Both the position numbers and the translations under genes were made by a program. A model generated the notes under the pieces. It saw nothing but the letters and a program-made list of their open reading frames with translations. It searched no databases and was not told the origin of the DNA. Positions 1-64,000 of a stretch of DNA of 64,000 bases are shown here, in pieces. Within the stretch, counting starts at the first letter, position 1. Each line of letters begins with the position of its first letter. The stretch comes from Micromonospora sp. WMMA1363 (GTDB taxonomy: Bacteria; Actinomycetota; Actinomycetes; Mycobacteriales; Micromonosporaceae): positions 5,510,001 to 5,574,000 of the forward strand of contig NZ_JAUALB010000001.1 in the NCBI RefSeq assembly GCF_030345795.1. Direction: 5' to 3'.

Positions 1-366
1 GCGGTGCGCGCGTTGGCCCGCGAGCACGGGTACCCGGACGGCACGGCGGCCGACGGCGTGTGGGCCGCCGTCGCCGACGGCGCCGCCGGTGGACCGATGC
101 TCGACGAGCTGGCCCGCCGGCTCGCCCTCGGCGTGGCGAGCACCTGCGTGGTGCTGGACCCGCCGCTGGTGGTGCTCGCCGGCGAGGTCGGTCAGGCCGG
201 TGGGACGACGCTGGCGGAGCGGGTGCAGCAGGAGGTCGCCGCGATCACCCTGGTCCGCCCCCGGGTGGTACCCACCGGGCTGACCGAGGAGCCGATCCTG
301 CGCGGTGCCCTGCACACCGCCCTCGACGCCGTCCGGGACGAGGTGTTCGGCTCCACGACTGGCTGA
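1..366 (+). CDS. ROK family protein (sugar kinase or repressor), C-terminal part
   Basis: The reading frame is open from the first base and ends with TGA at 364-366, so the N-terminus lies outside the window. The visible 121 residues contain the typical ROK C-terminal core, with a stretch reading LALGVASTCVVLDPPLVVLAG and a later EEPILRGAL. In ROK proteins this part packs behind the sugar/ATP site and forms the end of the second actin-like lobe. Whether the protein is a glucokinase-type enzyme or a transcriptional repressor depends on the missing N-terminal part (a winged helix would mark a repressor). The next gene starts more than 300 bases downstream, so this is the end of its transcription unit. 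Confidence 0.75.
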   Translation, partial: AVRALAREHGYPDGTAADGVWAAVADGAAGGPMLDELARRLALGVASTCVVLDPPLVVLAGEVGQAGGTTLAERVQQEVAAITLVRPRVVPTGLTEEPILRGALHTALDAVRDEVFGSTTG

Positions 367-390
367 CCGGCTGACGTCGCTGTCCGTCAC

Positions 391-440
391 GCGACGGGAT
401 GTATGTATCACCGCCGGCGACGGGATGCGTATCACCGCCG
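391..440. repeat. Imperfect tandem direct repeat (26 + 24 nt)
   Basis: Two adjacent copies, 391-416 and 417-440, both begin gcgacgggat and end gtatcaccgccg; the first has an extra TG-containing dinucleotide step. They lie in the roughly 325-base gap between the ROK gene and the ABC ATPase. They may be an operator-like element or a local duplication; nothing in the sequence decides this. Confidence 0.6.
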
Positions 441-519
441 GCTCAGCATGTGAGCCGACATTCTCGGTCGAGTGCCGTCCGGGTGCGAGCGACACCCGGA
501 CGGGCTGGCCGGCCGACAG

Positions 520-633
520 TCAGATCAGGTCGCGGCGACGGAACACCGCGAAGGCGGCCATCCGAGCGGCTCCCTGCTCCGTATAGGCATCGGCCGTCCT
601 CCGGTGGGGGTGATCAACGACACGATGCTCAGC
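520..633 (-). pseudogene. Possible remnant of an ABC-2 type permease, C-terminal end
   Basis: On the minus strand a short frame runs 633 to 520 and ends MAAFAVFRRRDLI followed by TGA. A small-residue stretch followed by FRRRDL just before the stop is typical of the last helix and tail of actinobacterial ABC-2 type membrane permeases. There is no room for the rest of the gene: an in-frame TAG lies just upstream at 634-636. I read it as a decayed tail, but the piece is short and chance resemblance is possible. Confidence 0.3.
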
Positions 634-691
634 CTATGGCTGGCGCACCGCCCGTGGGGGGCGCCGGGTGGGTGCGTGGTTGGATGGGCTC

Positions 692-1534
692 GTGACTGGT
701 GACCTGATCCCCGGCGCCCCCGACGACGCTGCTGCTCCCTCGCCCGTGGACGCGGATCTGGTGGTCAGCCTCGACGGCGTCGGTGTCCGCCGCTCCGGCA
801 CGGCCCTCCTGCACGACGTGGACTGGCGGGTCGAGCTGGACGAGCGCTGGGTTGTGCTCGGCCCCAATGGCGCAGGCAAGACCACCCTGCTCAACCTGGC
901 CGCCGGCCGGCTACACCCGACCGCCGGCACCGCCCACGTGCTCGGCGAGCGGATCGGCCGCACCGACGTGACCGAACTGCGCACCCGCATCGGGCTCTCC
1001 ACCGCCGCCCTGGCCGAACGCATCCCCGCCGACGAGCGGGTCACCGACGTCGTGGTCACCGCCGCGTGGTCGGTAATGGGCCGCTGGCGGGAGAGTTACG
1101 ACAGCGGTGACGAGGCCCGCGCCCGGGCTCTGCTCGGGCAGCTCGGCGTCGACGCCCTCGCCGGCCGCCGCTACGGCACGCTCTCCGAGGGCGAGCGCAA
1201 GCGGGTGCAGATCGCCCGCGCGCTGATGACCGACCCGGAGCTGTTGCTGCTCGACGAGCCCGCCGCCGGGCTCGACCTGGCTGGCCGGGAGGACTTGGTC
1301 GCCCGGCTGGCCGAGCTCGCGTACGACCCGGATGCACCGGCTCTGGTGCTGGTCACCCATCACGTGGAGGAGATCCCGCCCGGCTTCACCCACGCGCTCC
1401 TGCTGCGCGAGGGCGGAGTGGTGGCGCAGGGGCTGCTCGCGGACACCGTCACCGGCGACAATCTGTCGAAGGCCTTTGGTCTGCCCCTGGTCGTGGAGCG
1501 GCACGGCGCCCGCTACACCGCCCGCGCCGTCTGA
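692..1534 (+). CDS. ABC transporter ATP-binding protein
   Basis: A single ABC ATPase domain fills the protein. Walker A reads GPNGAGKTT (about residues 57-65 from the GTG at 692), the signature is LSEGERKRVQIARAL, Walker B is ELLLLDEP, followed by a D-loop GLDL and the switch histidines in LVTHHVEE. All residues needed for ATP hydrolysis are present. No permease gene is adjacent; only a possible permease tail remnant lies upstream. It may therefore be a stand-alone ATPase of the YlmA/iron-type class or work with a distant permease. A start at GTG 668 (spaced 8 nt from a G-run) is also possible and would add 8 residues. Specificity cannot be told from the sequence. Confidence 0.85.
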   Translation: MTGDLIPGAPDDAAAPSPVDADLVVSLDGVGVRRSGTALLHDVDWRVELDERWVVLGPNGAGKTTLLNLAAGRLHPTAGTAHVLGERIGRTDVTELRTRIGLSTAALAERIPADERVTDVVVTAAWSVMGRWRESYDSGDEARARALLGQLGVDALAGRRYGTLSEGERKRVQIARALMTDPELLLLDEPAAGLDLAGREDLVARLAELAYDPDAPALVLVTHHVEEIPPGFTHALLLREGGVVAQGLLADTVTGDNLSKAFGLPLVVERHGARYTARAV

Positions 1535-1601
1535 GGGCAGGGAAGGGCTTCTGCCAAGCCGCGGTGGAGCAGGGGCCCGCTGAGTGCCAGGAGGTGTTCG
1601 G

Positions 1602-2501
1602 GTGCCACCACAGCCCCGCGTCGTCGTTGTGGGCAGCGCCAACATGGACCTGGTGGCGACCGCCCCGGCGCTGCCGAGGCCCGGGGAGACCCTGCTCGGC
1701 ACCGACTTCGTGATGGTGCCGGGGGGCAAGGGCGCCAACCAGGCCGTGGCGGCCGTGCGGGCCGGCGCCTTTTGCGCGTTCCTCGGTGCCATCGGCTCCG
1801 ACTCGTTCGGGGTCACGCTCCGTGCCCGGATCATCGCGGCCGGGGTGGACACCTCCCACCTGCGGGTCGCCTACGGCACGTCCGGCGTCGCGCTCGTGAT
1901 GGTCAATGCCAAGGGGGAGAACGCCATTGTCGTCAGCCCTGGCGCGAACGCCACGATGACCGGCCTGACCGCGCCGGAGCTTGTCGCCGTCCGCGAGGCG
2001 GACGTGCTGGTCGCGCAGTTGGAGATCCCGGTAGAGACTGTCACCGCGGCAGCCGTGGCGGCCCGCGCCGCCGGCACCCGGGTGGTGCTCAACGCCGTGC
2101 CTGCCCGACCCGTGCCGCCGGAGCTGCTGGCCGCCACCGACCTGCTGGTAGTCAACGAGAGCGAGGCCGCGGCGCTCACCGGCCGAGGTCGGGAGGAGCC
2201 GCAAGCCCTGCTCGACCTGGCGCCGCGGGTGGTGCTCACCCTGGGCGCGTCCGGAGCTTGGTACGGCGACCGGGACGGGACCGCGATGCACATTCCGGCC
2301 GTACCGGTCGAGGTCGTCGACTCGACCGCCGCCGGGGACGCGTTCACCGCGGCGCTCGCCGTCGGCTGGGCCGAGGGGCGGGGTCTCGTCGACGCGGTTC
2401 GCTGGGCGGCGGCGGCCGGCGCGGCGTGCGTCCGGCGGCTCGGTGCCTCGGTGGCGCTGCCCGTCCGCGCCGAGATCGACGAGTTGTACCGGTCGGGCTG
2501 A
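1602..2501 (+). CDS. rbsK: PfkB-family carbohydrate kinase, ribokinase-like
   Basis: About 299 residues, the usual length for ribokinase. Near the N-terminus GSANMDLVA and PGGKGANQAVA (about 40-50) form the first PfkB signature. Near 240-248 the sequence DSTAAGDAF is the second signature, with the catalytic base Asp in AGD; the E. coli ribokinase has the closely similar TTAAGDTF. The enzyme phosphorylates a sugar (ribose in true RbsK) with ATP in the cytoplasm. GTG 1602 is chosen because AGGAGG lies 7 nt upstream; a GTG at 1584 overlaps that site and is less likely. No ribose transporter or lac-type repressor is adjacent, so the exact sugar is an inference. Confidence 0.8.
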   Translation: MPPQPRVVVVGSANMDLVATAPALPRPGETLLGTDFVMVPGGKGANQAVAAVRAGAFCAFLGAIGSDSFGVTLRARIIAAGVDTSHLRVAYGTSGVALVMVNAKGENAIVVSPGANATMTGLTAPELVAVREADVLVAQLEIPVETVTAAAVAARAAGTRVVLNAVPARPVPPELLAATDLLVVNESEAAALTGRGREEPQALLDLAPRVVLTLGASGAWYGDRDGTAMHIPAVPVEVVDSTAAGDAFTAALAVGWAEGRGLVDAVRWAAAAGAACVRRLGASVALPVRAEIDELYRSG

Positions 2502-2626
2502 CGGCCGGTCGGCGCCGGACCGCCCCGCCACGCCGTCGGCACGTCCGCGTTGCCGTGCCCGCTCGTCGCCCCGTGGCAGCGTGCCCCGGGCCGGTCCGCG
2601 GGGCCGGGGTCCGCCGCCGGCGTCGG

Positions 2627-3535
2627 TCAGCGCATGCCCTCGAAGGCGACTGCCGGATCGGTCTGCGCGGGCGTTCCCCAGATCGCCTCGTCGTACGTCG
2701 GGTCTCCGGCCAGGTGACGGAGGAACCACTGGGTGAGCAGCCGCCGGGCGAGCCGCAACTGGGTGGCCCGGTTGATGCTCCCGCTTTCGCAGGTCGGAGT
2801 GGCTCTGTCCAGGAAGCCGCAGTGGCAGCCGCCACGGATGGTCCGAAGCTGCTTGGCCGACGGCTTGCTGTCGTAGATCGGTCGCTGGTGCCCGGAGATC
2901 GTGGCGACGGAGTCCCGCTCCGCGCTGATCAGCTGAACCGGGATGGTGAGCGTGGCGGCGGCCACCATGGCGGACGGGTTGGTCTCCACCGCGGCGAGGC
3001 CGGCCACCGTCGTCACCCGTGGATTGCGCGCCGCCGCGAGCAGGCTCGCCCCGCCCCCTGTGGAGTGCCCGGACAGCCCGAGGCGGTCGGCGCTGACGTG
3101 CCAGGCGAACCGCGAGCCGCTCGTGGTGTGTTGTGCGACCAGCCAGTCCAGGGCGGTGTTGAGGTCGTCGGCGAAGGCACTGTGGCTTGGCGCGTTCCGG
3201 CCGTGCGAATCGGGGGCGACCACGATGAAGCCCCAGCTGGCGAGGTGCCCGAGGGTCGAGTGGTAGCGCGAGGTGGCCTGCCCGGGGCCGGGCCCGAAGG
3301 CGAGCGCGGGGAATCGTCCCGCCGCGACCGGCTGGCCGGCGCCGGATGCCGTCGCCGGGTAGTAGACCCGGGCGGAGAAGGAACGACCCGCGGCGCTGAC
3401 CACGGTGTCAACGTAGCCGGCGGCGTAGTCGCCGGGACTTCCCGGATCGGAGGCGGCGGCGCCGGCACTGGCGCCGAGCGGAGCGGGAAGCACCAGGGCG
3501 AGGGCGGTGGCGCCGACGATGAACCACCTCAGCAT
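2627..3535 (-). CDS. Secreted alpha/beta hydrolase (chlorophyllase/lipase-like)
   Basis: 302 residues starting with a signal peptide: MLRW, a hydrophobic stretch to about residue 22, then ASAGAAA as a likely cleavage region. The nucleophile elbow is GHSTGGG (about 150-156), an oxyanion-type region FGPGPG precedes it, and SAERDS and the late CHCGF region could carry the acid and His of the triad. Two Cys near the C-terminus (GGCHCGF and PTCESG) may form disulphides after export. The family (dienelactone hydrolase/chlorophyllase-like, platelet-activating-factor acetylhydrolase-like) covers esterases of varied substrates. It is convergent with the kinase gene, with about 125 bases between the stops. 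Confidence 0.8.
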   Translation of the reverse strand: MLRWFIVGATALALVLPAPLGASAGAAASDPGSPGDYAAGYVDTVVSAAGRSFSARVYYPATASGAGQPVAAGRFPALAFGPGPGQATSRYHSTLGHLASWGFIVVAPDSHGRNAPSHSAFADDLNTALDWLVAQHTTSGSRFAWHVSADRLGLSGHSTGGGASLLAAARNPRVTTVAGLAAVETNPSAMVAAATLTIPVQLISAERDSVATISGHQRPIYDSKPSAKQLRTIRGGCHCGFLDRATPTCESGSINRATQLRLARRLLTQWFLRHLAGDPTYDEAIWGTPAQTDPAVAFEGMR

Positions 3536-3645
3536 GACTGCTCCTCGGATCGATGAAGGTAACTATCTACAGAGGAGAGCACTGGCCTGCTGTGCTGCGC
3601 ACAGCCCGGTTCGTCAATAACGGCCGTGTTATGGCCAGGTGGTGG
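3536..3645. other. Short intergenic gap between hydrolase and DUF6232 gene
   Basis: About 110 bases, less GC-rich than the flanks (for example aactatctacagaggagag), holding the upstream region of the hydrolase gene and the downstream end of the DUF6232 gene. No gene or clear terminator is seen. Confidence 0.5.
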
Positions 3646-4125
3646 TCACCGGTGGTCTCCCTGCTGTTCGATCGCGCGCTGCACGGCCCGGTAGACCTGC
3701 CCGAACCGCAGCGCGTCTGGCGTGCGGAGCAACAGCACCTCCTGGCCGTGCGTCTGCACCCAGAGTTCGTGCACCCGGTTTCCCCGCTCGTACGACCGAT
3801 CCAGCCACCCAAGTGGGACCTCCAGGAAAGGAGTCACGGCCAGTGCCAGCACCACGCAGGCGGCGAGCGCGACGAGCACCGGCCGCCAGCCCCGTTCCGG
3901 TACCGACCAGGCGAGCGAGAGCGCGCAGACCACGGCCACGATCGGTGGCAGCGACAGCAGTAGCACCAGTAGGCCCCGGCTCAGGACGCGCCCCCGGACA
4001 GCGAGGGTCGTCCGTCCCTTGTCGTGCCAGACGTACGTCACGTCGGCGATCGCCACCACCAGCCCGCCGACCCGGATCGACTCCGACGTCACCTGCACCA
4101 CGTCGTCCCGGTAATAGAGGGCCAT
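3646..4125 (-). CDS. DUF6232 family membrane protein (copy 1)
   Basis: 159 residues. It opens MALYYRDDVVQVTSESI, the hallmark beginning of DUF6232 proteins, then has two hydrophobic segments (about 58-75 and 83-100) and ends with a soluble stretch containing RFGQVYRAVQRAIE. It is homologous along its length to the next gene, 4327-4803. The family occurs in actinobacteria and has no assigned function; the layout suggests a small membrane-anchored domain. ATG 4125 is chosen because the alignment with the paralogue begins there and a TAGGCT hexamer lies 5 nt upstream, suggesting a leaderless start. Confidence 0.75.
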   Translation of the reverse strand: MALYYRDDVVQVTSESIRVGGLVVAIADVTYVWHDKGRTTLAVRGRVLSRGLLVLLLSLPPIVAVVCALSLAWSVPERGWRPVLVALAACVVLALAVTPFLEVPLGWLDRSYERGNRVHELWVQTHGQEVLLLRTPDALRFGQVYRAVQRAIEQQGDHR

Positions 4126-4130
4126 CACCA

Positions 4131-4136
4131 AGCCTA
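4131..4136 (-). promoter_or_regulatory. -10 hexamer TAGGCT, leaderless start of DUF6232 copy 1
   Basis: Read on the minus strand, TAGGCT ends 5 nt before the ATG at 4125. The same hexamer precedes the cysteine desulfurase and mnmA genes in this window. Confidence 0.4.
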
Positions 4137-4326
4137 ACCATCCCGCGGCGAATCGCGGTGTCGCGAGCGCGACCGGTCGGCATGGTGGTTGACCCCGTAC
4201 CCGGGCCGGCGCCAACGTGGGCCGTTGCGGTGTCGGTGTGGGGTGTCCTGGGCCCCGCCGGCGCGGCCGCCGTGCAGCGCGCCTGCGAGATGTGCGGCTG
4301 GCCGGGTCACCGTGTGTGACCGGTGG

Positions 4327-4803
4327 TCACCTCCTGACCCGCACGGCCGGCTCACCCGCCTCGACGGCGCGCTGGACCGCTCGGTAGATCCGGCCGAACC
4401 GCACCGCGTCCCCGGTGCGCACCAGCCGGACCGGCCGACCGCGCCAGCGGGCCCAGATCTCGCACTGCCGGCTGCCCTGGACGTATGAGCGGTCCAGGTG
4501 CTCGAAGAGGAAGTCGGCGACCGGCCCGACAGCGAGCCCGACCAGCACCGAGGCGCCGACGATGGCGATCGTGACGGTGGGGGAGCGGCCCAACAGGAGG
4601 GCGAGCGCGACACCCAACGCGGCGGCCACCAGGGGACCGGCGAGGGCCGCACCGATCGCGCCCCGACCGACGAGCACGCGCCACGAGCGGTTGCCCCGGT
4701 GGTGCCACACGGTGCTGATCTCGGCAAGTTGGAAGGACCGGCCGTCCACCCAAATGGCGGTGGACGTGACCTGGACCGACGTGTCGTCGTAGTACGTGAC
4801 CAT
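4327..4803 (-). CDS. DUF6232 family membrane protein (copy 2)
   Basis: 158 residues. It starts [17 protein letters not shown] and ends with [14 protein letters not shown], mirroring copy 1 (3646-4125). Two central hydrophobic segments of Ala/Leu/Val/Gly predict two membrane helices. The two genes are in the same direction, 201 bases apart, and are best explained by tandem duplication. ATG 4803 has GGGAG about 7 nt upstream on its strand; an in-frame start 10 codons earlier lacks support. The gap between the copies has no gene. Function unknown. Confidence 0.75.
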
Positions 4804-4902
4804 GGCGGGAGCTCCCGGTGGCGGACCGGACACCAGACTATGTACCCAACGACCCGCGCCGTAAGGTTGACGCGCGACTTCGACGAGGAAGTGAGGGTCA
4901 GC

Positions 4903-5676
4903 GTGGGCGAGTTCGTGCGGCTGGAGACCAAGGACGGCATCGGCACCATTCGACTGGAGCGGCCGCCGATGAACGCCCTGAACACCCAGGTCCAGGAGGA
5001 GTTGCGGGCCGCGGCGACGGCGGCCACCGCCGACCGGGACGTCCGCGCCGTCATCGTGTACGGCGGGGAGCAGGTCTTCGCCGCGGGTGCGGACATCAAG
5101 GAAATGGCCGAGATGTCCTACGTGGACATGGCCGCCCGTGCCGCCGACCTGTCCGGTGCGCTGGGCGCGTTCGCCCGGATCCCCAAGCCGGTGGTCGCCG
5201 CGATCACCGGGTACGCCCTCGGCGGCGGCTGCGAGCTGGCCCTGGCCTGCGACTGGCGGGTGGTCGCCGAGGACGCCAAGCTCGGTCAGCCGGAGATCAA
5301 GCTCGGCATCATCCCCGGTGCGGGCGGCACCCAGCGGCTGGCCCGGTTGGTCGGCCCGGCCCGCGCCAAGGACCTGATCATGTCGGGCCGGATGGTCGAC
5401 GCTCAGGAAGCGCTGCGGATCGGCCTGGCCGACAGGACGGCCCCGGCCGCCGAGGTCTACGACGCGGCGGTGGCGATGGTGCAGCCCTACCTGACCGGGC
5501 CGGCGCAGGCGCTGCGCGCCGCGAAGCTGGCGGTCGACGGCGGCCTGGACATGGACCTCAACTCCGGCCTCGCCTGGGAGAGTCAGCTCTTCGCGGCGCT
5601 GTTCGCCACCGACGACCGGCGCGAGGGCATGGCGGCGTTCGTGGAAAAGCGCAAGCCGGACTTCACCGGACGCTGA
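4903..5676 (+). CDS. Enoyl-CoA hydratase/isomerase family protein
   Basis: 257 residues, the standard length for crotonases. The oxyanion-hole segments are [10 protein letters not shown] (about 61-70) and [13 protein letters not shown] (about 105-117). The two catalytic glutamates are in place: Glu111 in GGCELA and Glu131 in [11 protein letters not shown], 20 residues apart as in rat mitochondrial hydratase. It should hydrate 2-enoyl-CoA in fatty acid beta-oxidation or a related pathway; etfBA for the acyl-CoA dehydrogenase step lie about 4 kb downstream. GTG 4903 is preferred over GTG 4891 because GAGGG precedes it at a workable distance. Confidence 0.85.
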
Positions 5677-5750
5677 CCCGAGGGCTGTTCACATGCGTGC
5701 TACCGGTGAGTAGCGTGTGACTCGGGTGATCCGGACGAAGGGGAGCGGTG

Positions 5751-7373
5751 ATGTCCGAACGGGTCGAAGGTCACGGTGGGCAACTCGCGCTCGCGGCGCT
5801 GCGCGCGTACGGGGTGCGGGAGATGTTCACCCTCTCCGGTGGGCACGTGTTTCCGCTCTACGATGCCGCGCACAAGGACGATTTCCCGATCTACGACGTG
5901 CGACACGAGCAGTCGGCGGTGTTCGCCGCCGAGGCAGTGGCAAAGCTCCAGCGCCGCCCCGGCCTCGCGGTGCTCACCGCCGGTCCCGGTGTCACGAACG
6001 GTATCTCCGGGCTGACCAGCGCATACTTCAACGCGTCACCGGTGTTGGTGCTCGGCGGGCGGGCCCCGCAGTTCCGTTGGGGCTCGGGCAGCCTCCAGGA
6101 GATGGACCACCTGCCGCTGGTCGCCCCGGTGACCAAGCACGCGGAGACCGTCTTCAGCCCCGACGACATCCCCCGTGCGGTGGGTGCCGCGTTGACCGCG
6201 GCGCTTACCCCGCACCGGGGCCCGGCCTTCCTGGACTTCCCACTCGAGGCGGTCTTCTCGGTGGCCGACGCGGATCTGCCCGCCCCGGCGGGCGCCGCCC
6301 CGATCGAGCCGGATCCGGGCGAGGTGGCGAAAGCGGCGGCGCTGATTGCCGGCGCCGCTCACCCGGTGCTCATCGCCGGCTCCGACGTGTACGCCGGGGG
6401 CGCCGTCGACGCGCTGCGCGAGGCGGCGGAGGCGCTCCAGGTGCCGGTGTTCACCAACGGCATGGGTCGTGGCGCGCTGCCGCCGGGGCACCCGCTCGCT
6501 TTCGCCAAGGCCCGCCGGGTCGCCCTCAAGGGGGCGGACGTCGTCGTGGTCGTCGGCACCCCACTCGACTTCCGGCTCAACTTCGGTGACTTCGGCGACG
6601 CCACGGTGGTGCACGTCGTCGACGCGCCGAGCCAGCGCGCGGGGCACCTGCAGCCGGCCGCCGCTCCCGCCGGTGACCTGCGGCTGATCCTCGGTGCCTT
6701 CGCCGGGCACTCGGGCGACCGGACCGACCACGCGGGCTGGATCGCCGACCTGCGGGCCGCCGAGGACGCCGCCAAAGCCCGCGACGCCGCGGAGATGGCC
6801 GCCGACACCGACCCGATCCGCCCCGCCCAGGTCTACGGCGAGCTGCGCAAGGTGCTCGCCCGCGACGCCATCACCATCGGTGACGGTGGTGACTTCGTCT
6901 CGTACGCCGGGAAGTACCTGGAGCCGGCGCTGCCCGGTACCTGGCTGGACCCGGGCCCGTACGGCTGCCTCGGCACCGGGATGGGCTACGCGATGGGTGC
7001 CCGGGTCACCCATCCGGACCGGCAGATCTGCGTGCTGATGGGCGATGGGGCGGCCGGCTTCTCCCTGATGGATGTGGAGTCCCTGGTCCGGCAGCGGCTG
7101 CCGGTCGTGATCGTGGTCGGCAACAACGGCATCTGGGGCCTGGAGAAACATCCGATGCGCGCCATGTACGGCTATGACGTGGCGGCCGACCTCCAGCCCG
7201 AGCTGCGGTACGACACCGTGGTCGAGGCGCTGGGCGGGGCCGGCGAGACGGTGGCGAAGTCCGCCGACCTGGGGTCGGCCCTGCGTCGGGCGTTCGATTC
7301 GGGTGTGCCGTATCTGGTCAACGTCCTCACCGACCCGACCGACGCGTACCCCCGCTCGTCGAACCTGGCGTGA
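5751..7373 (+). CDS. Acetolactate synthase-like TPP-dependent enzyme
   Basis: 540 residues with the three-domain layout of TPP enzymes. The Pyr domain has the activating Glu at about residue 53 (VRHEQSAVFAAEA), followed by AGPGVTNGISG. The PP domain carries the TPP/Mg motif beginning GDGAAGF at about 431 and ending VVGNNG. The best fit is acetolactate synthase or an oxalyl-CoA decarboxylase-like relative. It is a divergent paralogue of IlvB at 45841 and has no small regulatory subunit beside it. Its neighbour upstream is an enoyl-CoA hydratase, which does not fix a pathway. ATG 5751 follows AAGGGGAG by about 5 nt. Confidence 0.75.
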   Translation: MSERVEGHGGQLALAALRAYGVREMFTLSGGHVFPLYDAAHKDDFPIYDVRHEQSAVFAAEAVAKLQRRPGLAVLTAGPGVTNGISGLTSAYFNASPVLVLGGRAPQFRWGSGSLQEMDHLPLVAPVTKHAETVFSPDDIPRAVGAALTAALTPHRGPAFLDFPLEAVFSVADADLPAPAGAAPIEPDPGEVAKAAALIAGAAHPVLIAGSDVYAGGAVDALREAAEALQVPVFTNGMGRGALPPGHPLAFAKARRVALKGADVVVVVGTPLDFRLNFGDFGDATVVHVVDAPSQRAGHLQPAAAPAGDLRLILGAFAGHSGDRTDHAGWIADLRAAEDAAKARDAAEMAADTDPIRPAQVYGELRKVLARDAITIGDGGDFVSYAGKYLEPALPGTWLDPGPYGCLGTGMGYAMGARVTHPDRQICVLMGDGAAGFSLMDVESLVRQRLPVVIVVGNNGIWGLEKHPMRAMYGYDVAADLQPELRYDTVVEALGGAGETVAKSADLGSALRRAFDSGVPYLVNVLTDPTDAYPRSSNLA

Positions 7374-7421
7374 CGCGGGCCAGCCGCCGGCGCCGGGCAC
7401 CGACCCGGGGTCGGCGGCCGC

Positions 7422-7838
7422 TCACACCTCCGGGCGTTTTTCCTCGCGGGGCGGCTCACCGTCGTGGCGACGGAGTTCGTTCTCACGGCGGCGCAGATCC
7501 TCCTCCCAGCGGCGGAACAGCTCCTGGTCCTGTTGGTTGGAACGTTCCTCGATCGAGCGGAGGAACTCGGGGTCGTCGTCGGGGGCCACCGGGCGGCGCT
7601 TACGTTCGGCGAAGACCCCGCCTGCCGGCCACGCCGCGCGCGGCCGACCGGCGGCACGCTCGCGTCCGGCGACGAACCAGGCGATCGAGCCGACCAGCGG
7701 GAAGAGGAGGATGATCAGCACCCAGGCGACCCGGGGCAGGGCGCGGATGTCGCCCTCCTCGGCCGAGAGGCAGCTGATCAGCGCGAAGACGGCGAGGACG
7801 ACCTGCGCGAGGAAGAGAAGCACGTACAGCCGGGCCAT
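7422..7838 (-). CDS. Small membrane protein with PLDc_N (phospholipase D nuclease N-terminal) domain
   Basis: 138 residues. Two hydrophobic segments at the N-terminus (MARLYVLLFLAQVVLAVFAL; then VAWVLIILLFPLVGSIAWF) with the family-typical LFPLVGSIAWFVAGR. The C-terminal half is hydrophilic and charged, with a probable helical or coiled-coil stretch rich in Glu/Arg (about 95-125). PLDc_N is a short membrane module found alone or ahead of phospholipase-like domains; here it is alone. Function unknown. It is convergent with the acetolactate synthase-like gene. Confidence 0.75.
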   Translation of the reverse strand: MARLYVLLFLAQVVLAVFALISCLSAEEGDIRALPRVAWVLIILLFPLVGSIAWFVAGRERAAGRPRAAWPAGGVFAERKRRPVAPDDDPEFLRSIEERSNQQDQELFRRWEEDLRRRENELRRHDGEPPREEKRPEV

Positions 7839-7865
7839 GTCTCTATCATGGCGCACCCGCGTCGA

Positions 7866-8189
7866 CTACCACACCCCGTGGACGACCAGCACCACACCGA
7901 GTGTGGCGTAACCGGCCGTGGCCAGAGCGGCCAGCGGCAGCGCCCGGCTGTAGGCGGTGGCCGGGGCGGCGCCGGTCGCCCGCCACCAGCACACCCGCAG
8001 CGCCGCCAACCAGCCGAGCACCGCCACCCCGGCCACCACCGTGCCGACGGCGCCAGCGGTCAGCGCCAGGCGCACCGTCAGCACCAGGACGACCGTCATC
8101 GCCAGCGCGGTACGCCGCCAGGCCAGCCGGGTCCGCTCGGGTTGCAGACCAGGGTCCCGTGTGCCGTCGGGTCGGGTCGGGTCAGTCAC
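7866..8189 (-). CDS. DUF202 family membrane protein
   Basis: 107 residues with three predicted membrane helices. The N-terminal LQPERTRLAWRRTALAM matches the ERTxLAWxRT pattern of DUF202. The GTG start at 8189 lies inside the end of the upstream gene (8-nt overlap), so the two DUF202 genes are translationally coupled and probably make a two-subunit membrane complex. The family has no settled function. Confidence 0.75.
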   Translation of the reverse strand: MTDPTRPDGTRDPGLQPERTRLAWRRTALAMTVVLVLTVRLALTAGAVGTVVAGVAVLGWLAALRVCWWRATGAAPATAYSRALPLAALATAGYATLGVVLVVHGVW

Positions 8190-8577
8190 GCCCACCGACC
8201 ACCCGGGCGAGCACCGCGGCGACCAGCAGCAACGCGCCGATGCCGACAGCGAGGGCCAGGACGGCCGGGAAGCGGGACGCGGGCAGCTCCTCGCCGAGCC
8301 GGATCGCGCGCTCCGTGCGGGCCCAGTGGTCGATCGCCCGGATGGCGACGGCCGCGCCGAGCAGCAGCAGCGCGATGGCGATCGCCTCGCGCAGGTGGGC
8401 CGGCGGCAGCGGTGGCAGGAACTGCGCCGCGGCCAGCCCGCCGGCGACCAGTGCCAGGCCGGTCCGCAGCCAGGCGAGGAAGGTGCGTTCGTTGGCCAGC
8501 GAGAAGCGGTAGTCGGGCGTGCTGCCCACCGACCGCAGTTCCTGCGGGTCGAACCACCGCCTGATCGCCTGCCACAC
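8182..8577 (-). CDS. DUF202 (YidH-like) membrane protein
   Basis: 131 residues. The motif SLANERTFLAWLRTGLAL is the DUF202 signature, followed by three hydrophobic helices. It is first in a coupled pair with 7866-8189. The GTG at 8577 is the start most consistent with family length (VWQAIRRWFDP). No strong ribosome site is visible, so the start could be off by some codons. YidH-type proteins are inner-membrane proteins of unknown role. Confidence 0.7.
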   Translation of the reverse strand: MWQAIRRWFDPQELRSVGSTPDYRFSLANERTFLAWLRTGLALVAGGLAAAQFLPPLPPAHLREAIAIALLLLGAAVAIRAIDHWARTERAIRLGEELPASRFPAVLALAVGIGALLLVAAVLARVVGGRD

Positions 8578-8792
8578 GCGACCGATTATCGCCTCCGGCC
8601 GCTCGTAGCCTGCCGGAGATGCCTGCCATGACGAACCCGCCGGCCTGCCGCGGGCCACGCTGGTGACCGATCGGGCGCTCGCCGCGCAGGGCCGCGGCGC
8701 GAACTCGCTCCAGGTGGACGCCTCGGCGGACAACCGCCCGATCCTCCGAGCGGCTCGGCTTTGTCGCGGTCACCATTGCCGCGCCGGACGTC

Positions 8793-8798
8793 TACACT
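8793..8798 (+). promoter_or_regulatory. -10 hexamer TACACT before the gene at 8807
   Basis: TACACT ends 8 nt before the ATG at 8807 and there is no ribosome site between, so a leaderless transcript is likely. Confidence 0.4.
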
Positions 8799-8806
8799 CC
8801 GTGATC

Positions 8807-9214
8807 ATGGAGCAGACGTTGACGGCCGAGGAGCGGCTGACGCTCAAGACGGGCGCGTTCGGTGCGGTCTTCCTGGTGTCCAACGCCGATCCCGGGGTGC
8901 TGGCGCTGGTCCGGGAGAGCTTCGCCGCCTCGGGTGCGCTGGCCGACGCCAGCGGGGTGGTGAAGGAGGCGTTGACCACCGGGCCGCTGCCGGAGCTGCC
9001 CCGGGACTCGGAGCTGGAGATCGAGTCGGTGGTGCTTCCGGCGCTCACCCGGGCGATGGCGATCCTGCGGGACAAGTCGCCGCGGGACACGGTGACCTAC
9101 CGTGAGGTGGTGTTGGCGGCGGCCGACCGGGTGGCCCGGGCGCACCGTGGGGTCACCCCGGCGGAGGTGGCCGCCATCGAACGGATCCGCGCCGCGCTGG
9201 CTCAGCCGGCCTGA
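8807..9214 (+). CDS. Conserved-looking hypothetical protein
   Basis: 135 residues, not recognised. It is soluble, mostly helical, without signal peptide or membrane segment, and begins MEQTLTAEERLTLKTGAFGA. The codon usage is normal for the window, and a -10-like TACACT lies 8 nt before the ATG, both supporting a real gene. It sits directly upstream of etfBA in the same direction but about 175 bases apart, so a link to electron transfer is only positional. Confidence 0.6.
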   Translation: MEQTLTAEERLTLKTGAFGAVFLVSNADPGVLALVRESFAASGALADASGVVKEALTTGPLPELPRDSELEIESVVLPALTRAMAILRDKSPRDTVTYREVVLAAADRVARAHRGVTPAEVAAIERIRAALAQPA

Positions 9215-9389
9215 GCTGGTGAGCTGTGTCACTCCGGCCCTCTCGAGGGTAGATGCTACTTGCGGGTAACATTGCTCTCGTGGGCAACTGCACAACAGCC
9301 CGCGGTTGACCGTCGGCAACGCCACGCGCGAGGCTGCGCCCCAGACCGGGCGAGCGATCGCACAACCACAGGAGGGTCGTCGAAGCGCG

Positions 9390-10169
9390 ATGAACATCGT
9401 CGTACTCGTCAAGCAGGTGCCCGATTCGGGCGCGGACCGCAACCTGCGCAGTGACGACAACACCGTCGACCGCGGTTCGGCGAACAACGTCATCAACGAG
9501 ATGGACGAGTACGCCATCGAGGAGGCGTTGAAGATCAAGGAAGCGCACGGCGGCGAGGTCACCATCCTGACCATGGGTCCGGACCGGGCGACCGAGTCGA
9601 TCCGCAAGGCGCTCTCCATGGGCCCGGACAAGGCCGTGCACGTGGTCGACGACGCCCTGCGCGGGTCGTGCAGCGTGGCCACCTCGAAGGTGCTCGCCGC
9701 CGCCCTCGGGCAGCTCGGCGCCGACCTGGTGCTCTGCGGCGCCGAGTCGACCGACGGCCGGGTCCAGGTCATACCGCACATGATCGCCGAGCGGTTGGGT
9801 GTGGCCGCCATGACCGGCGCCCGCAAGCTCACCGTGGACGGCTCCACGCTGACCGTCGAACGGCAGACCGAGGAGGGCTACGAGGTGGTCACCGCCACCA
9901 CCCCGGCCGTGGTCTCCGTCTGGGACACCATCAACGAGCCGCGCTACCCCTCCTTCAAGGGCATCATGGCCGCCAAGAAGAAGCCGGTGCAGACCCTGTC
10001 CCTGGGTGACCTCGGCGTCGCCCCGGCCGAGGTGGGGTTCGACGGCGCGACCAGCACCGTGCTGGAGCACAGCAAGCGCCCGCCGCGCTCCGGCGGCGCC
10101 AAGGTCACCGACGAGGGCGACGGCGGCGTGCAGCTGGTCGGGTTCCTCGCCACCGAGAAGTTCGTGTGA
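9390..10169 (+). CDS. etfB: Electron transfer flavoprotein beta subunit
   Basis: 259 residues, the usual size. It starts MNIVVLVKQVPDSG and contains the ETF-beta region VINEMDEYAIEEALKIKE (about 32-50) and LVLCGAESTDG, followed by the late RYPSFKGIMAAKKKP, a hallmark of ETF-beta. With EtfA it forms the FAD/AMP heterodimer that takes electrons from acyl-CoA dehydrogenases. It is followed 15 bases later by etfA, an operon. A purine-rich GGAGGG lies about 13 nt before the ATG, farther than usual. Confidence 0.95.
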   Translation: MNIVVLVKQVPDSGADRNLRSDDNTVDRGSANNVINEMDEYAIEEALKIKEAHGGEVTILTMGPDRATESIRKALSMGPDKAVHVVDDALRGSCSVATSKVLAAALGQLGADLVLCGAESTDGRVQVIPHMIAERLGVAAMTGARKLTVDGSTLTVERQTEEGYEVVTATTPAVVSVWDTINEPRYPSFKGIMAAKKKPVQTLSLGDLGVAPAEVGFDGATSTVLEHSKRPPRSGGAKVTDEGDGGVQLVGFLATEKFV

Positions 10170-10184
10170 GAGCAGGTCTGCAAC

Positions 10185-11144
10185 ATGTCTGAGGTTCTCG
10201 TCGTCGTCGAAGCCACCCGGGAATTCGGCGTCAAGAAGGTCACCCTGGAGATGCTCACCCTCGCCCGTGGCCTGGGCGCACCGAGCGCGGTCGTGCTCGG
10301 CGGCCCCGGCGCCGCCGAGGCGCTGAGCACGAAGCTGGGCGAGTACGGCGCGGAGAAGATCTACGCGGCCGAGAGTGAGGAGATCGACGGCTACCTGGTC
10401 GCTCCGAAGGCGACCGTGCTGGCGGAGCTGGTCCAGCGGGTCGGGCCCGCCGCCGTGCTGCTCGCCTCGTCCCAGGAGGGCAAGGAGATCGCCGCCCGGC
10501 TGGCCGTCAAGCTCGACAACGGCATCCTGACCGACGTGGTCGAGCTGGACGCCGACGGCACTGCCACGCAGGTGGCCTTCGCCGGTTCCACCATCGTCAA
10601 GGCCAAGGTCACCCGGGGTCTGCCGCTGGTCACCGTCCGGCCGAACTCGATCACCCCGGAGCCGGCCGCGGCCAGCCCGGCGGTCGAGCAGCTCACCGCC
10701 TCGATCGCGGACGGCGACAAGCTGGCCAAGGTCGTCGACCGGGTCGCCGAGCAGAAGGGCTCCCGCCCGGAACTGACCGAGGCTTCGGTGGTCGTCTCCG
10801 GCGGTCGCGGGGTCGGCAACGCCGACAACTTCAAGCTGGTCGAGGAGCTGGCCGACCTGCTCGGCGGCGCCGTCGGCGCGTCCCGCGCCGCCGTCGACTC
10901 GGGTTTCTACCCGCACCAGTTCCAGGTGGGCCAGACCGGCAAGACGGTCTCCCCGCAGCTGTACGTCGCGCTCGGCATCTCCGGCGCGATTCAGCACCGG
11001 GCCGGCATGCAGACGTCGAAGACGATCGTCGCGGTCAACAAGGACGGCGAGGCGCCGATCTTCGAGCTGGCCGACTTCGGCGTGGTGGGTGACCTGTTCA
11101 AGGTCGTACCACAGGCCGCCGAGGAGATTCGCAAACGCAGGTGA
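10185..11144 (+). CDS. etfA: Electron transfer flavoprotein alpha subunit
   Basis: 319 residues. The C-terminal FAD-binding half is complete: SGGRGVGNADNFKLVEELAD, then VDSGFYPHQFQVGQTGKTVS, GISGAIQHRAGM and VVGDLFKVVPQ. These segments hold the FAD in all EtfA proteins. It forms the heterodimer with EtfB, encoded 15 bases upstream, and passes electrons to the quinone pool through an ETF dehydrogenase not in this window. A perfect 30-nt palindrome follows the stop and probably terminates the operon. Confidence 0.95.
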   Translation: MSEVLVVVEATREFGVKKVTLEMLTLARGLGAPSAVVLGGPGAAEALSTKLGEYGAEKIYAAESEEIDGYLVAPKATVLAELVQRVGPAAVLLASSQEGKEIAARLAVKLDNGILTDVVELDADGTATQVAFAGSTIVKAKVTRGLPLVTVRPNSITPEPAAASPAVEQLTASIADGDKLAKVVDRVAEQKGSRPELTEASVVVSGGRGVGNADNFKLVEELADLLGGAVGASRAAVDSGFYPHQFQVGQTGKTVSPQLYVALGISGAIQHRAGMQTSKTIVAVNKDGEAPIFELADFGVVGDLFKVVPQAAEEIRKRR

Positions 11145-11162
11145 GCTGAGCGCGAGCGCGGC

Positions 11163-11192
11163 GGGGCCGGGAACCGATCGGTTCCCGGCCCC
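11163..11192 (+). terminator. Probable terminator of etfBA (30-nt perfect palindrome)
   Basis: Arms 11163-11177 and 11178-11192 are exact reverse complements (15 bp, effectively a small loop at gatc). There is no T-tract, as is common for actinobacterial hairpin terminators. It begins 19 nt after the etfA stop. Confidence 0.7.
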
Positions 11193-11497
11193 GTCACGTC
11201 ACCGTCCGCTCGGAACCGCCCTGCTGAGCCCGCCCAGGTGCGTGGACGACGGGCGGATCCGCGCACCCCCGGACTGGGACGGTGGACGAGCGTCGCCGAT
11301 GCTGCCTCAGGGCGTCCGGGAGCGGTCACCACACGCCGACCTGCTGTTGGGTGCGTCTGCCGTCGTCGCCGCCCCGGGTCCCGCCGTCGGCGTTCGGTGG
11401 AGCCTGCCGGTACGCGTGGCGGTAGCCGGCACCGCGGGCCTCCCGCGGTGTTTGGTGGTGCCGCGCACCGAAACGGGCCGGCCGGGCCGCCCACGGG
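11193..11497. other. Intergenic stretch without a convincing gene
   Basis: About 300 bases between the etfA terminator and the long palindrome ahead of the cysteine desulfurase gene. Overlapping open frames occur on both strands, but none has a good start and ribosome site or a recognisable product. I see no RNA gene in it. Confidence 0.5.
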
Positions 11498-11535
11498 CGG
11501 GTCCGGGTCCCGGCCGCGGCCGGGACCCGGACCCG
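11498..11535. repeat. Perfect 38-nt palindrome upstream of the cysteine desulfurase gene
   Basis: Positions 11498-11516 and 11517-11535 are exact reverse complements (19 bp arms, no loop), centred on CCGCGG. It lies 42 nt before the -10 hexamer of the next gene. It could be an operator for a dimeric or tetrameric regulator, or a second hairpin stopping read-through from etfBA. Confidence 0.75.
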
Positions 11536-11576
11536 GGAGGTGCACTCCGGGGTCCAGGTGGCGGCCGGGTGGTGGT

Positions 11577-11582
11577 TAGGCT
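11577..11582 (+). promoter_or_regulatory. -10 hexamer TAGGCT, leaderless start of cysteine desulfurase
   Basis: TAGGCT ends 8 nt before the ATG at 11591 with no ribosome site between. The context GGTGGTTAGGCT is repeated before mnmA (13010). Confidence 0.5.
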
Positions 11583-11590
11583 GAACCCTG

Positions 11591-12766
11591 ATGGCTTACC
11601 TGGATCACGCGGCGACCACTCCGATGCTCGACGAGGCCCTGGAGGCGTACGTCGCCACCGCCCGTGAGATCGGCAACCCGTCCTCCCTGCACGCGGCGGG
11701 CCGCCGTGCCCGCCGGCGGGTGGAGGAGTCGAGGGAGCGGGTGGCCGCCGCGCTGGGCGCTAGGCCCTCCGAGGTGATCTTCACTGGCGGCGGGACGGAG
11801 AGCGACAACCTCGCGGTGAAGGGCATCTTCTGGGCACGGCGGGCCAGCGACGGCCGGCGGACCCGGGTGGTGTCCAGCGCCGTCGAACACCACGCGGTGC
11901 ACGACGCGGTCGACTGGCTGGTCGCGCACGAGGGCGCCGAGGTGGGCTGGCTGCCGGTGGACCCCGTCGGCCGGGTCGACCCGGCCCAGCTCCGCGCCGA
12001 GTTGGCCGCCCACGCCGACCGGGTGGCCGTGGTGACGACGATGTGGGCGAACAACGAGGTGGGCACGGTCCAACCGGTCGCGGAGCTGGCGGCGGTCGCC
12101 GCCGAACACGGGGTGCCGTTTCACACCGACGCGATCCAGGCGGTCGGCCAGGTGCCGGTCGACTTCGCCGCGAGCGGGGTGTCCGCGCTCACCGTGACCG
12201 GGCACAAACTCGGCGGGCCGGCCGGCGTGGGCGCCTTGGTGCTCGCCCGCGACACCGCCGCGATGCCGCTGCTGCACGGCGGCGGCCAGGAGCGCGACAT
12301 CCGCTCCGGCACGCTCGACACCGCCGGTATCGTCGCGGTCGCGGTCGCGGTGGAGGCAGCGGTCAAGCGCCAGCAGGAGCACGCGGCCCGGGTCGCCGTC
12401 CTCCGCGACGACCTGGTCGGGCGGGTCCGGCAGGTGGTGCCGGAGGTGGTGTTGAACGGCGATCCGGCCGACCGGCTACCCGGCAACGCGCATTTCTCCT
12501 TCCCCGGTTGCGAAGGTGACGCGCTGCTGCTCCTGCTCGACGCGCAGGGGATCGCCTGCTCCACCGGCTCGGCCTGCTCGGCCGGCGTGGCCCAGCCCTC
12601 GCATGTCCTGCTGGCGATGGGCGCCGACGACGACCGCGCGCGTTCCTCGCTGCGCTTCACCCTCGGCCACACCAGCACCGCGGCTGAGATCGACGCGCTG
12701 ATCGCGGCCCTCCCCGCCGCGGTCGACCGAGCCCGTCGCGCCGCCTCCTACCGCACCCCCCGCTGA
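11591..12766 (+). CDS. iscS: Cysteine desulfurase (class V aminotransferase, IscS/NifS type)
   Basis: 391 residues. The PLP-binding Lys is Lys206 in [12 protein letters not shown], and the catalytic Cys is Cys329 in [10 protein letters not shown]-terminal YLDHAATTP and [10 protein letters not shown] are also characteristic. It removes sulfur from cysteine as a persulfide. The next gene, mnmA, uses exactly such sulfur to thiolate tRNA, so this copy probably serves 2-thiouridine synthesis, as in other actinobacteria where the two are neighbours. A role in Fe-S assembly cannot be excluded. The ATG appears leaderless. Confidence 0.92.
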
Positions 12767-13009
12767 TACGCGCGCGCCCGGCTCACCCCCTCTTCGAGGT
12801 GTTGCCGCATGGTGCCGAGTTACTACCCCGGTGCAGGCCCTGACGACGCGGCATCGCCGCTTACCCGCCCCGACCCACCACCACGCGAGCTTGCAGTGCC
12901 GCTGCCCAACGTGCGGCTACCGCACACCCTGTCGAGGCGGGAAGTGCAAGCTGGTGGCGGTGGGTCGGGCGGGGTGGAGTGGGGTGTGGGCGTGGAGGGG
13001 GTGGGTGGT

Positions 13010-13015
13010 TAGGCT
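13010..13015 (+). promoter_or_regulatory. -10 hexamer TAGGCT of mnmA
   Basis: Embedded in GGTGGTTAGGCT, identical to the element before the cysteine desulfurase gene. Transcription would begin near 13022, giving a short leader with GGGAGGGG before GTG 13043. Confidence 0.45.
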
Positions 13016-13042
13016 CGGACGGGATCGGGAGGGGTGGTAGTG

Positions 13043-14116
13043 GTGCGGGTGCTGGCGGCGATGTCGGGCGGCGTGGACTCGGCCGTCGCGGCGGCACGGG
13101 CCGTCGAGGCGGGGCACGACGTGACCGGGGTGCACCTGGCGCTCGCCCGGAATCCGCAGACGTACCGCAGCGGCGCTCGGGGCTGCTGCACCCTGGAGGA
13201 CTCCCGGGACGCCCGCCGGGCGGCCGACGTCATCGGCATCCCGTTCTACGTGTGGGACATGGCTGACCGTTTTCACACGGATGTGGTGGACGACTTCGTC
13301 GCCGAGTACGCGGCCGGCCGTACGCCCAACCCGTGCTTGCGCTGCAACGAAAAGATCAAGTTCGCGGCGGTGCTGGACCGGGCCGTCGCCCTGGGGTTCG
13401 ACGCCGTGATCACCGGTCACCATGCCCGGCTCGGATCGGACGGCGTGCTACGGCGCAGCGTCGACCTGGCCAAGGACCAGTCGTACGTGCTCGCCGTGCT
13501 CACCCGCGAGCAGCTCGCCCGATCGATGTTTCCGCTGGGGGATTCGACGAAGGCGCAGGTCCGCGAGGAGGCGGCGGGCCGGGGGCTGGCCGTCGCCGAA
13601 AAACCGGACTCGCATGACATCTGCTTCATCGCCGACGGCGACACACGTGGGTTCCTCGCTCAGCGGTTGGGCGAGGCGCCCGGTGACGTCGTCGACGCCA
13701 CCACCGGCGCGGTGGTGGGCACGCACGGCGGGGCGTACGCATACACCGTCGGCCAGCGACGTGGCCTGCACCTGGACCGGCCGGCGGCGGATGGCCGCCC
13801 GCGTTACGTCCTGTCCATCACGCCGAAGACCAACACGGTGACCGTCGGCCCGGCCGAGGCGCTGGAGGTCTCCCGGGTCCGCGCCGGGCGTCCGGTTTGG
13901 CTGGGCGGCACGCATCCGACGGGGCCGGTCGAGTGCGAGGTGCAGCTGCGTGCGCACGGCGATGCGGTGCCCGCGACGGTGACGGTGACCGCGGACGGCC
14001 TGCACGCCGAGCTGCGCCGTCCGGTCCGAGGGGTGGCCGCCGGTCAGGCGATCGTGGCCTACCGGCCGGATCCGGCCGGTGATGTCGTGCTCGGCTCCGC
14101 CACCATCGTCGGCTGA
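13043..14116 (+). CDS. mnmA: tRNA-specific 2-thiouridylase
   Basis: 357 residues. The ATP-binding PP-loop is [10 protein letters not shown] (starting at residue 8). The two catalytic cysteines are Cys98 in NPCLRCN and Cys194 in DICFIADG. The rest has GHHARLG and the C-terminal beta-barrel beginning GPAEAL. It activates U34 of Glu, Gln and Lys tRNAs with ATP and inserts sulfur carried from the cysteine desulfurase encoded just upstream. GTG 13043 is chosen because GGGAGG lies 8-10 nt upstream; GTGs at 13034 and 13040 are possible. A small hairpin with a T-run follows the stop. Confidence 0.93.
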
Positions 14117-14160
14117 CCGCCGAGCCGGCGGACGCCGACGCGGGAGATCCTGGAACCCGC

Positions 14161-14179
14161 CGGCCCTCCGGGCCGTTTT
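14161..14179 (+). terminator. Intrinsic terminator after mnmA
   Basis: CGGCCC, loop TCC, GGGCCG, then TTTT. It lies 45 nt after the mnmA stop. Confidence 0.55.
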
Positions 14180-14236
14180 CGCCAGCACCCGCGAGGGTGG
14201 CGCTGGCGGCCCGCGCGGTGCGGTCCGCGTACCGGA

Positions 14237-14242
14237 TAGTCT
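14237..14242 (+). promoter_or_regulatory. -10 hexamer TAGTCT, leaderless start of the MetE-like gene
   Basis: TAGTCT ends 6 nt before GTG 14249 and no ribosome site is visible. Confidence 0.45.
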
Positions 14243-14248
14243 TCGGCG

Positions 14249-15253
14249 GTGACAGATCAGGCGTGGCCGTGGCCGGCCGGTGCGGCGACCGGCGTCGGGT
14301 CGCTGCCGGGTACCGACATCGCGGAAGCCCAGCGGATTGTCCTCGGCGAGCTTCCCGCGCTGCCGCACCTGCCGGAGCTGCCTGCCCGTGGCCCCGGCGC
14401 GGACATTGTCGGTCGCACGGCCGGCCTGCTCGTGGAGCTGCCCGTCGAGCTGTACGCGGCCCGTTGGCGCGTCGCCCCGCGCTCCGGGCGGGACCTGCGC
14501 CGCGCCCGGGACCTGCTGGAACGCGACCTTGACCAGCTCGCTGAGCAGGCCGAGACGTACGCCGGGCCAGTCAAGATCCAGGTCGGCGGGCCGTTCACCC
14601 TGGCGGCGGCGCTGGAGCTGCCGATCGGCGGTCGGCTGGTGCGCGATCCGGGCGCGGTGCGGGATCTGGCCGGGTCGCTCGCCGAGGGGGTACGCGGCCA
14701 CGTCGCCGCCGTCGCCCGCCGGCTGCCCCGGGCCACGGTGCTGTTGCAACTGGACGAGCCGTCGCTTCCGGCGGTGCTTGCCGGGCGGGTGCCGACCGAA
14801 AGCGGCTTCGGCACGTACCGGGCGGTCGAACCGGGCGTCGCCGGGTCGCTGCTCCGCCGCGTCGTCGAGGCCGCCGGGGTGCCGGTGGTCGTGCACTGCT
14901 GCGCACCCGACGTGCCACTCGATCTGATCCGGAACGCCGGTGCCGTGGGCGTGAGCCTCGATCTGAACCTCGTCACCGACCTGGATCCGCTCGGCGAGGC
15001 GGTCGACGCCGGGCTGGGACTGCTGGCCGGTGCCGCGCCCACCCAGCCCGCCTCCGATGGTCGGGCGCCGAGCTCCGCCCAGGTCGCCGACCGAGTACGC
15101 CGACTCTGGGATCGCCTCGGATTCCCCCGCCGGAGGCTCGCCGATCAGGTGGTCGTCACGCCGGCCTGCGGGCTTGCGAACGGCTCCCCGCGGTACGTCC
15201 GGGCAGTCCTGGCAGCCTGCCGCGACGCCGGGCGGCGGCTGGCCGAGGAGTGA
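14249..15253 (+). CDS. MetE C-terminal-like (cobalamin-independent methionine synthase-like) protein
   Basis: 334 residues, resembling only the C-terminal catalytic half of MetE. The zinc ligands are recognisable: His216-Cys217 in VVVHCCAPD and Cys307 in TPACGLA, with a Glu between them in the LDLN/EAV region uncertain. KIQVGGPFTLAAAL and LLQLDEPSLPAVL are also MetE/UROD-like. Such short core-MetE proteins are regularly found beside ligA in actinobacteria; they may transfer a methyl group from a non-folate donor, but the physiological reaction is not established. The GTG start appears leaderless. Confidence 0.75.
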   Translation: MTDQAWPWPAGAATGVGSLPGTDIAEAQRIVLGELPALPHLPELPARGPGADIVGRTAGLLVELPVELYAARWRVAPRSGRDLRRARDLLERDLDQLAEQAETYAGPVKIQVGGPFTLAAALELPIGGRLVRDPGAVRDLAGSLAEGVRGHVAAVARRLPRATVLLQLDEPSLPAVLAGRVPTESGFGTYRAVEPGVAGSLLRRVVEAAGVPVVVHCCAPDVPLDLIRNAGAVGVSLDLNLVTDLDPLGEAVDAGLGLLAGAAPTQPASDGRAPSSAQVADRVRRLWDRLGFPRRRLADQVVVTPACGLANGSPRYVRAVLAACRDAGRRLAEE

Positions 15254-17536
<2,283 letters not shown>

Positions 17537-17676
17537 CTAGGATCTTGCGCCCGGATACCAACTTAGTTACGACTACGACCGATTAGTGACTGTCATCCGG
17601 GGGAACCAGCCACCTGGGCGTTTCACTGGGGCACGGCGTGCGGACGGGTACGCCGTTCGTGATCGCCGGAGGTGTG
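17537..17676. promoter_or_regulatory. Probable promoter region of the GGDEF-EAL gene
   Basis: This 140-base gap is relatively AT-rich (for example ccaacttagttacgactacg) and contains TAGGAT at 17539-17544, a good -10 candidate. No clear -35 is seen and no ligA terminator hairpin is obvious. Confidence 0.35.
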
Positions 17677-20427
17677 ATGGAGACAGCCGACCCGCGCAAC
17701 TCCGTCCCACCAGGACGGACTGCGCCGTTCTCCGTCTTCGTGGCCACGGTCCTCGCCGTGGCCGCCACGGTCTCGGCCGGTCCCCTGCTGGCGCTCGCCG
17801 ACCAGGTGTCCCGGCTGCCTGCCGCGTTCTGGACGATGGCCGTGCTGGCCGTCGCCTGCGACGCCCGCCCGTTCGTCCCGCCGGGGCGGCGCCAGTCCTC
17901 GGCGGTGTTCCCGTCGACCTGCTTCACCTTCGCCATCCTGCTCGGCTGGGGGCTGGGCGCCGCGGTCGTGGTGCAGGCAGTGGCAGTCGTGGTGTCCGGC
18001 GCCCGGATGGGCCACGCCGGCTGGCGGACCGTGTTCAACGTGGGACAGTACGCGTGTGCGCTCGCCGCCGCGTACGTCGTCGTCCGTATCGGCCCGGGTG
18101 ACCTCTTCGACGGCGGCCCGCTGCGGTGGACCGACGTGGCGGCGGTCGGTGGCGCGATGCTCGCCTGGTTCGCGGTCAACTACGGGCTGGTCAGCGTGGC
18201 CGTCCGGCTTCGCTTCGGCGAGCGCTGGCTCCGCGGCCTGCGGCAGGGCCTGGGGTTCGAGCTGCTGTCCACCGGCTCGCTGCTGCTGCTCGCCCCGGTG
18301 CTGGTCACCGCCGCGCGGGCCAGCGCGGCGCTGATTCCACTGGTGCTGGTACCACTGTTCGCGGTCTACCGGATGGCCCGCCTCAGCATGGAGCAGCAGC
18401 AGCTGTCCTCCCTCGACCCGCTCACCGGTCTGCCCAACCGCGAGGCGTTGCTCGCTGAGGTGGGCGAGCAGTTGCATCAGCACGCGGAGCGGGCGGCGCG
18501 CGGCGAGCCGCCCGCCCGGTTGGCACTGCTGCTGATCGACCTGGACCGGTTCAAGCACGTCAACGACGCCCTCGGGCACGCGGTGGGGGACCGGCTACTG
18601 GTCGAGGTGAGCGCCCGCCTGACCGAGGTGGTCGGGCGGGACCTGGTGGCCCGGCTCGGCGGGGACGAGTTCGCCATCGTCATGACCGGGCTGACCGACG
18701 TCAGCGAGGCGCGGGAGCTGGCCGATCGGGTGGTGGCCACCCTGGCCGAGCCGGTGCCGCTGGACGGGCTGCCGCTGGACGTCGGCGCTTCGATCGGAAT
18801 CGCCCTCTTCCCCGACCATGGCGAGGACTCCACCACCCTCATGCGCCATGCCGACGTGGCGATGTACGACGCCAAGCACCGCAACGACACGGTCGCCGTG
18901 TATGCGGCCGAGTCCGACCACAACTCCGCCGAGCGGCTGGGGCTCCTGGCCGACCTGCGTCGGGTTCTGGGGTCCGGCCCGTCGACCGCGGACGCGGTCT
19001 CCGGGACCGACCCGGCGACCACATTCCCGATCGCGGAGACCACCGACTCGGGCGGGCCTCCGACCGGCGTGGCGGTCGGCGGGCTGGGTGGGGCGGACCC
19101 GGCCACCACCGGCCCTCGCCCCGACCCGGACGGGTCGGCGGTAGCCGATGCTTCCGGGCAGCAGGGTGCGCAGACCGTGGAGTCGGCGACCGCCGGCCGG
19201 ATGGGAGCCGCACCGCACGGACGGAACCGGAGTCCCGCCCCAACCCCGGACGGGGCGCCGCCGGCGGCGGTCCCGGCTCCGGTCCAGGGCGGTGACGGCG
19301 CCGTGCTCCCGGTCCGGGGCGGCTCCCGGACCGGCCGCTGGTGGTTGCGCGGCCGACGGCAGCGCGCCGATGTGATCCAGACCGATGACCTGATCCGGCA
19401 GATCGTCACTGCCGCCGACCCGATCCGCCGCCGGGCCGCGAACCGGACCGGGGCCGCCGACCGCGCGATCCGCGCGGATGGTCGCGCCGGCGGCGGCCCC
19501 GCGCTGGTGGGCCGGGACGGCCTGGCCGTGGGCCGGCGTTCCGGCTGGAACGGGTGGCGCGGTGGGGACACGCCCCACCCGGGCAGCCGGCGGGCGGCCC
19601 ACCACCGCCAGGCCGTCGCGGACCGGCAGGGTGAGTCGGCCGCCGACGCGGGTGAGATCACCATGTACTACCAACCCCAGATCGCGATGGCGACCGGCGA
19701 GGTGGTCGGCGTCGAGGCGCTGCTGCGCTGGCGGCACCCGCGCCGCGGGATGGTCGACCCGGAGGAGCTGATCCGGGTCGCCGAACAGAGCGCCGTGATG
19801 CGGCTGCTCACCCTACGGGTCGTCGACGACGTCATGGAGCAGTTGGCGCAGTGGTCGGCCGCCGGCACCCGCCTGCGCGCTTCGCTCAACGTCAGTGTGC
19901 GGGATCTGCACACCGGCGAGATCGCGGACCGGATCACCGAGCAGCTCACCCGGCGCGACGTACCGCCGCAGCGGCTCCAACTGGAGATCACCGAGGGGGC
20001 GCTGATGGCCGACCCGCGCCGGGTGCTGACGACGATCTCCCGGCTTCACCGGCTCGGCGTGGGTATCGCACTGGACGACTTCGGCACCGGGTACTCGTCG
20101 TTGCAGCACCTACGCCGGCTGCCGCTGTCCGAGGTGAAGGTGGACCGCTCGTTCGTGCTGGGCATGGCCGAGGACGCCGACGACGCGGCGATCGTCACGT
20201 CGATGATCGAGCTGGCCGGGGCGCTCGGGCTGCGGGTGGTCGCCGAGGGGGTCGAGGACGAGCGGACCTGGCGGATGCTGCACGCGGCGGGGTGCGACGT
20301 CGCCCAGGGTTGGTTCTACGCCCGGCCGATGCCGGCCGAGGAACTGGTCGCCTGGCTGGCCCGCTACCGTCCGGTCCGCCCGGCCACCGCGCCGGACCGG
20401 ACGGCCCGGCGCCGGCCCGCCCGCTGA
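17677..20427 (+). CDS. Membrane-bound GGDEF-EAL protein (c-di-GMP synthesis/breakdown)
   Basis: 916 residues. The N-terminal 230 or so residues form about six membrane helices. Then comes a GGDEF domain with an intact LDRFKHVND metal segment and RLGGDEF at 328-332, a Pro/Gly/Ala-rich linker of about 230 residues (roughly 420-655), and an EAL domain with Glu680 in [40 protein letters not shown] and VAEGVED. Both domains keep their catalytic residues, so diguanylate cyclase and phosphodiesterase activities are both possible. The layout resembles Streptomyces RmdB-type enzymes. ATG 17677 follows GGAGG by 4 nt; a GTG at 17638 is the alternative. Confidence 0.85.
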   Translation: METADPRNSVPPGRTAPFSVFVATVLAVAATVSAGPLLALADQVSRLPAAFWTMAVLAVACDARPFVPPGRRQSSAVFPSTCFTFAILLGWGLGAAVVVQAVAVVVSGARMGHAGWRTVFNVGQYACALAAAYVVVRIGPGDLFDGGPLRWTDVAAVGGAMLAWFAVNYGLVSVAVRLRFGERWLRGLRQGLGFELLSTGSLLLLAPVLVTAARASAALIPLVLVPLFAVYRMARLSMEQQQLSSLDPLTGLPNREALLAEVGEQLHQHAERAARGEPPARLALLLIDLDRFKHVNDALGHAVGDRLLVEVSARLTEVVGRDLVARLGGDEFAIVMTGLTDVSEARELADRVVATLAEPVPLDGLPLDVGASIGIALFPDHGEDSTTLMRHADVAMYDAKHRNDTVAVYAAESDHNSAERLGLLADLRRVLGSGPSTADAVSGTDPATTFPIAETTDSGGPPTGVAVGGLGGADPATTGPRPDPDGSAVADASGQQGAQTVESATAGRMGAAPHGRNRSPAPTPDGAPPAAVPAPVQGGDGAVLPVRGGSRTGRWWLRGRRQRADVIQTDDLIRQIVTAADPIRRRAANRTGAADRAIRADGRAGGGPALVGRDGLAVGRRSGWNGWRGGDTPHPGSRRAAHHRQAVADRQGESAADAGEITMYYQPQIAMATGEVVGVEALLRWRHPRRGMVDPEELIRVAEQSAVMRLLTLRVVDDVMEQLAQWSAAGTRLRASLNVSVRDLHTGEIADRITEQLTRRDVPPQRLQLEITEGALMADPRRVLTTISRLHRLGVGIALDDFGTGYSSLQHLRRLPLSEVKVDRSFVLGMAEDADDAAIVTSMIELAGALGLRVVAEGVEDERTWRMLHAAGCDVAQGWFYARPMPAEELVAWLARYRPVRPATAPDRTARRRPAR

Positions 20428-20555
20428 CCCCACCTGCCCGATCCGGGCGAACCGGCGGCGGTGGTGAGCAACCCCGGTCAGGTCGACCCGGCGGGGGTGG
20501 GAGGACGGCGCGGGCAGAAGGGGGAGTCCGGGGACGCGCCACCGGGGCGGAACAA

Positions 20556-20561
20556 TAGACT
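20556..20561 (+). promoter_or_regulatory. -10 candidate TAGACT for gatCAB
   Basis: TAGACT in an AT-rich spot (gaacaatagact), about 85 nt upstream of the gatC ATG. The spacing implies an untranslated leader of about 80 nt. Confidence 0.35.
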
Positions 20562-20646
20562 CGCTCCGGTCACCGCGCGTCACGCACCACCGGCCGCGCG
20601 GTCGGCGTACCCAGATGCAGTAGGACAGCCACGAAGGGGGCACCCG

Positions 20647-20952
20647 ATGGCCGCCATCTCCCGCGAGGAGGTCGCGCACCTGGCGCGACTGTCGCGGCTC
20701 GCCGTGACGGAGGAGGAGCTGGGCACCTTCGCCGGCCAGCTCGACGTGATTCTCCAGGCGGTCGCCCAGGTCGGCGAGGTCGCCGCGGCGGACATCCCAC
20801 CGACCTCCCACTCAGTGCCGCTGACCAACGTGCTGCGGGAGGACGTGGTGACGCCGTGCCTGACCCCCGAGGATGCGCTGTCGGGCGCGCCCGACGCCGA
20901 GGAGCAGCGGTTCCGCGTCCCGCGGATCCTGGACGAGGATGTGGCATCGTGA
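20647..20952 (+). CDS. gatC: Asp/Glu-tRNA amidotransferase subunit C
   Basis: 101 residues, typical for Gat[23 protein letters not shown] is shorter than but collinear with the family start, and the end holds LREDVVTP and [10 protein letters not shown]. GatC wraps around and stabilises GatA-GatB. It overlaps gatA by 4 nt (GTGA). An aga/AAGGGGG run precedes the ATG. Confidence 0.93.
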
Positions 20953-22424
20953 CCGACCTGACGAAACTGACAGCAGTCGAGGTGGCCGGGCTGGTGGCAT
21001 CGGGCGCGACGACCGCCGTCGAGGTCACCGAGGCGCATCTGGGCCGGATCGCCTCGGTCGACGACCGGGTGAACGCGTTCCTGCACGTCGACACCGAGGG
21101 TGCGCTGGACGCGGCACGCGCGGTGGACGCCCGCCGCGCGGCCGGCGAGCCGTTGGGCCCGCTCGCGGGCGTGCCGGTCGCGGTCAAGGACGTACTCACC
21201 ACGAAGGGTGTGCCGACCACCGTCGGGTCGAAGATCCTGGAGGGGTGGCGCCCGCCGTACGATTCGACGATCGTGCGGCGGCTGCGCGAGGCGGGCACGG
21301 TGCTGCTCGGCAAGACCAACATGGACGAGTTCGCGATGGGCTCGTCCACCGAGTACTCGGCGTACGGCCCGACGCACAACCCGTGGGACCTGAGTCGGAT
21401 CCCCGGTGGTTCCGGCGGCGGCAGCGCCGCGGCCCTGGTCGCGTACGAGGCGCCGTTGGCGATCGGGTCGGACACCGGTGGTTCGATCCGCCAGCCGGGT
21501 GCCGTCACCGGCACCGTCGGTGTGAAGCCGACGTACGGCGGCACCTCCCGCTATGGCCTGGTCGCGTTCTCGTCGTCGCTGGACACGCCCGGTCCGTGTG
21601 CCCGCACCGTGCTGGACGCCGCCCTGCTGCACGAGGCGATCGGCGGTCACGACCCGCGCGACTCCACCTCCGTTCCGGCCCCGGTGCCGGATGTGGTGGC
21701 CGCCGCCCGACTCGGCGCCACCGGTGACCTGACCGGGGTCCGGCTGGGCGTGGTGAGGGAATTCGCTGGCGAGGGCGCCGAGCCGGGGGTGCTGGCCGCG
21801 TTCCGTGAGGCGGTCGACACCCTCACCAAGCTGGGCGCCGAGATCGTCGAGATCTCCTGCCCGCACTTCGGGTACGCGCTGCCGGCGTACTACCTGATCG
21901 CTCCGAGCGAGTGCTCCTCCAACCTGGCCCGCTTCGACGGCGTTCGATTCGGTCTCCGGGTCGGCGACGACGGGAACCGGTCGCTGGAGGAGGTCATGTC
22001 GCTGACCCGGGAGGCCGGGTTCGGCCCGGAGGTCAAGCGCCGGATCATGATCGGCACGTACGCCCTCTCGTCGGGCTACTACGACGCGTACTACGGTCAG
22101 GCGCAGAAGGTTCGCACTCTGATCACCCGGGACTTCACCGCAGCCTTCGGGCAGGTCGACGCACTGATCTCGCCGACCACGCCGTTCGTGGCGTTCCCGG
22201 TCGGCGCGCGCACCTCCGACCCGTACCAGATGTACCTGGCCGATCTGTTCACCATCCCGTCCAACCTGTACGGGGGGCCGGCCATCTCGGTACCGTGTGG
22301 CCTCTCCGACGGGCTTCCGGTCGGTCTGCAGGTCATGACGCCGACGATGGCCGACGACCGGATGTACCGGGTCGCCGCCGCGCTGGAGAGCGCCGTCGGC
22401 ACGTTCACCCCACCGGCACTGTGA
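20949..22424 (+). CDS. gatA: Asp/Glu-tRNA amidotransferase subunit A
   Basis: 491 residues, an amidase-signature enzyme. The Ser-cisSer-Lys triad is Lys80 (GVPVAVKDV), Ser155 ([10 protein letters not shown]) and Ser179 ([12 protein letters not shown]). It hydrolyses glutamine to supply ammonia to GatB. The GTG start overlaps the gatC stop, so the subunits are translated in step. gatB follows after 13 bases. Confidence 0.95.
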
Positions 22425-22437
22425 GGCAGGAGCACCG

Positions 22438-23931
22438 ATGACGACGACACTGCCCGCGTACGACGAGGTCGTCGCGCGCTACGAACCGGTGATCGGCCTG
22501 GAGACCCACGTCGAGCTGGGCACGAACACGAAGATGTTCTGTGGCTGCCCGACCGACTTCGGTGGCGCGCCGAACACCCGGGTCTGCCCGGTCTGCCTGG
22601 GCCTGCCCGGCTCGCTGCCGGTGGCCAACAAGGCGGCGATCGAGGCGACGATCCGGATCGGCCTCGCGTTGAACTGCTCCATCGCCGAGTGGTGCCGGTT
22701 TGCCCGGAAGAACTACTTCTACCCCGACATGCCGAAGAACTTCCAGATCAGTCAGTACGACGAGCCGCTCTGCGTCGACGGCTACCTGGATGTCGAGGTG
22801 AACGGGGAGACCGTGCGGATCGGCGTCGAACGGGTGCACCTGGAGGAGGACACCGGCAAGACGCTGCACGTCGGCGGTGCTACCGGGCGGATCCATGGCG
22901 CGACCGAGTCGCTGGTGGACTACAACCGGGCCGGAATCCCCCTGGTCGAGATCGTCACCAAGCCGGTTGCCGGCACCGGCGCGCTGGCGCCGGAGGTGGC
23001 GCGGGCGTACGTCACCGAGCTGCGCGACGTGCTCCGCTCGCTCGGTGTCTCCGACGTGCGGATGGAGGAGGGCTCGCTGCGCTGCGACGTCAACACGTCG
23101 CTCAACCTGCCCGGCGAGCAGTGGGGCACCCGCACCGAGACGAAGAACGTCAACTCGCTGCGGTCGGTGGAGCGGGCGGTGCGATCGGAGATGATCCGGC
23201 AGGCGTCGGTGCTCGCCGCGGGCGGCGGGATCACCCAGGAGACCCGGCACTTCCACGAGGACACCGGAGACACCACCCCGGGTCGGTCCAAGGAGACCGC
23301 GACCGACTACCGGTACTTCCCCGAGCCGGACCTCGTCCCGTTGGCGCCGGACCCGGCTTGGGTCGCCGAGCTGCGGACCGCGCTGCCCGAGCTGCCCCGG
23401 CTGCACCGGCGCCGGCTCCAGCAGGCGTGGGGCCTGTCCGACCTGGACATGCAGTCGATCCTGAACGCGGGCGCGGTCGAGCTGATCGAGGCCACCGTCG
23501 CAGCCGGCGCCACCCCGGCCGCCGCCCGCAAATGGTGGCTGGGGGAGCTGTCCCGGCGGGCCAACGAGACCGGTGTGGAGCTGGCCGATGTCGGTGCCAT
23601 CCCGGCTCAGGTCGCCGAGCTGCAGAGCCTGGTCGACGCCGGCAAGCTCACCGACAAGCTGGCCCGGACGGTGCTGGAGCACGTGGTCGCCGGTGAGGGC
23701 TCGCCGACCGAGGTCATGGCCAGCCGTAACCTGGAGGTGGTCTCCGACACCGGCGCGCTGACCGCGGCGGTGGACGAGGCGATCGCCGCCAACCCGGACA
23801 TCGCCGACAAGGTCCGCAGCGGCAAGGTCGCCGCGGCCGGCGCGCTGGTCGGGGCGGTCATGAAGACCACGCGCGGCCAGGCGGACGCCAAGGCCGTCCG
23901 CGAGCTGATCCTGCAACGTCTCGGCGCCTGA
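22438..23931 (+). CDS. gatB: Asp/Glu-tRNA amidotransferase subunit B
   Basis: 497 residues. The N-terminal cradle domain starts [15 protein letters not shown] and has the zinc-type pair region CGCP...[22 protein letters not shown] and [11 protein letters not shown] are invariant GatB segments, and the C-terminal helical YqeY-like domain is complete. It phosphorylates mischarged Glu-tRNA(Gln)/Asp-tRNA(Asn) and adds ammonia. The presence of gatCAB implies indirect formation of Gln-tRNA and/or Asn-tRNA. The stop codon is directly followed by a decayed transposase on the opposite strand. Confidence 0.95.
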
Positions 23932-24501
23932 GCAAGTGGTGTGTCGGCGGGTAGGTCGGACAGCCGGTAGTCGGTGGGTTCGTCCTGGCCGGGTGGCCAT
24001 TGCACGAGCAGCCAGCATTCGGGGCGGACCCCGCCGTCACCACGGTTCGGTCCACGCTGGATGGTGCGGCCGGCGGGCCGGACCCGTAGGACGAGGAAGT
24101 GCCCGGATAGTTTACGGGTGGGCTGGCCTGCCTGGTGCACGGTCGGCGGTGGGGAGCCGGTCGCGCCAGCGCACCCGTCGTGTCGCGTGCGGGCCCTGGG
24201 CCAGAGCGATGTCCTTGAGGCTGCGGGCGGGTTGCGGGTATTTCGGGGTGGGATGCTTGCCGGCGCCGGCGTAAGGGACCTCGACCGGCTGGGCGTCGCC
24301 GGGTTGGACGGTGGTGGACGAGGTGGTCGCCACGAGGTAGGGGATGCCGCGTTCGGTCAGGCCTTGGCGGAACTCGGCGACCTGCCCGTAGCCGGCGTCG
24401 GCGGTCAGCAGCGGGGGACGCAGCCCCCATGCGGCCAGCTCGTCAAGCGTTTTCAGGGCCATCATCCACTTCGGCCGGTACCGCTGATCCTCGGGCAGCC
24501 C
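23932..24501 (-). pseudogene. Decayed IS701-like transposase, C-terminal part
   Basis: Two minus-strand frames together read as the second half of an IS701-family DDE transposase. The upstream frame (about 24501-24150) has YRPKWMMALKTLDELAAWG and LLTADAGYGQVAEF, the second catalytic Asp region. A second frame (about 24116-23930) continues with SGHFLVLRVRPAG, PECWLLVQWPP and YRLSDLPADTPL. At least one frameshift separates them. The usual C-terminal region with the catalytic Glu is missing, as the fragment stops at the gatB end, and the N-terminus is absent. It is not functional. Confidence 0.8.
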
Positions 24502-24532
24502 TTGACCTCAAGTCGGCTTGAGGATGTTGTAT
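24502..24532 (+). promoter_or_regulatory. SoxR box within a 19-bp-spacer promoter
   Basis: A -35 TTGACC (24502-24507) and a -10 TTGTAT (24527-24532) are 19 bp apart, the overlong spacer typical of MerR-family promoters. Inside it lies the inverted repeat CCTCAAGTCGGCTTGAGG (24506-24523). It matches the E. coli soxS SoxR site as I recall it except for three central bases. SoxR is a [2Fe-2S] redox-sensing activator. The ATG of the next gene is 8 nt after the -10, so the mRNA is probably leaderless. Confidence 0.8.
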
Positions 24533-24540
24533 GGGGAGTC

Positions 24541-24951
24541 ATGAATCGTGAAGAGTGGATCGCCCGGTACGGCAAGGCGTGGCAGGACAAGGACGACATC
24601 GGCGTGACAGAGCTGTTTCTCGAGGATGCGGTGTATCGGTCGTCCCCGACGGGGATTGCCCATGTGGGCAGCGACGCCATCGCGGCATACTGGCGCCGCG
24701 CCACGGCGAGCCAGCAGGAGTTGAACCTGCGGTTCGGTACCCCGGTAGTGGACGGTCCTCGAGTGGCCGTGGAGTGGTGGGCGGTGATGCGTGACCCCGA
24801 GTGGCGACCCGATGCGCCCAGCGACTGGGCGACGTTACCGGGCTGCCTTGTGCTGTTGTTCGCTGAGGACGGGCGCTGTGCGGAGTTGCGCGAGTACTAC
24901 AACCCAGTGTTCGGCGAGGCGATACCCGCGCCGTCTGGCTGGGGCAGATGA
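24541..24951 (+). CDS. SnoaL/NTF2-like protein behind a SoxR box
   Basis: 136 residues, a single NTF2-like cone fold: an N-terminal helix MNREEWIARYGKAWQDKD, LFLEDAVYRSSPTG, GSDAIAAYWRRATA, then strands with VAVEWWAVM and LREYYNPVF. No membrane segment or export signal. Such proteins include polyketide cyclases, isomerases and ligand-binding proteins, so the reaction is unknown. The SoxR box directly upstream predicts induction by redox-active compounds. No soxR gene is in the window. It is the first intact gene of the IS-flanked island. Confidence 0.75.
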   Translation: MNREEWIARYGKAWQDKDDIGVTELFLEDAVYRSSPTGIAHVGSDAIAAYWRRATASQQELNLRFGTPVVDGPRVAVEWWAVMRDPEWRPDAPSDWATLPGCLVLLFAEDGRCAELREYYNPVFGEAIPAPSGWGR

Positions 24952-25148
24952 GGGGTTCCGGTCCGCTCGACTGCGCGGTTCATGGCGCGCCGCAACGTCT
25001 GCATGTCTGGAATGTTGTCGACGTCGATGCCCTCCTCGGCGAGCAAGGGCGCCAACTCGCGCAGCATCTCGTTGGCCATGCCGGGCTTGAACTCGATCCT
25101 TGGCGGGCCAGGCGGCGGCTCGGGAGCGCGTCGGCGTATCGGTGCCAC
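24897..25148 (-). CDS. Small hypothetical protein, perhaps truncated
   Basis: 83 residues from GTG 25148. The centre reads MANEMLRELAPLLAEEGIDV and then DMQTLRRAMNRAVER, a pattern I associate with a family of small actinobacterial hypothetical proteins that normally continue further. Here the frame instead runs antisense into the 3' end of the NTF2-like gene by 55 nt, so the last 20 or so residues are probably not original. A second shorter copy of the same segment is at 25296-25391. Probably a decayed or truncated gene. Confidence 0.4.
   Translation of the reverse strand: MAPIRRRAPEPPPGPPRIEFKPGMANEMLRELAPLLAEEGIDVDNIPDMQTLRRAMNRAVERTGTPHLPQPDGAGIASPNTGL
25023..25080. repeat. Duplicated small-gene segment, copy 1
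   Basis: 58 bases that closely match 25304-25360 (copy 2); both encode ELAPLLAEEGID on the minus strand. Differences are scattered substitutions, which suggests an old duplication or two members of a family rather than a recent copy. Confidence 0.6.
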
Positions 25149-25295
25149 GCCACCATCCTGCCCGGCCGGTGCCGGCCGGGCCAGGCACGCCGTCGGTGTG
25201 GGTGTCCAAGCCGCGACCGGGTGACACCCCGACAGCCGCACACGGTTGGCACGTCTTGTGGGTTGGCACGTTCCGCCAACCTCACGCGCGTTTCC

Positions 25296-25391
25296 TTAGT
25301 CAGGGTCGATACCCTCTTCGGCCAGCAGCGGCGCCAACTCGCGCCGCAGCCCATCGGCCATCCCCAGCAACCGGTTCCGGACCGGCACGAC
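25296..25391 (-). pseudogene. Second copy of the ELAPLLAEEGID small-gene fragment
   Basis: A 31-residue frame from GTG 25391 ends MADGLRRELAPLLAEEGIDPD and then stops. It matches residues in the middle of the 24897-25148 product but lacks everything after. Best read as a fragment. Confidence 0.4.
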
Positions 25392-25417
25392 GCATATCCA
25401 CCACCGACCCCTGACGG

Positions 25418-26269
25418 CTAGATCACGGTCCAGCCGTCGATGCATACGGTGGCGGTGCCACCGACCCAGATCGTGCCTTCGGTGTCTTGGTCGATGTGGA
25501 CGCGGCCCCGACGGCCCAACGTAGCGCCCTGGCTGGCGCGATACGGCGCGGTGGCGCGGCCGGACGAGATCAGCCACTGCGCGACCGACGCGTTCAGGCT
25601 GCCGGTGACGGGATCCTCGCGTATCTCACCGTGAGCGTCGCTGTAGAACGCTCGGAGCTCGAAGGCCGGATCGTGGCCTTCGAGGTACGGACCGACGACG
25701 CCGATGTCGGCCGAGCCCGGCCCGGTGTAGGGGCTGCGGTCGGGCTGCAGTGCGAGCACGGTGGCAGCGTCGGGGACCAGAACTCCGACCCAGCCGGGCC
25801 CGTTGTCGATCCAGGCGATGTCGACGACCTGGTCGGCAGTCAGCCCGAGGATCGCCGTCACCCGTGCCCGGTGGGCGCCGTCGACAGGTCCGCTGCGGAT
25901 CAGCGGCGGGGCCGCGAAGGCAAGCCCCTCCCGGCTAATCCGGACCGGCACGAGCCCCACCCCGCTCTCCTGCACGACGATGCCGGCCTGTCGTGGAATC
26001 CCGCCGGCCGCGAGCCAGGCTTGGCAGGAACCGAGCGTGGGGTGACCGGCGAACGGGATCTCGCGTGCCAGAGTGAAGATCCGCACTCGGTAGTCTGCGT
26101 CCGGAGTTGTCGGCGGGAGTAGGAACGTGCACTCGGACAGGTTCGTCCACCGGGTGAGCGCTTGCATCTGTGCGGTGGTGAGCCCATCTGCGCCGCTCAC
26201 GACCGCGACCGGGTTGCCGAGGTAGGGCTCGGCGCCGAACACGTCGATCTGGAAGAATCGTCGTCTCAT
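25418..26269 (-). CDS. PhzF family isomerase/epimerase-like protein
   Basis: 283 residues, standard for the family. MRRRFFQIDVFGAEPYLGNP is the typical start, NLSECTFLLPP holds the catalytic Glu, and AGHPTLGS and DPVTGSLNASVAQWL are the paired core motifs. PhzF enzymes isomerise trans-2,3-dihydro-3-hydroxyanthranilate, but most members have other, unknown substrates, and no phenazine genes are here. The ATG overlaps the stop of a 61-codon ORF by 4 nt (ATGA), so the two are co-translated. It belongs to the accessory island. Confidence 0.85.
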   Translation of the reverse strand: MRRRFFQIDVFGAEPYLGNPVAVVSGADGLTTAQMQALTRWTNLSECTFLLPPTTPDADYRVRIFTLAREIPFAGHPTLGSCQAWLAAGGIPRQAGIVVQESGVGLVPVRISREGLAFAAPPLIRSGPVDGAHRARVTAILGLTADQVVDIAWIDNGPGWVGVLVPDAATVLALQPDRSPYTGPGSADIGVVGPYLEGHDPAFELRAFYSDAHGEIREDPVTGSLNASVAQWLISSGRATAPYRASQGATLGRRGRVHIDQDTEGTIWVGGTATVCIDGWTVI

Positions 26270-26451
26270 TGAACCGGTCTCCTGATCGTGTCGCTGCGCC
26301 TGCTCGGCGTCGTTGGCTGGGTGAACACCGTCTCGCCCGACACCCACCGGCGTCGCACCAACACTTTGCTGAGCAGCCGGCAGTAGGTCCGTCGTTCGGC
26401 GTCCCAGGGCAGTGGCGGCGCAGCACGCGGATCGGGGGCATGGGCGATCAT
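26266..26451 (-). CDS. Small ORF translationally coupled to phzF-like gene
   Basis: 61 residues, not recognised: starts MIAHAPDPRAAPPLPWDAE and contains RLLSKVLVRRRWVSGETVF; basic and soluble. The evidence for a real gene is its ATGA overlap with the PhzF start and a TAGGCT hexamer 14 nt upstream of its ATG. Against it, it has no strong ribosome site and lies in decayed DNA. It could be a remnant of a longer protein. Confidence 0.4.
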   Translation of the reverse strand: MIAHAPDPRAAPPLPWDAERRTYCRLLSKVLVRRRWVSGETVFTQPTTPSRRSDTIRRPVQ

Positions 26452-26465
26452 GGCCTGTCACGCCG

Positions 26466-26471
26466 AGCCTA
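26466..26471 (-). promoter_or_regulatory. -10 candidate TAGGCT for the small ORF-phzF pair
   Basis: TAGGCT on the minus strand, 14 nt before the ATG at 26451; same hexamer as other promoters in the window. Confidence 0.35.
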
Positions 26472-26654
26472 GACACGATGCTGACTCGAAGAAGATCCAA
26501 TACTGGACACGTGGCCTGCCAGCTCAACAGCTACGTCGGCTGGCAGCCCGATAGGCCCACCATTGCCGCATTCCGGGGACAAGGCGGTGCCCGCCCGTGC
26601 TACGAGATCGTGGTTCACGCCGATCACCACCCGCCACATCCGATCTTCCTTCGA

Positions 26655-26820
26655 CCAGCACACCGTTGTTGTAGGCGGCGTCGATGTGCTCGGTGTCCAG
26701 GGCATCGCCGAGGCTCATCTGCCGGGAGAAGACCCCGATCGGGCGCTTGTTGAGCTGCGTGGTGGCCTGCTCGGCCAGGTCGATCGGGCGGCGTTCGGCA
26801 CGCACGGTCAGCACCGGCCG
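26655..26820 (-). pseudogene. Hsp20/alpha-crystallin gene remnant
   Basis: The minus-strand frame reads RPVLTVRAERRP, then IGVFSRQMSLGDALDTEHID and AAYNNGVL. This is the distal half of the alpha-crystallin domain of actinobacterial Hsp20 (usual form: GVFSRQLFLGDTLDTE...GVLTLRIPVAE). The N-terminal part and the final IPVAE-type strand and tail are missing or replaced by unrelated sequence. Not expressed as a functional chaperone. Confidence 0.7.
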
Positions 26821-26830
26821 CTGAAACCTA

Positions 26831-27292
26831 CTAACGAGGATCGCCGGAGACACCGTTAGCGAGAGAGCCCCGTACGTAGAGGTCGTGGATCTCCGGTTGG
26901 CCGTCTGCCCGGTACCCGACGTCCAGCTTCATGCCGTCGACGGTGTGCTGCCGCTCGTGCAGCCACCGCTCGATGGCGCTGAAGGTGTCCGCGATCTGCT
27001 GGACCGGTCCCGCGTGCCGGCAGTGCGCCCACGCGCCGGCTGGCAGGTGGGCGACGGTCCAGTGCCCGCTGACCGGCGTGTCGGCGGGGACGGTGACGCC
27101 GACGACCTCGTGGTAGCGGCCGTCGCCGAGGTAGTAACTCGCCTCGGCGAATGTGCCGCCGGTCGGCGGCAGTTGCGCCTGGCGCGCGAAGAGTTCCCGC
27201 CACGCGGCGGGGACCAGGTGACTCAGGTCCTGGAAGGCGCCGATGACCGGAAGGCCGACGATCACGACCGGCTCGCGATGAATGATGTGCAC
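26831..27292 (-). CDS. GyrI-like/AraC effector-binding domain protein
   Basis: 153 residues, one SHV2-type effector-binding domain: VHIIHREPVVIVGLP at the start, AEASYYLGDGRYHEVVGVTV in the middle, then HWTVAHLPAGAWAHCRHAGP and YRADGQPEIHDLYV. It has no DNA-binding domain, so it resembles stand-alone GyrI-like proteins that bind small hydrophobic molecules. GTG 27292 has GGAG about 8 nt upstream; ATG 27316 has its purine run almost touching and is less likely. It is 58 bases after the GNAT gene on the same strand and may be co-transcribed. Confidence 0.75.
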   Translation of the reverse strand: MHIIHREPVVIVGLPVIGAFQDLSHLVPAAWRELFARQAQLPPTGGTFAEASYYLGDGRYHEVVGVTVPADTPVSGHWTVAHLPAGAWAHCRHAGPVQQIADTFSAIERWLHERQHTVDGMKLDVGYRADGQPEIHDLYVRGSLANGVSGDPR

Positions 27293-27350
27293 GATGTTTC
27301 TCCATCCCTCGTTCATTCCTCCACCTTGCCGGATGCTCCCGCTGCCCCGG

Positions 27351-28685
27351 TCAGTTGCGGGGCCAGATCCGCGGCGGTACGCGGGGGAACGCGGCCGTCA
27401 GGAACTGCTCGGTGAGGCCGTCGCGAACGGCGGCGTCCGGCCAGGTGTCGAGTACTTCGGGCAGGGTGCGGTGACCGATGGTGAGGTGCAGCAGGGCGCC
27501 GGGTGGGATGGCGGCGTGGGGGTTCCCGTCGACACTTGCACCTACGGCGCTCCGCTTCGCCGTCACCGTCGTGAGTTCACCGTCGGCGAAGTGGAGGTGA
27601 GCGCTGGCGGTGTAGGTGTCTATCACGAGTGTGGGTTCGGGCCAGCGTAGGTCGGCCGCCTGCCAGCGGTTGCGTAGCAGCGGGGCGAGTCGGGCGAGCA
27701 ACTCGATCGGGTCGCCGGTTCGGGCGTACCAGGCTCCGGGGCGTGCTGGTATTCCCCGCGGCCCGATCCGGGCCAGGGGATGGTCCGCGTCGAGTAGGGG
27801 ACGTACCGCGTGGAACGGGCGCTGCGTCGTCGTGGCGTGGCGCCGACCGACCCGGCCGAGATGGGCGTACATCGCGGCGGCGGCCTCCGGCCAGTGCGCG
27901 CCGGGCTCGCAGGTTGCGGCGAACACGGTCAGCTCCCCGGCGGCGGAGAGTCCACTGCCGTGCACCAGGAATCCCTGGACGTCCTCGCCGCGTAGCAGAA
28001 CGGCGATCTCGCGCCGGGCGATATCCGCGGCGCGGCGGCCCATGATCTCGTACCGCCAGACGACGGGGTTCCGCGGGCACACCAGAGCATCCCCGTCCGC
28101 CTGCCGTCGGTCGACGTTGGCGAGGCCGTCCGCGTCGGCTGCGGTGGCCGGACGGACGGTCAGGAGGCCGCGGTAGACGTCCGGTCTTGACGCCTCCAGG
28201 TCAGGCAGGGCATTGGCGGGCATGGTCGGCGCGCCACCGTTCGCCAAGGCGTAGTCGTAGCCGAACCGGCGGTAGAAGTGAGGGATCCCCTCGATGATCT
28301 GAAGTGGCACGCGATCGGTCGCGCACCGGTCGTGCAGCGCGGCGAGGAGCCGTTCGGTGAGCCGGTTGCCGCGATGCTCCGGTGCCGTGCCCACCAACTC
28401 GACCTGAACCACCGGCAGCCAGATCCCGGCCAGACTCCACTCCTGACGAAGGCCCACCAGACTCGCCGCCAGACGGCCGGTGGCGGTTTCCTCCACGACC
28501 AGGAAGTCGTCGGGTACGACTGAAGGATGCCCGGTCAACAGATCCTGGGCCCAGGCGGAGATTCCCGCGTGCGGTTCTCCGCCCGTTGCCGCCTGCAGTT
28601 GAACGGCCGCCTGCAGGCGTGCGATCTGATCGACGTCCGATTCGCGGCCGCGTCGGATCTTGTAACGGTCGCTCTGGCTCCTCAT
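27351..28685 (-). CDS. GNAT family N-acetyltransferase, Eis-like
   Basis: 444 residues, the size of Eis-type proteins (two GNAT-related domains plus a sterol-carrier-like C-terminal domain). The N-terminal domain has the acetyl-CoA motif ELVGTAPEHRGNRLTERLL, and GIPHFYRRFGYDYAL is the usual GNAT C-terminal motif. The final residues include HLHFADGELTTV, typical of the SCP-like part. Eis proteins acetylate aminoglycosides or host proteins; the target here is unknown. It starts divergently from the truncated ORF at 28769. Confidence 0.8.
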   Translation of the reverse strand: MRSQSDRYKIRRGRESDVDQIARLQAAVQLQAATGGEPHAGISAWAQDLLTGHPSVVPDDFLVVEETATGRLAASLVGLRQEWSLAGIWLPVVQVELVGTAPEHRGNRLTERLLAALHDRCATDRVPLQIIEGIPHFYRRFGYDYALANGGAPTMPANALPDLEASRPDVYRGLLTVRPATAADADGLANVDRRQADGDALVCPRNPVVWRYEIMGRRAADIARREIAVLLRGEDVQGFLVHGSGLSAAGELTVFAATCEPGAHWPEAAAAMYAHLGRVGRRHATTTQRPFHAVRPLLDADHPLARIGPRGIPARPGAWYARTGDPIELLARLAPLLRNRWQAADLRWPEPTLVIDTYTASAHLHFADGELTTVTAKRSAVGASVDGNPHAAIPPGALLHLTIGHRTLPEVLDTWPDAAVRDGLTEQFLTAAFPRVPPRIWPRN

Positions 28686-28756
28686 GCCTTACGTTCTACC
28701 GCCGGCTGTCCGCTCCCGGGACGTGATCTGGCGCACCCTGCGTGAGCATGCCGACT

Positions 28757-28762
28757 TATCCT
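28757..28762 (+). promoter_or_regulatory. -10 candidate TATCCT before the truncated ORF
   Basis: TATCCT ends 6 nt before GTG 28769, the same leaderless arrangement as intact genes in the window. Confidence 0.35.
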
Positions 28763-28768
28763 GCAGCC

Positions 28769-28999
28769 GTGAGCATTACCGACTGGCAAGTGCCGCACCA
28801 CGTGGAGTTCCCAGGGCTGAGCCTGCCCGCATCGCCATATCCCACCTGGGAGGCCGGGACAACGGTTCTACGTGCGCTGCTGGCCGGCCCGGCGCCACCG
28901 AGCCCTGCCACTCGATCCCAGACACCCGGGCCCGTCAGAACGGAAACACCTGGGGCCGAGGCCTGCGGGTCGGTGATGTGCTCGGCGGGGATCCACTGA
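28769..28999 (+). pseudogene. Gene start truncated by transposase debris
   Basis: From GTG 28769 the frame reads VSITDWQVPHHVEFPGLSLP and continues to about GTTVLRALLAG, which looks like genuine protein with window-like codon use. After about 28890 it becomes low-complexity Pro/Ala/Thr and runs into DNA that encodes transposase on the other strand (28960 onward), then stops at 28999. The family is not recognised. I infer a gene cut off by an insertion. Confidence 0.4.
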
Positions 29000-29310
29000 C
29001 GCGCGCCGATCAACGCGTGCCCCGGCTTCTCCCGAACGAAGGACAGGTGCACGGTGTTGATCCCGTTCGCGACCCGGCCCGCGCACCCCCATGTACTGCC
29101 GCTTCACCCCACACGTCACGACGCCCTGCTTCGGCTGGCCCGTCTCGTCCAACGCACCCACCGTCAGGCCACGCCGGCGCCGACGGCTCGCCGCCTCGTC
29201 CAGACCAGCGGCCACGAACCGCCGGACGTGGCCCATCGTCGCCGTCGTGTCCCAGACCGCCCGGTTCAACAGCCGCTGCGTGCGGTCCTGCGTGGCGTCC
29301 CGGACCTGCT
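28960..29310 (-). pseudogene. Decayed IS701-like transposase, N-terminal part
   Basis: One minus-strand frame (about 29290-29084) reads LLNRAVWDT, MGHVRRFVAAGLDEAA and GLTVGALDETGQPKQG followed by CGVKRQYMG. GALDETGQ holds the first catalytic Asp. Another frame (29052-28968) continues with LSFVREKPGHALIGARQWIP and AEHITDP. Frameshifts separate them and the rest is missing. It is in the same orientation as the C-terminal fragment at 23932-24501. Confidence 0.75.
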
Positions 29311-29416
29311 CGGCGCGCTCCACCCGTTGCGCTTCGGCATCTGACTGACCAGCGCCGACGCATCGGCGGCGCAGCGTCATCGTCCAGCAGGCCGAGGCTG
29401 GTGAGCGGTTGGTGTC

Positions 29417-29664
29417 ACCCGGATCGATAACGACCCGTTCGCTCTGGCTGAACAGGTCGCCGGATGGGGTGAAACGCCGCAGGTGGTGCTGGAAGCAACG
29501 TACGGCTGGTACTGGGCGGCCGACGTTCTCACCGGTGCCGGCGCACAGGTGCGCCCGGCCCACCCTCTCGGGGTTGAAGGGGTTCGCCTACCGCGGGGTC
29601 AAGAACGACGAACGCGACGCGTCTGACCTTGCCGATCTGCTGCGCAAGGGCAGCAGGACGCGAG
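29417..29664 (+). pseudogene. Decayed IS110-family transposase fragment
   Basis: A plus-strand frame reads RIDNDPFALAEQVAGWGE, VVLEATYGWYWAADVL and QVRPAHPLGV. After a one-base shift near 29572, the adjacent frame gives LKGFAYRGVKNDERDA and SDLADLLRKG. These are the consecutive N-terminal (RuvC-like DEDD) motifs of IS110 transposases. The start and the C-terminal half are missing. Non-functional. Confidence 0.8.
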
Positions 29665-29823
29665 TGACTCCGGCACCACGCCGCTGCCCTCGTCAGGACC
29701 AGGAAGTTGGCGGCGGCCCGGCCATGTGACGTGGTGCGGTCAGATCCGTCTGTTTGCAGTCAACGGCCTGGATTTGGTATCCAGTAACACCGCTGGCGAC
29801 GTGCCGGAACCCAGGAGTCGATC

Positions 29824-32193
29824 GTGAACAACCAACCGCCCCGGCCCGACCTCGATGTCCTCGACGACATCCAGCGGCGGGTACTGTGGCTCGCCACCCG
29901 CGTCGTGGACGCGGCCAACCATGACCGCGACACCGGCGACGGGGTGAAGGTCGGCGGGCACCAGGCGTCGAGCGCGTCGTTGGTCACCGCGATGACGGCG
30001 TTGTGGTTCGCGCATCTGCGGGCCGAGGACCGGGTGGCGGTGAAGCCGCACGCGTCGCCCGTGTTCCACGCGATCCAGTACCTGCTCGGCAATCTGGACC
30101 GGCCGTACCTGACGCGGCTGCGCGCCCGGGGCGGCCTCCAGTCGTACCCGTCCCGGACGAAGGACCCGGACGAGGTGGACTTCTCCACCGGCTCGGTCGG
30201 TCTGGGCGCGGCGGCGCCGCTGTTCGCGGCGGTCACCCGCCGCTACGTCGACGCCCACTTCGGCGAACGCCCGCACTCCCGGTTCGTCGCCATCCTCGGC
30301 GACGCCGAGCTGGACGAGGGCAACATCTGGGAGGCGGTCGCCGACCCGGCCACCACCGGCCTGGGCAACGTGATGTGGCTGGTCGACTTCAACCGCCAGT
30401 CGCTGGACCGGGTCGTCCCGGGCATCCGGATCGACCAGTGGCGTGGCCAGTTCGAGGCCGCCGGCTGGCACGTCGTCGAGGTCAAGTACGGCCGCCGGCT
30501 CGCCGCGGCGTACGCCAGGCCGGGCGGCGAGGCGCTGCGCGACTGGATCGACGCGATGCCGAACGAGCAGTACCAGTCGCTGTTCGGGCTGGCCGGGCCG
30601 GCCCTGCGCAAGCAGTTCCTCGACGGCGCCCCGGCCGGCGTCGCGGAACTCGTCGCCGGTGTCGCCGACGACGAACTGGGCCCGCTGGTCACCGACCTCG
30701 GCGGGCATGACCTGCAGGCCATGCTCGACGCGTACGCCCAGTGCGACGCGGTGACCGACCGGCCCAGTGTGGTCTTCGCGTACACCGTGAAGGGCTGGGG
30801 GCTGCCGATCGCGGGCAACCCGCGCAACCACTCGGCGCTGCTCGCCACCGACCAGGTCGACGCGCTGCGCGCCGCGCACGGTCTGCGCCCCGAAACGGAG
30901 TGGGACCGCCTCGACCCGGCGAGCCCGGCGGGCATCCGGGCCGGCGAGCGCCGCGAGGCGCTGTCCCGGGCGCCGCGCGCGCGGGCGCTGGGCGTCACCG
31001 TCCCGGAGACCACCCGGGTACGCGCGAACAAGCCGATCTCCACCCAGGAGGTCTTCGGTCGGGTGCTGGTCGACCTGGCCCGTGACCCGAGCGTGGGACG
31101 GTACCTGGTCACCACGGCACCGGACGTGGCCACCTCGACCAACCTGGCCGGCTTCATCAACAAGACCGGCGTGTTCGCCCCGACCGCGCAGCGCGCCTGG
31201 AGCGAAGACCGGATGCTGCGCTGGACCGAGAGCCCGGCCGGGCAGCACATCGAACTGGGCATCTCGGAGATGAACCTGTTCCTGCTGCTCGGGCAGCTGG
31301 GCCTGGCCTGGGACCTGTCTGGGCAGCCGCTGCTGCCGGTCGGGACCGTCTACGACCCGTTCGTGCTGCGCGGCCTGGACGCGTTCCTGTACGGCACCTA
31401 CTCCGGCTCCCGGTTCGTGGTCGCGGGCACCCCGTCTGGTATCACGCTCGCCCCGGAGGGTGGGGCGCACCAGTCCACCATCACCGCCAGCGTCGGGTTG
31501 GAGCTGCCCGGGGTCACCTTCCTCGAACCCGCGTACGCGGCCACGCTGGACTGGCTGCTCTGCGACGCGCTCGGCCAGATCGCGCAGGGGACGGCGCCTG
31601 CGGCCACCGCCGCACCGACCGAGGACGGCGCGTACTACTTCCGGCTCAGCACGCGCCCGATCGATCAGGGACCACTCGAGGCGGCCCGGGCCCGCCTCGG
31701 CGACGCGGTGCTGCGCCGGCAGGTGCTCGCCGGCGCCTACCGCCTCGTCGACGCCCACGCGGCGTACCCGCACCTGGCCGACGCCCCGGTCGTGCAGATC
31801 GCCGCGTCCGGCGCGGTCCTGCCCGAGGCGCTCGCCGCCGCCGCCGAACTGGCCGAGGAGGGCGTCGCCGCGCACGTCGTCGACGTCACCAGTTTGGACC
31901 GCCTCTACCGGGCCTGGCAGCGCACCCTGCGGCAGGGCGTGCGCACCGCCGCCGTGCCCAGCGTCCCGGGCGCCCTGCGGTCGGCCTTCGCCGACCGGGT
32001 GCCGGTGGTGACCGTGCACGACGCCGCCTCGCACGCGATGGCCTGGCTCGGCTCGGCGGTCGGTGCCCCCGCCGTCCCGCTCGGCGTGGACGAGTTCGGC
32101 CAGTCGGGCAGTGTCACCGAGCTGTACGAGCTGCACGACCTGCTGCCCGGCAGCATCGTCAACGCCGCGCTCGCCGCCCTGTCGCTGCGCTGA
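29824..32193 (+). CDS. Pyruvate dehydrogenase E1/transketolase-like TPP enzyme
   Basis: 789 residues, homologous to homodimeric AceE-type E1 but about 100 residues shorter than AceE (about 890-930). GGHQASSASLVTAMTAL, the TPP/Mg motif ILGDAELDEGNIWEAV ending WLVDFNRQSLD, and the second-domain segments ELGISEMNLFLLLGQLG and EGGAHQSTI are all E1-like. E1 oxidatively decarboxylates pyruvate (or another 2-oxoacid) and hands the acyl group to E2. No E2, E3 or lipoyl gene is nearby, so it may act alone or on a different oxoacid. GTG 29824 has AGGAG 7 nt upstream. Confidence 0.75.
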   Translation: MNNQPPRPDLDVLDDIQRRVLWLATRVVDAANHDRDTGDGVKVGGHQASSASLVTAMTALWFAHLRAEDRVAVKPHASPVFHAIQYLLGNLDRPYLTRLRARGGLQSYPSRTKDPDEVDFSTGSVGLGAAAPLFAAVTRRYVDAHFGERPHSRFVAILGDAELDEGNIWEAVADPATTGLGNVMWLVDFNRQSLDRVVPGIRIDQWRGQFEAAGWHVVEVKYGRRLAAAYARPGGEALRDWIDAMPNEQYQSLFGLAGPALRKQFLDGAPAGVAELVAGVADDELGPLVTDLGGHDLQAMLDAYAQCDAVTDRPSVVFAYTVKGWGLPIAGNPRNHSALLATDQVDALRAAHGLRPETEWDRLDPASPAGIRAGERREALSRAPRARALGVTVPETTRVRANKPISTQEVFGRVLVDLARDPSVGRYLVTTAPDVATSTNLAGFINKTGVFAPTAQRAWSEDRMLRWTESPAGQHIELGISEMNLFLLLGQLGLAWDLSGQPLLPVGTVYDPFVLRGLDAFLYGTYSGSRFVVAGTPSGITLAPEGGAHQSTITASVGLELPGVTFLEPAYAATLDWLLCDALGQIAQGTAPAATAAPTEDGAYYFRLSTRPIDQGPLEAARARLGDAVLRRQVLAGAYRLVDAHAAYPHLADAPVVQIAASGAVLPEALAAAAELAEEGVAAHVVDVTSLDRLYRAWQRTLRQGVRTAAVPSVPGALRSAFADRVPVVTVHDAASHAMAWLGSAVGAPAVPLGVDEFGQSGSVTELYELHDLLPGSIVNAALAALSLR

Positions 32194-32337
32194 CCCACCG
32201 ACGGCGCCGCGGCGCCCGGTCGTCACCGGCGACGCCGGTTGCGAGTTCGGCGCCGACAAGCTGCGCCGACGGCTCGGATGCGGACGACCGGGTGCCCGTC
32301 GGGCCCCGCCCCGCCGCCGGTCGCGCGGAGTCCCGGC

Positions 32338-33915
32338 TCAGCGGGTCGGGGTGGGGGTGACCGGGGCGGGGACACCGACCTTCGGGTTCTCCACCACGTG
32401 CCGCTGGAGGTTCACCTGGGCCTGCCCGGTGCCGCCCACGGTGATGTCGTCGTACGCCGTGAGCAGTTTCTCCTTGTCGAAGTAGAGGACGCTCATCGAC
32501 AGCGGCGTCGGCTCTTCGCCCTCCAGGCCGCGCAGGCCGGCGCCACCGGTCGAGCCCTGCACCATCAGCAGGGTGGGGGACTGGCCGGGCTCCTGCGGCA
32601 GCCGGGACACCTCACGATGGTGGGTGTGCCCCGCGAGCACCAGGGGGGTGGCACCCGCCAGCGGCCCGGCCGACGCGGGGTCGTGCACCAGCGCGATGTC
32701 CACCGGCCGGGGCGAGCTGCGGGCCGTGGCGGCGAGTTGGTCGCCGACACCGATGAGCTGGTCAGCGGTCTCCTTGGTGAGGCCGCTGCCGGCCGGTGAG
32801 GTGCTCTTGTCGGGGGTGAAGCGCGGGTCCCCGATGCCGGCGATGGTCAGTCCGGCGACGGTGGTGGTCGTGTTGTCGAGCACGATCGTGTTGCGTTGGC
32901 GGGCCACCGCCGCAGCCGTCCGCCCCGAGTCGTGGTTGCCCCGGATGAAGACGTACGGCTTCTGGAGGAGCCCGATCGAGCCGACGTAGGACGCCTCCGG
33001 CTCACTGCCCCAGTCCGTCATGTCGCCGGTGTCGACCACCACGTCGATGCCGAACTGCTCGACCACCGTACGGATCAGCTGCCAGGCGGCGGGGTTGAGA
33101 TGCATGTCGGAGATGTGCAGCACGCGGGTGGTGCCGGGTTCCGGGTCGTACACCGGCAACGCCGAGACCGTGGTGTACAACTGGCTGACGTTGCCGACGA
33201 TGCGCTGGAGCTGCTCGGCGTACCGCGTGTAGTCGTTGGCGATCCGGCGGGCGTCACCGACAATGGCCGGCGCGTTGACCAGTAGCCCCTCGTAGCGTGG
33301 TTCCTCGATCGCCTGCGGGCGCAGGGTGGCGGCGGCGGTGCCGAGGCTGCCGGCGGTCACCGCCAGCGCGAGCCCGCCCGCCCATGCCGCCCGACGGGCG
33401 TCGCGGAACACCAACAGGGCCAACGCGAGCGTGACCAGTACGGTCGAGGCGACCGTCCGCAGACCGAGCCGCAGCACCCCCGCGCGGATGTCCTCCACCG
33501 CGGTCTGGCTCGCCCGGTTGATGCTGGCCGGGTCGTGCAGGAGCGCCTGCGTCCGGCCCTGGTCGAGCGCGCCCAGTTCCACGGTCAGGTGGGTCGGCCC
33601 GTCGTGGCTGTCGAGCAGCAGCGCGCCGAGCGGCGGGACGTCGATGGTGGTGCTGCCGGCGAGGGCCGGCGCCATCGTCAGATCCGCCTGGAAAGGCCCG
33701 ATGTCGGTGCTGACCCGGCCGCCGGCGAGTGCTCCGATCATGATCCCGGCCAGGGTCACGACGAGGATCGCCAGTGTCACACCGACCGCCCGGAGGGCAC
33801 GCCACCGGGTCGGGCCCCGCCAGCCTGGCCCGCGGAGCGCGAACCGCCGGATGCGGCCGCCCTCCGGGGCCGAGCCGCCCCGCCCCTTCTGCTGCTCGTT
33901 CTCCTGTCCGTCCAT
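32338..33915 (-). CDS. Membrane-anchored metallophosphoesterase
   Basis: 525 residues. A basic N-terminus is followed by a membrane helix (about 44-65), an extracytoplasmic stretch, further hydrophobic helices (about 150-205) and a calcineurin-like domain in the C-terminal half. The metal motifs are all there: HISDMHLN, DTGDMTDWG, IRGNHDSG, LVHDP and LAGHTHH. It should hydrolyse phosphoesters with two metal ions; the substrate is unknown. The tail ends in Pro/Thr repeats (PAPVTPTPTR). The membrane topology is my reading. Confidence 0.85.
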   Translation of the reverse strand: MDGQENEQQKGRGGSAPEGGRIRRFALRGPGWRGPTRWRALRAVGVTLAILVVTLAGIMIGALAGGRVSTDIGPFQADLTMAPALAGSTTIDVPPLGALLLDSHDGPTHLTVELGALDQGRTQALLHDPASINRASQTAVEDIRAGVLRLGLRTVASTVLVTLALALLVFRDARRAAWAGGLALAVTAGSLGTAAATLRPQAIEEPRYEGLLVNAPAIVGDARRIANDYTRYAEQLQRIVGNVSQLYTTVSALPVYDPEPGTTRVLHISDMHLNPAAWQLIRTVVEQFGIDVVVDTGDMTDWGSEPEASYVGSIGLLQKPYVFIRGNHDSGRTAAAVARQRNTIVLDNTTTTVAGLTIAGIGDPRFTPDKSTSPAGSGLTKETADQLIGVGDQLAATARSSPRPVDIALVHDPASAGPLAGATPLVLAGHTHHREVSRLPQEPGQSPTLLMVQGSTGGAGLRGLEGEEPTPLSMSVLYFDKEKLLTAYDDITVGGTGQAQVNLQRHVVENPKVGVPAPVTPTPTR

Positions 33916-33977
33916 GCTGAGATTCTGACCTGTCCGTCGGTGGATCTTGCTAAACCTGCGCCCGGGTGTCTCGAGTG

Positions 33978-35144
33978 TCAGCTTCGTCCGGCTCCGCCCT
34001 CAGTGAACACCAGCCGCAGCAACCGGTCGTCGTCCGGTTCGGGGTTGCCGCGCCCGTCGTGGTTGGAGGTGCTCACCCAGAGCGAGCCGTCGGGCGCGGC
34101 GGCGACCGCCCGCAGCCGGCCGAAGCGGTTGGTCAGCAGGTCACGGGGCTGGCCGAGTACCGTCCCGGTGGCGGTCAGCTCGACCAGCCAGAGCCGCTGA
34201 CCCCGCAGGCAGGCCGTGACGAGCACGGCGTCGGCGCGGGCCAGCCCGGAGCACGAGGCGTCCGAGGTGGGCCACTGGACGATCGGATCGACGAATCGGC
34301 GATCGTCGGAGCGCCCTTCGACCTGCGGCCACCCGTAGTCGCGTCCCTTGGTGATCTCGTTGATCTCGTCCCAGGTGTTCTGGCCGAACTCGACGGCGTA
34401 CATCTTCTGGTCGGCGGTCCAGGTGAACCCCTGCACGTTGCGGTGCCCCAGGGACCAGACGGGCGAGTCGGGGAAGGGGTTGTCGGGCGCCGGCTTCCCG
34501 TCGGCGGTGATCCGCAGGATCTTGCCGCCGAGGCGCTTGACGTCCTGCGACTGGGTCCGGTCGCCGGCGTCGCCGGTGCTGGCGTAGAGCTGGCCGTCCG
34601 GCCCGAAGGCGAGGCCGCCACCGTTGTGGATGCCTGCCTTCGGGATCCCGGTCAGGATCGGCTCGGGCCGCCCGCCCAGCCGCAGCCGCGCGATCCGGTT
34701 GTCCCGTTCGGCGGTGTAGTAGATGAAGACCATCCGGTCCTGCTGGTAGGCCGGCGAGACGGCGATACCCAGCAGCCCGCCCTCACCCGCCGCGGCCACC
34801 TCGGCGACCGTCTGCACCGTGGTCACCTTCAGGCCGTCGGGCCCGGACGCCGGGCCGACCTGGAGGATGCGGCCGCTGTCCCGTTCGGTGACCAGGGCGC
34901 CCCCGTCGGGCAGGAAGGCGATGCCCCACGGGACGCGCAGCCCGCTGGCCAGCACGGTGGCCACGACCTCCTGGCCGACCCCGTCGGCCGTCGCCGACGG
35001 GGTGGGAAAGGTGGGCGGTTCACCGGCCGGGTCCGACTCCGGCTCGCCGAAGGTGCAGCCGCTGGTCACCAGCAGCGCCGCGCATGACGCCGCGAGGGCC
35101 GCGCGGAGGCGGTAGGTGCGAGGGTGCGAGGTACGGGCGCTCAC
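33978..35144 (-). CDS. PQQ-dependent sugar dehydrogenase-like lipoprotein
   Basis: 388 residues. A lipoprotein signal peptide ends in the lipobox LVTSGC, followed by a Pro/Ser-rich tether. The beta-propeller of the glucose/sorbosone dehydrogenase family follows: LRVPWGIAFLPDGGALVTER, GEGGLLGIAVSP, GGGLAFGPDGQLY and LGHRNVQGFTW with the His used near the cofactor. Members oxidise sugars with PQQ, but many bacterial ones have unknown substrates. GTG 35144 lies 7 nt after TACGCT, a leaderless start. It is divergent from the nucleosidase gene. Confidence 0.85.
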   Translation of the reverse strand: MSARTSHPRTYRLRAALAASCAALLVTSGCTFGEPESDPAGEPPTFPTPSATADGVGQEVVATVLASGLRVPWGIAFLPDGGALVTERDSGRILQVGPASGPDGLKVTTVQTVAEVAAAGEGGLLGIAVSPAYQQDRMVFIYYTAERDNRIARLRLGGRPEPILTGIPKAGIHNGGGLAFGPDGQLYASTGDAGDRTQSQDVKRLGGKILRITADGKPAPDNPFPDSPVWSLGHRNVQGFTWTADQKMYAVEFGQNTWDEINEITKGRDYGWPQVEGRSDDRRFVDPIVQWPTSDASCSGLARADAVLVTACLRGQRLWLVELTATGTVLGQPRDLLTNRFGRLRAVAAAPDGSLWVSTSNHDGRGNPEPDDDRLLRLVFTEGGAGRS

Positions 35145-35151
35145 CCGGCCC

Positions 35152-35157
35152 AGCGTA
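35152..35157 (-). promoter_or_regulatory. -10 hexamer TACGCT of the PQQ-type dehydrogenase gene
   Basis: On the minus strand TACGCT ends 7 nt before GTG 35144; no ribosome site between. Confidence 0.4.
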
Positions 35158-35305
35158 GTCGGGTGAGCCCCAGGATCTGGGCGTGGATCAAGCGTCGAGG
35201 GCCTGTGGCTCCCCGTCGTCGCTGTCGGCAGCGGCACCCCGGCCTGTCAGTTGGGTGGCCTTCCCGACACCTCTGCCGTCGTGAACCACGCCGCCCGGCG
35301 GTGCG

Positions 35306-35311
35306 TAGCAT
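35306..35311 (+). promoter_or_regulatory. -10 hexamer TAGCAT of the nucleosidase gene
   Basis: TAGCAT ends 6 nt before ATG 35318, indicating a leaderless mRNA. Confidence 0.45.
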
Positions 35312-35317
35312 CGCCGC

Positions 35318-35938
35318 ATGGAACTGATCGGAGAGGTCACCCCTGACCGACCGTTACTCGTGCTGGCCGTCAAGGAGGAAGCGCAGTTTCTCCCCCCGAC
35401 GCTGCCGGTTCTGCTCACCGGCATGGGCAAGGTGAACGGGGCGATCGCGTTGGCCACCACCCTGGCCCGCGGCCCTCGCCCAGCCGGCATCGTCAACCTG
35501 GGTACCGCCGGCGCACTTCGCCCGGGATGGGCCGGCACGCACGCCATCGGCATCGTGATCCAGCATGACCTGGACAGTGATGTGCTGCGGACCCTCACCG
35601 GCGAGGTCTACGGCTCCCCCCTGGCGCTTCCTGACTCCGACGGCCCCACCCTCGCGACCGGCGACGCCTTCGTCGCCGACGAGGCGTCTCGTCAGCGGCT
35701 GGCGGCCATCGCACCCCTGGTGGACATGGAAGGCTACGCCCTCGCGGCCGCCGCCCAGCAGGCCGGTGTCCCGCTGCGCATCGTCAAGCACGTCAGTGAC
35801 CACGCGGGAGAGGGCGCGGCCAGAACGTGGCGTGAGACGGTCACGGAATGCGCCCGCGCGCTCGCCGACTGGTCCGTCCGAAACCTTCCGCTGGCGCGGA
35901 TCTCACAGCGACCCGACTCGGCCGAGACCAGGGGTTGA
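35318..35938 (+). CDS. Nucleosidase of the PNP/UDP phosphorylase superfamily (MTA/SAH nucleosidase-like)
   Basis: 206 residues, slightly shorter than MTA/SAH nucleosidase (about 230). VLLTGMGKVNGAIALATTL and IVNLGTAGAL are the family core, VDMEGYALAAAA carries the ribose-binding Met-Glu, and IVKHVSDHAGEGA holds the catalytic-site Asp. It should cleave the N-glycosidic bond of a purine nucleoside such as methylthioadenosine or S-adenosylhomocysteine. The exact substrate is not determined by the sequence. It is leaderless, as judged by TAGCAT 6 nt upstream. Confidence 0.8.
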   Translation: MELIGEVTPDRPLLVLAVKEEAQFLPPTLPVLLTGMGKVNGAIALATTLARGPRPAGIVNLGTAGALRPGWAGTHAIGIVIQHDLDSDVLRTLTGEVYGSPLALPDSDGPTLATGDAFVADEASRQRLAAIAPLVDMEGYALAAAAQQAGVPLRIVKHVSDHAGEGAARTWRETVTECARALADWSVRNLPLARISQRPDSAETRG

Positions 35939-35958
35939 TCATCCGATCCGCCACTCGA

Positions 35959-36399
35959 CTATTCCATCCGGAAGTCGGCGAAGTCGAATCCCGGCGTCAC
36001 CACACAAGTGACCAGGACCGGCTGGTCACCCGCCGGGGCCGCTGCCTGCCACGTCCCGCCCGGGACCAGCATCTGCGGGCGCTGACCGGCAGCCACATCC
36101 GCGCCGAGGGCGACGTCCATGGGATCAGCCGCCGGCTCCCTGCCCGAGCCGCCGAGTCGCAGAGTCAGCGGGCCGCCCGAGTGCCACAACCACAGCTCGT
36201 CTGAGCGCACCACATGCCAGCGGGACCGCTCGCCGGGGTGGAGCAGGAAATAGATGGCGGTGGCCGCGTTACGACTGCCGTCGTAGCCCGCGGGACGCAC
36301 GGTGTGCGCCGAGCGCCAGGTCTCTCGGAACCAGCCGCCCTCGGGGTGTGGCGCGAGGTCGAGCAATGCGGCAAGCGCGGGCCGCTGCGCATTCGTCAC
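35959..36399 (-). CDS. Cupin domain protein (DUF985)
   Basis: 146 residues, single cupin of the DUF985 type: LDLAPHPEGGWFRETWRSA, AIYFLLHPGERSRWHVVRSD, ELWLWHSGGPL and VPGGTWQAA, with conserved His/Glu near a likely metal or ligand site. Function of the family is not established (one structure suggests sugar-nucleotide-like binding). GTG 36399 has GAGAGGG about 6 nt upstream; GTG 36405 is too close to it. It is convergent with the nucleosidase gene, 20 bases apart. Confidence 0.8.
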   Translation of the reverse strand: MTNAQRPALAALLDLAPHPEGGWFRETWRSAHTVRPAGYDGSRNAATAIYFLLHPGERSRWHVVRSDELWLWHSGGPLTLRLGGSGREPAADPMDVALGADVAAGQRPQMLVPGGTWQAAAPAGDQPVLVTCVVTPGFDFADFRME

Positions 36400-36512
36400 G
36401 CGCACCCCCTCTCGCTGATGGTCCGCCCAACGGGGCCAACACCAGGACTCATGGTGTGGAGGCGGTGGGCTGACGGTAACAAGCGCCGACTACGGAGCCG
36501 ACTGGTCGCCGA

Positions 36513-36902
36513 CTACGGAGCGGACCGGTCGGCCGCGTCGGGCAGGGACCCGCCGGTCGCCGAGACCAGGCGGGGCAGGTCGGTGCCCCGCACCGCCGGG
36601 AGCTGGACCTCGATGCCGTCGTCGAGGCGGGCGACCGCCCGGCCCCGCGGATCGGTGGTCAGCTCGACGACTCGATCCCAGTCAATGCGGCGTTGGCCGG
36701 CGAGCGCCCGTAGGCGCAGCCCGTGAGAGTCGGCGTCGGTGCCGGCCCGCCACGCCCACACCCCTACCGCGAGGGGTACGAGCAGCACCGGCAGTAGATA
36801 CCACCGGGCGCTGGCCAACGGAAGGGCGCCGATGAAGGCGATCACCGCGGCGACCAGGACGGCCTGGTTGTGCCGGAAGCGGACGGTGTCGGAGCTGCTC
36901 AC
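36513..36902 (-). CDS. PH domain membrane protein (bacterial PH-like, Cfp6 type)
   Basis: 129 residues. Two adjacent membrane helices at the N-terminus (about 11-50: AVLVAAVIAFIGALPLA; YLLPVLLVPLAVGVWAW), then a soluble PH-like domain with DSHGLRLRALAGQRRIDWD and VVELTTDPRGRAVARLDDG. This layout is that of the low-molecular-weight protein antigen 6 family. Function unknown. The start is uncertain: GTG 36902 fits the family, GTG 36926 is the alternative. Confidence 0.75.
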   Translation of the reverse strand: MSSSDTVRFRHNQAVLVAAVIAFIGALPLASARWYLLPVLLVPLAVGVWAWRAGTDADSHGLRLRALAGQRRIDWDRVVELTTDPRGRAVARLDDGIEVQLPAVRGTDLPRLVSATGGSLPDAADRSAP

Positions 36903-37104
36903 CCACCGATGATCCCACCCCGCCACGATGCCGGGCGCGGCGACCCCGTACGGGCGGTGACCGAGGCAGAATGGTGACCGGCATCACGGAAGGTGTACGT
37001 CACTGTCCGGGCGCCGGCTCGTTATCGGGAGTTGGGCAGCGGACTTGCCGTCCGCGTCCCGCACCGCCGCACCGCCCCCGTGCCCCCTCACGAAGGCGAT
37101 CGCC

Positions 37105-39438
37105 GTGCCCCTCGCGTACCCGCGCACTTCAGCCCGCCGACCGGCCCTGCCCGAGGTCGTCGTTCTTGGGGTGGTCACCCTGCTTCTGCTCGCCGCCGCA
37201 GCCGGCACGCTGCCCGCGCTCGGCGTGGTGGCACTCACCGCGACGGCCGGCAGCGCGCTCGCCGGCACCCGGCTGTCCCGGCTGGCCGCCAACCCACCCC
37301 GCCCCGCCGTGCGCAACGGCGACACCCGGGCGGCCGCCCGGCGCCGGGCGGCGCGACCGCGCCGGGCCGCCGTCCTACTCGGCGCGGCCGTCGTCGCCGC
37401 CGGGCTCACCACCACCGTCCTGCCGCTGGCCGGCGCTGCGCACCGGAACGCCGTGGCCGTCGCCGGGCCGGCCGTCGTGGCGACGCTGTTCGGCTTCGGC
37501 CTGACCGCGCTGGCCGGGTCACCGCGCCCACCGGCCCGGGTCCGGCTGCGTCGGCTGACCGACGCGGCGGAGCCGGGCGCCGGGCTGGCCCTCGCCGGGT
37601 GGCTGATCCTGCCGCGGGACAGCCTCGGCGCACCGGTCCGCCTCGTGGCGGCGGTGACGCTTGGCACGCTCGCCGTCGGCGCCCTCACCGCAGTGACCGG
37701 GCCGCGTCGGCTGGGCGGGGCGGCCCGGTGCCGGGGCGGGGGGGCGCTGACGCTGACCGGACTCCTGCTGCTCACCACGCTGACCGCCGGCACCCTGCCC
37801 GACCGGGCGGGGCTGCTGGCCGTACCGCCGCTGGTGGGTGGGGTGCTGCTGACCGCGGCGGGGGCGCGGCGCGAACTTCGTCCGGACCTGGAGCCACCTC
37901 CGCGGCCGACCGCCGTCTGGCCGCGGGTCGTGGTGCCGGCCGTCGCCGTGGTCGCGGCGACCGGCTGGTGGCTCGGCGCGGGGCTGGCGTCCGACCCGAC
38001 GGCCGTGCTGCTCGCGCTCGCCGTGGTCCCGCCGCTGGTCCTGCGGGAGCTGCTGCGGTCGCTCCGGCATCCAGACAGCCGGCGGACGGCCGGGGTGGAC
38101 CCGACGGCCGAGGGGCCGGGCATACCGGTGACCGGTGGGCCCGACGAACCGGCCGCGCTGCCGCAGCCACCGGCACCCAGCAGACCAGGCCGGTCCGCGC
38201 CGGCCGGTGAACGCGGCGCGCTGCTGCGCGCGCTCGCGGCGCTACAGGACATGCCGCACCCGTCCGGTGCCCTGCTGGTGGTGGACCTGCACGCACCCAC
38301 GGCCGCAGCGGCCGAGCAGCTCGCCGGGCCGGAGCTGACCGGCGAGGTGGCCCGTCGGACCCGGGCCGTCCTCGGCCCGGGTGACCTGGTGGTCGACGCG
38401 ACCACCACCGACTTCGCGGTGGCGACCGGCGTCGGGCCGGTACTCGCGTACGCGCTCGGAACCCGACTGGTCGCCGCGCTCACCCGGCCCTACCCGGGTG
38501 CGGGTGGGACGGTGCGGCTGCAGGTGAGTATCGGGCTCGCCGAGACCGGGGGCACCGCCGCGGAGGCCGTGCTACGCCAGGCGGACCTGGCCCGCCGCCG
38601 CGCCGTGCAACTCGGCCGGGACCGGGTCGAGTGGTACGACGCCTACCTGGAGGAGCAGCTGGTCCGCCGCCTGGATCTGGAGCGTGAGCTGCCCGGGGCG
38701 GTCGCCCGGGGCGAGCTGGATCTGGTCTTCCAGCCGGTGCTCGGGCTGGTCGACCGGCAGCCGATGGGCGCGGAGGCGTTGCTGCGCTGGCGCAGCCCGG
38801 TGCTCGGTACGGTGCTGCCCGCCGAGCTGCTGCCGGTGGCGGAGGACCTCGACGTGGTGGGCGAGCTGGGCTGCTGGGTCCTCGACCGGGCCTGCCGGCA
38901 GTTGGCCGCGTGGACCGGGGCGGGGCGCGAGCTGTTTATGACGATCAACGTTAGTGTCCGGGAGCTGACCGCACCCGACTTCGTCCCTCGGACGGCGGCG
39001 GTGCTCGACGCGTACGGCCTGGCACCAGAGCAACTGGTGGTCGAGGTAGCCGAGCCGCGGGTGGCGGCGGAGCTGCCGACGGTGGTGGCCCGGCTGGCCG
39101 GACTCCGGTCGCTGGGTGTCCGCACCGCGCTGGACGACTTCCGCGCCGAACACGCCTCCCTCGCGCAGTTGCGTCGGCTGCCGATCGATCTGCTCAAGGT
39201 CGGGCCGCAGCTGGTGGGTCGCGGGGCGGACCAGGGCCGCCCGCTGATCGACGTGGTGGTGAACGTCGGCGACCGGCTTGGGCTGGAGATCGTCGCGGAG
39301 GAGTTGGAGTCGGACGAGCAGGTCGAGGGAGCCCGCCGCGCTGGCTGCCGGTACGGGCAGGGCTTCGCCCTCGCCCGGCCGGCGACCGCGGAACGCGTCG
39401 AGGCGTACTTCGAGGAGTTCCCGTTCGCGTCGCGCTGA
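37105..39438 (+). CDS. Membrane protein with degenerate GGDEF and variant EAL domain
   Basis: 777 residues. About eight hydrophobic helices occupy roughly 1-315. The next domain has a GGDEF fold (LQVSIGLAETGG, LRQADLARRRAV) but the active-site signature is TTTDF (433-437), so cyclase activity is not expected. The EAL domain keeps Glu557 in [10 protein letters not shown], the Asn in INVSVREL, Asp677-Asp678, the Lys in LLKVG, a Glu in IVAEE and the Gln in GQGFALARP, but loop 6 reads DDFRAEHAS instead of DDFGTGYSS. It could be a weak phosphodiesterase or a c-di-GMP receptor. GTG 37105 has GAAGG about 8 nt upstream. Confidence 0.8.
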   Translation: MPLAYPRTSARRPALPEVVVLGVVTLLLLAAAAGTLPALGVVALTATAGSALAGTRLSRLAANPPRPAVRNGDTRAAARRRAARPRRAAVLLGAAVVAAGLTTTVLPLAGAAHRNAVAVAGPAVVATLFGFGLTALAGSPRPPARVRLRRLTDAAEPGAGLALAGWLILPRDSLGAPVRLVAAVTLGTLAVGALTAVTGPRRLGGAARCRGGGALTLTGLLLLTTLTAGTLPDRAGLLAVPPLVGGVLLTAAGARRELRPDLEPPPRPTAVWPRVVVPAVAVVAATGWWLGAGLASDPTAVLLALAVVPPLVLRELLRSLRHPDSRRTAGVDPTAEGPGIPVTGGPDEPAALPQPPAPSRPGRSAPAGERGALLRALAALQDMPHPSGALLVVDLHAPTAAAAEQLAGPELTGEVARRTRAVLGPGDLVVDATTTDFAVATGVGPVLAYALGTRLVAALTRPYPGAGGTVRLQVSIGLAETGGTAAEAVLRQADLARRRAVQLGRDRVEWYDAYLEEQLVRRLDLERELPGAVARGELDLVFQPVLGLVDRQPMGAEALLRWRSPVLGTVLPAELLPVAEDLDVVGELGCWVLDRACRQLAAWTGAGRELFMTINVSVRELTAPDFVPRTAAVLDAYGLAPEQLVVEVAEPRVAAELPTVVARLAGLRSLGVRTALDDFRAEHASLAQLRRLPIDLLKVGPQLVGRGADQGRPLIDVVVNVGDRLGLEIVAEELESDEQVEGARRAGCRYGQGFALARPATAERVEAYFEEFPFASR

Positions 39439-39693
39439 GCCGACCACCGAGTCGGCTCAGGTTGGCCGGGGAAAGGCGGTGCTGCCCCCGGCCGGGCTCT
39501 TTGCCGCCCCCGCGTGGAGCCCACCGCAAGCAGTCCGACGGTGGTGGAGGCGGGGCGGTCTTGACACCCGTCATGTTGCTGGTTTCGGCGGGCCGGGCCG
39601 GCGCGGGATCCCGTGGTGCCACGCCGGCCCGACACCCGGGCAGCCGGATCGGTTTACCGGCTGCCCGCCGCGAGCCTGCCGGTCGACTGCCGG
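39439..39693. other. Gap between convergent genes
   Basis: About 255 bases between the stops of the EAL protein and the DUF2690 gene. Frames exist but none is convincing. A GC-rich hairpin is likely (gccgggccggcgc) but no clean terminator is seen. Confidence 0.4.
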
Positions 39694-40164
39694 TCAGGCG
39701 CAGAGCGGGGTGCTGGTGTACTTCGTGCCGGACGGAGTAGTCACCTCGCCGACCGCGCACACCGTGGCGTTCTGGCCGTCGAGCTGGTCGCCGTAGTACT
39801 GGTAGCCGGTACCGCCGTACTTGGTGGTCGTGGCGTACGGGCTCTGCCGGTAGACCCACACCCGGACGGTGTTGTTCGGGCTCACCCGGTTATAGATCTT
39901 GCCCCAGTTGGTGCCGCAACTCGGGCTCCAGCGCAGCTCCACGACGGCCAGTGTGGTGGCTCCCTGCCTGATGTACGCCGGGTTGTAGGTTGCGTTCTGG
40001 GCGCCGGTGGAGCAGCCGGTGTCGATCGGGTCGGTGCGGTCGCACCCGGTCTGCGGGCAGGCGGCATTGGCCGGCGACGCTACCAGCAGACTGGCAGCGG
40101 TGAGGAGACCGGCGGCGGCGGTGGTCAGCAGTCGGCGGCGGGTGGAGCGGGTGGTGCGGGTCAT
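39694..40164 (-). CDS. Secreted DUF2690 protein
   Basis: 156 residues. A basic stretch MTRTTRSTRRRLL, a hydrophobic core and SPANA cleavage site form a signal peptide; the start has several Arg but only a weak twin-Arg likeness. The mature part is a single DUF2690 domain with ELRWSPSCGTNWGKIYNRVS at its core and six cysteines (CPQTGC, DTGC, SPSCG, TVCAV, LCA), probably disulphide-bonded outside the cell. ATG 40164 has AGGAGG about 5-6 nt upstream. It is divergent from an HTH protein carrying the same domain. Function unknown. Confidence 0.8.
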   Translation of the reverse strand: MTRTTRSTRRRLLTTAAAGLLTAASLLVASPANAACPQTGCDRTDPIDTGCSTGAQNATYNPAYIRQGATTLAVVELRWSPSCGTNWGKIYNRVSPNNTVRVWVYRQSPYATTTKYGGTGYQYYGDQLDGQNATVCAVGEVTTPSGTKYTSTPLCA

Positions 40165-40295
40165 CGAGCCTCCTGAGGACTGAACCGGTCGGGTCGACCG
40201 GCCCCTCATCCCTACCGCTCGTCGACCCTCCTCTCTACGCTGTGTCGCGTTGGACAATCAATTCCGATGTCGGTCAATCAATCGGCAGGAGCTGC
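40165..40295. promoter_or_regulatory. Divergent promoter region of the DUF2690 pair
   Basis: 131 bases shared by both genes. It holds TACGCT (40236-40241, plus strand -10 candidate) and the AT-rich direct repeat tcaatca at 40257-40263-like and 40274-40280 positions around ccgatgtcgg, which could be an operator. No proof of regulation. Confidence 0.4.
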
Positions 40296-41297
40296 ATGGC
40301 CCGGGCGGAGCGTCAACTCGACCCGACGGCTAGCCCCGTCCAGGCGTTCGCCGCCGACCTGCGCAGGCTGCGCGACGCGGCCGGACGGCCCACCTACACC
40401 GCGCTCGCCCGGCGGGCACACCGGTCGGCGACATCCCTGTCCGAGGCGGCCGGCGGCCGGAAGCTGCCCACCCTGGACACCACGTTGGCCTACGTGCGTG
40501 CGCTGGGCGGCGACGAGGTGGCGTGGGCGCGACGGTGGCACGAGGTGGCCCGGTCCGGGGAGGCGGTGGTTCTACCCGGCGGGCCCGTCACGCCGGGGGC
40601 GGGCGGAACGCCAACGGAGGACCGGCGGTCGGGCGCCGGCGACGACGGCGGGCCCACCGGCCGGGGCCCCGATCCGCGGGGCGGCGATGCCGGTGCGGCG
40701 GGAAACCGGGACGGCGGCGACCGCCCGGCCCTGGAGCGTCGCTCCGGCCGGCGGAGCGTCCGAGCCCTGGTCCTGGCGGCGGCGGTGGTGGCCGGGCTCG
40801 TCACCGTGCCCTGGCTCGCCGGTGGCTTCCGGTCGGCGGCCACGGAGGACACGCCACCGGTTGCGGCGTCCCCACCGGACACCGGCGAGCCGCGCGACGG
40901 CGCCGACCCGAAGGACGCCGGCTGCGCCGTCGACCCGGCGGTAGCCACTGTGGACACCAATGCTGTCTTGCTCGACGGCCGGGTCGTCGGCACCGTGGAG
41001 CTGCGCTACTCACCGGCCTGCGGGGCGAGCTGGCCCCGGTTCCTGCCGGTGCCCGCCGCGGCGGCCGTGGTGCCCCGGCCGGCGCAGATCCAGCTCACCG
41101 TCACCGACGGCGAAGACCCGACCCGATTCGCCGACTTCGCCATGGACTACGCCGGCATCTCCGCCTTCGGGAACATCCTCACCAGCACCCGCACCTGCGT
41201 CTGGGCCCAGGTGCGACTCTCCGGCCCGGGCTGGACCTCGCCGCGGGCCCGCACCGGCTGCTGGCGCGGCGCCACCCAGGTCAGGCCGATTCCCTGA
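40296..41297 (+). CDS. HTH-membrane helix-DUF2690 protein
   Basis: 333 residues. The first 90 form a helix-turn-helix domain: YTALARRAHRSATSLSEAAG with LPTLDTTLAYVRALGG, like XRE-type domains of actinobacterial regulators. A Gly/Pro/Asp-rich linker and a membrane helix (about 150-170, ALVLAAAVVAGLVTVPWLAGG) follow. The exported C-terminal domain is DUF2690 with VELRYSPACGASWPRFLPVP. The architecture suggests an outside sensor tied to a cytoplasmic DNA-binding domain. Its divergent neighbour is a free secreted DUF2690 protein. AGGAG lies 4 nt before ATG 40296. Confidence 0.8.
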   Translation: MARAERQLDPTASPVQAFAADLRRLRDAAGRPTYTALARRAHRSATSLSEAAGGRKLPTLDTTLAYVRALGGDEVAWARRWHEVARSGEAVVLPGGPVTPGAGGTPTEDRRSGAGDDGGPTGRGPDPRGGDAGAAGNRDGGDRPALERRSGRRSVRALVLAAAVVAGLVTVPWLAGGFRSAATEDTPPVAASPPDTGEPRDGADPKDAGCAVDPAVATVDTNAVLLDGRVVGTVELRYSPACGASWPRFLPVPAAAAVVPRPAQIQLTVTDGEDPTRFADFAMDYAGISAFGNILTSTRTCVWAQVRLSGPGWTSPRARTGCWRGATQVRPIP

Positions 41298-41332
41298 GCT
41301 CCCACGCGGCCGACCCGGCGGCGGCCGGAGAC

Positions 41333-41364
41333 GCCCCGGTCCGGCAGCGCCCCGGTCCGGCAGC
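41333..41364. repeat. Perfect 16-nt tandem duplication
   Basis: gccccggtccggcagc occurs at 41333-41348 and exactly again at 41349-41364, in the gap between the convergent HTH-DUF2690 and ilvD genes. Probably replication slippage. Confidence 0.8.
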
Positions 41365-41377
41365 GTCCCGGGCCGGG

Positions 41378-43225
41378 CTACGCGGGGACGCGGCGGTAGG
41401 CACCGTCGCTGGCCGAGGTGGCCATCGAGGCGTACGCGCGCAGTGCCGCCGACACCGGCCGCTGCCGGTCGACCGGGGTGTACGGACGGTCCCGCTTCTC
41501 CTGGGCTGTCCGCCGGGACTGGAGCACGTCGTCCGGCACGGCCAGCTCGATCGACCGATTCGGAATGTCGATGACGACTTCGTCGCCTTCCTCGATTAAC
41601 GCGATCAGCCCACCCGAGGCCGCCTCGGGGGAGACGTGCCCGATGGACAGCCCGGAGGTGCCGCCGGAGAACCGGCCGTCGGTGAGTAGGGCGCACGCCC
41701 GGCCCAGCCCGCGGCCCTTGAGGAACGAGGTGGGGTAGAGCATCTCCTGCATGCCCGGCCCGCCCTTGGGGCCCTCGTAGCGGATCACCACCACGTTCCC
41801 GACGCCGACCTGCTTGGCCAGGATGGCCGAGACCGCGTCGTCCTGTGACTCGTAGACCTTCGCCGGGCCGCGGAAGGTCAGGCACTCCGGAGGCACCCCG
41901 GCGGTCTTCACCACGCAGCCGTCCGGCGCGAGGTTGCCATGCAGGATGGCCAGCCCGCCGTCGGCCGTGTACGCGTGCTCGTGGTCCCGGATACAGCCGC
42001 CCGCCGCGTCGGTGTCCAGTGACGACCAGCGGTTGGTGGTCGAGAACGGTTCGGTGGTGCGCACCCCGCCGGGCGCGGCGTGGAACAGGCCCACCGCCGC
42101 CGACGTCGCGGCGCCACCGCGCACGTCCCAGTCGGTGAGCCAGCGCTCCAGCGTGGGGGAGTGCACAGCGTGCACGTCCCGGTTGAGTAGCCCGGCACGG
42201 TCCAGCTCGCCGAGGATGGCCGGGATGCCGCCGGCCCGGTGCACGTCCTCCATGTGGTACTCGGGCGAGTTCGGAGCGACCTTGGCGAGGCAGGGCACCC
42301 GCCGGGAGATGGCGTCGATGTCGGCGACGTCGAAGCGCAGCTCCGCCTCCCGGGCGGCGGCGAGCAGGTGCAGGATCGTGTTGGTCGACCCGCCCATCGC
42401 CACGTCCAGCGCGACCGCGTTCTCGAAGGCGGGGCGGCTGGCGATCGACCGGGGCAGCACGGAGGCGTCGTCGCTGTCGTACCACCGCTTGGCGAGATCC
42501 ACGACGGTGCGGCCGGCCTCGACGAAGAGCGAGCGGCGCGCGGCGTGGGTCGCCAGCGTCGACCCGTTGCCGGGCAGCGCCAGGCCGATCGCCTCGGTGA
42601 GGCAGTTCATCGAGTTCGCGGTGAACATGCCGGAGCAGGAGCCGCAGGTCGGGCAGGCCGACCGTTCGATGGCACCGAGCTGGTCGTCGGTGACCGCCTC
42701 GTTCGAGGAGGCGATCATGGCGTCGATCAGATCGATCTTGGAGTGGACGATCCCCTCGATCGCCACCGTCTTGCCAGCCTCCATCGGGCCCCCGGAGACG
42801 AAGACGGTCGGGATGTTCAGCCGGAGCGCGGCCAGCAGCATGCCGGGCGTGATCTTGTCGCAGTTCGAGATGCAGACCAGGGCGTCGGCGCAGTGGGCGT
42901 TGACCATGTACTCCACCGCGTCGGCGATCAACTCCCGGCTGGGCAGCGAATAGAGCATGCCGCCGTGGCCCATCGCGATGCCGTCGTCGACCGCGATGGT
43001 GTTGAACTCGCGGCCCACCCCGCCGGCCTCGCCCACCGCCTCGGCGACGAGACCGCCGAGGTCCTTGAGGTGTACGTGGCCGGGGACGAACTGGGTGAAG
43101 CTGTTGGCGATGGCGACGATCGGCTTGCCGAAGTCGTCGTCGGTCATCCCGGTGGCCCGCCACAGGGCCCGGGCGCCGGCCATCGTCCGACCGTGCGTGG
43201 AGGTCTTCGACCGCAGCTCAGGCAT
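41378..43225 (-). CDS. ilvD: Dihydroxy-acid dehydratase
   Basis: 615 residues. The Fe-S cluster cysteines lie in [12 protein letters not shown] and [11 protein letters not shown], and [20 protein letters not shown] is a family hallmark. The C-terminal swivelling domain ends [17 protein letters not shown]. It dehydrates the dihydroxy acids to the 2-oxo acids of valine and isoleucine, the step after IlvC. It is read away from ilvBNC, on the other strand, so it has its own promoter. ATG 43225 begins [17 protein letters not shown], the conserved start; CAGACT lies 7 nt before it. Confidence 0.95.
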
Positions 43226-43336
43226 GCGTACCAGTCTGGCACTGCCGCCCGGGCGGTCACCGCTGCCGTACGCCGTGTCCCAACAGTTGCACACTCGGTA
43301 CCCCACGGCGGGGACTGATCCGGCACCCTTGAGGGC

Positions 43337-45658
43337 GTGCTGTCACCCCCGGCCATGGTCACGGTCGCGGTACTGAGCGGGATCCTCGCCGCGTCGGCCG
43401 CCGCGTTGCTGGCCGCCGGTGCTCGCCGGCGAGCACCGGCGGCCAGCAACGCGGCGCACCCGCTGCTCGCCGTGGCCGCTGGCGTCGGGCTGCTGGCAGT
43501 GCTGGCCGGGGCGGTGGTGGCGCTGGAGGCGGCCGGCCACGTCGATCACGGTTCGCCGCGACGCGGCGGCTGGGCCGAGGCGGTCGCACTGGTCACCGCG
43601 TTCAGCGGGCTGCTCTTCGCGGCCGGGCTGCTCCGACTACCCGGTGTGGCGCCCACCGCCGGGGCGGCCGCCCGGCTGTCGCTGGACGGCCTGATCGTCG
43701 CCACCGCGCTCTGGTTCGTGGGCTGGGTGCTCACCTCCGAGCCGACCCGCCTGCTCGGCGACGCCACCCCGATGGCCTGCCAGCCGATCCTGCTCGCCAC
43801 CGTCAGCGCGGCGCTCACCACCGGGCTGGCCGCCATCGTGGTCTTCCGCGCCCCGCCGCCCCGGCACCGGCTCGCCGCCCTCGGCGTGGGTGTGGTCGGC
43901 GTCACCACCGGCGGGCTCGGCATCGCCGCCGGGCTCTGCCAGGCCGGTCCGGTGGTCGCGTTGGTCGGAGCGCTGGTGCTCGCCGCGGGGCTGCTGACCG
44001 TCGCACTGGTGGTCCGCCGGCTCGATGCGACCAGCTGGATCGACGACGACCTGATGCGGCGCGACGGTGGATATGCGCTTGCATCGATGCTCGCGATGGT
44101 CGCCTCGGCGATGTACCACCTGGTCCAGGACGGCCGGTTCGACGCGCTGGCCATCGTGGCCGGCAGTGTGCAGGGCTTCGCTCTGGTGGCCCGCCAGTAC
44201 CTGACCCTGCACGACGTCCGCAGGTACGCGGGCCGGCTGGCCGAACGGGAGGCCCACTTCCGGGAGTTGGCACACACCGATCCGCTGACCGGCCTCGTCA
44301 ACCGGCGCGGCCTGCTGCGTGCGCTGCACCGCTGTGCCGAGACGGGAACCTCCTGCCTCCTGCTCACCCTCAACCTGGACGGCTTCAAGCATGTCAACGA
44401 CGTGCGTGGGCACGACGCCGGGGACGCGGTGCTGGCCGAGGCGGGCCGGCGGCTGCGCGGCAACCTGCGCCCCGGCGACGTGGCTGCCCGCCTCGGCGGC
44501 GACGAGTTCGCCGTGCTGATGCCCGGCCGGCGGCCCGCCGAGGCCGACCGGATCGGCCAGCGACTGCTCGGGGTGCTCGGGGCGGTCTACGACCAGCCGG
44601 AGGGGCCGGTCTTCCTCACGGTGAGCATCGGCACCGCCGGATGGGCCGGCGAGCCGGACGTCGAGCTGCTGCTGCGCCACGCCGACCTGGCCCTGCGGTA
44701 CGCCAAGCAGCGTGGCAAGAGCCGGGTCGAGCGGTACGACGCCACGTACGACCGGCTGCTGCGCCGGCGAGCCACCCTGGAGCACGAGCTGCGTGGCGCG
44801 ATCGAGCGTGACGAACTGCGCCTGGCGTTCCAGCCGGTGGCCTCGCTGCCGTCGGTGCGCCCGGTCGGCGCCGAGGCGCTGCTTCGGTGGCGCCACCCGG
44901 AGCTGGGGAAGGTCCGGCCCGACGAGTTCATCCCGCTCGCCGAGGAGTGCGGCATGATCGCCAAGCTGGGCGCGTGGGTGCTTCACGAGGCCTGCCACCA
45001 GCTGTCCCGCTGGCTGGCCGAGGGCCACGACGTGTGGGTCTCGGTGAATGTCTCGCCCCGGGAGCTGCACGCCCCGGAGTACGTCGTCCAGGTCGTCGAG
45101 GCGCTGCGCGCCCACCACGTCCCGCCGCAGCGACTGGTGTTGGAGGTCACTGAGCACGCCGTCGCGACCGATCTCGACGAGCTGATCCGCCGGCTGACCG
45201 CGTTGCGACGCACCGGTGTCCGGATCGCGCTGGACGACTTCGGGGCCGGGTACTCGTCGCTCGGCCAGCTGCGGCGCCTCCCGATCGACATCCTCAAGAT
45301 CGACCACAGTCTCGTTGCCGAGCATGCCCCGGTCCGGCCGGTCGACACCGACGGGCCGGCCTTCGCCCCGATGGTGGACGTCGTGATGCGGCTCGGTCAC
45401 CAGCTCGGCCTGGAGGTGATCGCCGAGGGGGTCACCACTCCGACCGAGTTGGCGGCGGTGGTGGCCGCCGGCTGCCGCTTCGGGCAGGGTGCCCTCTTCG
45501 GCTGGGGGGTTCCGGCCGAGCACCTGGAGGCGATGCTCGAGGCCGCCACGTCGCCGGGGGCACGGGATGTGCCCCATGGCCGAACGGGGGATTCCACAAG
45601 ATCCGTTAACCAAAATGTGGGATCGGTTGACTCATCGCGTGAGATGCGTCAGGCTTGA
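43337..45658 (+). CDS. Membrane-bound GGDEF-EAL protein with a 58-nt palindrome in its gene
   Basis: 773 residues. About seven membrane helices (1-235), then a GGDEF domain with RLGGDEF at 387-391, then an EAL domain with [41 protein letters not shown] and IAEGV. The metal-binding segment reads [10 protein letters not shown], with Asn346 where the first metal Asp usually stands, which may weaken cyclase activity. EAL looks active. The segment 43399-43456 (codons 21-40) is a perfect palindrome. The last codons overlap the ilvB promoter. GTG 43337 is the likely start. Confidence 0.82.
43399..43456. repeat. Perfect 58-nt palindrome inside a coding sequence
   Basis: 43399-43427 and 43428-43456 are exact reverse complements: 29 bp arms, no spacer, no mismatch. 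The left arm begins cgccgcgttgctggccgcc and the right arm is its mirror. It stays in frame as Ala/Leu/Gly then Arg/Pro/Ala codons. In RNA it could fold into a very stable hairpin 63-120 nt after the start of the gene. Confidence 0.95.
45627..45655 (+). promoter_or_regulatory. ilvB promoter (-35 TTGACT, -10 CAGGCT)
   Basis: TTGACT at 45627-45632, 17-bp spacer, CAGGCT at 45650-45655. It overlaps the last codons of the upstream GGDEF-EAL gene (stop at 45656-45658). Transcription would begin at or next to the leader-peptide ATG at 45663. Confidence 0.6.
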
Positions 45659-45662
45659 CCAC

Positions 45663-45698
45663 ATGTCGTCGTACCGGTCGCTGCGAGTACTTACCTGA
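45663..45698 (+). CDS. ilvB leader peptide
   Basis: Eleven residues, MSSYRSLRVLT, then TGA. It holds Leu, Val and Leu codons in the last five positions, and the stop abuts hairpin 1 of the attenuator. Leaders of this kind precede ilvBNC in other actinobacteria, where stalling at scarce Leu/Val/Ile charged tRNA prevents termination. The ATG is 7 nt after the -10, so translation is probably leaderless. Confidence 0.65.
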   Translation: MSSYRSLRVLT

Positions 45699-45754
45699 GC
45701 GCACTCTCCACCGAGAGTGCGCTGGCCCCGTGCGTCCTGCACGAGGGCTTTTTT
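45699..45754 (+). terminator. ilvB attenuator (two hairpins and T6)
   Basis: Hairpin 1: gcgcactctc (45699-45708), loop cacc, exact complement to 45722. Hairpin 2: 45725-45733 pairs with 45739-45748 (9 bp with one bulged A), followed by TTTTTT at 45749-45754. The second is an intrinsic terminator before the ilvB start at 45841. GTGCG occurs in both hairpins, so the 5' arm of hairpin 1 could switch partners. Confidence 0.75.
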
Positions 45755-45840
45755 GTTGCCATCAGAACCCGCCGGCGCGGGCCCCGCCCGCGTCCCACCG
45801 CTCGAAGCCGCACCCACTCCAGCCGAAGGCCTGAACCGCC

Positions 45841-47721
45841 ATGACGAGACCCACGCCAGAGACCCTCGCCAACTCCGCCCGGCGGGCCCGCGCCGCCGCC
45901 GAGCCGGCGCGCGACGCCGACCCGGCCGTCCGTGCCGCGACCGCCCCGACCGCCCCGGGGGCAGACACCGCCGTCCCGGCGCAGGTCTCCGGTGCCGGTT
46001 CCCTCGTGCGGTCCCTCGAAGCGCTCGGCGTCGACGTCGTATTCGGCATCCCCGGCGGTGCGATCCTGCCGGCCTACGACCCGCTCTACGACTCCACGGT
46101 CCGGCACATCCTGGTCCGGCACGAACAGGGCGCGGGGCACGCGGCAACCGGGTACGCCCAGGCCACCGGCCGGGTCGGCGTGTGTATCGCCACCTCCGGA
46201 CCGGGCGCGACCAACCTGGTGACGCCGATCGCCGACGCGTACATGGACTCGGTGCCCCTGGTGGCGATCACCGGCCAGGTGCCACGGCCGTCGATCGGCA
46301 CGGACGCCTTCCAGGAGGCGGACATCCAGGGGATCACCCTGCCGATCACCAAGCACAACTTCTTGGTCCAGCAGGCCGAGGAGATTCCCCAGGTGCTCGC
46401 CGAGGCGTTTCACCTGGCCTCGACCGGCCGACCCGGACCGGTCCTGGTGGACATCCCGAAGGACGTCCTACAGGCGTCGACGACGTTCACCTGGCCGCCG
46501 ACGCTCGACCTGCCCGGCTACCGCCCGACGTTGCACCCGCACGGCAAGCAGATCCGTGAGGCGGCGCGGCTGATGACCGGTGCCCGCCGACCGGTGCTGT
46601 ACGTCGGCGGCGGCGTGCTCAAGGCCGGCGCCGCCGAGGGGCTGCGCAAGCTCGCCGAGCTGACCGGCATACCGGTGGTCACCACGCTGATGGCGCTCGG
46701 CGCGTTCCCCGACTCGCATCGGCAGCACCTCGGTATGCCCGGCATGCACGGCACGGTCGCGGCGGTCTACGGCCTCCAGAAGGCGGACCTCATCGTCGCA
46801 CTGGGCGCGCGGTTCGACGACCGGGTCACTGGCCGGTTGGATTCGTTCGCCCCGGACGCGACGGTGGTGCACGCCGACATCGACCCGGCCGAGATCGGCA
46901 AGAACCGGCACGCGGACGTCCCGATCGTCGGCGACGCCCGGCACGTGATCGACGAGCTGATCGGCGCGGTCACCGCCGAGCAGGCGGTCGGGCACCGCCC
47001 CGATCTCGACGACTGGTGGACCCAGCTCGACGACCTGCGCAAGCGCTACCCACTGGGATACGACGAGCCGGCCGACGGCACCGTCTCACCGCAGTACGTC
47101 ATCAAGCGGCTCGGCGAGATCGCCGGCCCGGACGCCATCTACGTCGCCGGTGTCGGTCAGCACCAGATGTGGGCCTCCCAGTTCATCTCGTACGAGAAGC
47201 CGTGTACCTGGTTGAATTCCGGCGGTCTCGGCACGATGGGGTACGCGGTGCCGGCGGCGATGGGCGCCAAGGTCGGCAAGCCGGACGCGGTGGTGTGGGC
47301 GGTCGACGGTGACGGCTGCTTCCAGATGACCAACCAGGAGCTGGCGACATGCGCGCTGGAGGGCATCCCGGTCAAGATCGCTGTCATCAACAACGGCAAC
47401 CTCGGCATGGTTCGGCAGTGGCAGACCCTGTTCTACGGGGAGCGCTACTCCAACACCGACCTCGGTACGCACAAGCACCGCATCCCGGACTTCGTCAAGC
47501 TTGCCGAGGCCCTCGGCTGCATCGGCATGCGCTGCGAGACCGTCGAGGATGTCGACAAGACGATCGAAGCCGCGATGGCCATCAACGACGCCCCGGTGGT
47601 CATTGAATTCGTGGTCGGCAAGGATGCCATGGTGTGGCCGATGGTCGCCGCCGGCACCAGCAACGACGAGATCATGTTCGCCCGCGGCGTCCGCCCGGTC
47701 TTCGACGAGGATGACATCTGA
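45841..47721 (+). CDS. ilvB: Acetolactate (acetohydroxyacid) synthase large subunit
   Basis: 626 residues with an Ala/Pro-rich N-terminal extension of about 50 residues. The catalytic Glu is Glu95 in [52 protein letters not shown] and the TPP motif [16 protein letters not shown] ending [13 protein letters not shown] are all present. It joins two pyruvates, or pyruvate and 2-oxobutyrate, the first common step of valine and isoleucine synthesis. It is feedback-controlled through IlvN, encoded after an 81-base gap filled by a 27-codon ORF. Expression is probably attenuated by the leader upstream. Confidence 0.95.
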
Positions 47722-47722
47722 C

Positions 47723-47806
47723 ATGAGTGAGCGAAGCGAACACATCATCAAGCGCAGTCCTTCGCGTCGTCCGGGCGCGGCCGAGCGGAGCGAGGTCCAG
47801 GCGTGA
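47723..47806 (+). CDS. 27-codon ORF filling the ilvB-ilvN gap
   Basis: The ATG at 47723 begins one base after the ilvB stop, and its TGA (47804-47806) overlaps the ilvN GTG as GTGA. The product is MSERSEHIIKRS then PSRRPGAAERSEVQA, basic and Ser/Arg-rich. The DNA has gagcgaagcga and gagcggagcgagg motifs that look like a dispersed repeat. It may simply keep ribosomes moving from ilvB into ilvN. Not recognised as a protein family. Confidence 0.45.
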   Translation: MSERSEHIIKRSPSRRPGAAERSEVQA

Positions 47807-48318
47807 CGATGCACACCCTGTCCGTGCTCGTGGAGAACAAGCCGGGCGTGCTGGCCCGGGTGTCGGGGCTGTTCTCCCGGCGTGGCTTCAACATCGACAG
47901 CCTGGCGGTCGGCGAGACCGAGAACCCGGACGTCTCCCGGATCACCATCGTGGTCAACGCGGAGTCGTCCCCGCTGGAGCAGGTCACCAAGCAGCTCAAC
48001 AAGCTGGTGAACGTACTCAAGATCGTCGAGTTGGACCCGCAGGTGTCGGTCGCCCGTGAGTTGCTGCTGGTCAAGGTCCGGGCGGATCGCAATGCCCGGG
48101 GGCAGGTGCTGGAGACGGTAGGCCTGTTCCGTGCCCGGGTGGTCGACGTCGCGCCGGACACGCTGACCATCGAGGCGACCGGTACCCCCGACAAGCTGGA
48201 CGCGCTGTTGCGCGACCTCGAAGCCTTCGGCATCAAGGAGATGGTCCAGTCCGGCACGGTGGCGATCGGCCGTGGCTCGCGTTCCATCACCGCCGGTCCG
48301 GCACTCCGGGCCGCCTGA
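47803..48318 (+). CDS. ilvN: Acetolactate synthase small (regulatory) subunit
   Basis: 171 residues. The N-terminal ACT domain is intact: HTLSVLVENKPGVLARVSGL, FSRRGFNIDSLAVG; the second half has ELLLVKVRAD and LTIEATGTPDKLDALL. It binds the large subunit and senses branched-chain amino acids, usually valine. GTG 47803 overlaps the stop of the 27-codon ORF. ilvC follows after 54 bases. Confidence 0.95.
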   Translation: MTMHTLSVLVENKPGVLARVSGLFSRRGFNIDSLAVGETENPDVSRITIVVNAESSPLEQVTKQLNKLVNVLKIVELDPQVSVARELLLVKVRADRNARGQVLETVGLFRARVVDVAPDTLTIEATGTPDKLDALLRDLEAFGIKEMVQSGTVAIGRGSRSITAGPALRAA

Positions 48319-49386
<1,068 letters not shown>

Positions 49387-49414
49387 CCACGTCCCCCCGA
49401 GACTCCGCTCTGGT

Positions 49415-49462
49415 CCGTTCACGGCCCGACGCTCTCCCTCCCCGGCGTCGGGCCGTGAACGG
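49415..49462 (+). terminator. Terminator after ilvC (18-bp perfect stem)
   Basis: Arms 49415-49432 and 49445-49462 are exact complements, with a 12-nt pyrimidine-rich loop. It begins 29 nt after the ilvC stop. No T-tract. Confidence 0.75.
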
Positions 49463-50058
49463 CGCGGAGGACTGGTCGCGGCCGCCATCGTCCGGGCGTG
49501 TGTCCGTGTCGTCCGGGCCTGTTTTCGTCCAACATTGTCCCGGTGGGACGCCTGGGCGGGTCGTACCGGAACACGGAGAGTCTCCGAACAGCGGTATTCC
49601 TGACCGGCATTTCCTGCCTCTCAGGAATACCGCTGGATTCCTCTGTCCGCCTCCGACGGTCGTCACGCGGAGCCGGGTCCGTCGGATCCCGCTCGAGCTC
49701 GTCCGCCTTCCGTGCCAGTCGATTCACGTCGTTGCTTCACGTCGTCGGGCCGGCCGGCCAGGGGTGGGTTCCGGCACATCGCGCTGAGTGGCCGGGAGTT
49801 CGAGCGGCACGGCTGCGCCTCTCGGCGTCTACCGCCGGCGGCGTCGCGAGGGGAGTCCCCAACGATCGTTAATCTGCGTGTCATGTGTCGTTTGTGAGGG
49901 CGCTCACCCCGCTCTCCGCGGCGCGCGGGCCGGCCCGCCCCCTACGATCCGAGGTAGGTGCGTAGCCGGCACCTGACGGCCATGGCCTGGATCAGGGTGG
50001 GGCGCAGCGTCGCCTCCCGCCGACCGGCCGACCGCTCTGACGACACCTACGAGGACCG
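49463..50058. other. Long gap between ilvC terminator and serA
   Basis: About 600 bases. Apart from the hairpin at 49590-49634, I see an AT-richer stretch near 49860-49900 (ttaatctgcgtgtcatgtgt) and TACGAT at 49945-49950 as a possible serA -10. Open frames on both strands have poor starts and unnatural composition. A small RNA is possible but unsupported. Confidence 0.45.
49590..49634. repeat. Isolated 14-bp inverted repeat upstream of serA
   Basis: agcggtattcctga (49590-49603) is exactly complementary to 49621-49634, with a 17-nt loop. It lies in the 670-base gap between ilvC and serA, away from any gene end. It could be an operator, a structured RNA or a degenerate mobile repeat. Confidence 0.7.
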
Positions 50059-51657
50059 ATGAATCCTGTCGTACTGATCGCCGAAGAACTCGCTCCCGCC
50101 GCCATCGAGGTGCTCGCCCACGACTTCGACGTCCGTCACATCGACGGCACCGACCGTCCGGCCCTGCTCGCGGCGCTCTCCGAGGCCGACGCTGTCATCG
50201 TCCGTAGCGCGACCCAGATCGACGCCGAGGCGATCGCCGCCGCGCCGCGTTTGAAGGTCGTCGCCCGGGCCGGCGTCGGTCTGGACAACGTCGAGGTGTC
50301 GGCCGCCACGGCGCGGGGCGTCATGGTCGTCAACGCCCCCACCTCCAACATCGTTTCTGCCGCCGAGCAGGCCGTCGCGCTGTTGCTCGCGGTCGCCCGC
50401 AACACCGCCAGCGCCAGCGCGGCGCTCAAGGCGGGGGAGTGGAAGCGCTCGCGGTACACCGGCGTGGAGATCCAGGGCAAGACCGTCGGCGTGGTCGGCC
50501 TCGGTCGCATCGGTGTGCTCTTCGCACAGCGGATCGCCGCGTTCGGCACTCGACTGATCGCGTTCGACCCCTACATCCAGCCGGCCCGGGCGGCGCAGCT
50601 CGGTGTCCGCCTGGTCGGCTTGGAGGAGCTGCTCCGGGAGAGTGACTTCATCTCGATCCACCTACCGAAGACGCCGGAGACCGTGGGCCTGATCGGCGAG
50701 AAGGAGCTGGCGATCGTCAAGCCAGGTGTGCGGATCGTCAACGCCGCTCGGGGCGGGTTGGTCGACGAGCAGGCCCTCGCGGACGCCATCGCCGAGGGGC
50801 GGGTCGCCGGTGCCGGCGTCGACGTGTACGCCAAGGAGCCGTGCACCTCCTCGCCGCTGTTCGCGTTCGACAACGTGGTGGCCACCCCGCACCTCGGTGC
50901 CTCCACCGCCGAGGCGCAGGACAAGGCCGGCCTCGCCGTCGCCAAGAGCGTCAAGCTGGCGCTGCAGGGCGAGTTCGTGCCGGACGCGGTCAACGTGCAG
51001 GCGGGCGGCGTGGTCGCCGAGGACGTCCGGCCGTTGCTGCCGCTGGCCGAGAAGCTCGGCCGGGCGTTCACCGCGGTCGCTGGCGGGATCGCCGCCAGCG
51101 TCACCGTCGAGGCGCGCGGTGAGATTGTCAGCCACGACGTGTCGGTGCTCAAGCTCGCCGTGACAAAGGGGCTGTTCAGTTCCGTGGTCGAGGAGCAGGT
51201 CACCTACGTCAACGCGCCGCACCTGGCGGCCGAGCGGGGCGTCGAGGTGTCGCTCACGACCTCGGCCGAAACGTCCGACCACCCGGTGCTGGTCACCGTC
51301 CGCGGCGCGCTGCCCGACGGTCGTACGGTCAGCGTCTCCGGCACGGTCGCCGCCGCCGGTCCCCGCGACGTCATCAAGCTCACCGAGGTGGACGGCTTCG
51401 ACGTCGAGATCGGCGCGGAGGGCATCCTGGTCTTCCTCCGCTACGCCGACCGTCCCGGAGTGGTCGGCACCGTCGGCACGCTGCTCGGCAAAGCTGGCAT
51501 CAACATCGCCGCGATGCAGGTGGCCCGCCGGGAGGCCGGCGGCGAGACGCTGATGACGCTCACCATCGACCAGGCGCTCGGCGCCGACCTGCTCACCTCG
51601 GCGGCAGACTCGATCGGCGCGACCGCGGCCAGCGCCGCCGACCTGCGCGACGAGTGA
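50059..51657 (+). CDS. serA: D-3-phosphoglycerate dehydrogenase (long form)
   Basis: 532 residues, the long form with three parts: the catalytic/NAD domain, an intervening (ASB) domain and a C-terminal ACT domain. NAD site: VGVVGLGRIGVLFAQRIAAF. Catalytic Arg in NAARGGLVDE and His in ATPHLGASTAEAQ. ACT: FLRYADRPGVVGTVGTLLG, which binds serine for feedback control. It oxidises 3-phosphoglycerate, the first step of serine synthesis. ATG 50059 follows gaggaccg. A hairpin terminator follows, so it is transcribed alone. Confidence 0.95.
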   Translation: MNPVVLIAEELAPAAIEVLAHDFDVRHIDGTDRPALLAALSEADAVIVRSATQIDAEAIAAAPRLKVVARAGVGLDNVEVSAATARGVMVVNAPTSNIVSAAEQAVALLLAVARNTASASAALKAGEWKRSRYTGVEIQGKTVGVVGLGRIGVLFAQRIAAFGTRLIAFDPYIQPARAAQLGVRLVGLEELLRESDFISIHLPKTPETVGLIGEKELAIVKPGVRIVNAARGGLVDEQALADAIAEGRVAGAGVDVYAKEPCTSSPLFAFDNVVATPHLGASTAEAQDKAGLAVAKSVKLALQGEFVPDAVNVQAGGVVAEDVRPLLPLAEKLGRAFTAVAGGIAASVTVEARGEIVSHDVSVLKLAVTKGLFSSVVEEQVTYVNAPHLAAERGVEVSLTTSAETSDHPVLVTVRGALPDGRTVSVSGTVAAAGPRDVIKLTEVDGFDVEIGAEGILVFLRYADRPGVVGTVGTLLGKAGINIAAMQVARREAGGETLMTLTIDQALGADLLTSAADSIGATAASAADLRDE

Positions 51658-51671
51658 TCTGAGGGCACCAC

Positions 51672-51704
51672 GAGGAAGGGCCCGGCGACGCCGGACCCTT
51701 CCTC
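51672..51704 (+). terminator. Terminator after serA
   Basis: gaggaagggcccggc, loop gac, then the complement with one mismatch, ending at 51704. It starts 14 nt after the serA stop. Confidence 0.65.
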
Positions 51705-51792
51705 ACCCTCGCCCCGGGCACTCCCGCCACCCGGGCGCGCACTCACTCCCTGACGACGTGGTCTGGCCGGCCGGGTGGCGGGACGGGCACCG

Positions 51793-52149
51793 TCAGCGAT
51801 TGGCGTGGGCGGGGGGCGGGTAGACCGAGCCGTCCTGGGCGTCGAACAGCATCAGACGGTGCTCGCCGGCCAGCCGCTCGATGTCCAGCAGCACCTGGTC
51901 CTCACAGGTCGGGTCCAGGTTCAGCTCAACATGGTCGCCGGCCGTGTGCAGCGGAGCCACCGCCCACGGCGTGTCGGCGCCAGCCGGCCGGTCCGGGTAC
52001 GCGGCGGTGATCGCCTGGTAGAACCCCACGACCCGGGGGTCGGCTTGGCGGTCTTCGTGCTGTCCCTGCCGGCACCGCTGCACCGCTTCTCGCACGTCCT
52101 CGGGCGTCGCTCCGTCCATCAGGGCCCACACGCTCAGATCGAAACTCAC
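51793..52149 (-). CDS. Hypothetical protein (MSFDLSVW type)
   Basis: 118 residues, soluble, starting MSFDLSVWALMDGATPEDVR, a beginning I recognise from small actinobacterial proteins of unknown function, some near secreted toxins. FYQAITAAYPDRP and LDIERLAGEHRLMLFDAQDG follow. No catalytic motif is visible. It is single and convergent with serA, about 135 bases from its stop. Confidence 0.6.
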   Translation of the reverse strand: MSFDLSVWALMDGATPEDVREAVQRCRQGQHEDRQADPRVVGFYQAITAAYPDRPAGADTPWAVAPLHTAGDHVELNLDPTCEDQVLLDIERLAGEHRLMLFDAQDGSVYPPPAHANR

Positions 52150-52386
52150 GGCCCACAGGGTGCCATCCGTCGTTCATGCTGTCGAAATCGCCCCGCCGCA
52201 GGCCAGCCGCATTCCAGCAAGCTGGGTCCGTAGTGGAACCTCTTGCGTCGAGTTGCGTCGATTCGCTAGCGTACTCGTGCGGTTACTGATCGAGTGCGAC
52301 GTCGGCCCGTCTTCGGGTGGCGAGGTCGACGTGCGACCCGGCGGGCCCGCACCCCTCGATTGCGCGAGCCACGCGCACTCGTCGCT
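52150..52386. other. Gap upstream of the MSFDLSVW gene
   Basis: About 240 bases with local AT-richer patches (for example gcgtcgattcgctagcgtactcg), presumably holding the promoter of the minus-strand gene 51793-52149 and the distal end of the apbE unit. No gene seen. Confidence 0.4.
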
Positions 52387-52428
52387 GATCGGCCCTTACG
52401 GTCGTTGCCGAGACCGTGAGGGCCGATC
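52387..52428 (-). terminator. Terminator after apbE
   Basis: gatcggcccttacggtc (52387-52403) pairs with 52412-52428 over 17 positions with a single T-G wobble; 8-nt loop. It lies 47 nt beyond the apbE stop on the minus strand. Confidence 0.6.
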
Positions 52429-52474
52429 GCGTGTCAGGTGCGCCCCTACGGTCAGTTCGCCGGCCGTGGCGTTC

Positions 52475-53317
52475 TCAGCGGTGGTGGACGAAGAGCGCGC
52501 GGTAGTCCGACCCGTCCTGGAACCATGCCAACCCGGCCGGACCGGCGGCGTAGAGCGCGGTGGCGTAGGCGTCGGCGACGGCGAGGTCCGGCCCGACGAC
52601 CGTGGCGGCGACCAGTTGGTCGGCCGGCCCGCCGGTGTGCGGGTCCACCACGTGTCCCTGCCGGCCGGTCACCCCGGATGTGCCCACCGCGCCCGCCGTC
52701 ATCTCCAGCACCAGCGGCGCCCGCCGCGGGGCGGTGGGGTGGTGCACCGCCACGCGCCACGGGCCGCCGTGCGCCGCGTGGCCGCGTACGACGAGGTCGG
52801 CGCCGTTGAGCACGGCGTAGTCGTGGATGCCAGCGGCGCGCAACCGGGCTGCGGCCCGTTCCACCGCCCACCCGCCGAGCAGCCCGCCCGGGTCGAAGCC
52901 GCCGGGCACGGCCCACGCGTCGAACCAGCCGTCGGTGGCCGCCCGCATCGCCGTGCAGCGGTCCACCAGATCGGCCAACGGTGGGTACGAGTCCGGGCTG
53001 ATCTCGCCTCGGCGTAGCCGGGAGACCAGGCTTTCGGGTCGGGTCGGCCCGTAGGTGAGGTCGATCGCGCGTAGCTCCGCGACCACGTCCCCCAACGCCT
53101 CACCGACACCCCTGCGGCCGAGCCACTCCGGCGCGTTGAGCAACAGTGAGTAGTCGGCGGTGGCGGTGCGGACGGTGTGTTGGACGGCGATCCGGTCGCC
53201 GGGTGCCGCGCCCCCCGGGCCGATGCGGTGGTGCCGGGCACCGAGGCGCAGATCGGGGCGTGGTTGGAAGGCCGATGGGTCGACCCAGCGGGTCCGTGGC
53301 TGCTCGTCGATCCGCAT
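52475..53317 (-). CDS. apbE: FAD:protein FMN transferase (ApbE family)
   Basis: 280 residues. Family segments: WFDAWAVPGGFDPGGLLGGW then AVERAAARLRAAGI (the usual DLGGIAKGYAVD region, here varied), NGADLVVRG, GTSGVTGRQGHVVDPHTGG and LAVADAYATALYAAGP with the Mg-binding Asp. ApbE attaches FMN to Thr/Ser of target flavoproteins outside the membrane, but this protein has no evident signal peptide. Its target is not next to it. Divergent from leuB. Confidence 0.85.
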   Translation of the reverse strand: MRIDEQPRTRWVDPSAFQPRPDLRLGARHHRIGPGGAAPGDRIAVQHTVRTATADYSLLLNAPEWLGRRGVGEALGDVVAELRAIDLTYGPTRPESLVSRLRRGEISPDSYPPLADLVDRCTAMRAATDGWFDAWAVPGGFDPGGLLGGWAVERAAARLRAAGIHDYAVLNGADLVVRGHAAHGGPWRVAVHHPTAPRRAPLVLEMTAGAVGTSGVTGRQGHVVDPHTGGPADQLVAATVVGPDLAVADAYATALYAAGPAGLAWFQDGSDYRALFVHHR

Positions 53318-53538
53318 TCCCTGTCTGCCTCCCCGGCCGACGGCGCCGCCTCATCGCGGTGCCGGTCGCGGGCCCCGTGACCCGCTGGCCATCAGGCTAG
53401 GCAGCGGAGATGACCGCACAATGAATGTCACCTGGAAGCCTTCTGTGCATCTCGTTTTCCCGGATCGTGGAAGATTTGTATCGGGGAGCGGGACTGCGGC
53501 GTACCGTCGGTGTGACAGCGAGGCGAGGGAGTTCAAGC

Positions 53539-54570
53539 GTGGCACGGATCGCGGTGGTGGCCGGGGACGGGATCGGCCCCGAGGTGGTCGCGCAGGCCCG
53601 CAAGGTTGTCGACGCGGTGCTTCCCGGTGCGCAGACCACCGAGTACGACCTCGGTGCCGCCCGCTACCACCGCACCGGCGAGGTCCTGCCCGACTCGGTG
53701 CTCGCCGAGCTGGCCGAGCACGACGCCATCCTGCTCGGCGCGGTCGGCGACCCGACCGTCCCGCCTGGCGTGCTGGAACGGGGACTGCTGCTCAAGCTGC
53801 GCTTCGCCTTCGACCAGTACGTCAACCTGCGGCCATCCCGGCTCTGGCCCGGCACTGCCGGCCCGCTCGGCGGCGTCAAACCCGGCGAGGTCGACCTGGT
53901 GGTGGTCCGCGAGGGCACCGAGGGCCTGTACGCGGGTGCCGGTGGGGCGCTGCACCGGGGCACACCCGCTGAGGTCGCCACCGAGGAGAGCCTCAACACC
54001 CGGCACGGCGTGGAGCGGGTGATCCGCGACGCGTTCGGCCGAGCGCGGCGCCGTGAGCGGCGCAAGGTCACCCTCGTGCACAAGACCAACGTGCTGACCC
54101 ACGCCGGTTCGCTGTGGGCGCGTACCTTCGAGACGGTCGCCGCCGAACACCCCGACGTGGCGACGGAGTACCAGCACGTCGACGCCGCCGCGATGTTTCT
54201 GGTCACCCAACCCCAGCGGTACGACGTGGTGGTCACCGACAACCTCTTCGGCGACATCCTCACCGACATCGCCGCCGCGGTCACCGGTGGCATCGGGCTC
54301 GCGGCCAGCGGCAGCATCAACCCCGAGAGCGCGTACCCGTCGATGTTCGAGCCGGTGCACGGTTCCGCGCCGGACATCGCCGGTCGCGGCGTTGCCGACC
54401 CGGTGGCGGCGGTGCTCTCCGCCGGGCTCCTGCTCGACCAGCTCGGCCACGCCGAGGCGGCGGCCCGGATCGTCACCGCCATCGGCGCGGAGCTGACCGG
54501 GCGGAGGCCCGGCGTGCCGGTACGCACCGAGGAGGTCGGCGACCGGCTGGCCGCGCACGCGGCCGGCTGA
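53539..54570 (+). CDS. leuB: 3-isopropylmalate dehydrogenase
   Basis: 343 residues. [20 protein letters not shown] at the start, [19 protein letters not shown], the substrate-binding RPSRLWPG and [12 protein letters not shown], the catalytic Lys in VHKTNVL, and the metal and NAD residues in [15 protein letters not shown] and [12 protein letters not shown]. It makes the leucine precursor 2-oxoisocaproate; the other leucine genes (leuA, leuCD) are not here. GTG 53539 follows GAGGGAG. A start farther upstream is not supported by the family. Confidence 0.93.
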
Positions 54571-54752
54571 GCCTGTCAGGTCGCCGGTCCCGGCAACCGG
54601 CCGCCACGGCCGATCCCCGTCAGTGGCCCCGACCGGTCGGCCCCGTGACCAGGGGCGGTGCTGGCGTCGCCCGCCGAACGGAGCCGACGTACCCGACGGC
54701 GCTACCCGCTGAACGACCGTTCGGGGTAAGTTGCTCGCACAGCTCTCTCGGC

Positions 54753-54782
54753 ATGCGGACCCGTGTGCCGTCCATTGCCTAG
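54753..54782 (+). CDS. Possible 9-residue upstream ORF of ilvE
   Basis: ATG 54753 to TAG 54780-54782 encodes MRTRVPSIA, with one Val and one Ile codon, 13 nt before the ilvE start. It lies after a -10 candidate TAAGTT (54727-54732). There is no terminator between it and ilvE, so attenuation of the ilvB type is not indicated. Confidence 0.2.
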
Positions 54783-54795
54783 GAAGGTCAGCGCG

Positions 54796-55893
54796 ATGAG
54801 CGGTGGTGACAAGCTCGACTTCGAGATCCGTCCGAATCCCGCGCCGGTATCCGCCGCCGATCGGGCAGCCCTGCTGGCCAACCCCGGCTTCGGGCGCGTC
54901 TTCACCGACCACATGGTCACCATTCGTTACGCCGACGGCAAGGGCTGGTACGACGCCCGGGTCGAGGCGCGGGCGCCGATCCCGATGGATCCGGCCGCCG
55001 CGGTCCTGCACTATGCGCAGGAGATCTTCGAGGGGATGAAGGCGTACCGCGGCGCCGACGGCGGCGTGACGATGTTCCGCCCGTACGCCAACGCCGCCCG
55101 GTTCGTCGCGTCCGGCCGGCGGCTGGCGATGCCTGCGCTGCCGGAGGAGACCTTCGTCGACTCCCTGCACCGGCTCATCAAGATTGACCGTGAGTGGATC
55201 CCGGAGGGCGAGGACGGCAGCCTCTACCTGCGGCCGTTCATGTTCGCCAGCGAGGTGTTCCTCGGGGTCCGTCCCGCCAACGAGTACCTGTACGCGGTGA
55301 TCGCGTCCCCGGTCGGGGCATACTTTTCCGGAGGCGTCAAGCCGGTGACCGTCTGGGTTTCCCCGGACTACACCCGTGCGGCCCCAGGTGGTACCGGCGC
55401 GGCGAAGTGCGGCGGTAACTACGCCGCCTCGCTGGTCGCGCAGGCGGAGGCGATCTCGCACGGCTGCGACCAGGTCGTCTTCCTCGACGCCGTGGAGCGC
55501 CGGTTCGTCGACGAGCTGGGCGGCATGAACGTGTTCTTCGTGTACGACGACGACACGGTGGTCACCCCGCCGCTGACCGGCACCATTCTGCCCGGCATCA
55601 CCCGGGAGTCGGTGCTCACCCTGGCTGCTGATGCCGGGCACCGGGTGGAGGAGCGGCCGGTCACGTTCGCCGACTGGCAGGCCGATGCGGCGACCGGCCG
55701 GCTGCGCGAGGTCTTCGCCTGCGGCACCGCTGCCGTCGTCACCCCGATCGGCGCGGTGCGCTCATCCGACGGCGAGTTCCTCGTCGGCGGTGGCGAACCG
55801 GGCCGGGTCACGATGGCCCTGCGCCAGCAACTGGTCGACCTCCAGCGGGGCAAAGCCGCGGACCCGCACAACTGGGTCCATCGGGTGCTCTGA
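54796..55893 (+). CDS. ilvE: Branched-chain amino acid aminotransferase
   Basis: 365 residues, fold-type [40 protein letters not shown], the PLP Lys in [28 protein letters not shown] and [13 protein letters not shown] are all conserved. It makes the final transamination to valine, leucine and isoleucine. ATG 54796 has AGGAAGG 7 nt upstream. It follows leuB by 225 bases with its own -10 candidate. Confidence 0.95.
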
Positions 55894-55978
55894 TGCACGG
55901 CGGGCCCGCTGTTCCACGGCAGGCGTGGGACAGCGCGCCCCGCTCGCCCGTCGCGGTCCCGCCCGGCACCGCTTCTGG

Positions 55979-56707
55979 CTACTCCAGCAGGTGATCGCGC
56001 AGCGCGCTGAGCTGTGCGTCCGTGACACCGGAGTGGCGCAGGTAGCCCTCGACCGAGCCGTAGGCCGTGCGCAGTTCGGCGAGGAACAGGAGCATGGCTT
56101 CCTCGGGGCAGGTGAGTGGCGGTAAGCCGGGCCGCATCTGCTTCCCGGTCGACGCGAACCACGCCATGAAGCGTTCGCCGGCCTCGGTGCTCAGGGCGTA
56201 GTCGGCGGCGATGTCGGTGTCGGAGACGCCCAGCACGGCGAGGGTGAGGCCGCAGACGATGCCGGTGCGGTCCTTGCCGGCGACGCAGTGCACCACCACC
56301 GGCGCGTTGGCTGAGTCGGCGATCAGCCCGAGCGCCGTACCCAGCCCGGCGGTGCCGGTGGTGGCCAGGTCGGCGTACCGGTCGGCGAGGTAGCGGGCCA
56401 GGTCGGTGTCGGACTGGTAGGGGTCGTCGCTCCACTCGGCGTGCTCAGGGTGGACGTGCCGCCAGGTCAGACCGTTTAGGTCGGGGATCCGGCCGTCGCG
56501 CTCCACCTCGTACGGGCGGCGCAGGTCGAGCACCGTCCGCACCCCGAGGGCGGCGAACGTCTCCCGGTCGGGCCCGTCCAGGCGGTGCGGTGAGTCGGAG
56601 CGGAAGAGCCGACCCCGGCGGACGGTGCGGCCGTCGTGGCCGGCCGGCCCACCGACGTCGCGGAAGTTGAACAGGGTCGAGAAACGGGTGACCTCGATGG
56701 CGTCCAC
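55979..56707 (-). CDS. Protein-tyrosine phosphatase-like (IphP/PtpB type)
   Basis: 242 residues. FNFRDVGGPAGHDGRTVRRG is the usual N-terminal stretch, and HCVAGKDRTGIVCGL is the P-loop with the nucleophilic Cys and Arg. LDLRRPYEVERDG and DIAADYALS also match. Members dephosphorylate phosphotyrosine or phosphoinositides. GTG 56707 lies 6 nt after TACGGT, a leaderless start. It is convergent with ilvE, about 85 bases from its stop. Confidence 0.85.
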   Translation of the reverse strand: MDAIEVTRFSTLFNFRDVGGPAGHDGRTVRRGRLFRSDSPHRLDGPDRETFAALGVRTVLDLRRPYEVERDGRIPDLNGLTWRHVHPEHAEWSDDPYQSDTDLARYLADRYADLATTGTAGLGTALGLIADSANAPVVVHCVAGKDRTGIVCGLTLAVLGVSDTDIAADYALSTEAGERFMAWFASTGKQMRPGLPPLTCPEEAMLLFLAELRTAYGSVEGYLRHSGVTDAQLSALRDHLLE

Positions 56708-56713
56708 CCTGAC

Positions 56714-56719
56714 ACCGTA
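56714..56719 (-). promoter_or_regulatory. -10 hexamer TACGGT of the phosphatase gene
   Basis: On the minus strand it ends 6 nt before GTG 56707. Confidence 0.4.
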
Positions 56720-56764
56720 GCGGCCGGTGGGGCGATGCCCCACCGGCCGTCGACGAGACCGCCG

Positions 56765-57232
56765 CTACCTGACGGTTCCTGCGGTGCCCGGCGGGATGGC
56801 CGAGTACGTGTCGCCGTAGTAGCCACCGAGCTTGTCCCGGTAGGCCGGGTCGGTGTCGGCGGTCTCGTCGAACTCGGGCGCGGCCTTGATCTGGTCCTTG
56901 TTCCGGTCGACGAAGACCTTCCGTTCGCCGTGGTCGACGTGGTTGACGGTGCCGGCAGGGATCATGACCTTCTTGCCGAAGACCCATGGACCGGTGTCCA
57001 CCACGAGGTAGCTGGAGTTGACCTCGTGGCTGGCCTGGTCCACCTTGCCGATGCTGCCGTCACTCGCCTCGACCTTGTAGCCCACCAGGTCCGCGCCGGT
57101 CACCCCGGCGTCGTCCCGGTAGCGCCATGGGTCGAAGGTGCCGCCGGACGCGCCGCCCGGGAAGGTGTCCTGCCCACCGGCGACGAGCGGGTCCGGTGTC
57201 CCGTGGGTCGGCTGAGGGTCGAGCCGCTCCAT
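56765..57232 (-). CDS. PRC-barrel domain protein
   Basis: 155 residues. After a disordered N-terminus (about 1-40), the PRC-barrel reads LVGYKVEASDGSIGKVDQ, then SSYLVVDTGPWVFGKKVMIP and AGTVNHVDHGERKVFVD. The end DPAYRDKLGGYYGDTYS is common in actinobacterial members. PRC-barrels occur in RNA-processing and photosynthetic proteins; the stand-alone type has no known role. AGGAG lies about 9 nt before ATG 57232. Confidence 0.8.
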   Translation of the reverse strand: MERLDPQPTHGTPDPLVAGGQDTFPGGASGGTFDPWRYRDDAGVTGADLVGYKVEASDGSIGKVDQASHEVNSSYLVVDTGPWVFGKKVMIPAGTVNHVDHGERKVFVDRNKDQIKAAPEFDETADTDPAYRDKLGGYYGDTYSAIPPGTAGTVR

Positions 57233-57384
57233 GGCGTTTCATCTCCTCTTCGACTGGTCGGGGGTTGGTGCCTGTCCACCCCATGTCCTACCCCGTGTCG
57301 AGATCGCTACACCTGTCCGCACCGCCGGTCCTCCACCACCGTCCCGATATGTGGGTTACTCCTCCCAAAACTGGCGTGGGGTGG

Positions 57385-57390
57385 CAGAGT
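57385..57390 (+). promoter_or_regulatory. -10 candidate CAGAGT of the cimA leader
   Basis: CAGAGT ends 7 nt before GTG 57398, the same spacing as the ilvB leader. No good -35 is seen. Confidence 0.35.
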
Positions 57391-57397
57391 GTCGACC

Positions 57398-57430
57398 GTG
57401 ACCAGCACCTCCCTGATTATCGACACCTAG
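57398..57430 (+). CDS. cimA leader peptide with tandem Ile codons
   Basis: Ten residues, VTSTSLIIDT, then TAG. ATT ATC occur side by side four codons before the stop, with ATT a rare codon in DNA of this GC content. An upstream GTG at 57389 in frame would add three residues. The following hairpin and T-tailed terminator make this an attenuator leader. Ile codons fit control of an isoleucine-pathway enzyme by isoleucyl-tRNA. Confidence 0.65.
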   Translation: MTSTSLIIDT

Positions 57431-57488
57431 CGCGCCGGCCCCCTCCGCCGAGCGCGCAGACCTCCCGCATCCCGCGGGGGGTCTTTTT
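57430..57488 (+). terminator. cimA attenuator
   Basis: GCGCGC at 57430-57435 pairs with 57452-57457 (hairpin 1). Then 57459-57468 pairs with 57474-57483 (10 bp including one T-G) and is followed by TTTTT at 57484-57488. The cimA ATG is 24 nt further. A terminator just ahead of a gene implies regulated read-through. Confidence 0.75.
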
Positions 57489-57511
57489 GTTGGTTGAGAA
57501 AGGACCCTCCC

Positions 57512-59095
57512 ATGACGTTCCAGGTCTATGACACGACCTTGCGCGACGGCGCGCAGCGCGAGGGGCTCAGCTACTCGGTGGTCGACAAGCTCGCGGTGGC
57601 CCGGCTGCTCGACGAGTTCGGCGTCGGCTTCATCGAGGGCGGCTGGCCGGGCGCGGTGCCGAAGGACACCGAGTTCTTCGAGCGGGCGCGCGCCGAACTC
57701 GACCTGAGACACGCGGTGCTGGTCGCGTTCGGCGCCACTCGCCGCGCCGGGGTGGGGGTCGCAGACGACCCGCAGGTACGCGGCCTGCTCGACGCCCAGA
57801 CGCCGGCGATCGCCCTGGTAGCCAAGGCCGACCTGCGGCACGTACAGCGGGCCCTGCGCACCACCGCCGGCGAGAACCTCGAGATGATCCACGACACCGT
57901 GGCTCACCTGGTGGCCCAGGGGCGGCGGGTGTTCGTTGACGGTGAGCACTTCTTCGACGGCTTCCGGTACGACCCGGCGTACACCGCGGCGGTCGTGGAG
58001 ACCGCGCTTGCCGCCGGCGCCGAGCGGTTCGTGCTCTGCGACACCAACGGCGGCATGCTTCCCTCCCACGTCACCACCGCGATCGCCGACCTCACCCACC
58101 GGCTCAACGTGGCCCCCGAACGACTCGGCATCCACTGCCAGAACGACACCGCCTGCGCGGTGGCCAACACCATCGCCGCCGTTGAGGCGGGCGTGCGGCA
58201 CGTCCAGGGCACCGCCAACGGATACGGGGAGCGTCCCGGCAACGCGGATCTCTTCGCCGTCGTGGCGAACCTTCAGCTCAAGCTCGGGCTGCCGGTCCTA
58301 CCGGAGGGCTGCCTGGGGCAGATGGTGCGGGTCTCCCACGCCATCGCCGAGATCGCCAACATCGCCCCCGACACCCACCAGGCCTACGTCGGGGCCGCAG
58401 CCTTCGCCCACAAGGCCGGGCTGCACGCGAGCGCGATCAAGGTGGATCCGCTGCTCTACAACCACGTGGACCCACCGGTGGTGGGCAACGACATGCGGAT
58501 CCTCGTCACCGAGATGGCCGGCCGGGCCAGCGTCGAGCTCAAGAGCCGAGAGCTTGGCCTGGATCTGGCCGGCCATCCGGAGACCCTGACCAGGGTCACC
58601 AAGCGGGTCAAGGAGCTGGAGGCCGGCGGCTGGTCATTCGAGGCCGCGGACGCCTCCTTCGAGCTGTTGGTCCGCTCCGAGCTGTCGGACGCGGCACCGG
58701 CGCGGCCGTTCGCGTTGGAGTCGTACCGGGTCCTGGTCGAGCACCGGGAGGACGGCGCGGTGGTCTCCGAGGCTACAGTCAAGATCAGGGTACGCGGGGA
58801 GCGTGTCATCGCCACGGCGGAGGGGAACGGCCCGGTCAACGCGCTCGACGAGGCGCTGCGGGTCGGCCTGGCACGGCACTACCCGGAGCTGCGCACCTTC
58901 GAGCTGGCCGACTACAAGGTACGGATCCTGGAGGGCAGCCACGGCACCGGTGCGGTGACCCGGGTGCTGGTGAAGACGTCCGACGGCGCCAACCGCGACT
59001 GGACCACGGTGGGGGTGCACCCCAACGTCGTGGAGGCGAGCTGGCACGCGCTCGTCGACGCCCTGACGTACGGGCTGGATCGGACGTGGGCGTGA
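57512..59095 (+). CDS. cimA: (R)-citramalate synthase
   Basis: 527 residues, HMGL-like TIM barrel with a C-terminal LeuA allosteric domain. FQVYDTTLRDGAQREGLSYS at the start is the citramalate-synthase form of the motif; GWPGAVPKDTEFF, GIHCQNDTACAVANTIAAVE, NGYGERPGNADL and HKAGLHASAIKVDP follow. It joins acetyl-CoA and pyruvate to give citramalate, feeding 2-oxobutyrate and isoleucine without threonine. The regulatory domain implies feedback inhibition. AAAGGA lies 8 nt before ATG 57512. Together with IlvBNC, IlvD and IlvE it covers the isoleucine route. A closely related LeuA function is less likely. Confidence 0.88.
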   Translation: MTFQVYDTTLRDGAQREGLSYSVVDKLAVARLLDEFGVGFIEGGWPGAVPKDTEFFERARAELDLRHAVLVAFGATRRAGVGVADDPQVRGLLDAQTPAIALVAKADLRHVQRALRTTAGENLEMIHDTVAHLVAQGRRVFVDGEHFFDGFRYDPAYTAAVVETALAAGAERFVLCDTNGGMLPSHVTTAIADLTHRLNVAPERLGIHCQNDTACAVANTIAAVEAGVRHVQGTANGYGERPGNADLFAVVANLQLKLGLPVLPEGCLGQMVRVSHAIAEIANIAPDTHQAYVGAAAFAHKAGLHASAIKVDPLLYNHVDPPVVGNDMRILVTEMAGRASVELKSRELGLDLAGHPETLTRVTKRVKELEAGGWSFEAADASFELLVRSELSDAAPARPFALESYRVLVEHREDGAVVSEATVKIRVRGERVIATAEGNGPVNALDEALRVGLARHYPELRTFELADYKVRILEGSHGTGAVTRVLVKTSDGANRDWTTVGVHPNVVEASWHALVDALTYGLDRTWA

Positions 59096-59106
59096 GCTGC
59101 GTTGGG

Positions 59107-59143
59107 GCACCTCCCTCCTACCCCGCTGGTAGGAGGGAGGTGC
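59107..59143. terminator. Bidirectional terminator between cimA and the EEP gene
   Basis: Arms 59107-59122 and 59128-59143 are exact complements (16 bp), loop ccgct. It starts 11 nt after the cimA stop and its other end touches the stop codon of the convergent gene, so it can serve both. The motif taccccgctggtagg is present at 59119-59133 and again at 59144-59158. Confidence 0.8.
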
Positions 59144-60129
59144 TACCCCGCTGGTAGGCGGAGGTGGGCGAGCACCGCACGATGGTCGCTGCCGCGGACC
59201 GGATACACGGAGACGGCGCGGACGGCTATCCGCCGGTCCACCAGCACGTGGTCGATGGTTACCGGCGGGATCGGGTCACCGTCGTACGGACCCCACGTAC
59301 CCGTGAGCCCGGCCCCGGCCCCGGCCGCGTCGGCCGCGTCCACGTAGCCCGTGGCCAGCAGGGCGCGCAGCGGGGCGTGGTCCAAAGTGGCGTTGAAATC
59401 TCCGGCGAGGATGCCCAGCGGCCCGTCCGGGGCCGCGGGTGGTTGCGCCGCCAGGTCCGTGTGCCAGGCGTCGACCTGGTCCAGCGCGTACGGGGCGGCG
59501 GGGTGCGCCGACTCGACCCGGACCGGCGGTGCGCCGGGCACCGCGAGGGTCCCGTATGCCTGGTCGAAGCCCCAACCGCCGCGATTGTGCCGGACGCCGC
59601 CCGCGCTGATCGGAAATCGCGCGTACAGGCCGGAGCCGAGGGTCCCCTCCGTCGGGTGCAGTTCCCGGTGCGGCAGCAGCTGGTCGAGGCCCAGCCGGTC
59701 CAGCTCCGCCCCGATCTCCGGCGTGAACTCCTGCACGGCGAGCACGTCCACCGACTGCCGGCGGACCAGGTCGACCAGCGCCCGCGGATCGGCGGTGCCG
59801 GCCAGCAGGTTGGCGGTCAGCAGCCGGACCGCCGGGCCGTCGGCGGCGGGCGGGGTCGAGCCGACCGCCCGGGGCGCCACCACGGTCACCAGCGCGACGG
59901 TCGTCACCGCCGCGACCACCGCGGGCCAGCGCCGCCGTAGCGCGAGCGCCAGCACCAGGGGCAGCACGCTCACCGCCGCGACGTACGGGGTGAAGGCCAG
60001 CAGCTGCACGAACGGCCCCCGGTCCAGGCCGAGTAGGCGCACCGATGCCCAGCCGGCGCCCGGCACGACGGTCAGCCAGCAGGCCACGGTCACGACCCGC
60101 GCCGTGCCGTCCCCACCTGTCCCACGCAC
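59143..60129 (-). CDS. Endonuclease/exonuclease/phosphatase (EEP) family membrane protein
   Basis: 328 residues. Two or three membrane helices at the N-terminus (about 8-85), then an EEP catalytic domain on the outer side: LLTANLLAGTADP, VLAVQEFTPE (metal Glu), LAGDFNATLDHAPL, VTIDHVLVD and VRGSDHRAVLAHL. The family covers DNases and lipid or sugar phosphatases; the anchored outward-facing type is common in actinobacteria and of unknown target. GTG 60129 lies 6 nt after TAGACT, a leaderless start. Confidence 0.82.
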   Translation of the reverse strand: MRGTGGDGTARVVTVACWLTVVPGAGWASVRLLGLDRGPFVQLLAFTPYVAAVSVLPLVLALALRRRWPAVVAAVTTVALVTVVAPRAVGSTPPAADGPAVRLLTANLLAGTADPRALVDLVRRQSVDVLAVQEFTPEIGAELDRLGLDQLLPHRELHPTEGTLGSGLYARFPISAGGVRHNRGGWGFDQAYGTLAVPGAPPVRVESAHPAAPYALDQVDAWHTDLAAQPPAAPDGPLGILAGDFNATLDHAPLRALLATGYVDAADAAGAGAGLTGTWGPYDGDPIPPVTIDHVLVDRRIAVRAVSVYPVRGSDHRAVLAHLRLPAG

Positions 60130-60410
60130 GCCAGCAGTCTAGTCCGGACCCGAGCGAACCTCCGGCCCCGGTGACCGCCAGGGAACGGGCGGCGGCGAAG
60201 GCCGCTCTCGCCGAGGGCGACGTCGGTGCCCTGGCGGTCCACGCGCTGTTGGCGGGGTCGAGCGTCTGTCGGGTCGTCCACGAGTTCGTCGGACCCGCTC
60301 CAGACGGCCTGGGCGGGTTGTCCCGCTCCGGCGGGTCATCGGGCGGAATCGGCCTGCTCGGGGCGGTAATTCCGACGTTTGTGCGGTGGCCGGCACGGGA
60401 AGCAAGCACC
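60130..60410. other. Divergent gap between EEP gene and moxR
   Basis: About 280 bases. The moxR frame stays open through it, but the sequence lacks family homology before GTG 60411. It holds an AT-richer segment (gcggtaattccgacgtttgtg, 60362-60382) that may be the moxR promoter. Confidence 0.4.
60136..60141 (-). promoter_or_regulatory. -10 hexamer TAGACT of the EEP gene
   Basis: On the minus strand it ends 6 nt before GTG 60129. Confidence 0.45.
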
Positions 60411-61538
60411 GTGACGGACATCTCGGACACCCTGGCCAGCGTGCCCACCCCGGTCGATCCCGACGCGACCGGCACCGAGCTGCAGCAGACCCTCGCCGAG
60501 GTCAGGCACGTGATCGTCGGACAGGACCTGCTCGTCGAGCGCCTGCTCACCGCACTCCTCGCCGACGGCCACTGCCTGTTGGAGGGAGTGCCTGGCGTCG
60601 CCAAGACGCTCGCCGCGCAGACGCTCGCCACGGTGGTCGGCGGCAGTTTCTCCCGCATCCAGTTCACCCCCGACCTGGTCCCGTCGGACATCGTCGGCAC
60701 CCGCATCTACCGGGCGTCCCGGGAGACCTTCGACATCGAGCTAGGTCCGATCATGGCCAACCTGGTGCTCGCCGACGAGATCAACCGGGCTCCGGCGAAG
60801 GTGCAGTCCGCGCTGTTGGAGGCCATGGCCGAGCGGCAGGTCTCCATCGGTGGGCGGAGCTGGGACGTCCCGGCGCCGTTCCTGGTGCTGGCCACCCAGA
60901 ACCCGATCGAGTCGGAGGGCGTCTACCAACTGCCCGAGGCGCAGCGTGACCGGTTCCTGATGAAGGTCGTCGTCGACTACCCGACCGACGCTGATGAGCT
61001 GGCGATCCTCTACCGGATGAGCACCGACCGGCCCACGCCCCGCCGGGTGCTGGACCCGCAGCGGTTGCTCGACCTCCAGGGCCGCGCGGCCCGGGTCTTC
61101 GTGCACCACGCCCTCGCCGAGTATGTGGTGCGGCTCATCCTCGCCACCCGCGATCCCGGCCGGTTCGGGTTGCCCGACGTCGCCCCGCAGCTCGCCTACG
61201 GCGCGAGCCCGCGCGCCACGCTCGGCCTGGTCGCCGCAGCCCGGGGTTTGGCGCTGCTGCGCGGACGGGAGTACGTGCTCCCCGAGGACATCCGCGAACT
61301 GGCGGTGGAGGTGCTGGCCCACCGGCTGGTCCTGTCCTTCGACGCGGTCGCCGACGGGGTGTCGGCCGAGTCGGTGGTGAGGCGGCTGGTCGACGCCGTA
61401 CCACCGCCCCGCGTCGCCTCCGGCCAGCCGGACCAGGCACCGGGATCCAACGGCGACAGGAGCGAGCGGGGCAAGCGAATAACCGGGCGTGTTGTGGGCT
61501 CTCCTGCCGGCGTCGACCCGAGGCCGGCGGCGACATGA
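60411..61538 (+). CDS. moxR: MoxR family AAA+ ATPase
   Basis: 375 residues. Walker A LEGVPGVAKTLAAQTLA (about 57-73), Walker B LVLADEINRAP, sensor LATQNPIESEGVYQLPEAQ and RFLMKVVVDYPT. MoxR proteins work as hexameric chaperones with VWA-domain partners; here DUF58 and VWA genes follow with 4-nt overlaps. The C-terminal tail (about 335-375) is disordered, with SERGKR. GTG 60411 matches the family start. Typical partners act in assembly or maturation of extracytoplasmic proteins. Confidence 0.9.
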   Translation: MTDISDTLASVPTPVDPDATGTELQQTLAEVRHVIVGQDLLVERLLTALLADGHCLLEGVPGVAKTLAAQTLATVVGGSFSRIQFTPDLVPSDIVGTRIYRASRETFDIELGPIMANLVLADEINRAPAKVQSALLEAMAERQVSIGGRSWDVPAPFLVLATQNPIESEGVYQLPEAQRDRFLMKVVVDYPTDADELAILYRMSTDRPTPRRVLDPQRLLDLQGRAARVFVHHALAEYVVRLILATRDPGRFGLPDVAPQLAYGASPRATLGLVAAARGLALLRGREYVLPEDIRELAVEVLAHRLVLSFDAVADGVSAESVVRRLVDAVPPPRVASGQPDQAPGSNGDRSERGKRITGRVVGSPAGVDPRPAAT

Positions 61539-62551
61539 AGTGGTGGGGACGCGGCGCGGCGACCGTACCCGCGGCTCCCGGACTGGCCGACCTCGCCGGG
61601 GACCGGCGCCTGCGACGGCTGGAGCTGGCGGTGACCCGGCGGCTGGACGGACTGCTGCACGGGCAGCACCAGGGGCTGCTGCCCGGACCGGGCAGCGAGC
61701 CGGCCGGCAGCCGGGAATACCGCCCGGGCGAGGACGAGGTCCGTCGGATGGACTGGGCGGTCACCGCCCGGACGGCGGTGCCACACGTCCGCGAGGTCGA
61801 CGCCGATCGGGAACTGACCACGTGGCTGTTGGTCGACGCCAGCGCCAGCATGGAGTACGGGACGGCCGAGCTGGACAAGCGTGAACTCTCCGTGGCCGCC
61901 GTCGCGGCGGTCGGCTTCCTCACCGCCGGCGCCGGCAACCGTCTCGGTGCGCAGGTGCTCACCCCGACCGGACTGCGTCGCTTCCCGCCGGGCACCGGGC
62001 GTACCCACCTGTTGGGGCTGCTCCGGGCATTGCTCGCGGCGCCGCGCTCCGGTGGGTACGACGAGGACACCGCCCCGCTCGCGTCGCCCGACCTGGCCGA
62101 GGCGCTGGCGGCCGTGCACCGGGTCGCCACCCGGCGTGGACTGGTGGTGGTGGTCTCGGACTTCCTCGACGGCCTGCCCGACGATCCGACGCGGGTGGCG
62201 CCCTGGGAGCGGACCCTGCGCCGGCTCGCCGTCCGGCACCAGGTCCTCGCCGTGGAGGTGACCGATCCGCGGGAGTGGGAGTTGCCGGATGTCGGCCTGG
62301 TCACCCTGGTGGACCCGGAAAGCGGGCGGCGGCGGGAGATCTGGACCGGCGACCCGCGGCTGCGCGAGCGGTACGCGGACGCCGCGGCTGCCCAGCGTGA
62401 CCAGGTTCGCCAGGCGCTGCGTCGCGGCGGAGCGGCGCACCTGCCGCTGCGGACCGATCGGGACTGGACCACAGACATCGTCCGTCACGTGCACCGGCAG
62501 CGCCGGCTGGCCACCGTGCCGCCTGGGCTGGCCCGGGGAGGTGCGGCGTGA
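61535..62551 (+). CDS. DUF58 domain protein
   Basis: 338 residues. GSREYRPGEDEVRRMDWAVTART is the DUF58 signature region, shortened here to its core SREYRPGED, and LLVDASASMEYG is a VWA-like MIDAS (DxSxS) start. LVVVVSDFLDGLPD follows. DUF58 proteins partner MoxR ATPases. ATG 61535 overlaps the moxR stop (ATGA), so the two are translated together. Confidence 0.88.
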   Translation: MKWWGRGAATVPAAPGLADLAGDRRLRRLELAVTRRLDGLLHGQHQGLLPGPGSEPAGSREYRPGEDEVRRMDWAVTARTAVPHVREVDADRELTTWLLVDASASMEYGTAELDKRELSVAAVAAVGFLTAGAGNRLGAQVLTPTGLRRFPPGTGRTHLLGLLRALLAAPRSGGYDEDTAPLASPDLAEALAAVHRVATRRGLVVVVSDFLDGLPDDPTRVAPWERTLRRLAVRHQVLAVEVTDPREWELPDVGLVTLVDPESGRRREIWTGDPRLRERYADAAAAQRDQVRQALRRGGAAHLPLRTDRDWTTDIVRHVHRQRRLATVPPGLARGGAA

Positions 62552-63507
62552 CCTGGCTCTCACCCACCCGCCTCTGGCTGCTGGTCGGTGTGCTCGCGCT
62601 GGCCGCCGGCTACGTCCTGGTGCAGCGCCGCCGCAGCCGGTATGCGGTGCGCTTCACCAACCTGCGGCTGCTCGACCGGGTCGCCCCGCAGCGGCCGGCG
62701 TGGCGACGGCACGTCCCGGCCGGGTTGTTCCTCGCCATGCTGGCGCTGCTGGTGGTCGGCTTCGCCCGGCCGACGGCGGAGGTGCGGGTGCCTCGGGAAC
62801 GGGCCACGGTGATGGTGGCGGTGGACGTCTCCACGTCGATGCTCGCCAGGGATGTGGAACCGGACCGGCTGACCGCCGCGAAGGAATCGGCCCGACGGTT
62901 CGTCGACGGCCTGCCCGACGAGTTCAACGTCGGTCTGGTCGCGTTCGCCGGTAGCGCGGCGGTGCTGGTGCCGCCGGGCGTCGACCGGGAGGCACTGCAC
63001 GACGGCATCGACCGGCTGGTCGAGGGGGCGACCGGGGTGCAGGGCACCGCGATCGGGGAGGCGATCAACACGTCGCTCGGCGCCGTGAAGGCGCTGGACG
63101 GTGCGGCGGCGAAGGATCCGCCGCCGGCTCGGATCGTCCTGCTCTCCGACGGAGCCAACACCTCGGGGCTGGATCCGATGGAGGCGGCGGTCGACGCGGT
63201 GGCGATGAAGGTGCCGGTGCACACCATTGCCTTCGGTACCCCTACCGGATACGTGGAACGGGGCGGCCGGCCAATCCAGGTGCCGGTGGACGGGCAGACC
63301 CTCGACGCGGTCGCCCATGAGACCGGCGGCCGGTTCCACGAGGCGGGCAGCGCCAAGCAGCTGCGCGCGGTCTACGACGACATCGGCAGTTCGGTGGGTT
63401 ACCGCACCGAGCGGCAGGACGTCTCGGCCCGGTTCATCGGCCTCGGCCTGGTCTTCGCGCTGGGCGCGGCGGCGGGCTCGATGCGTTGGTTCTCCCGCCT
63501 GCCCTGA
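62548..63507 (+). CDS. VWA domain membrane protein (BatA-like)
   Basis: 319 residues. Two N-terminal membrane segments (about 8-25 and 57-73), a VWA domain with MIDAS DVSTSM (93-98) and LLSDGANTSG, and a C-terminal membrane helix (about 293-310). It is the BatA-type third member of the moxR cluster. GTG 62548 overlaps the DUF58 stop by 4 nt. VWA domains bind protein partners through a metal ion; the client is unknown. Confidence 0.88.
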   Translation: MTWLSPTRLWLLVGVLALAAGYVLVQRRRSRYAVRFTNLRLLDRVAPQRPAWRRHVPAGLFLAMLALLVVGFARPTAEVRVPRERATVMVAVDVSTSMLARDVEPDRLTAAKESARRFVDGLPDEFNVGLVAFAGSAAVLVPPGVDREALHDGIDRLVEGATGVQGTAIGEAINTSLGAVKALDGAAAKDPPPARIVLLSDGANTSGLDPMEAAVDAVAMKVPVHTIAFGTPTGYVERGGRPIQVPVDGQTLDAVAHETGGRFHEAGSAKQLRAVYDDIGSSVGYRTERQDVSARFIGLGLVFALGAAAGSMRWFSRLP

Positions 63508-63569
63508 CCCGGCCACCGGTGTGCGGGGCCGGTCACGGTGGGGCCCATCGACACGTGAGGAGCGTACGC

Positions 63570-64000
63570 ATGGCAGTGCAGACCGGGCTGGGTGAGCCGC
63601 GCGGCCCCTGGTTCGTCTCGCCGGAGCTGGACCCGGATGGGCGGGGCCGATGGGAGGTACCCGGGTCCGGCCGGGCCGGGGCGGGGCGCCGCAGGCGCGG
63701 CCGGTTGCTGGCCGGTTTGGCGGTGGTCGCCCTTTCCAGCGCTTCCGGCGCGCTCGCCGGCGGTCTCGTCGCGAGCCGGGACGGCGCACCCGGCTCGGCG
63801 GCCTCGGCGGCACCGGTGCCCGCCGAACTGGTGACGGCCGCGGAGAAGACCGTCCCCGGGGTGGTGTCGGTGCTGGTGGACGGGACGAGAGGCGCCGCCG
63901 CGACCGGCTCCGGGTTCGCGGTCGACGATCAGCAGCACATCATCACCAACGACCACATTCTGGCGAAGGGCCAGAGCGGGCCGGTGACGGTGGAACTGCC
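63570..64000 (+). CDS. HtrA-like serine protease (trypsin-like), N-terminal part
   Basis: The frame is open from ATG 63570 to the window edge (143 residues). A basic, Gly-rich cytoplasmic start is followed by a membrane helix (LLAGLAVVALSSASGALAGG), then VTAAEKTVPGVVSVLV and TGSGFAVDDQQHIITNDHIL. The His of the catalytic triad is in TNDHIL. The Asp and Ser parts, and any PDZ domain, are outside. GAGGAG lies about 8 nt before the ATG. It follows the moxR cluster by about 60 bases and may take part in the same envelope quality control. Confidence 0.85.
   Translation, partial: MAVQTGLGEPRGPWFVSPELDPDGRGRWEVPGSGRAGAGRRRRGRLLAGLAVVALSSASGALAGGLVASRDGAPGSAASAAPVPAELVTAAEKTVPGVVSVLVDGTRGAAATGSGFAVDDQQHIITNDHILAKGQSGPVTVEL

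Follow-up and report, generated by a model that had tools for sequence, protein, structure and literature searches.

In the trp and ilv attenuators of Escherichia coli, a leader ORF preceded by a Shine-Dalgarno sequence carries its sensor codons inside region 1, and regions 2 and 3 form an overlapping antiterminator. Here, we describe a candidate attenuator of the actinobacterial citramalate synthase gene cimA. As in the E. coli systems, the ribosome would stall at codons for the end product; at cimA, however, the sensor codons lie 11 nt before the hairpin rather than within region 1.

Leader peptides are in print for actinobacterial ilvB, leuA, leuS, trp, and cys genes (PMC1262725, PMC8079986, and PMC13236596). 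In the passages of these sources that were accessible, the ilvB attenuators resemble the cimA locus in having a short ORF with branched-chain codons, hairpins, and a U-tailed terminator, but they carry mixed Ile, Val, and Leu codons, whereas the cimA leader precedes another gene and carries Ile codons. According to the accessible part of PMC8079986, the Streptomyces lividans leaders ilvL and leuL2 are leaderless by RNA-seq; for ilvL this agrees with what is proposed for the cimA leader. The leuL2 leader of leuS is also similar in its leaderless 12-codon ORF, hairpin, and U-run, but unlike cimA it has Leu codons and serves an aminoacyl-tRNA synthetase gene. In the three-hairpin attenuator of Corynebacterium glutamicum ilvBNC, as presented in the accessible text of PMC11857589, the antiterminator and the terminator are adjacent at their bases, as are the two hairpins at cimA; the C. 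glutamicum bases overlap by GCC, whereas in the predicted fold at cimA the two hairpins have no base in common. The Corynebacterium ilvB-II motif, in the portion of PMC10272879 available, likewise combines a stem (P1), a terminator (P2), and a branched-chain amino acid uORF.

cimA is not among the eight leader peptides tabulated for S. lividans (accessible part of PMC8079986), and Seliverstov et al. (2005), in the accessible part of PMC1262725, reported no conserved structures 5' of other amino acid pathway genes. Among the best-ranked titles and abstracts of a search that lay mostly outside the subscription literature, none dealt with attenuation of cimA or of ilvA in actinobacteria. An initial annotation of this DNA regarded attenuation of cimA by Ile-tRNA as not known to be described. 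No relevant passage was contained in the accessible parts of PMC4833913, PMC2965389, PMC2864571, and PMC12452182.

The window is the whole 64,000-nucleotide stretch of Micromonospora sp. WMMA1363 DNA that was analyzed. The following features were assigned at cimA.

57382..57390, forward strand: -10-like promoter element TGGCAGAGT, recognized by sequence, 7 nt 5' of the leader GTG.
57398..57430, forward strand: putatively leaderless leader ORF of 10 codons, GTG to TAG, encoding MTSTSLIIDT; a conserved short ORF with a GTG or ATG start.
57416..57421, forward strand: adjacent Ile sensor codons, ATT (57416-57418) and ATC (57419-57421).
57430..57457, forward strand: hairpin H1 (GCGCGCCGGC...GCCGAGCGCGC), from folding and family covariation; its 5' arm begins at the G of the TAG and its 3' arm touches the terminator.
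57458..57488, forward strand: intrinsic terminator T, from sequence, covariation, and folding, with an 11-pair stem (57458-57484) and a U-run (57484-57488).
57512..59095, forward strand: cimA, citramalate synthase, with its ATG at 57512 (TIGR00977, 598.6 bits; cut-off, 450).

Thus, the 10-codon ORF with adjacent ATT and ATC codons and the hairpin followed by a U-tailed terminator just before cimA, both proposed in the initial annotation, are present as described. The 5' arm of H1 thus begins within the leader stop codon (57428-57430), and 23 nt separate the end of the U-run from the cimA start codon. The upstream neighbor, a PRC-barrel gene (56765-57232), lies on the minus strand, divergent from cimA; T therefore serves no upstream gene and is located after the promoter region of cimA and ahead of the gene itself. 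Taken together, the anatomy, conservation, covariation, sensor-codon match, and geometry of the locus point to an isoleucine-responsive, leaderless, ribosome-mediated leader-peptide transcription attenuator of cimA, a reading to which we assign a probability of about 0.85.

For comparison, 57 representative loci were used to build a covariance model, and 202 cimA loci, including species repeats, were aligned (177 distinct sequences). The loci were picked by a terminator anchor and by GCG after the sensor codons, so the geometry counts below are biased by this choice, and the model was built from the same pick. Five loci without the anchor string (L070, L098, L100, L119, and L131) were dropped from 207; by eye, all five had the element and adjacent Ile codons. 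Among L001-L227, L176 was left out because the script found no cimA start, and L149-L167 were not counted: L150-L167 come from other classes, and L149 comes from a genome of the class that has cimA without the element. An intrinsic terminator between promoter and gene was present in 207 of the 208 loci of the class with a cimA start in L001-L227 (202 by script and 5 by eye), the exception being L149.

In its own genome, the element at cimA was matched with an E value of 2.1e-26, and the next best match was at 0.27; three weak extra matches were rejected by eye, as they lay inside or next to coding sequence and had no matching leader. All 121 genomes of the genus had one match each (E ≤ 0.001), 16 to 89 nt 5' of cimA on the same strand. 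The initial annotation had proposed an alignment of the Ile codons and the terminator in related genomes, and both were kept in the genus (121/121) and in the family (89/89 loci with a cimA start, from the best 90 of a longer match list whose last entries are the most distant), so that the loss of conservation named there as a refutation did not occur. Across the class, 184 of 296 genomes had a match at E ≤ 0.01, counted anywhere in the genome and not by position: 174 of the 236 with cimA versus 10 of the 60 without it. The other 62 of the 236 genomes with cimA gave no match at this threshold. cimA lay directly downstream in 35 of 40 class loci fetched around matches and in all 29 of the loci L232-L260. 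These results support the view that the putative attenuator is widespread in actinomycetes. The genomes compared include f4 and g48, which we take to be Streptomyces-like. By eye, some second matches in other genomes looked like chance: one beside a tRNA-like stretch (L364), one lone terminator (L365), and two inside coding sequence (L367 and L368).

Of the 202 loci, 182 had the promoter motif TGG[CG]ANNNT 6 to 8 nt 5' of the leader start codon, with a spacing of 7 nt in 171, and the start codon in these 182 loci was GTG in 176 and ATG in 6. The initial annotation called the ORF leaderless; the conserved spacing between promoter and start codon favors this, while the transcription start site itself is placed by that spacing. 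Because the promoter belongs to the conserved block, it could be asked whether the block is merely the cimA promoter with its transcription start, next to an unrelated terminator, and the ORF a by-product. We consider this very improbable. GTG and ATG starts are exchanged, the position of the stop codon varies while the frame is kept, and the sensor codons are retained while their neighbors vary. Moreover, the stems of H1 and T have compensatory changes, and since the upstream gene points away, the terminator can act only on cimA.

All aligned cimA leaders contain Ile codons. The sensor pair was Ile-Ile in 193 of 202 loci (ATT ATT in 167, ATT ATC in 14, and ATC ATT in 12), and in the remaining 9 only one of the two codons was for Ile, the other being for Leu, Thr, or Met; the corresponding numbers for the 177 distinct sequences were 145, 14, 10, and 8. 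In 176 of the 202 loci, the leader ended with a TAG four codons past the first sensor codon, and in 187 the last sensor codon started 11 nt before H1. Across 110 cimA genes, ATT accounted for only 17 of 1,648 Ile codons (about 1%). Because ATT is so rare in these genes, its choice at the sensor appears to be selected or structurally constrained.

The two stems showed changes on both sides at 9 of 17 pairs, compared with 1.6 (standard deviation, 0.8) in shuffles, and 96.7% of the cells in the stem alignment were able to pair. The inner part of H1 differed among genera with pairing kept, for example, GCGCGCTGAC/GTCAGCGCGC, GCGCGCGCAG/CTGCGCGCGC, and GGCGTTC/GAACGCC. The predicted gap between H1 and T was 0 nt in 189 of 202 loci and 1 nt in the other 13. 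When the H1 region was shuffled by single bases, the gap was 0 nt in 37% and 1 nt in 15%; abutting hairpins thus also arise in a third of the folds of random sequence of the same composition, a point against the attenuator reading. The element gave no match to a T-box riboswitch model. No Rfam (release 15) family reached its gathering threshold anywhere in the window, and the ten low-threshold matches within 57300-57520, none of them T-box, were far below threshold and chance-like (best, ar14, 26.7 of the 58.8 bits required).

The 202 loci were folded with the ribosome edge set 13 nt into the RNA from a given codon. The 3' arm of H1 was predicted to pair upstream with a mean probability of 0.996 without a ribosome and 0.989 with a ribosome at the first Ile codon. 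With a ribosome at the second Ile codon, the mean was 0.67 (above 0.5 in 192/202), H1 being two pairs shorter. With a ribosome at the stop codon, the 5' arm was covered and the mean fell to 0.46, with values above 0.5 in 43 of 202 loci that reflected short residual stems. The predicted probability of T was at least 0.885 in all 202 loci without a ribosome or with one at either Ile codon; in the stop-codon state, it was at least 0.9 in 195 and below 0.5 in two, L124 and L125. Forcing the left arm of T to be unpaired cost at least 5.0 kcal/mol in all 202 loci; this test misses alternatives that use the left arm, which are covered by the pair probabilities with the same two exceptions.

Thus, in 200 of the 202 loci, none of the ribosome states gave a predicted competing antiterminator that excludes T, and in this respect these loci depart from a classical trp-type attenuator. 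By comparison, a terminator-exclusive anti-terminator has been proposed for Mycobacterium tuberculosis ilvB1 (accessible part of PMC13236596). The initial annotation's reading of the locus as an attenuator is upheld by the conservation and the codon match; a classical antiterminator did not appear in these 200 loci, and the response to isoleucine is one that we infer. The cimA element is placed, with support from these comparisons, among the known leader-peptide attenuators as a candidate member whose antitermination step may differ from the classical kind.

Classical attenuation could still operate if an overlapping antiterminator formed whenever H1 is not fully formed, for example, between the pyrimidine-rich loop of H1 and the right arm of T. 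The loop in the window, CCCCCTCCGC, is able to pair with GCGGGGGG, and a loop-to-terminator pairing has been proposed for the ilvB-II motif (accessible portion of PMC10272879), although there most of P1 lies within the uORF and the P1 loop takes part in the antiterminator, whereas co-adaptation of the loop is unsupported at cimA. Over 143 distinct pairs, duplex energies between the loop and the right arm were no better for native partners (-14.3) than for permuted partners (-14.6) or a shuffled loop (-14.0). In L124 and L125, the loop was predicted to pair with the right arm of T and to replace T once the 5' arm of H1 was covered (probability of T, 0.02). This happens with the ribosome at the stop codon, whereas induction by Ile starvation would need the reverse, and T was still predicted in the other 200 loci in every state. 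Overall, we regard classical attenuation as unlikely.

From this anatomy, we infer a sequence of events that covers the start site, translation, stalling, premature termination, the isoleucine response, and the role of H1. Transcription would begin at or next to the GTG at 57398, and the leaderless mRNA would be translated at once. With ample Ile-tRNA, the ribosome would reach the TAG at 57428-57430, cover the 5' arm of H1, and hold H1 open, so that T could fold and RNA polymerase would be halted near 57488. With the ribosome stalled at the Ile codons, H1 would form ahead of it and might stop the base of T from closing within the exit channel of the polymerase, resulting in read-through. Steric antitermination of this kind, in which T is blocked by a hairpin that directly adjoins it, with no linker and no base in common, is proposed because H1 is predicted to survive stalls at either Ile codon and to open at the stop codon, and because an overlapping antiterminator was absent from the predictions for 200 of 202 loci while the abutment is conserved. 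It is a plausible step but the weakest of the sequence, and one that we place somewhat below even odds. If the attenuator reading is true, the committed step in making isoleucine via citramalate joins the genes under leader-peptide control, and this compact, leaderless system of about 90 nt with abutting hairpins should be useful for studying how an upstream hairpin blocks an intrinsic terminator.

The same layout was found at other genes.

45663..45757, forward strand of the window: sister leader of ilvB, with an ORF, a hairpin, and an abutting U-tailed terminator (25.4 bits with the cimA model; predicted gap, 0 nt).
L357 2364-2464, L369 2471-2566, L361 308-403, and L366 297-387: leaders of leuA and leuS that have Leu codons and abutting hairpins.
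L321, L322, L323, L326, L328, and L378-L381: element with a single Ile codon before an ilvA-like dehydratase gene in family f79.

The partner leader that the initial annotation placed at ilvB is thus real; its ORF runs from ATG at 45663 to TGA at 45698 and encodes MSSYRSLRVLT, with Val (GTA) and Leu (CTT) codons. Including this one, 13 ilvB leaders with Val, Leu, or Ile codons were collected, for example, MSSYRSLRVLT, MRVITLVLRGRAG, and MRIPRLVVG. Two leuA leaders (MKHLLLIESARH and MTNLLLT) and two leuS leaders (MQTTVRLLAGPR and MSTQSLLLDQPR) had Leu codons, the leuS leaders being of the same layout and matched by the cimA model. The leuA genes, the leuS genes, and one ilvB gene exceeded the NCBIfam cut-offs. 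Among 28 non-cimA leaders, the gap between H1 and the terminator was 0 nt in 22, 1 nt in 4, 2 nt in 1, and 5 nt in 1, the last coming from a fold cut inside the 5' arm. Two of the 28, with Ile codons, preceded a small ACT-like gene, whose ACT_4 match was below its cut-off; they lie at L273 3032-3136 (ATC ATT ATC) and L274 3032-3130 (ATC ATT), and the protein may serve as the regulatory subunit of an enzyme in a branched-chain pathway.

In all ten genomes of f79 with a match, the match lay, by coordinates, just 5' of an ilvA-like gene. Nine of the ten leaders were read and had one ATT codon each (e.g., MPLFLMVIT and MQLHLMAIT). In these ten genomes, the region 5' of cimA itself gave no match to the cimA model. 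The best NCBIfam matches of the ilvA-like gene were threonine ammonia-lyases, all below their cut-offs; for the gene at L279, the scores were 299 bits against a cut-off of 496 and, for TIGR01127, 285 against 378.75. The gene probably encodes the biosynthetic enzyme, and if this is true, a threonine dehydratase, the alternative entry to isoleucine, would in one family probably be controlled in the same way. The Micromonospora genome also has an ilvA-type gene (G000:C1:5206740-5207876; TIGR01127, 452 bits, over the cut-off) without the element, and both routes to 2-oxobutanoate may exist in this genome.

The sensor codons thus vary with the gene that follows: cimA and the ilvA-like gene have Ile, ilvB has Val, Leu, or Ile, and leuA and leuS have Leu. 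As the initial annotation expected Ile codons to be the sensor at cimA, the retained Ile pair and this tracking of the downstream gene's product are in its favor. They also bear on whether T is a constitutive or generally translation-coupled terminator, with an ORF that senses any slowing of translation rather than isoleucine. The rare ATT codon may slow ribosomes in any medium, and the isoleucine response at cimA is a prediction, but the codons change with the gene, and we consider such a terminator improbable. Against codon sensing, changes to the codons of the S. coelicolor ilvB leader had no effect on regulation, as stated in the accessible part of PMC1262725. The attenuator at cimA, if real, bears on this unexplained result and on the supply of branched-chain precursors in antibiotic producers. 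Most broadly, the loci could represent a class-wide actinobacterial design in which a ribosome-gated abutting hairpin blocks the terminator sterically without an overlapping antiterminator, with a scaffold reused at cimA, ilvB, leuA, and leuS by a change of sensor codons and moved from cimA to the ilvA-like gene in one family. In full, this design is rather unlikely, its probability being limited because the ilvA identity falls below the family cut-offs.

Outside the class, a short ORF with at least three Ile codons before cimA was flagged by script in 10 of 18 loci (L150-L167). Five of these (L159, L160, L162, L164, and L167) were discounted, since by eye they looked like the upstream gene's end or a frame-shifted reading of it. 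In the other five (L153, L154, L156, L158, and L165) and, by eye, in L157, the Ile codons were clustered beside a stop codon that lay within a hairpin unlike H1. No U-run was seen at these six loci, and their Ile-rich ORFs possibly act through Rho-dependent or translational control. As judged from the ORFs, these six of the 18 loci lend independent but weaker support to isoleucine sensing at cimA.
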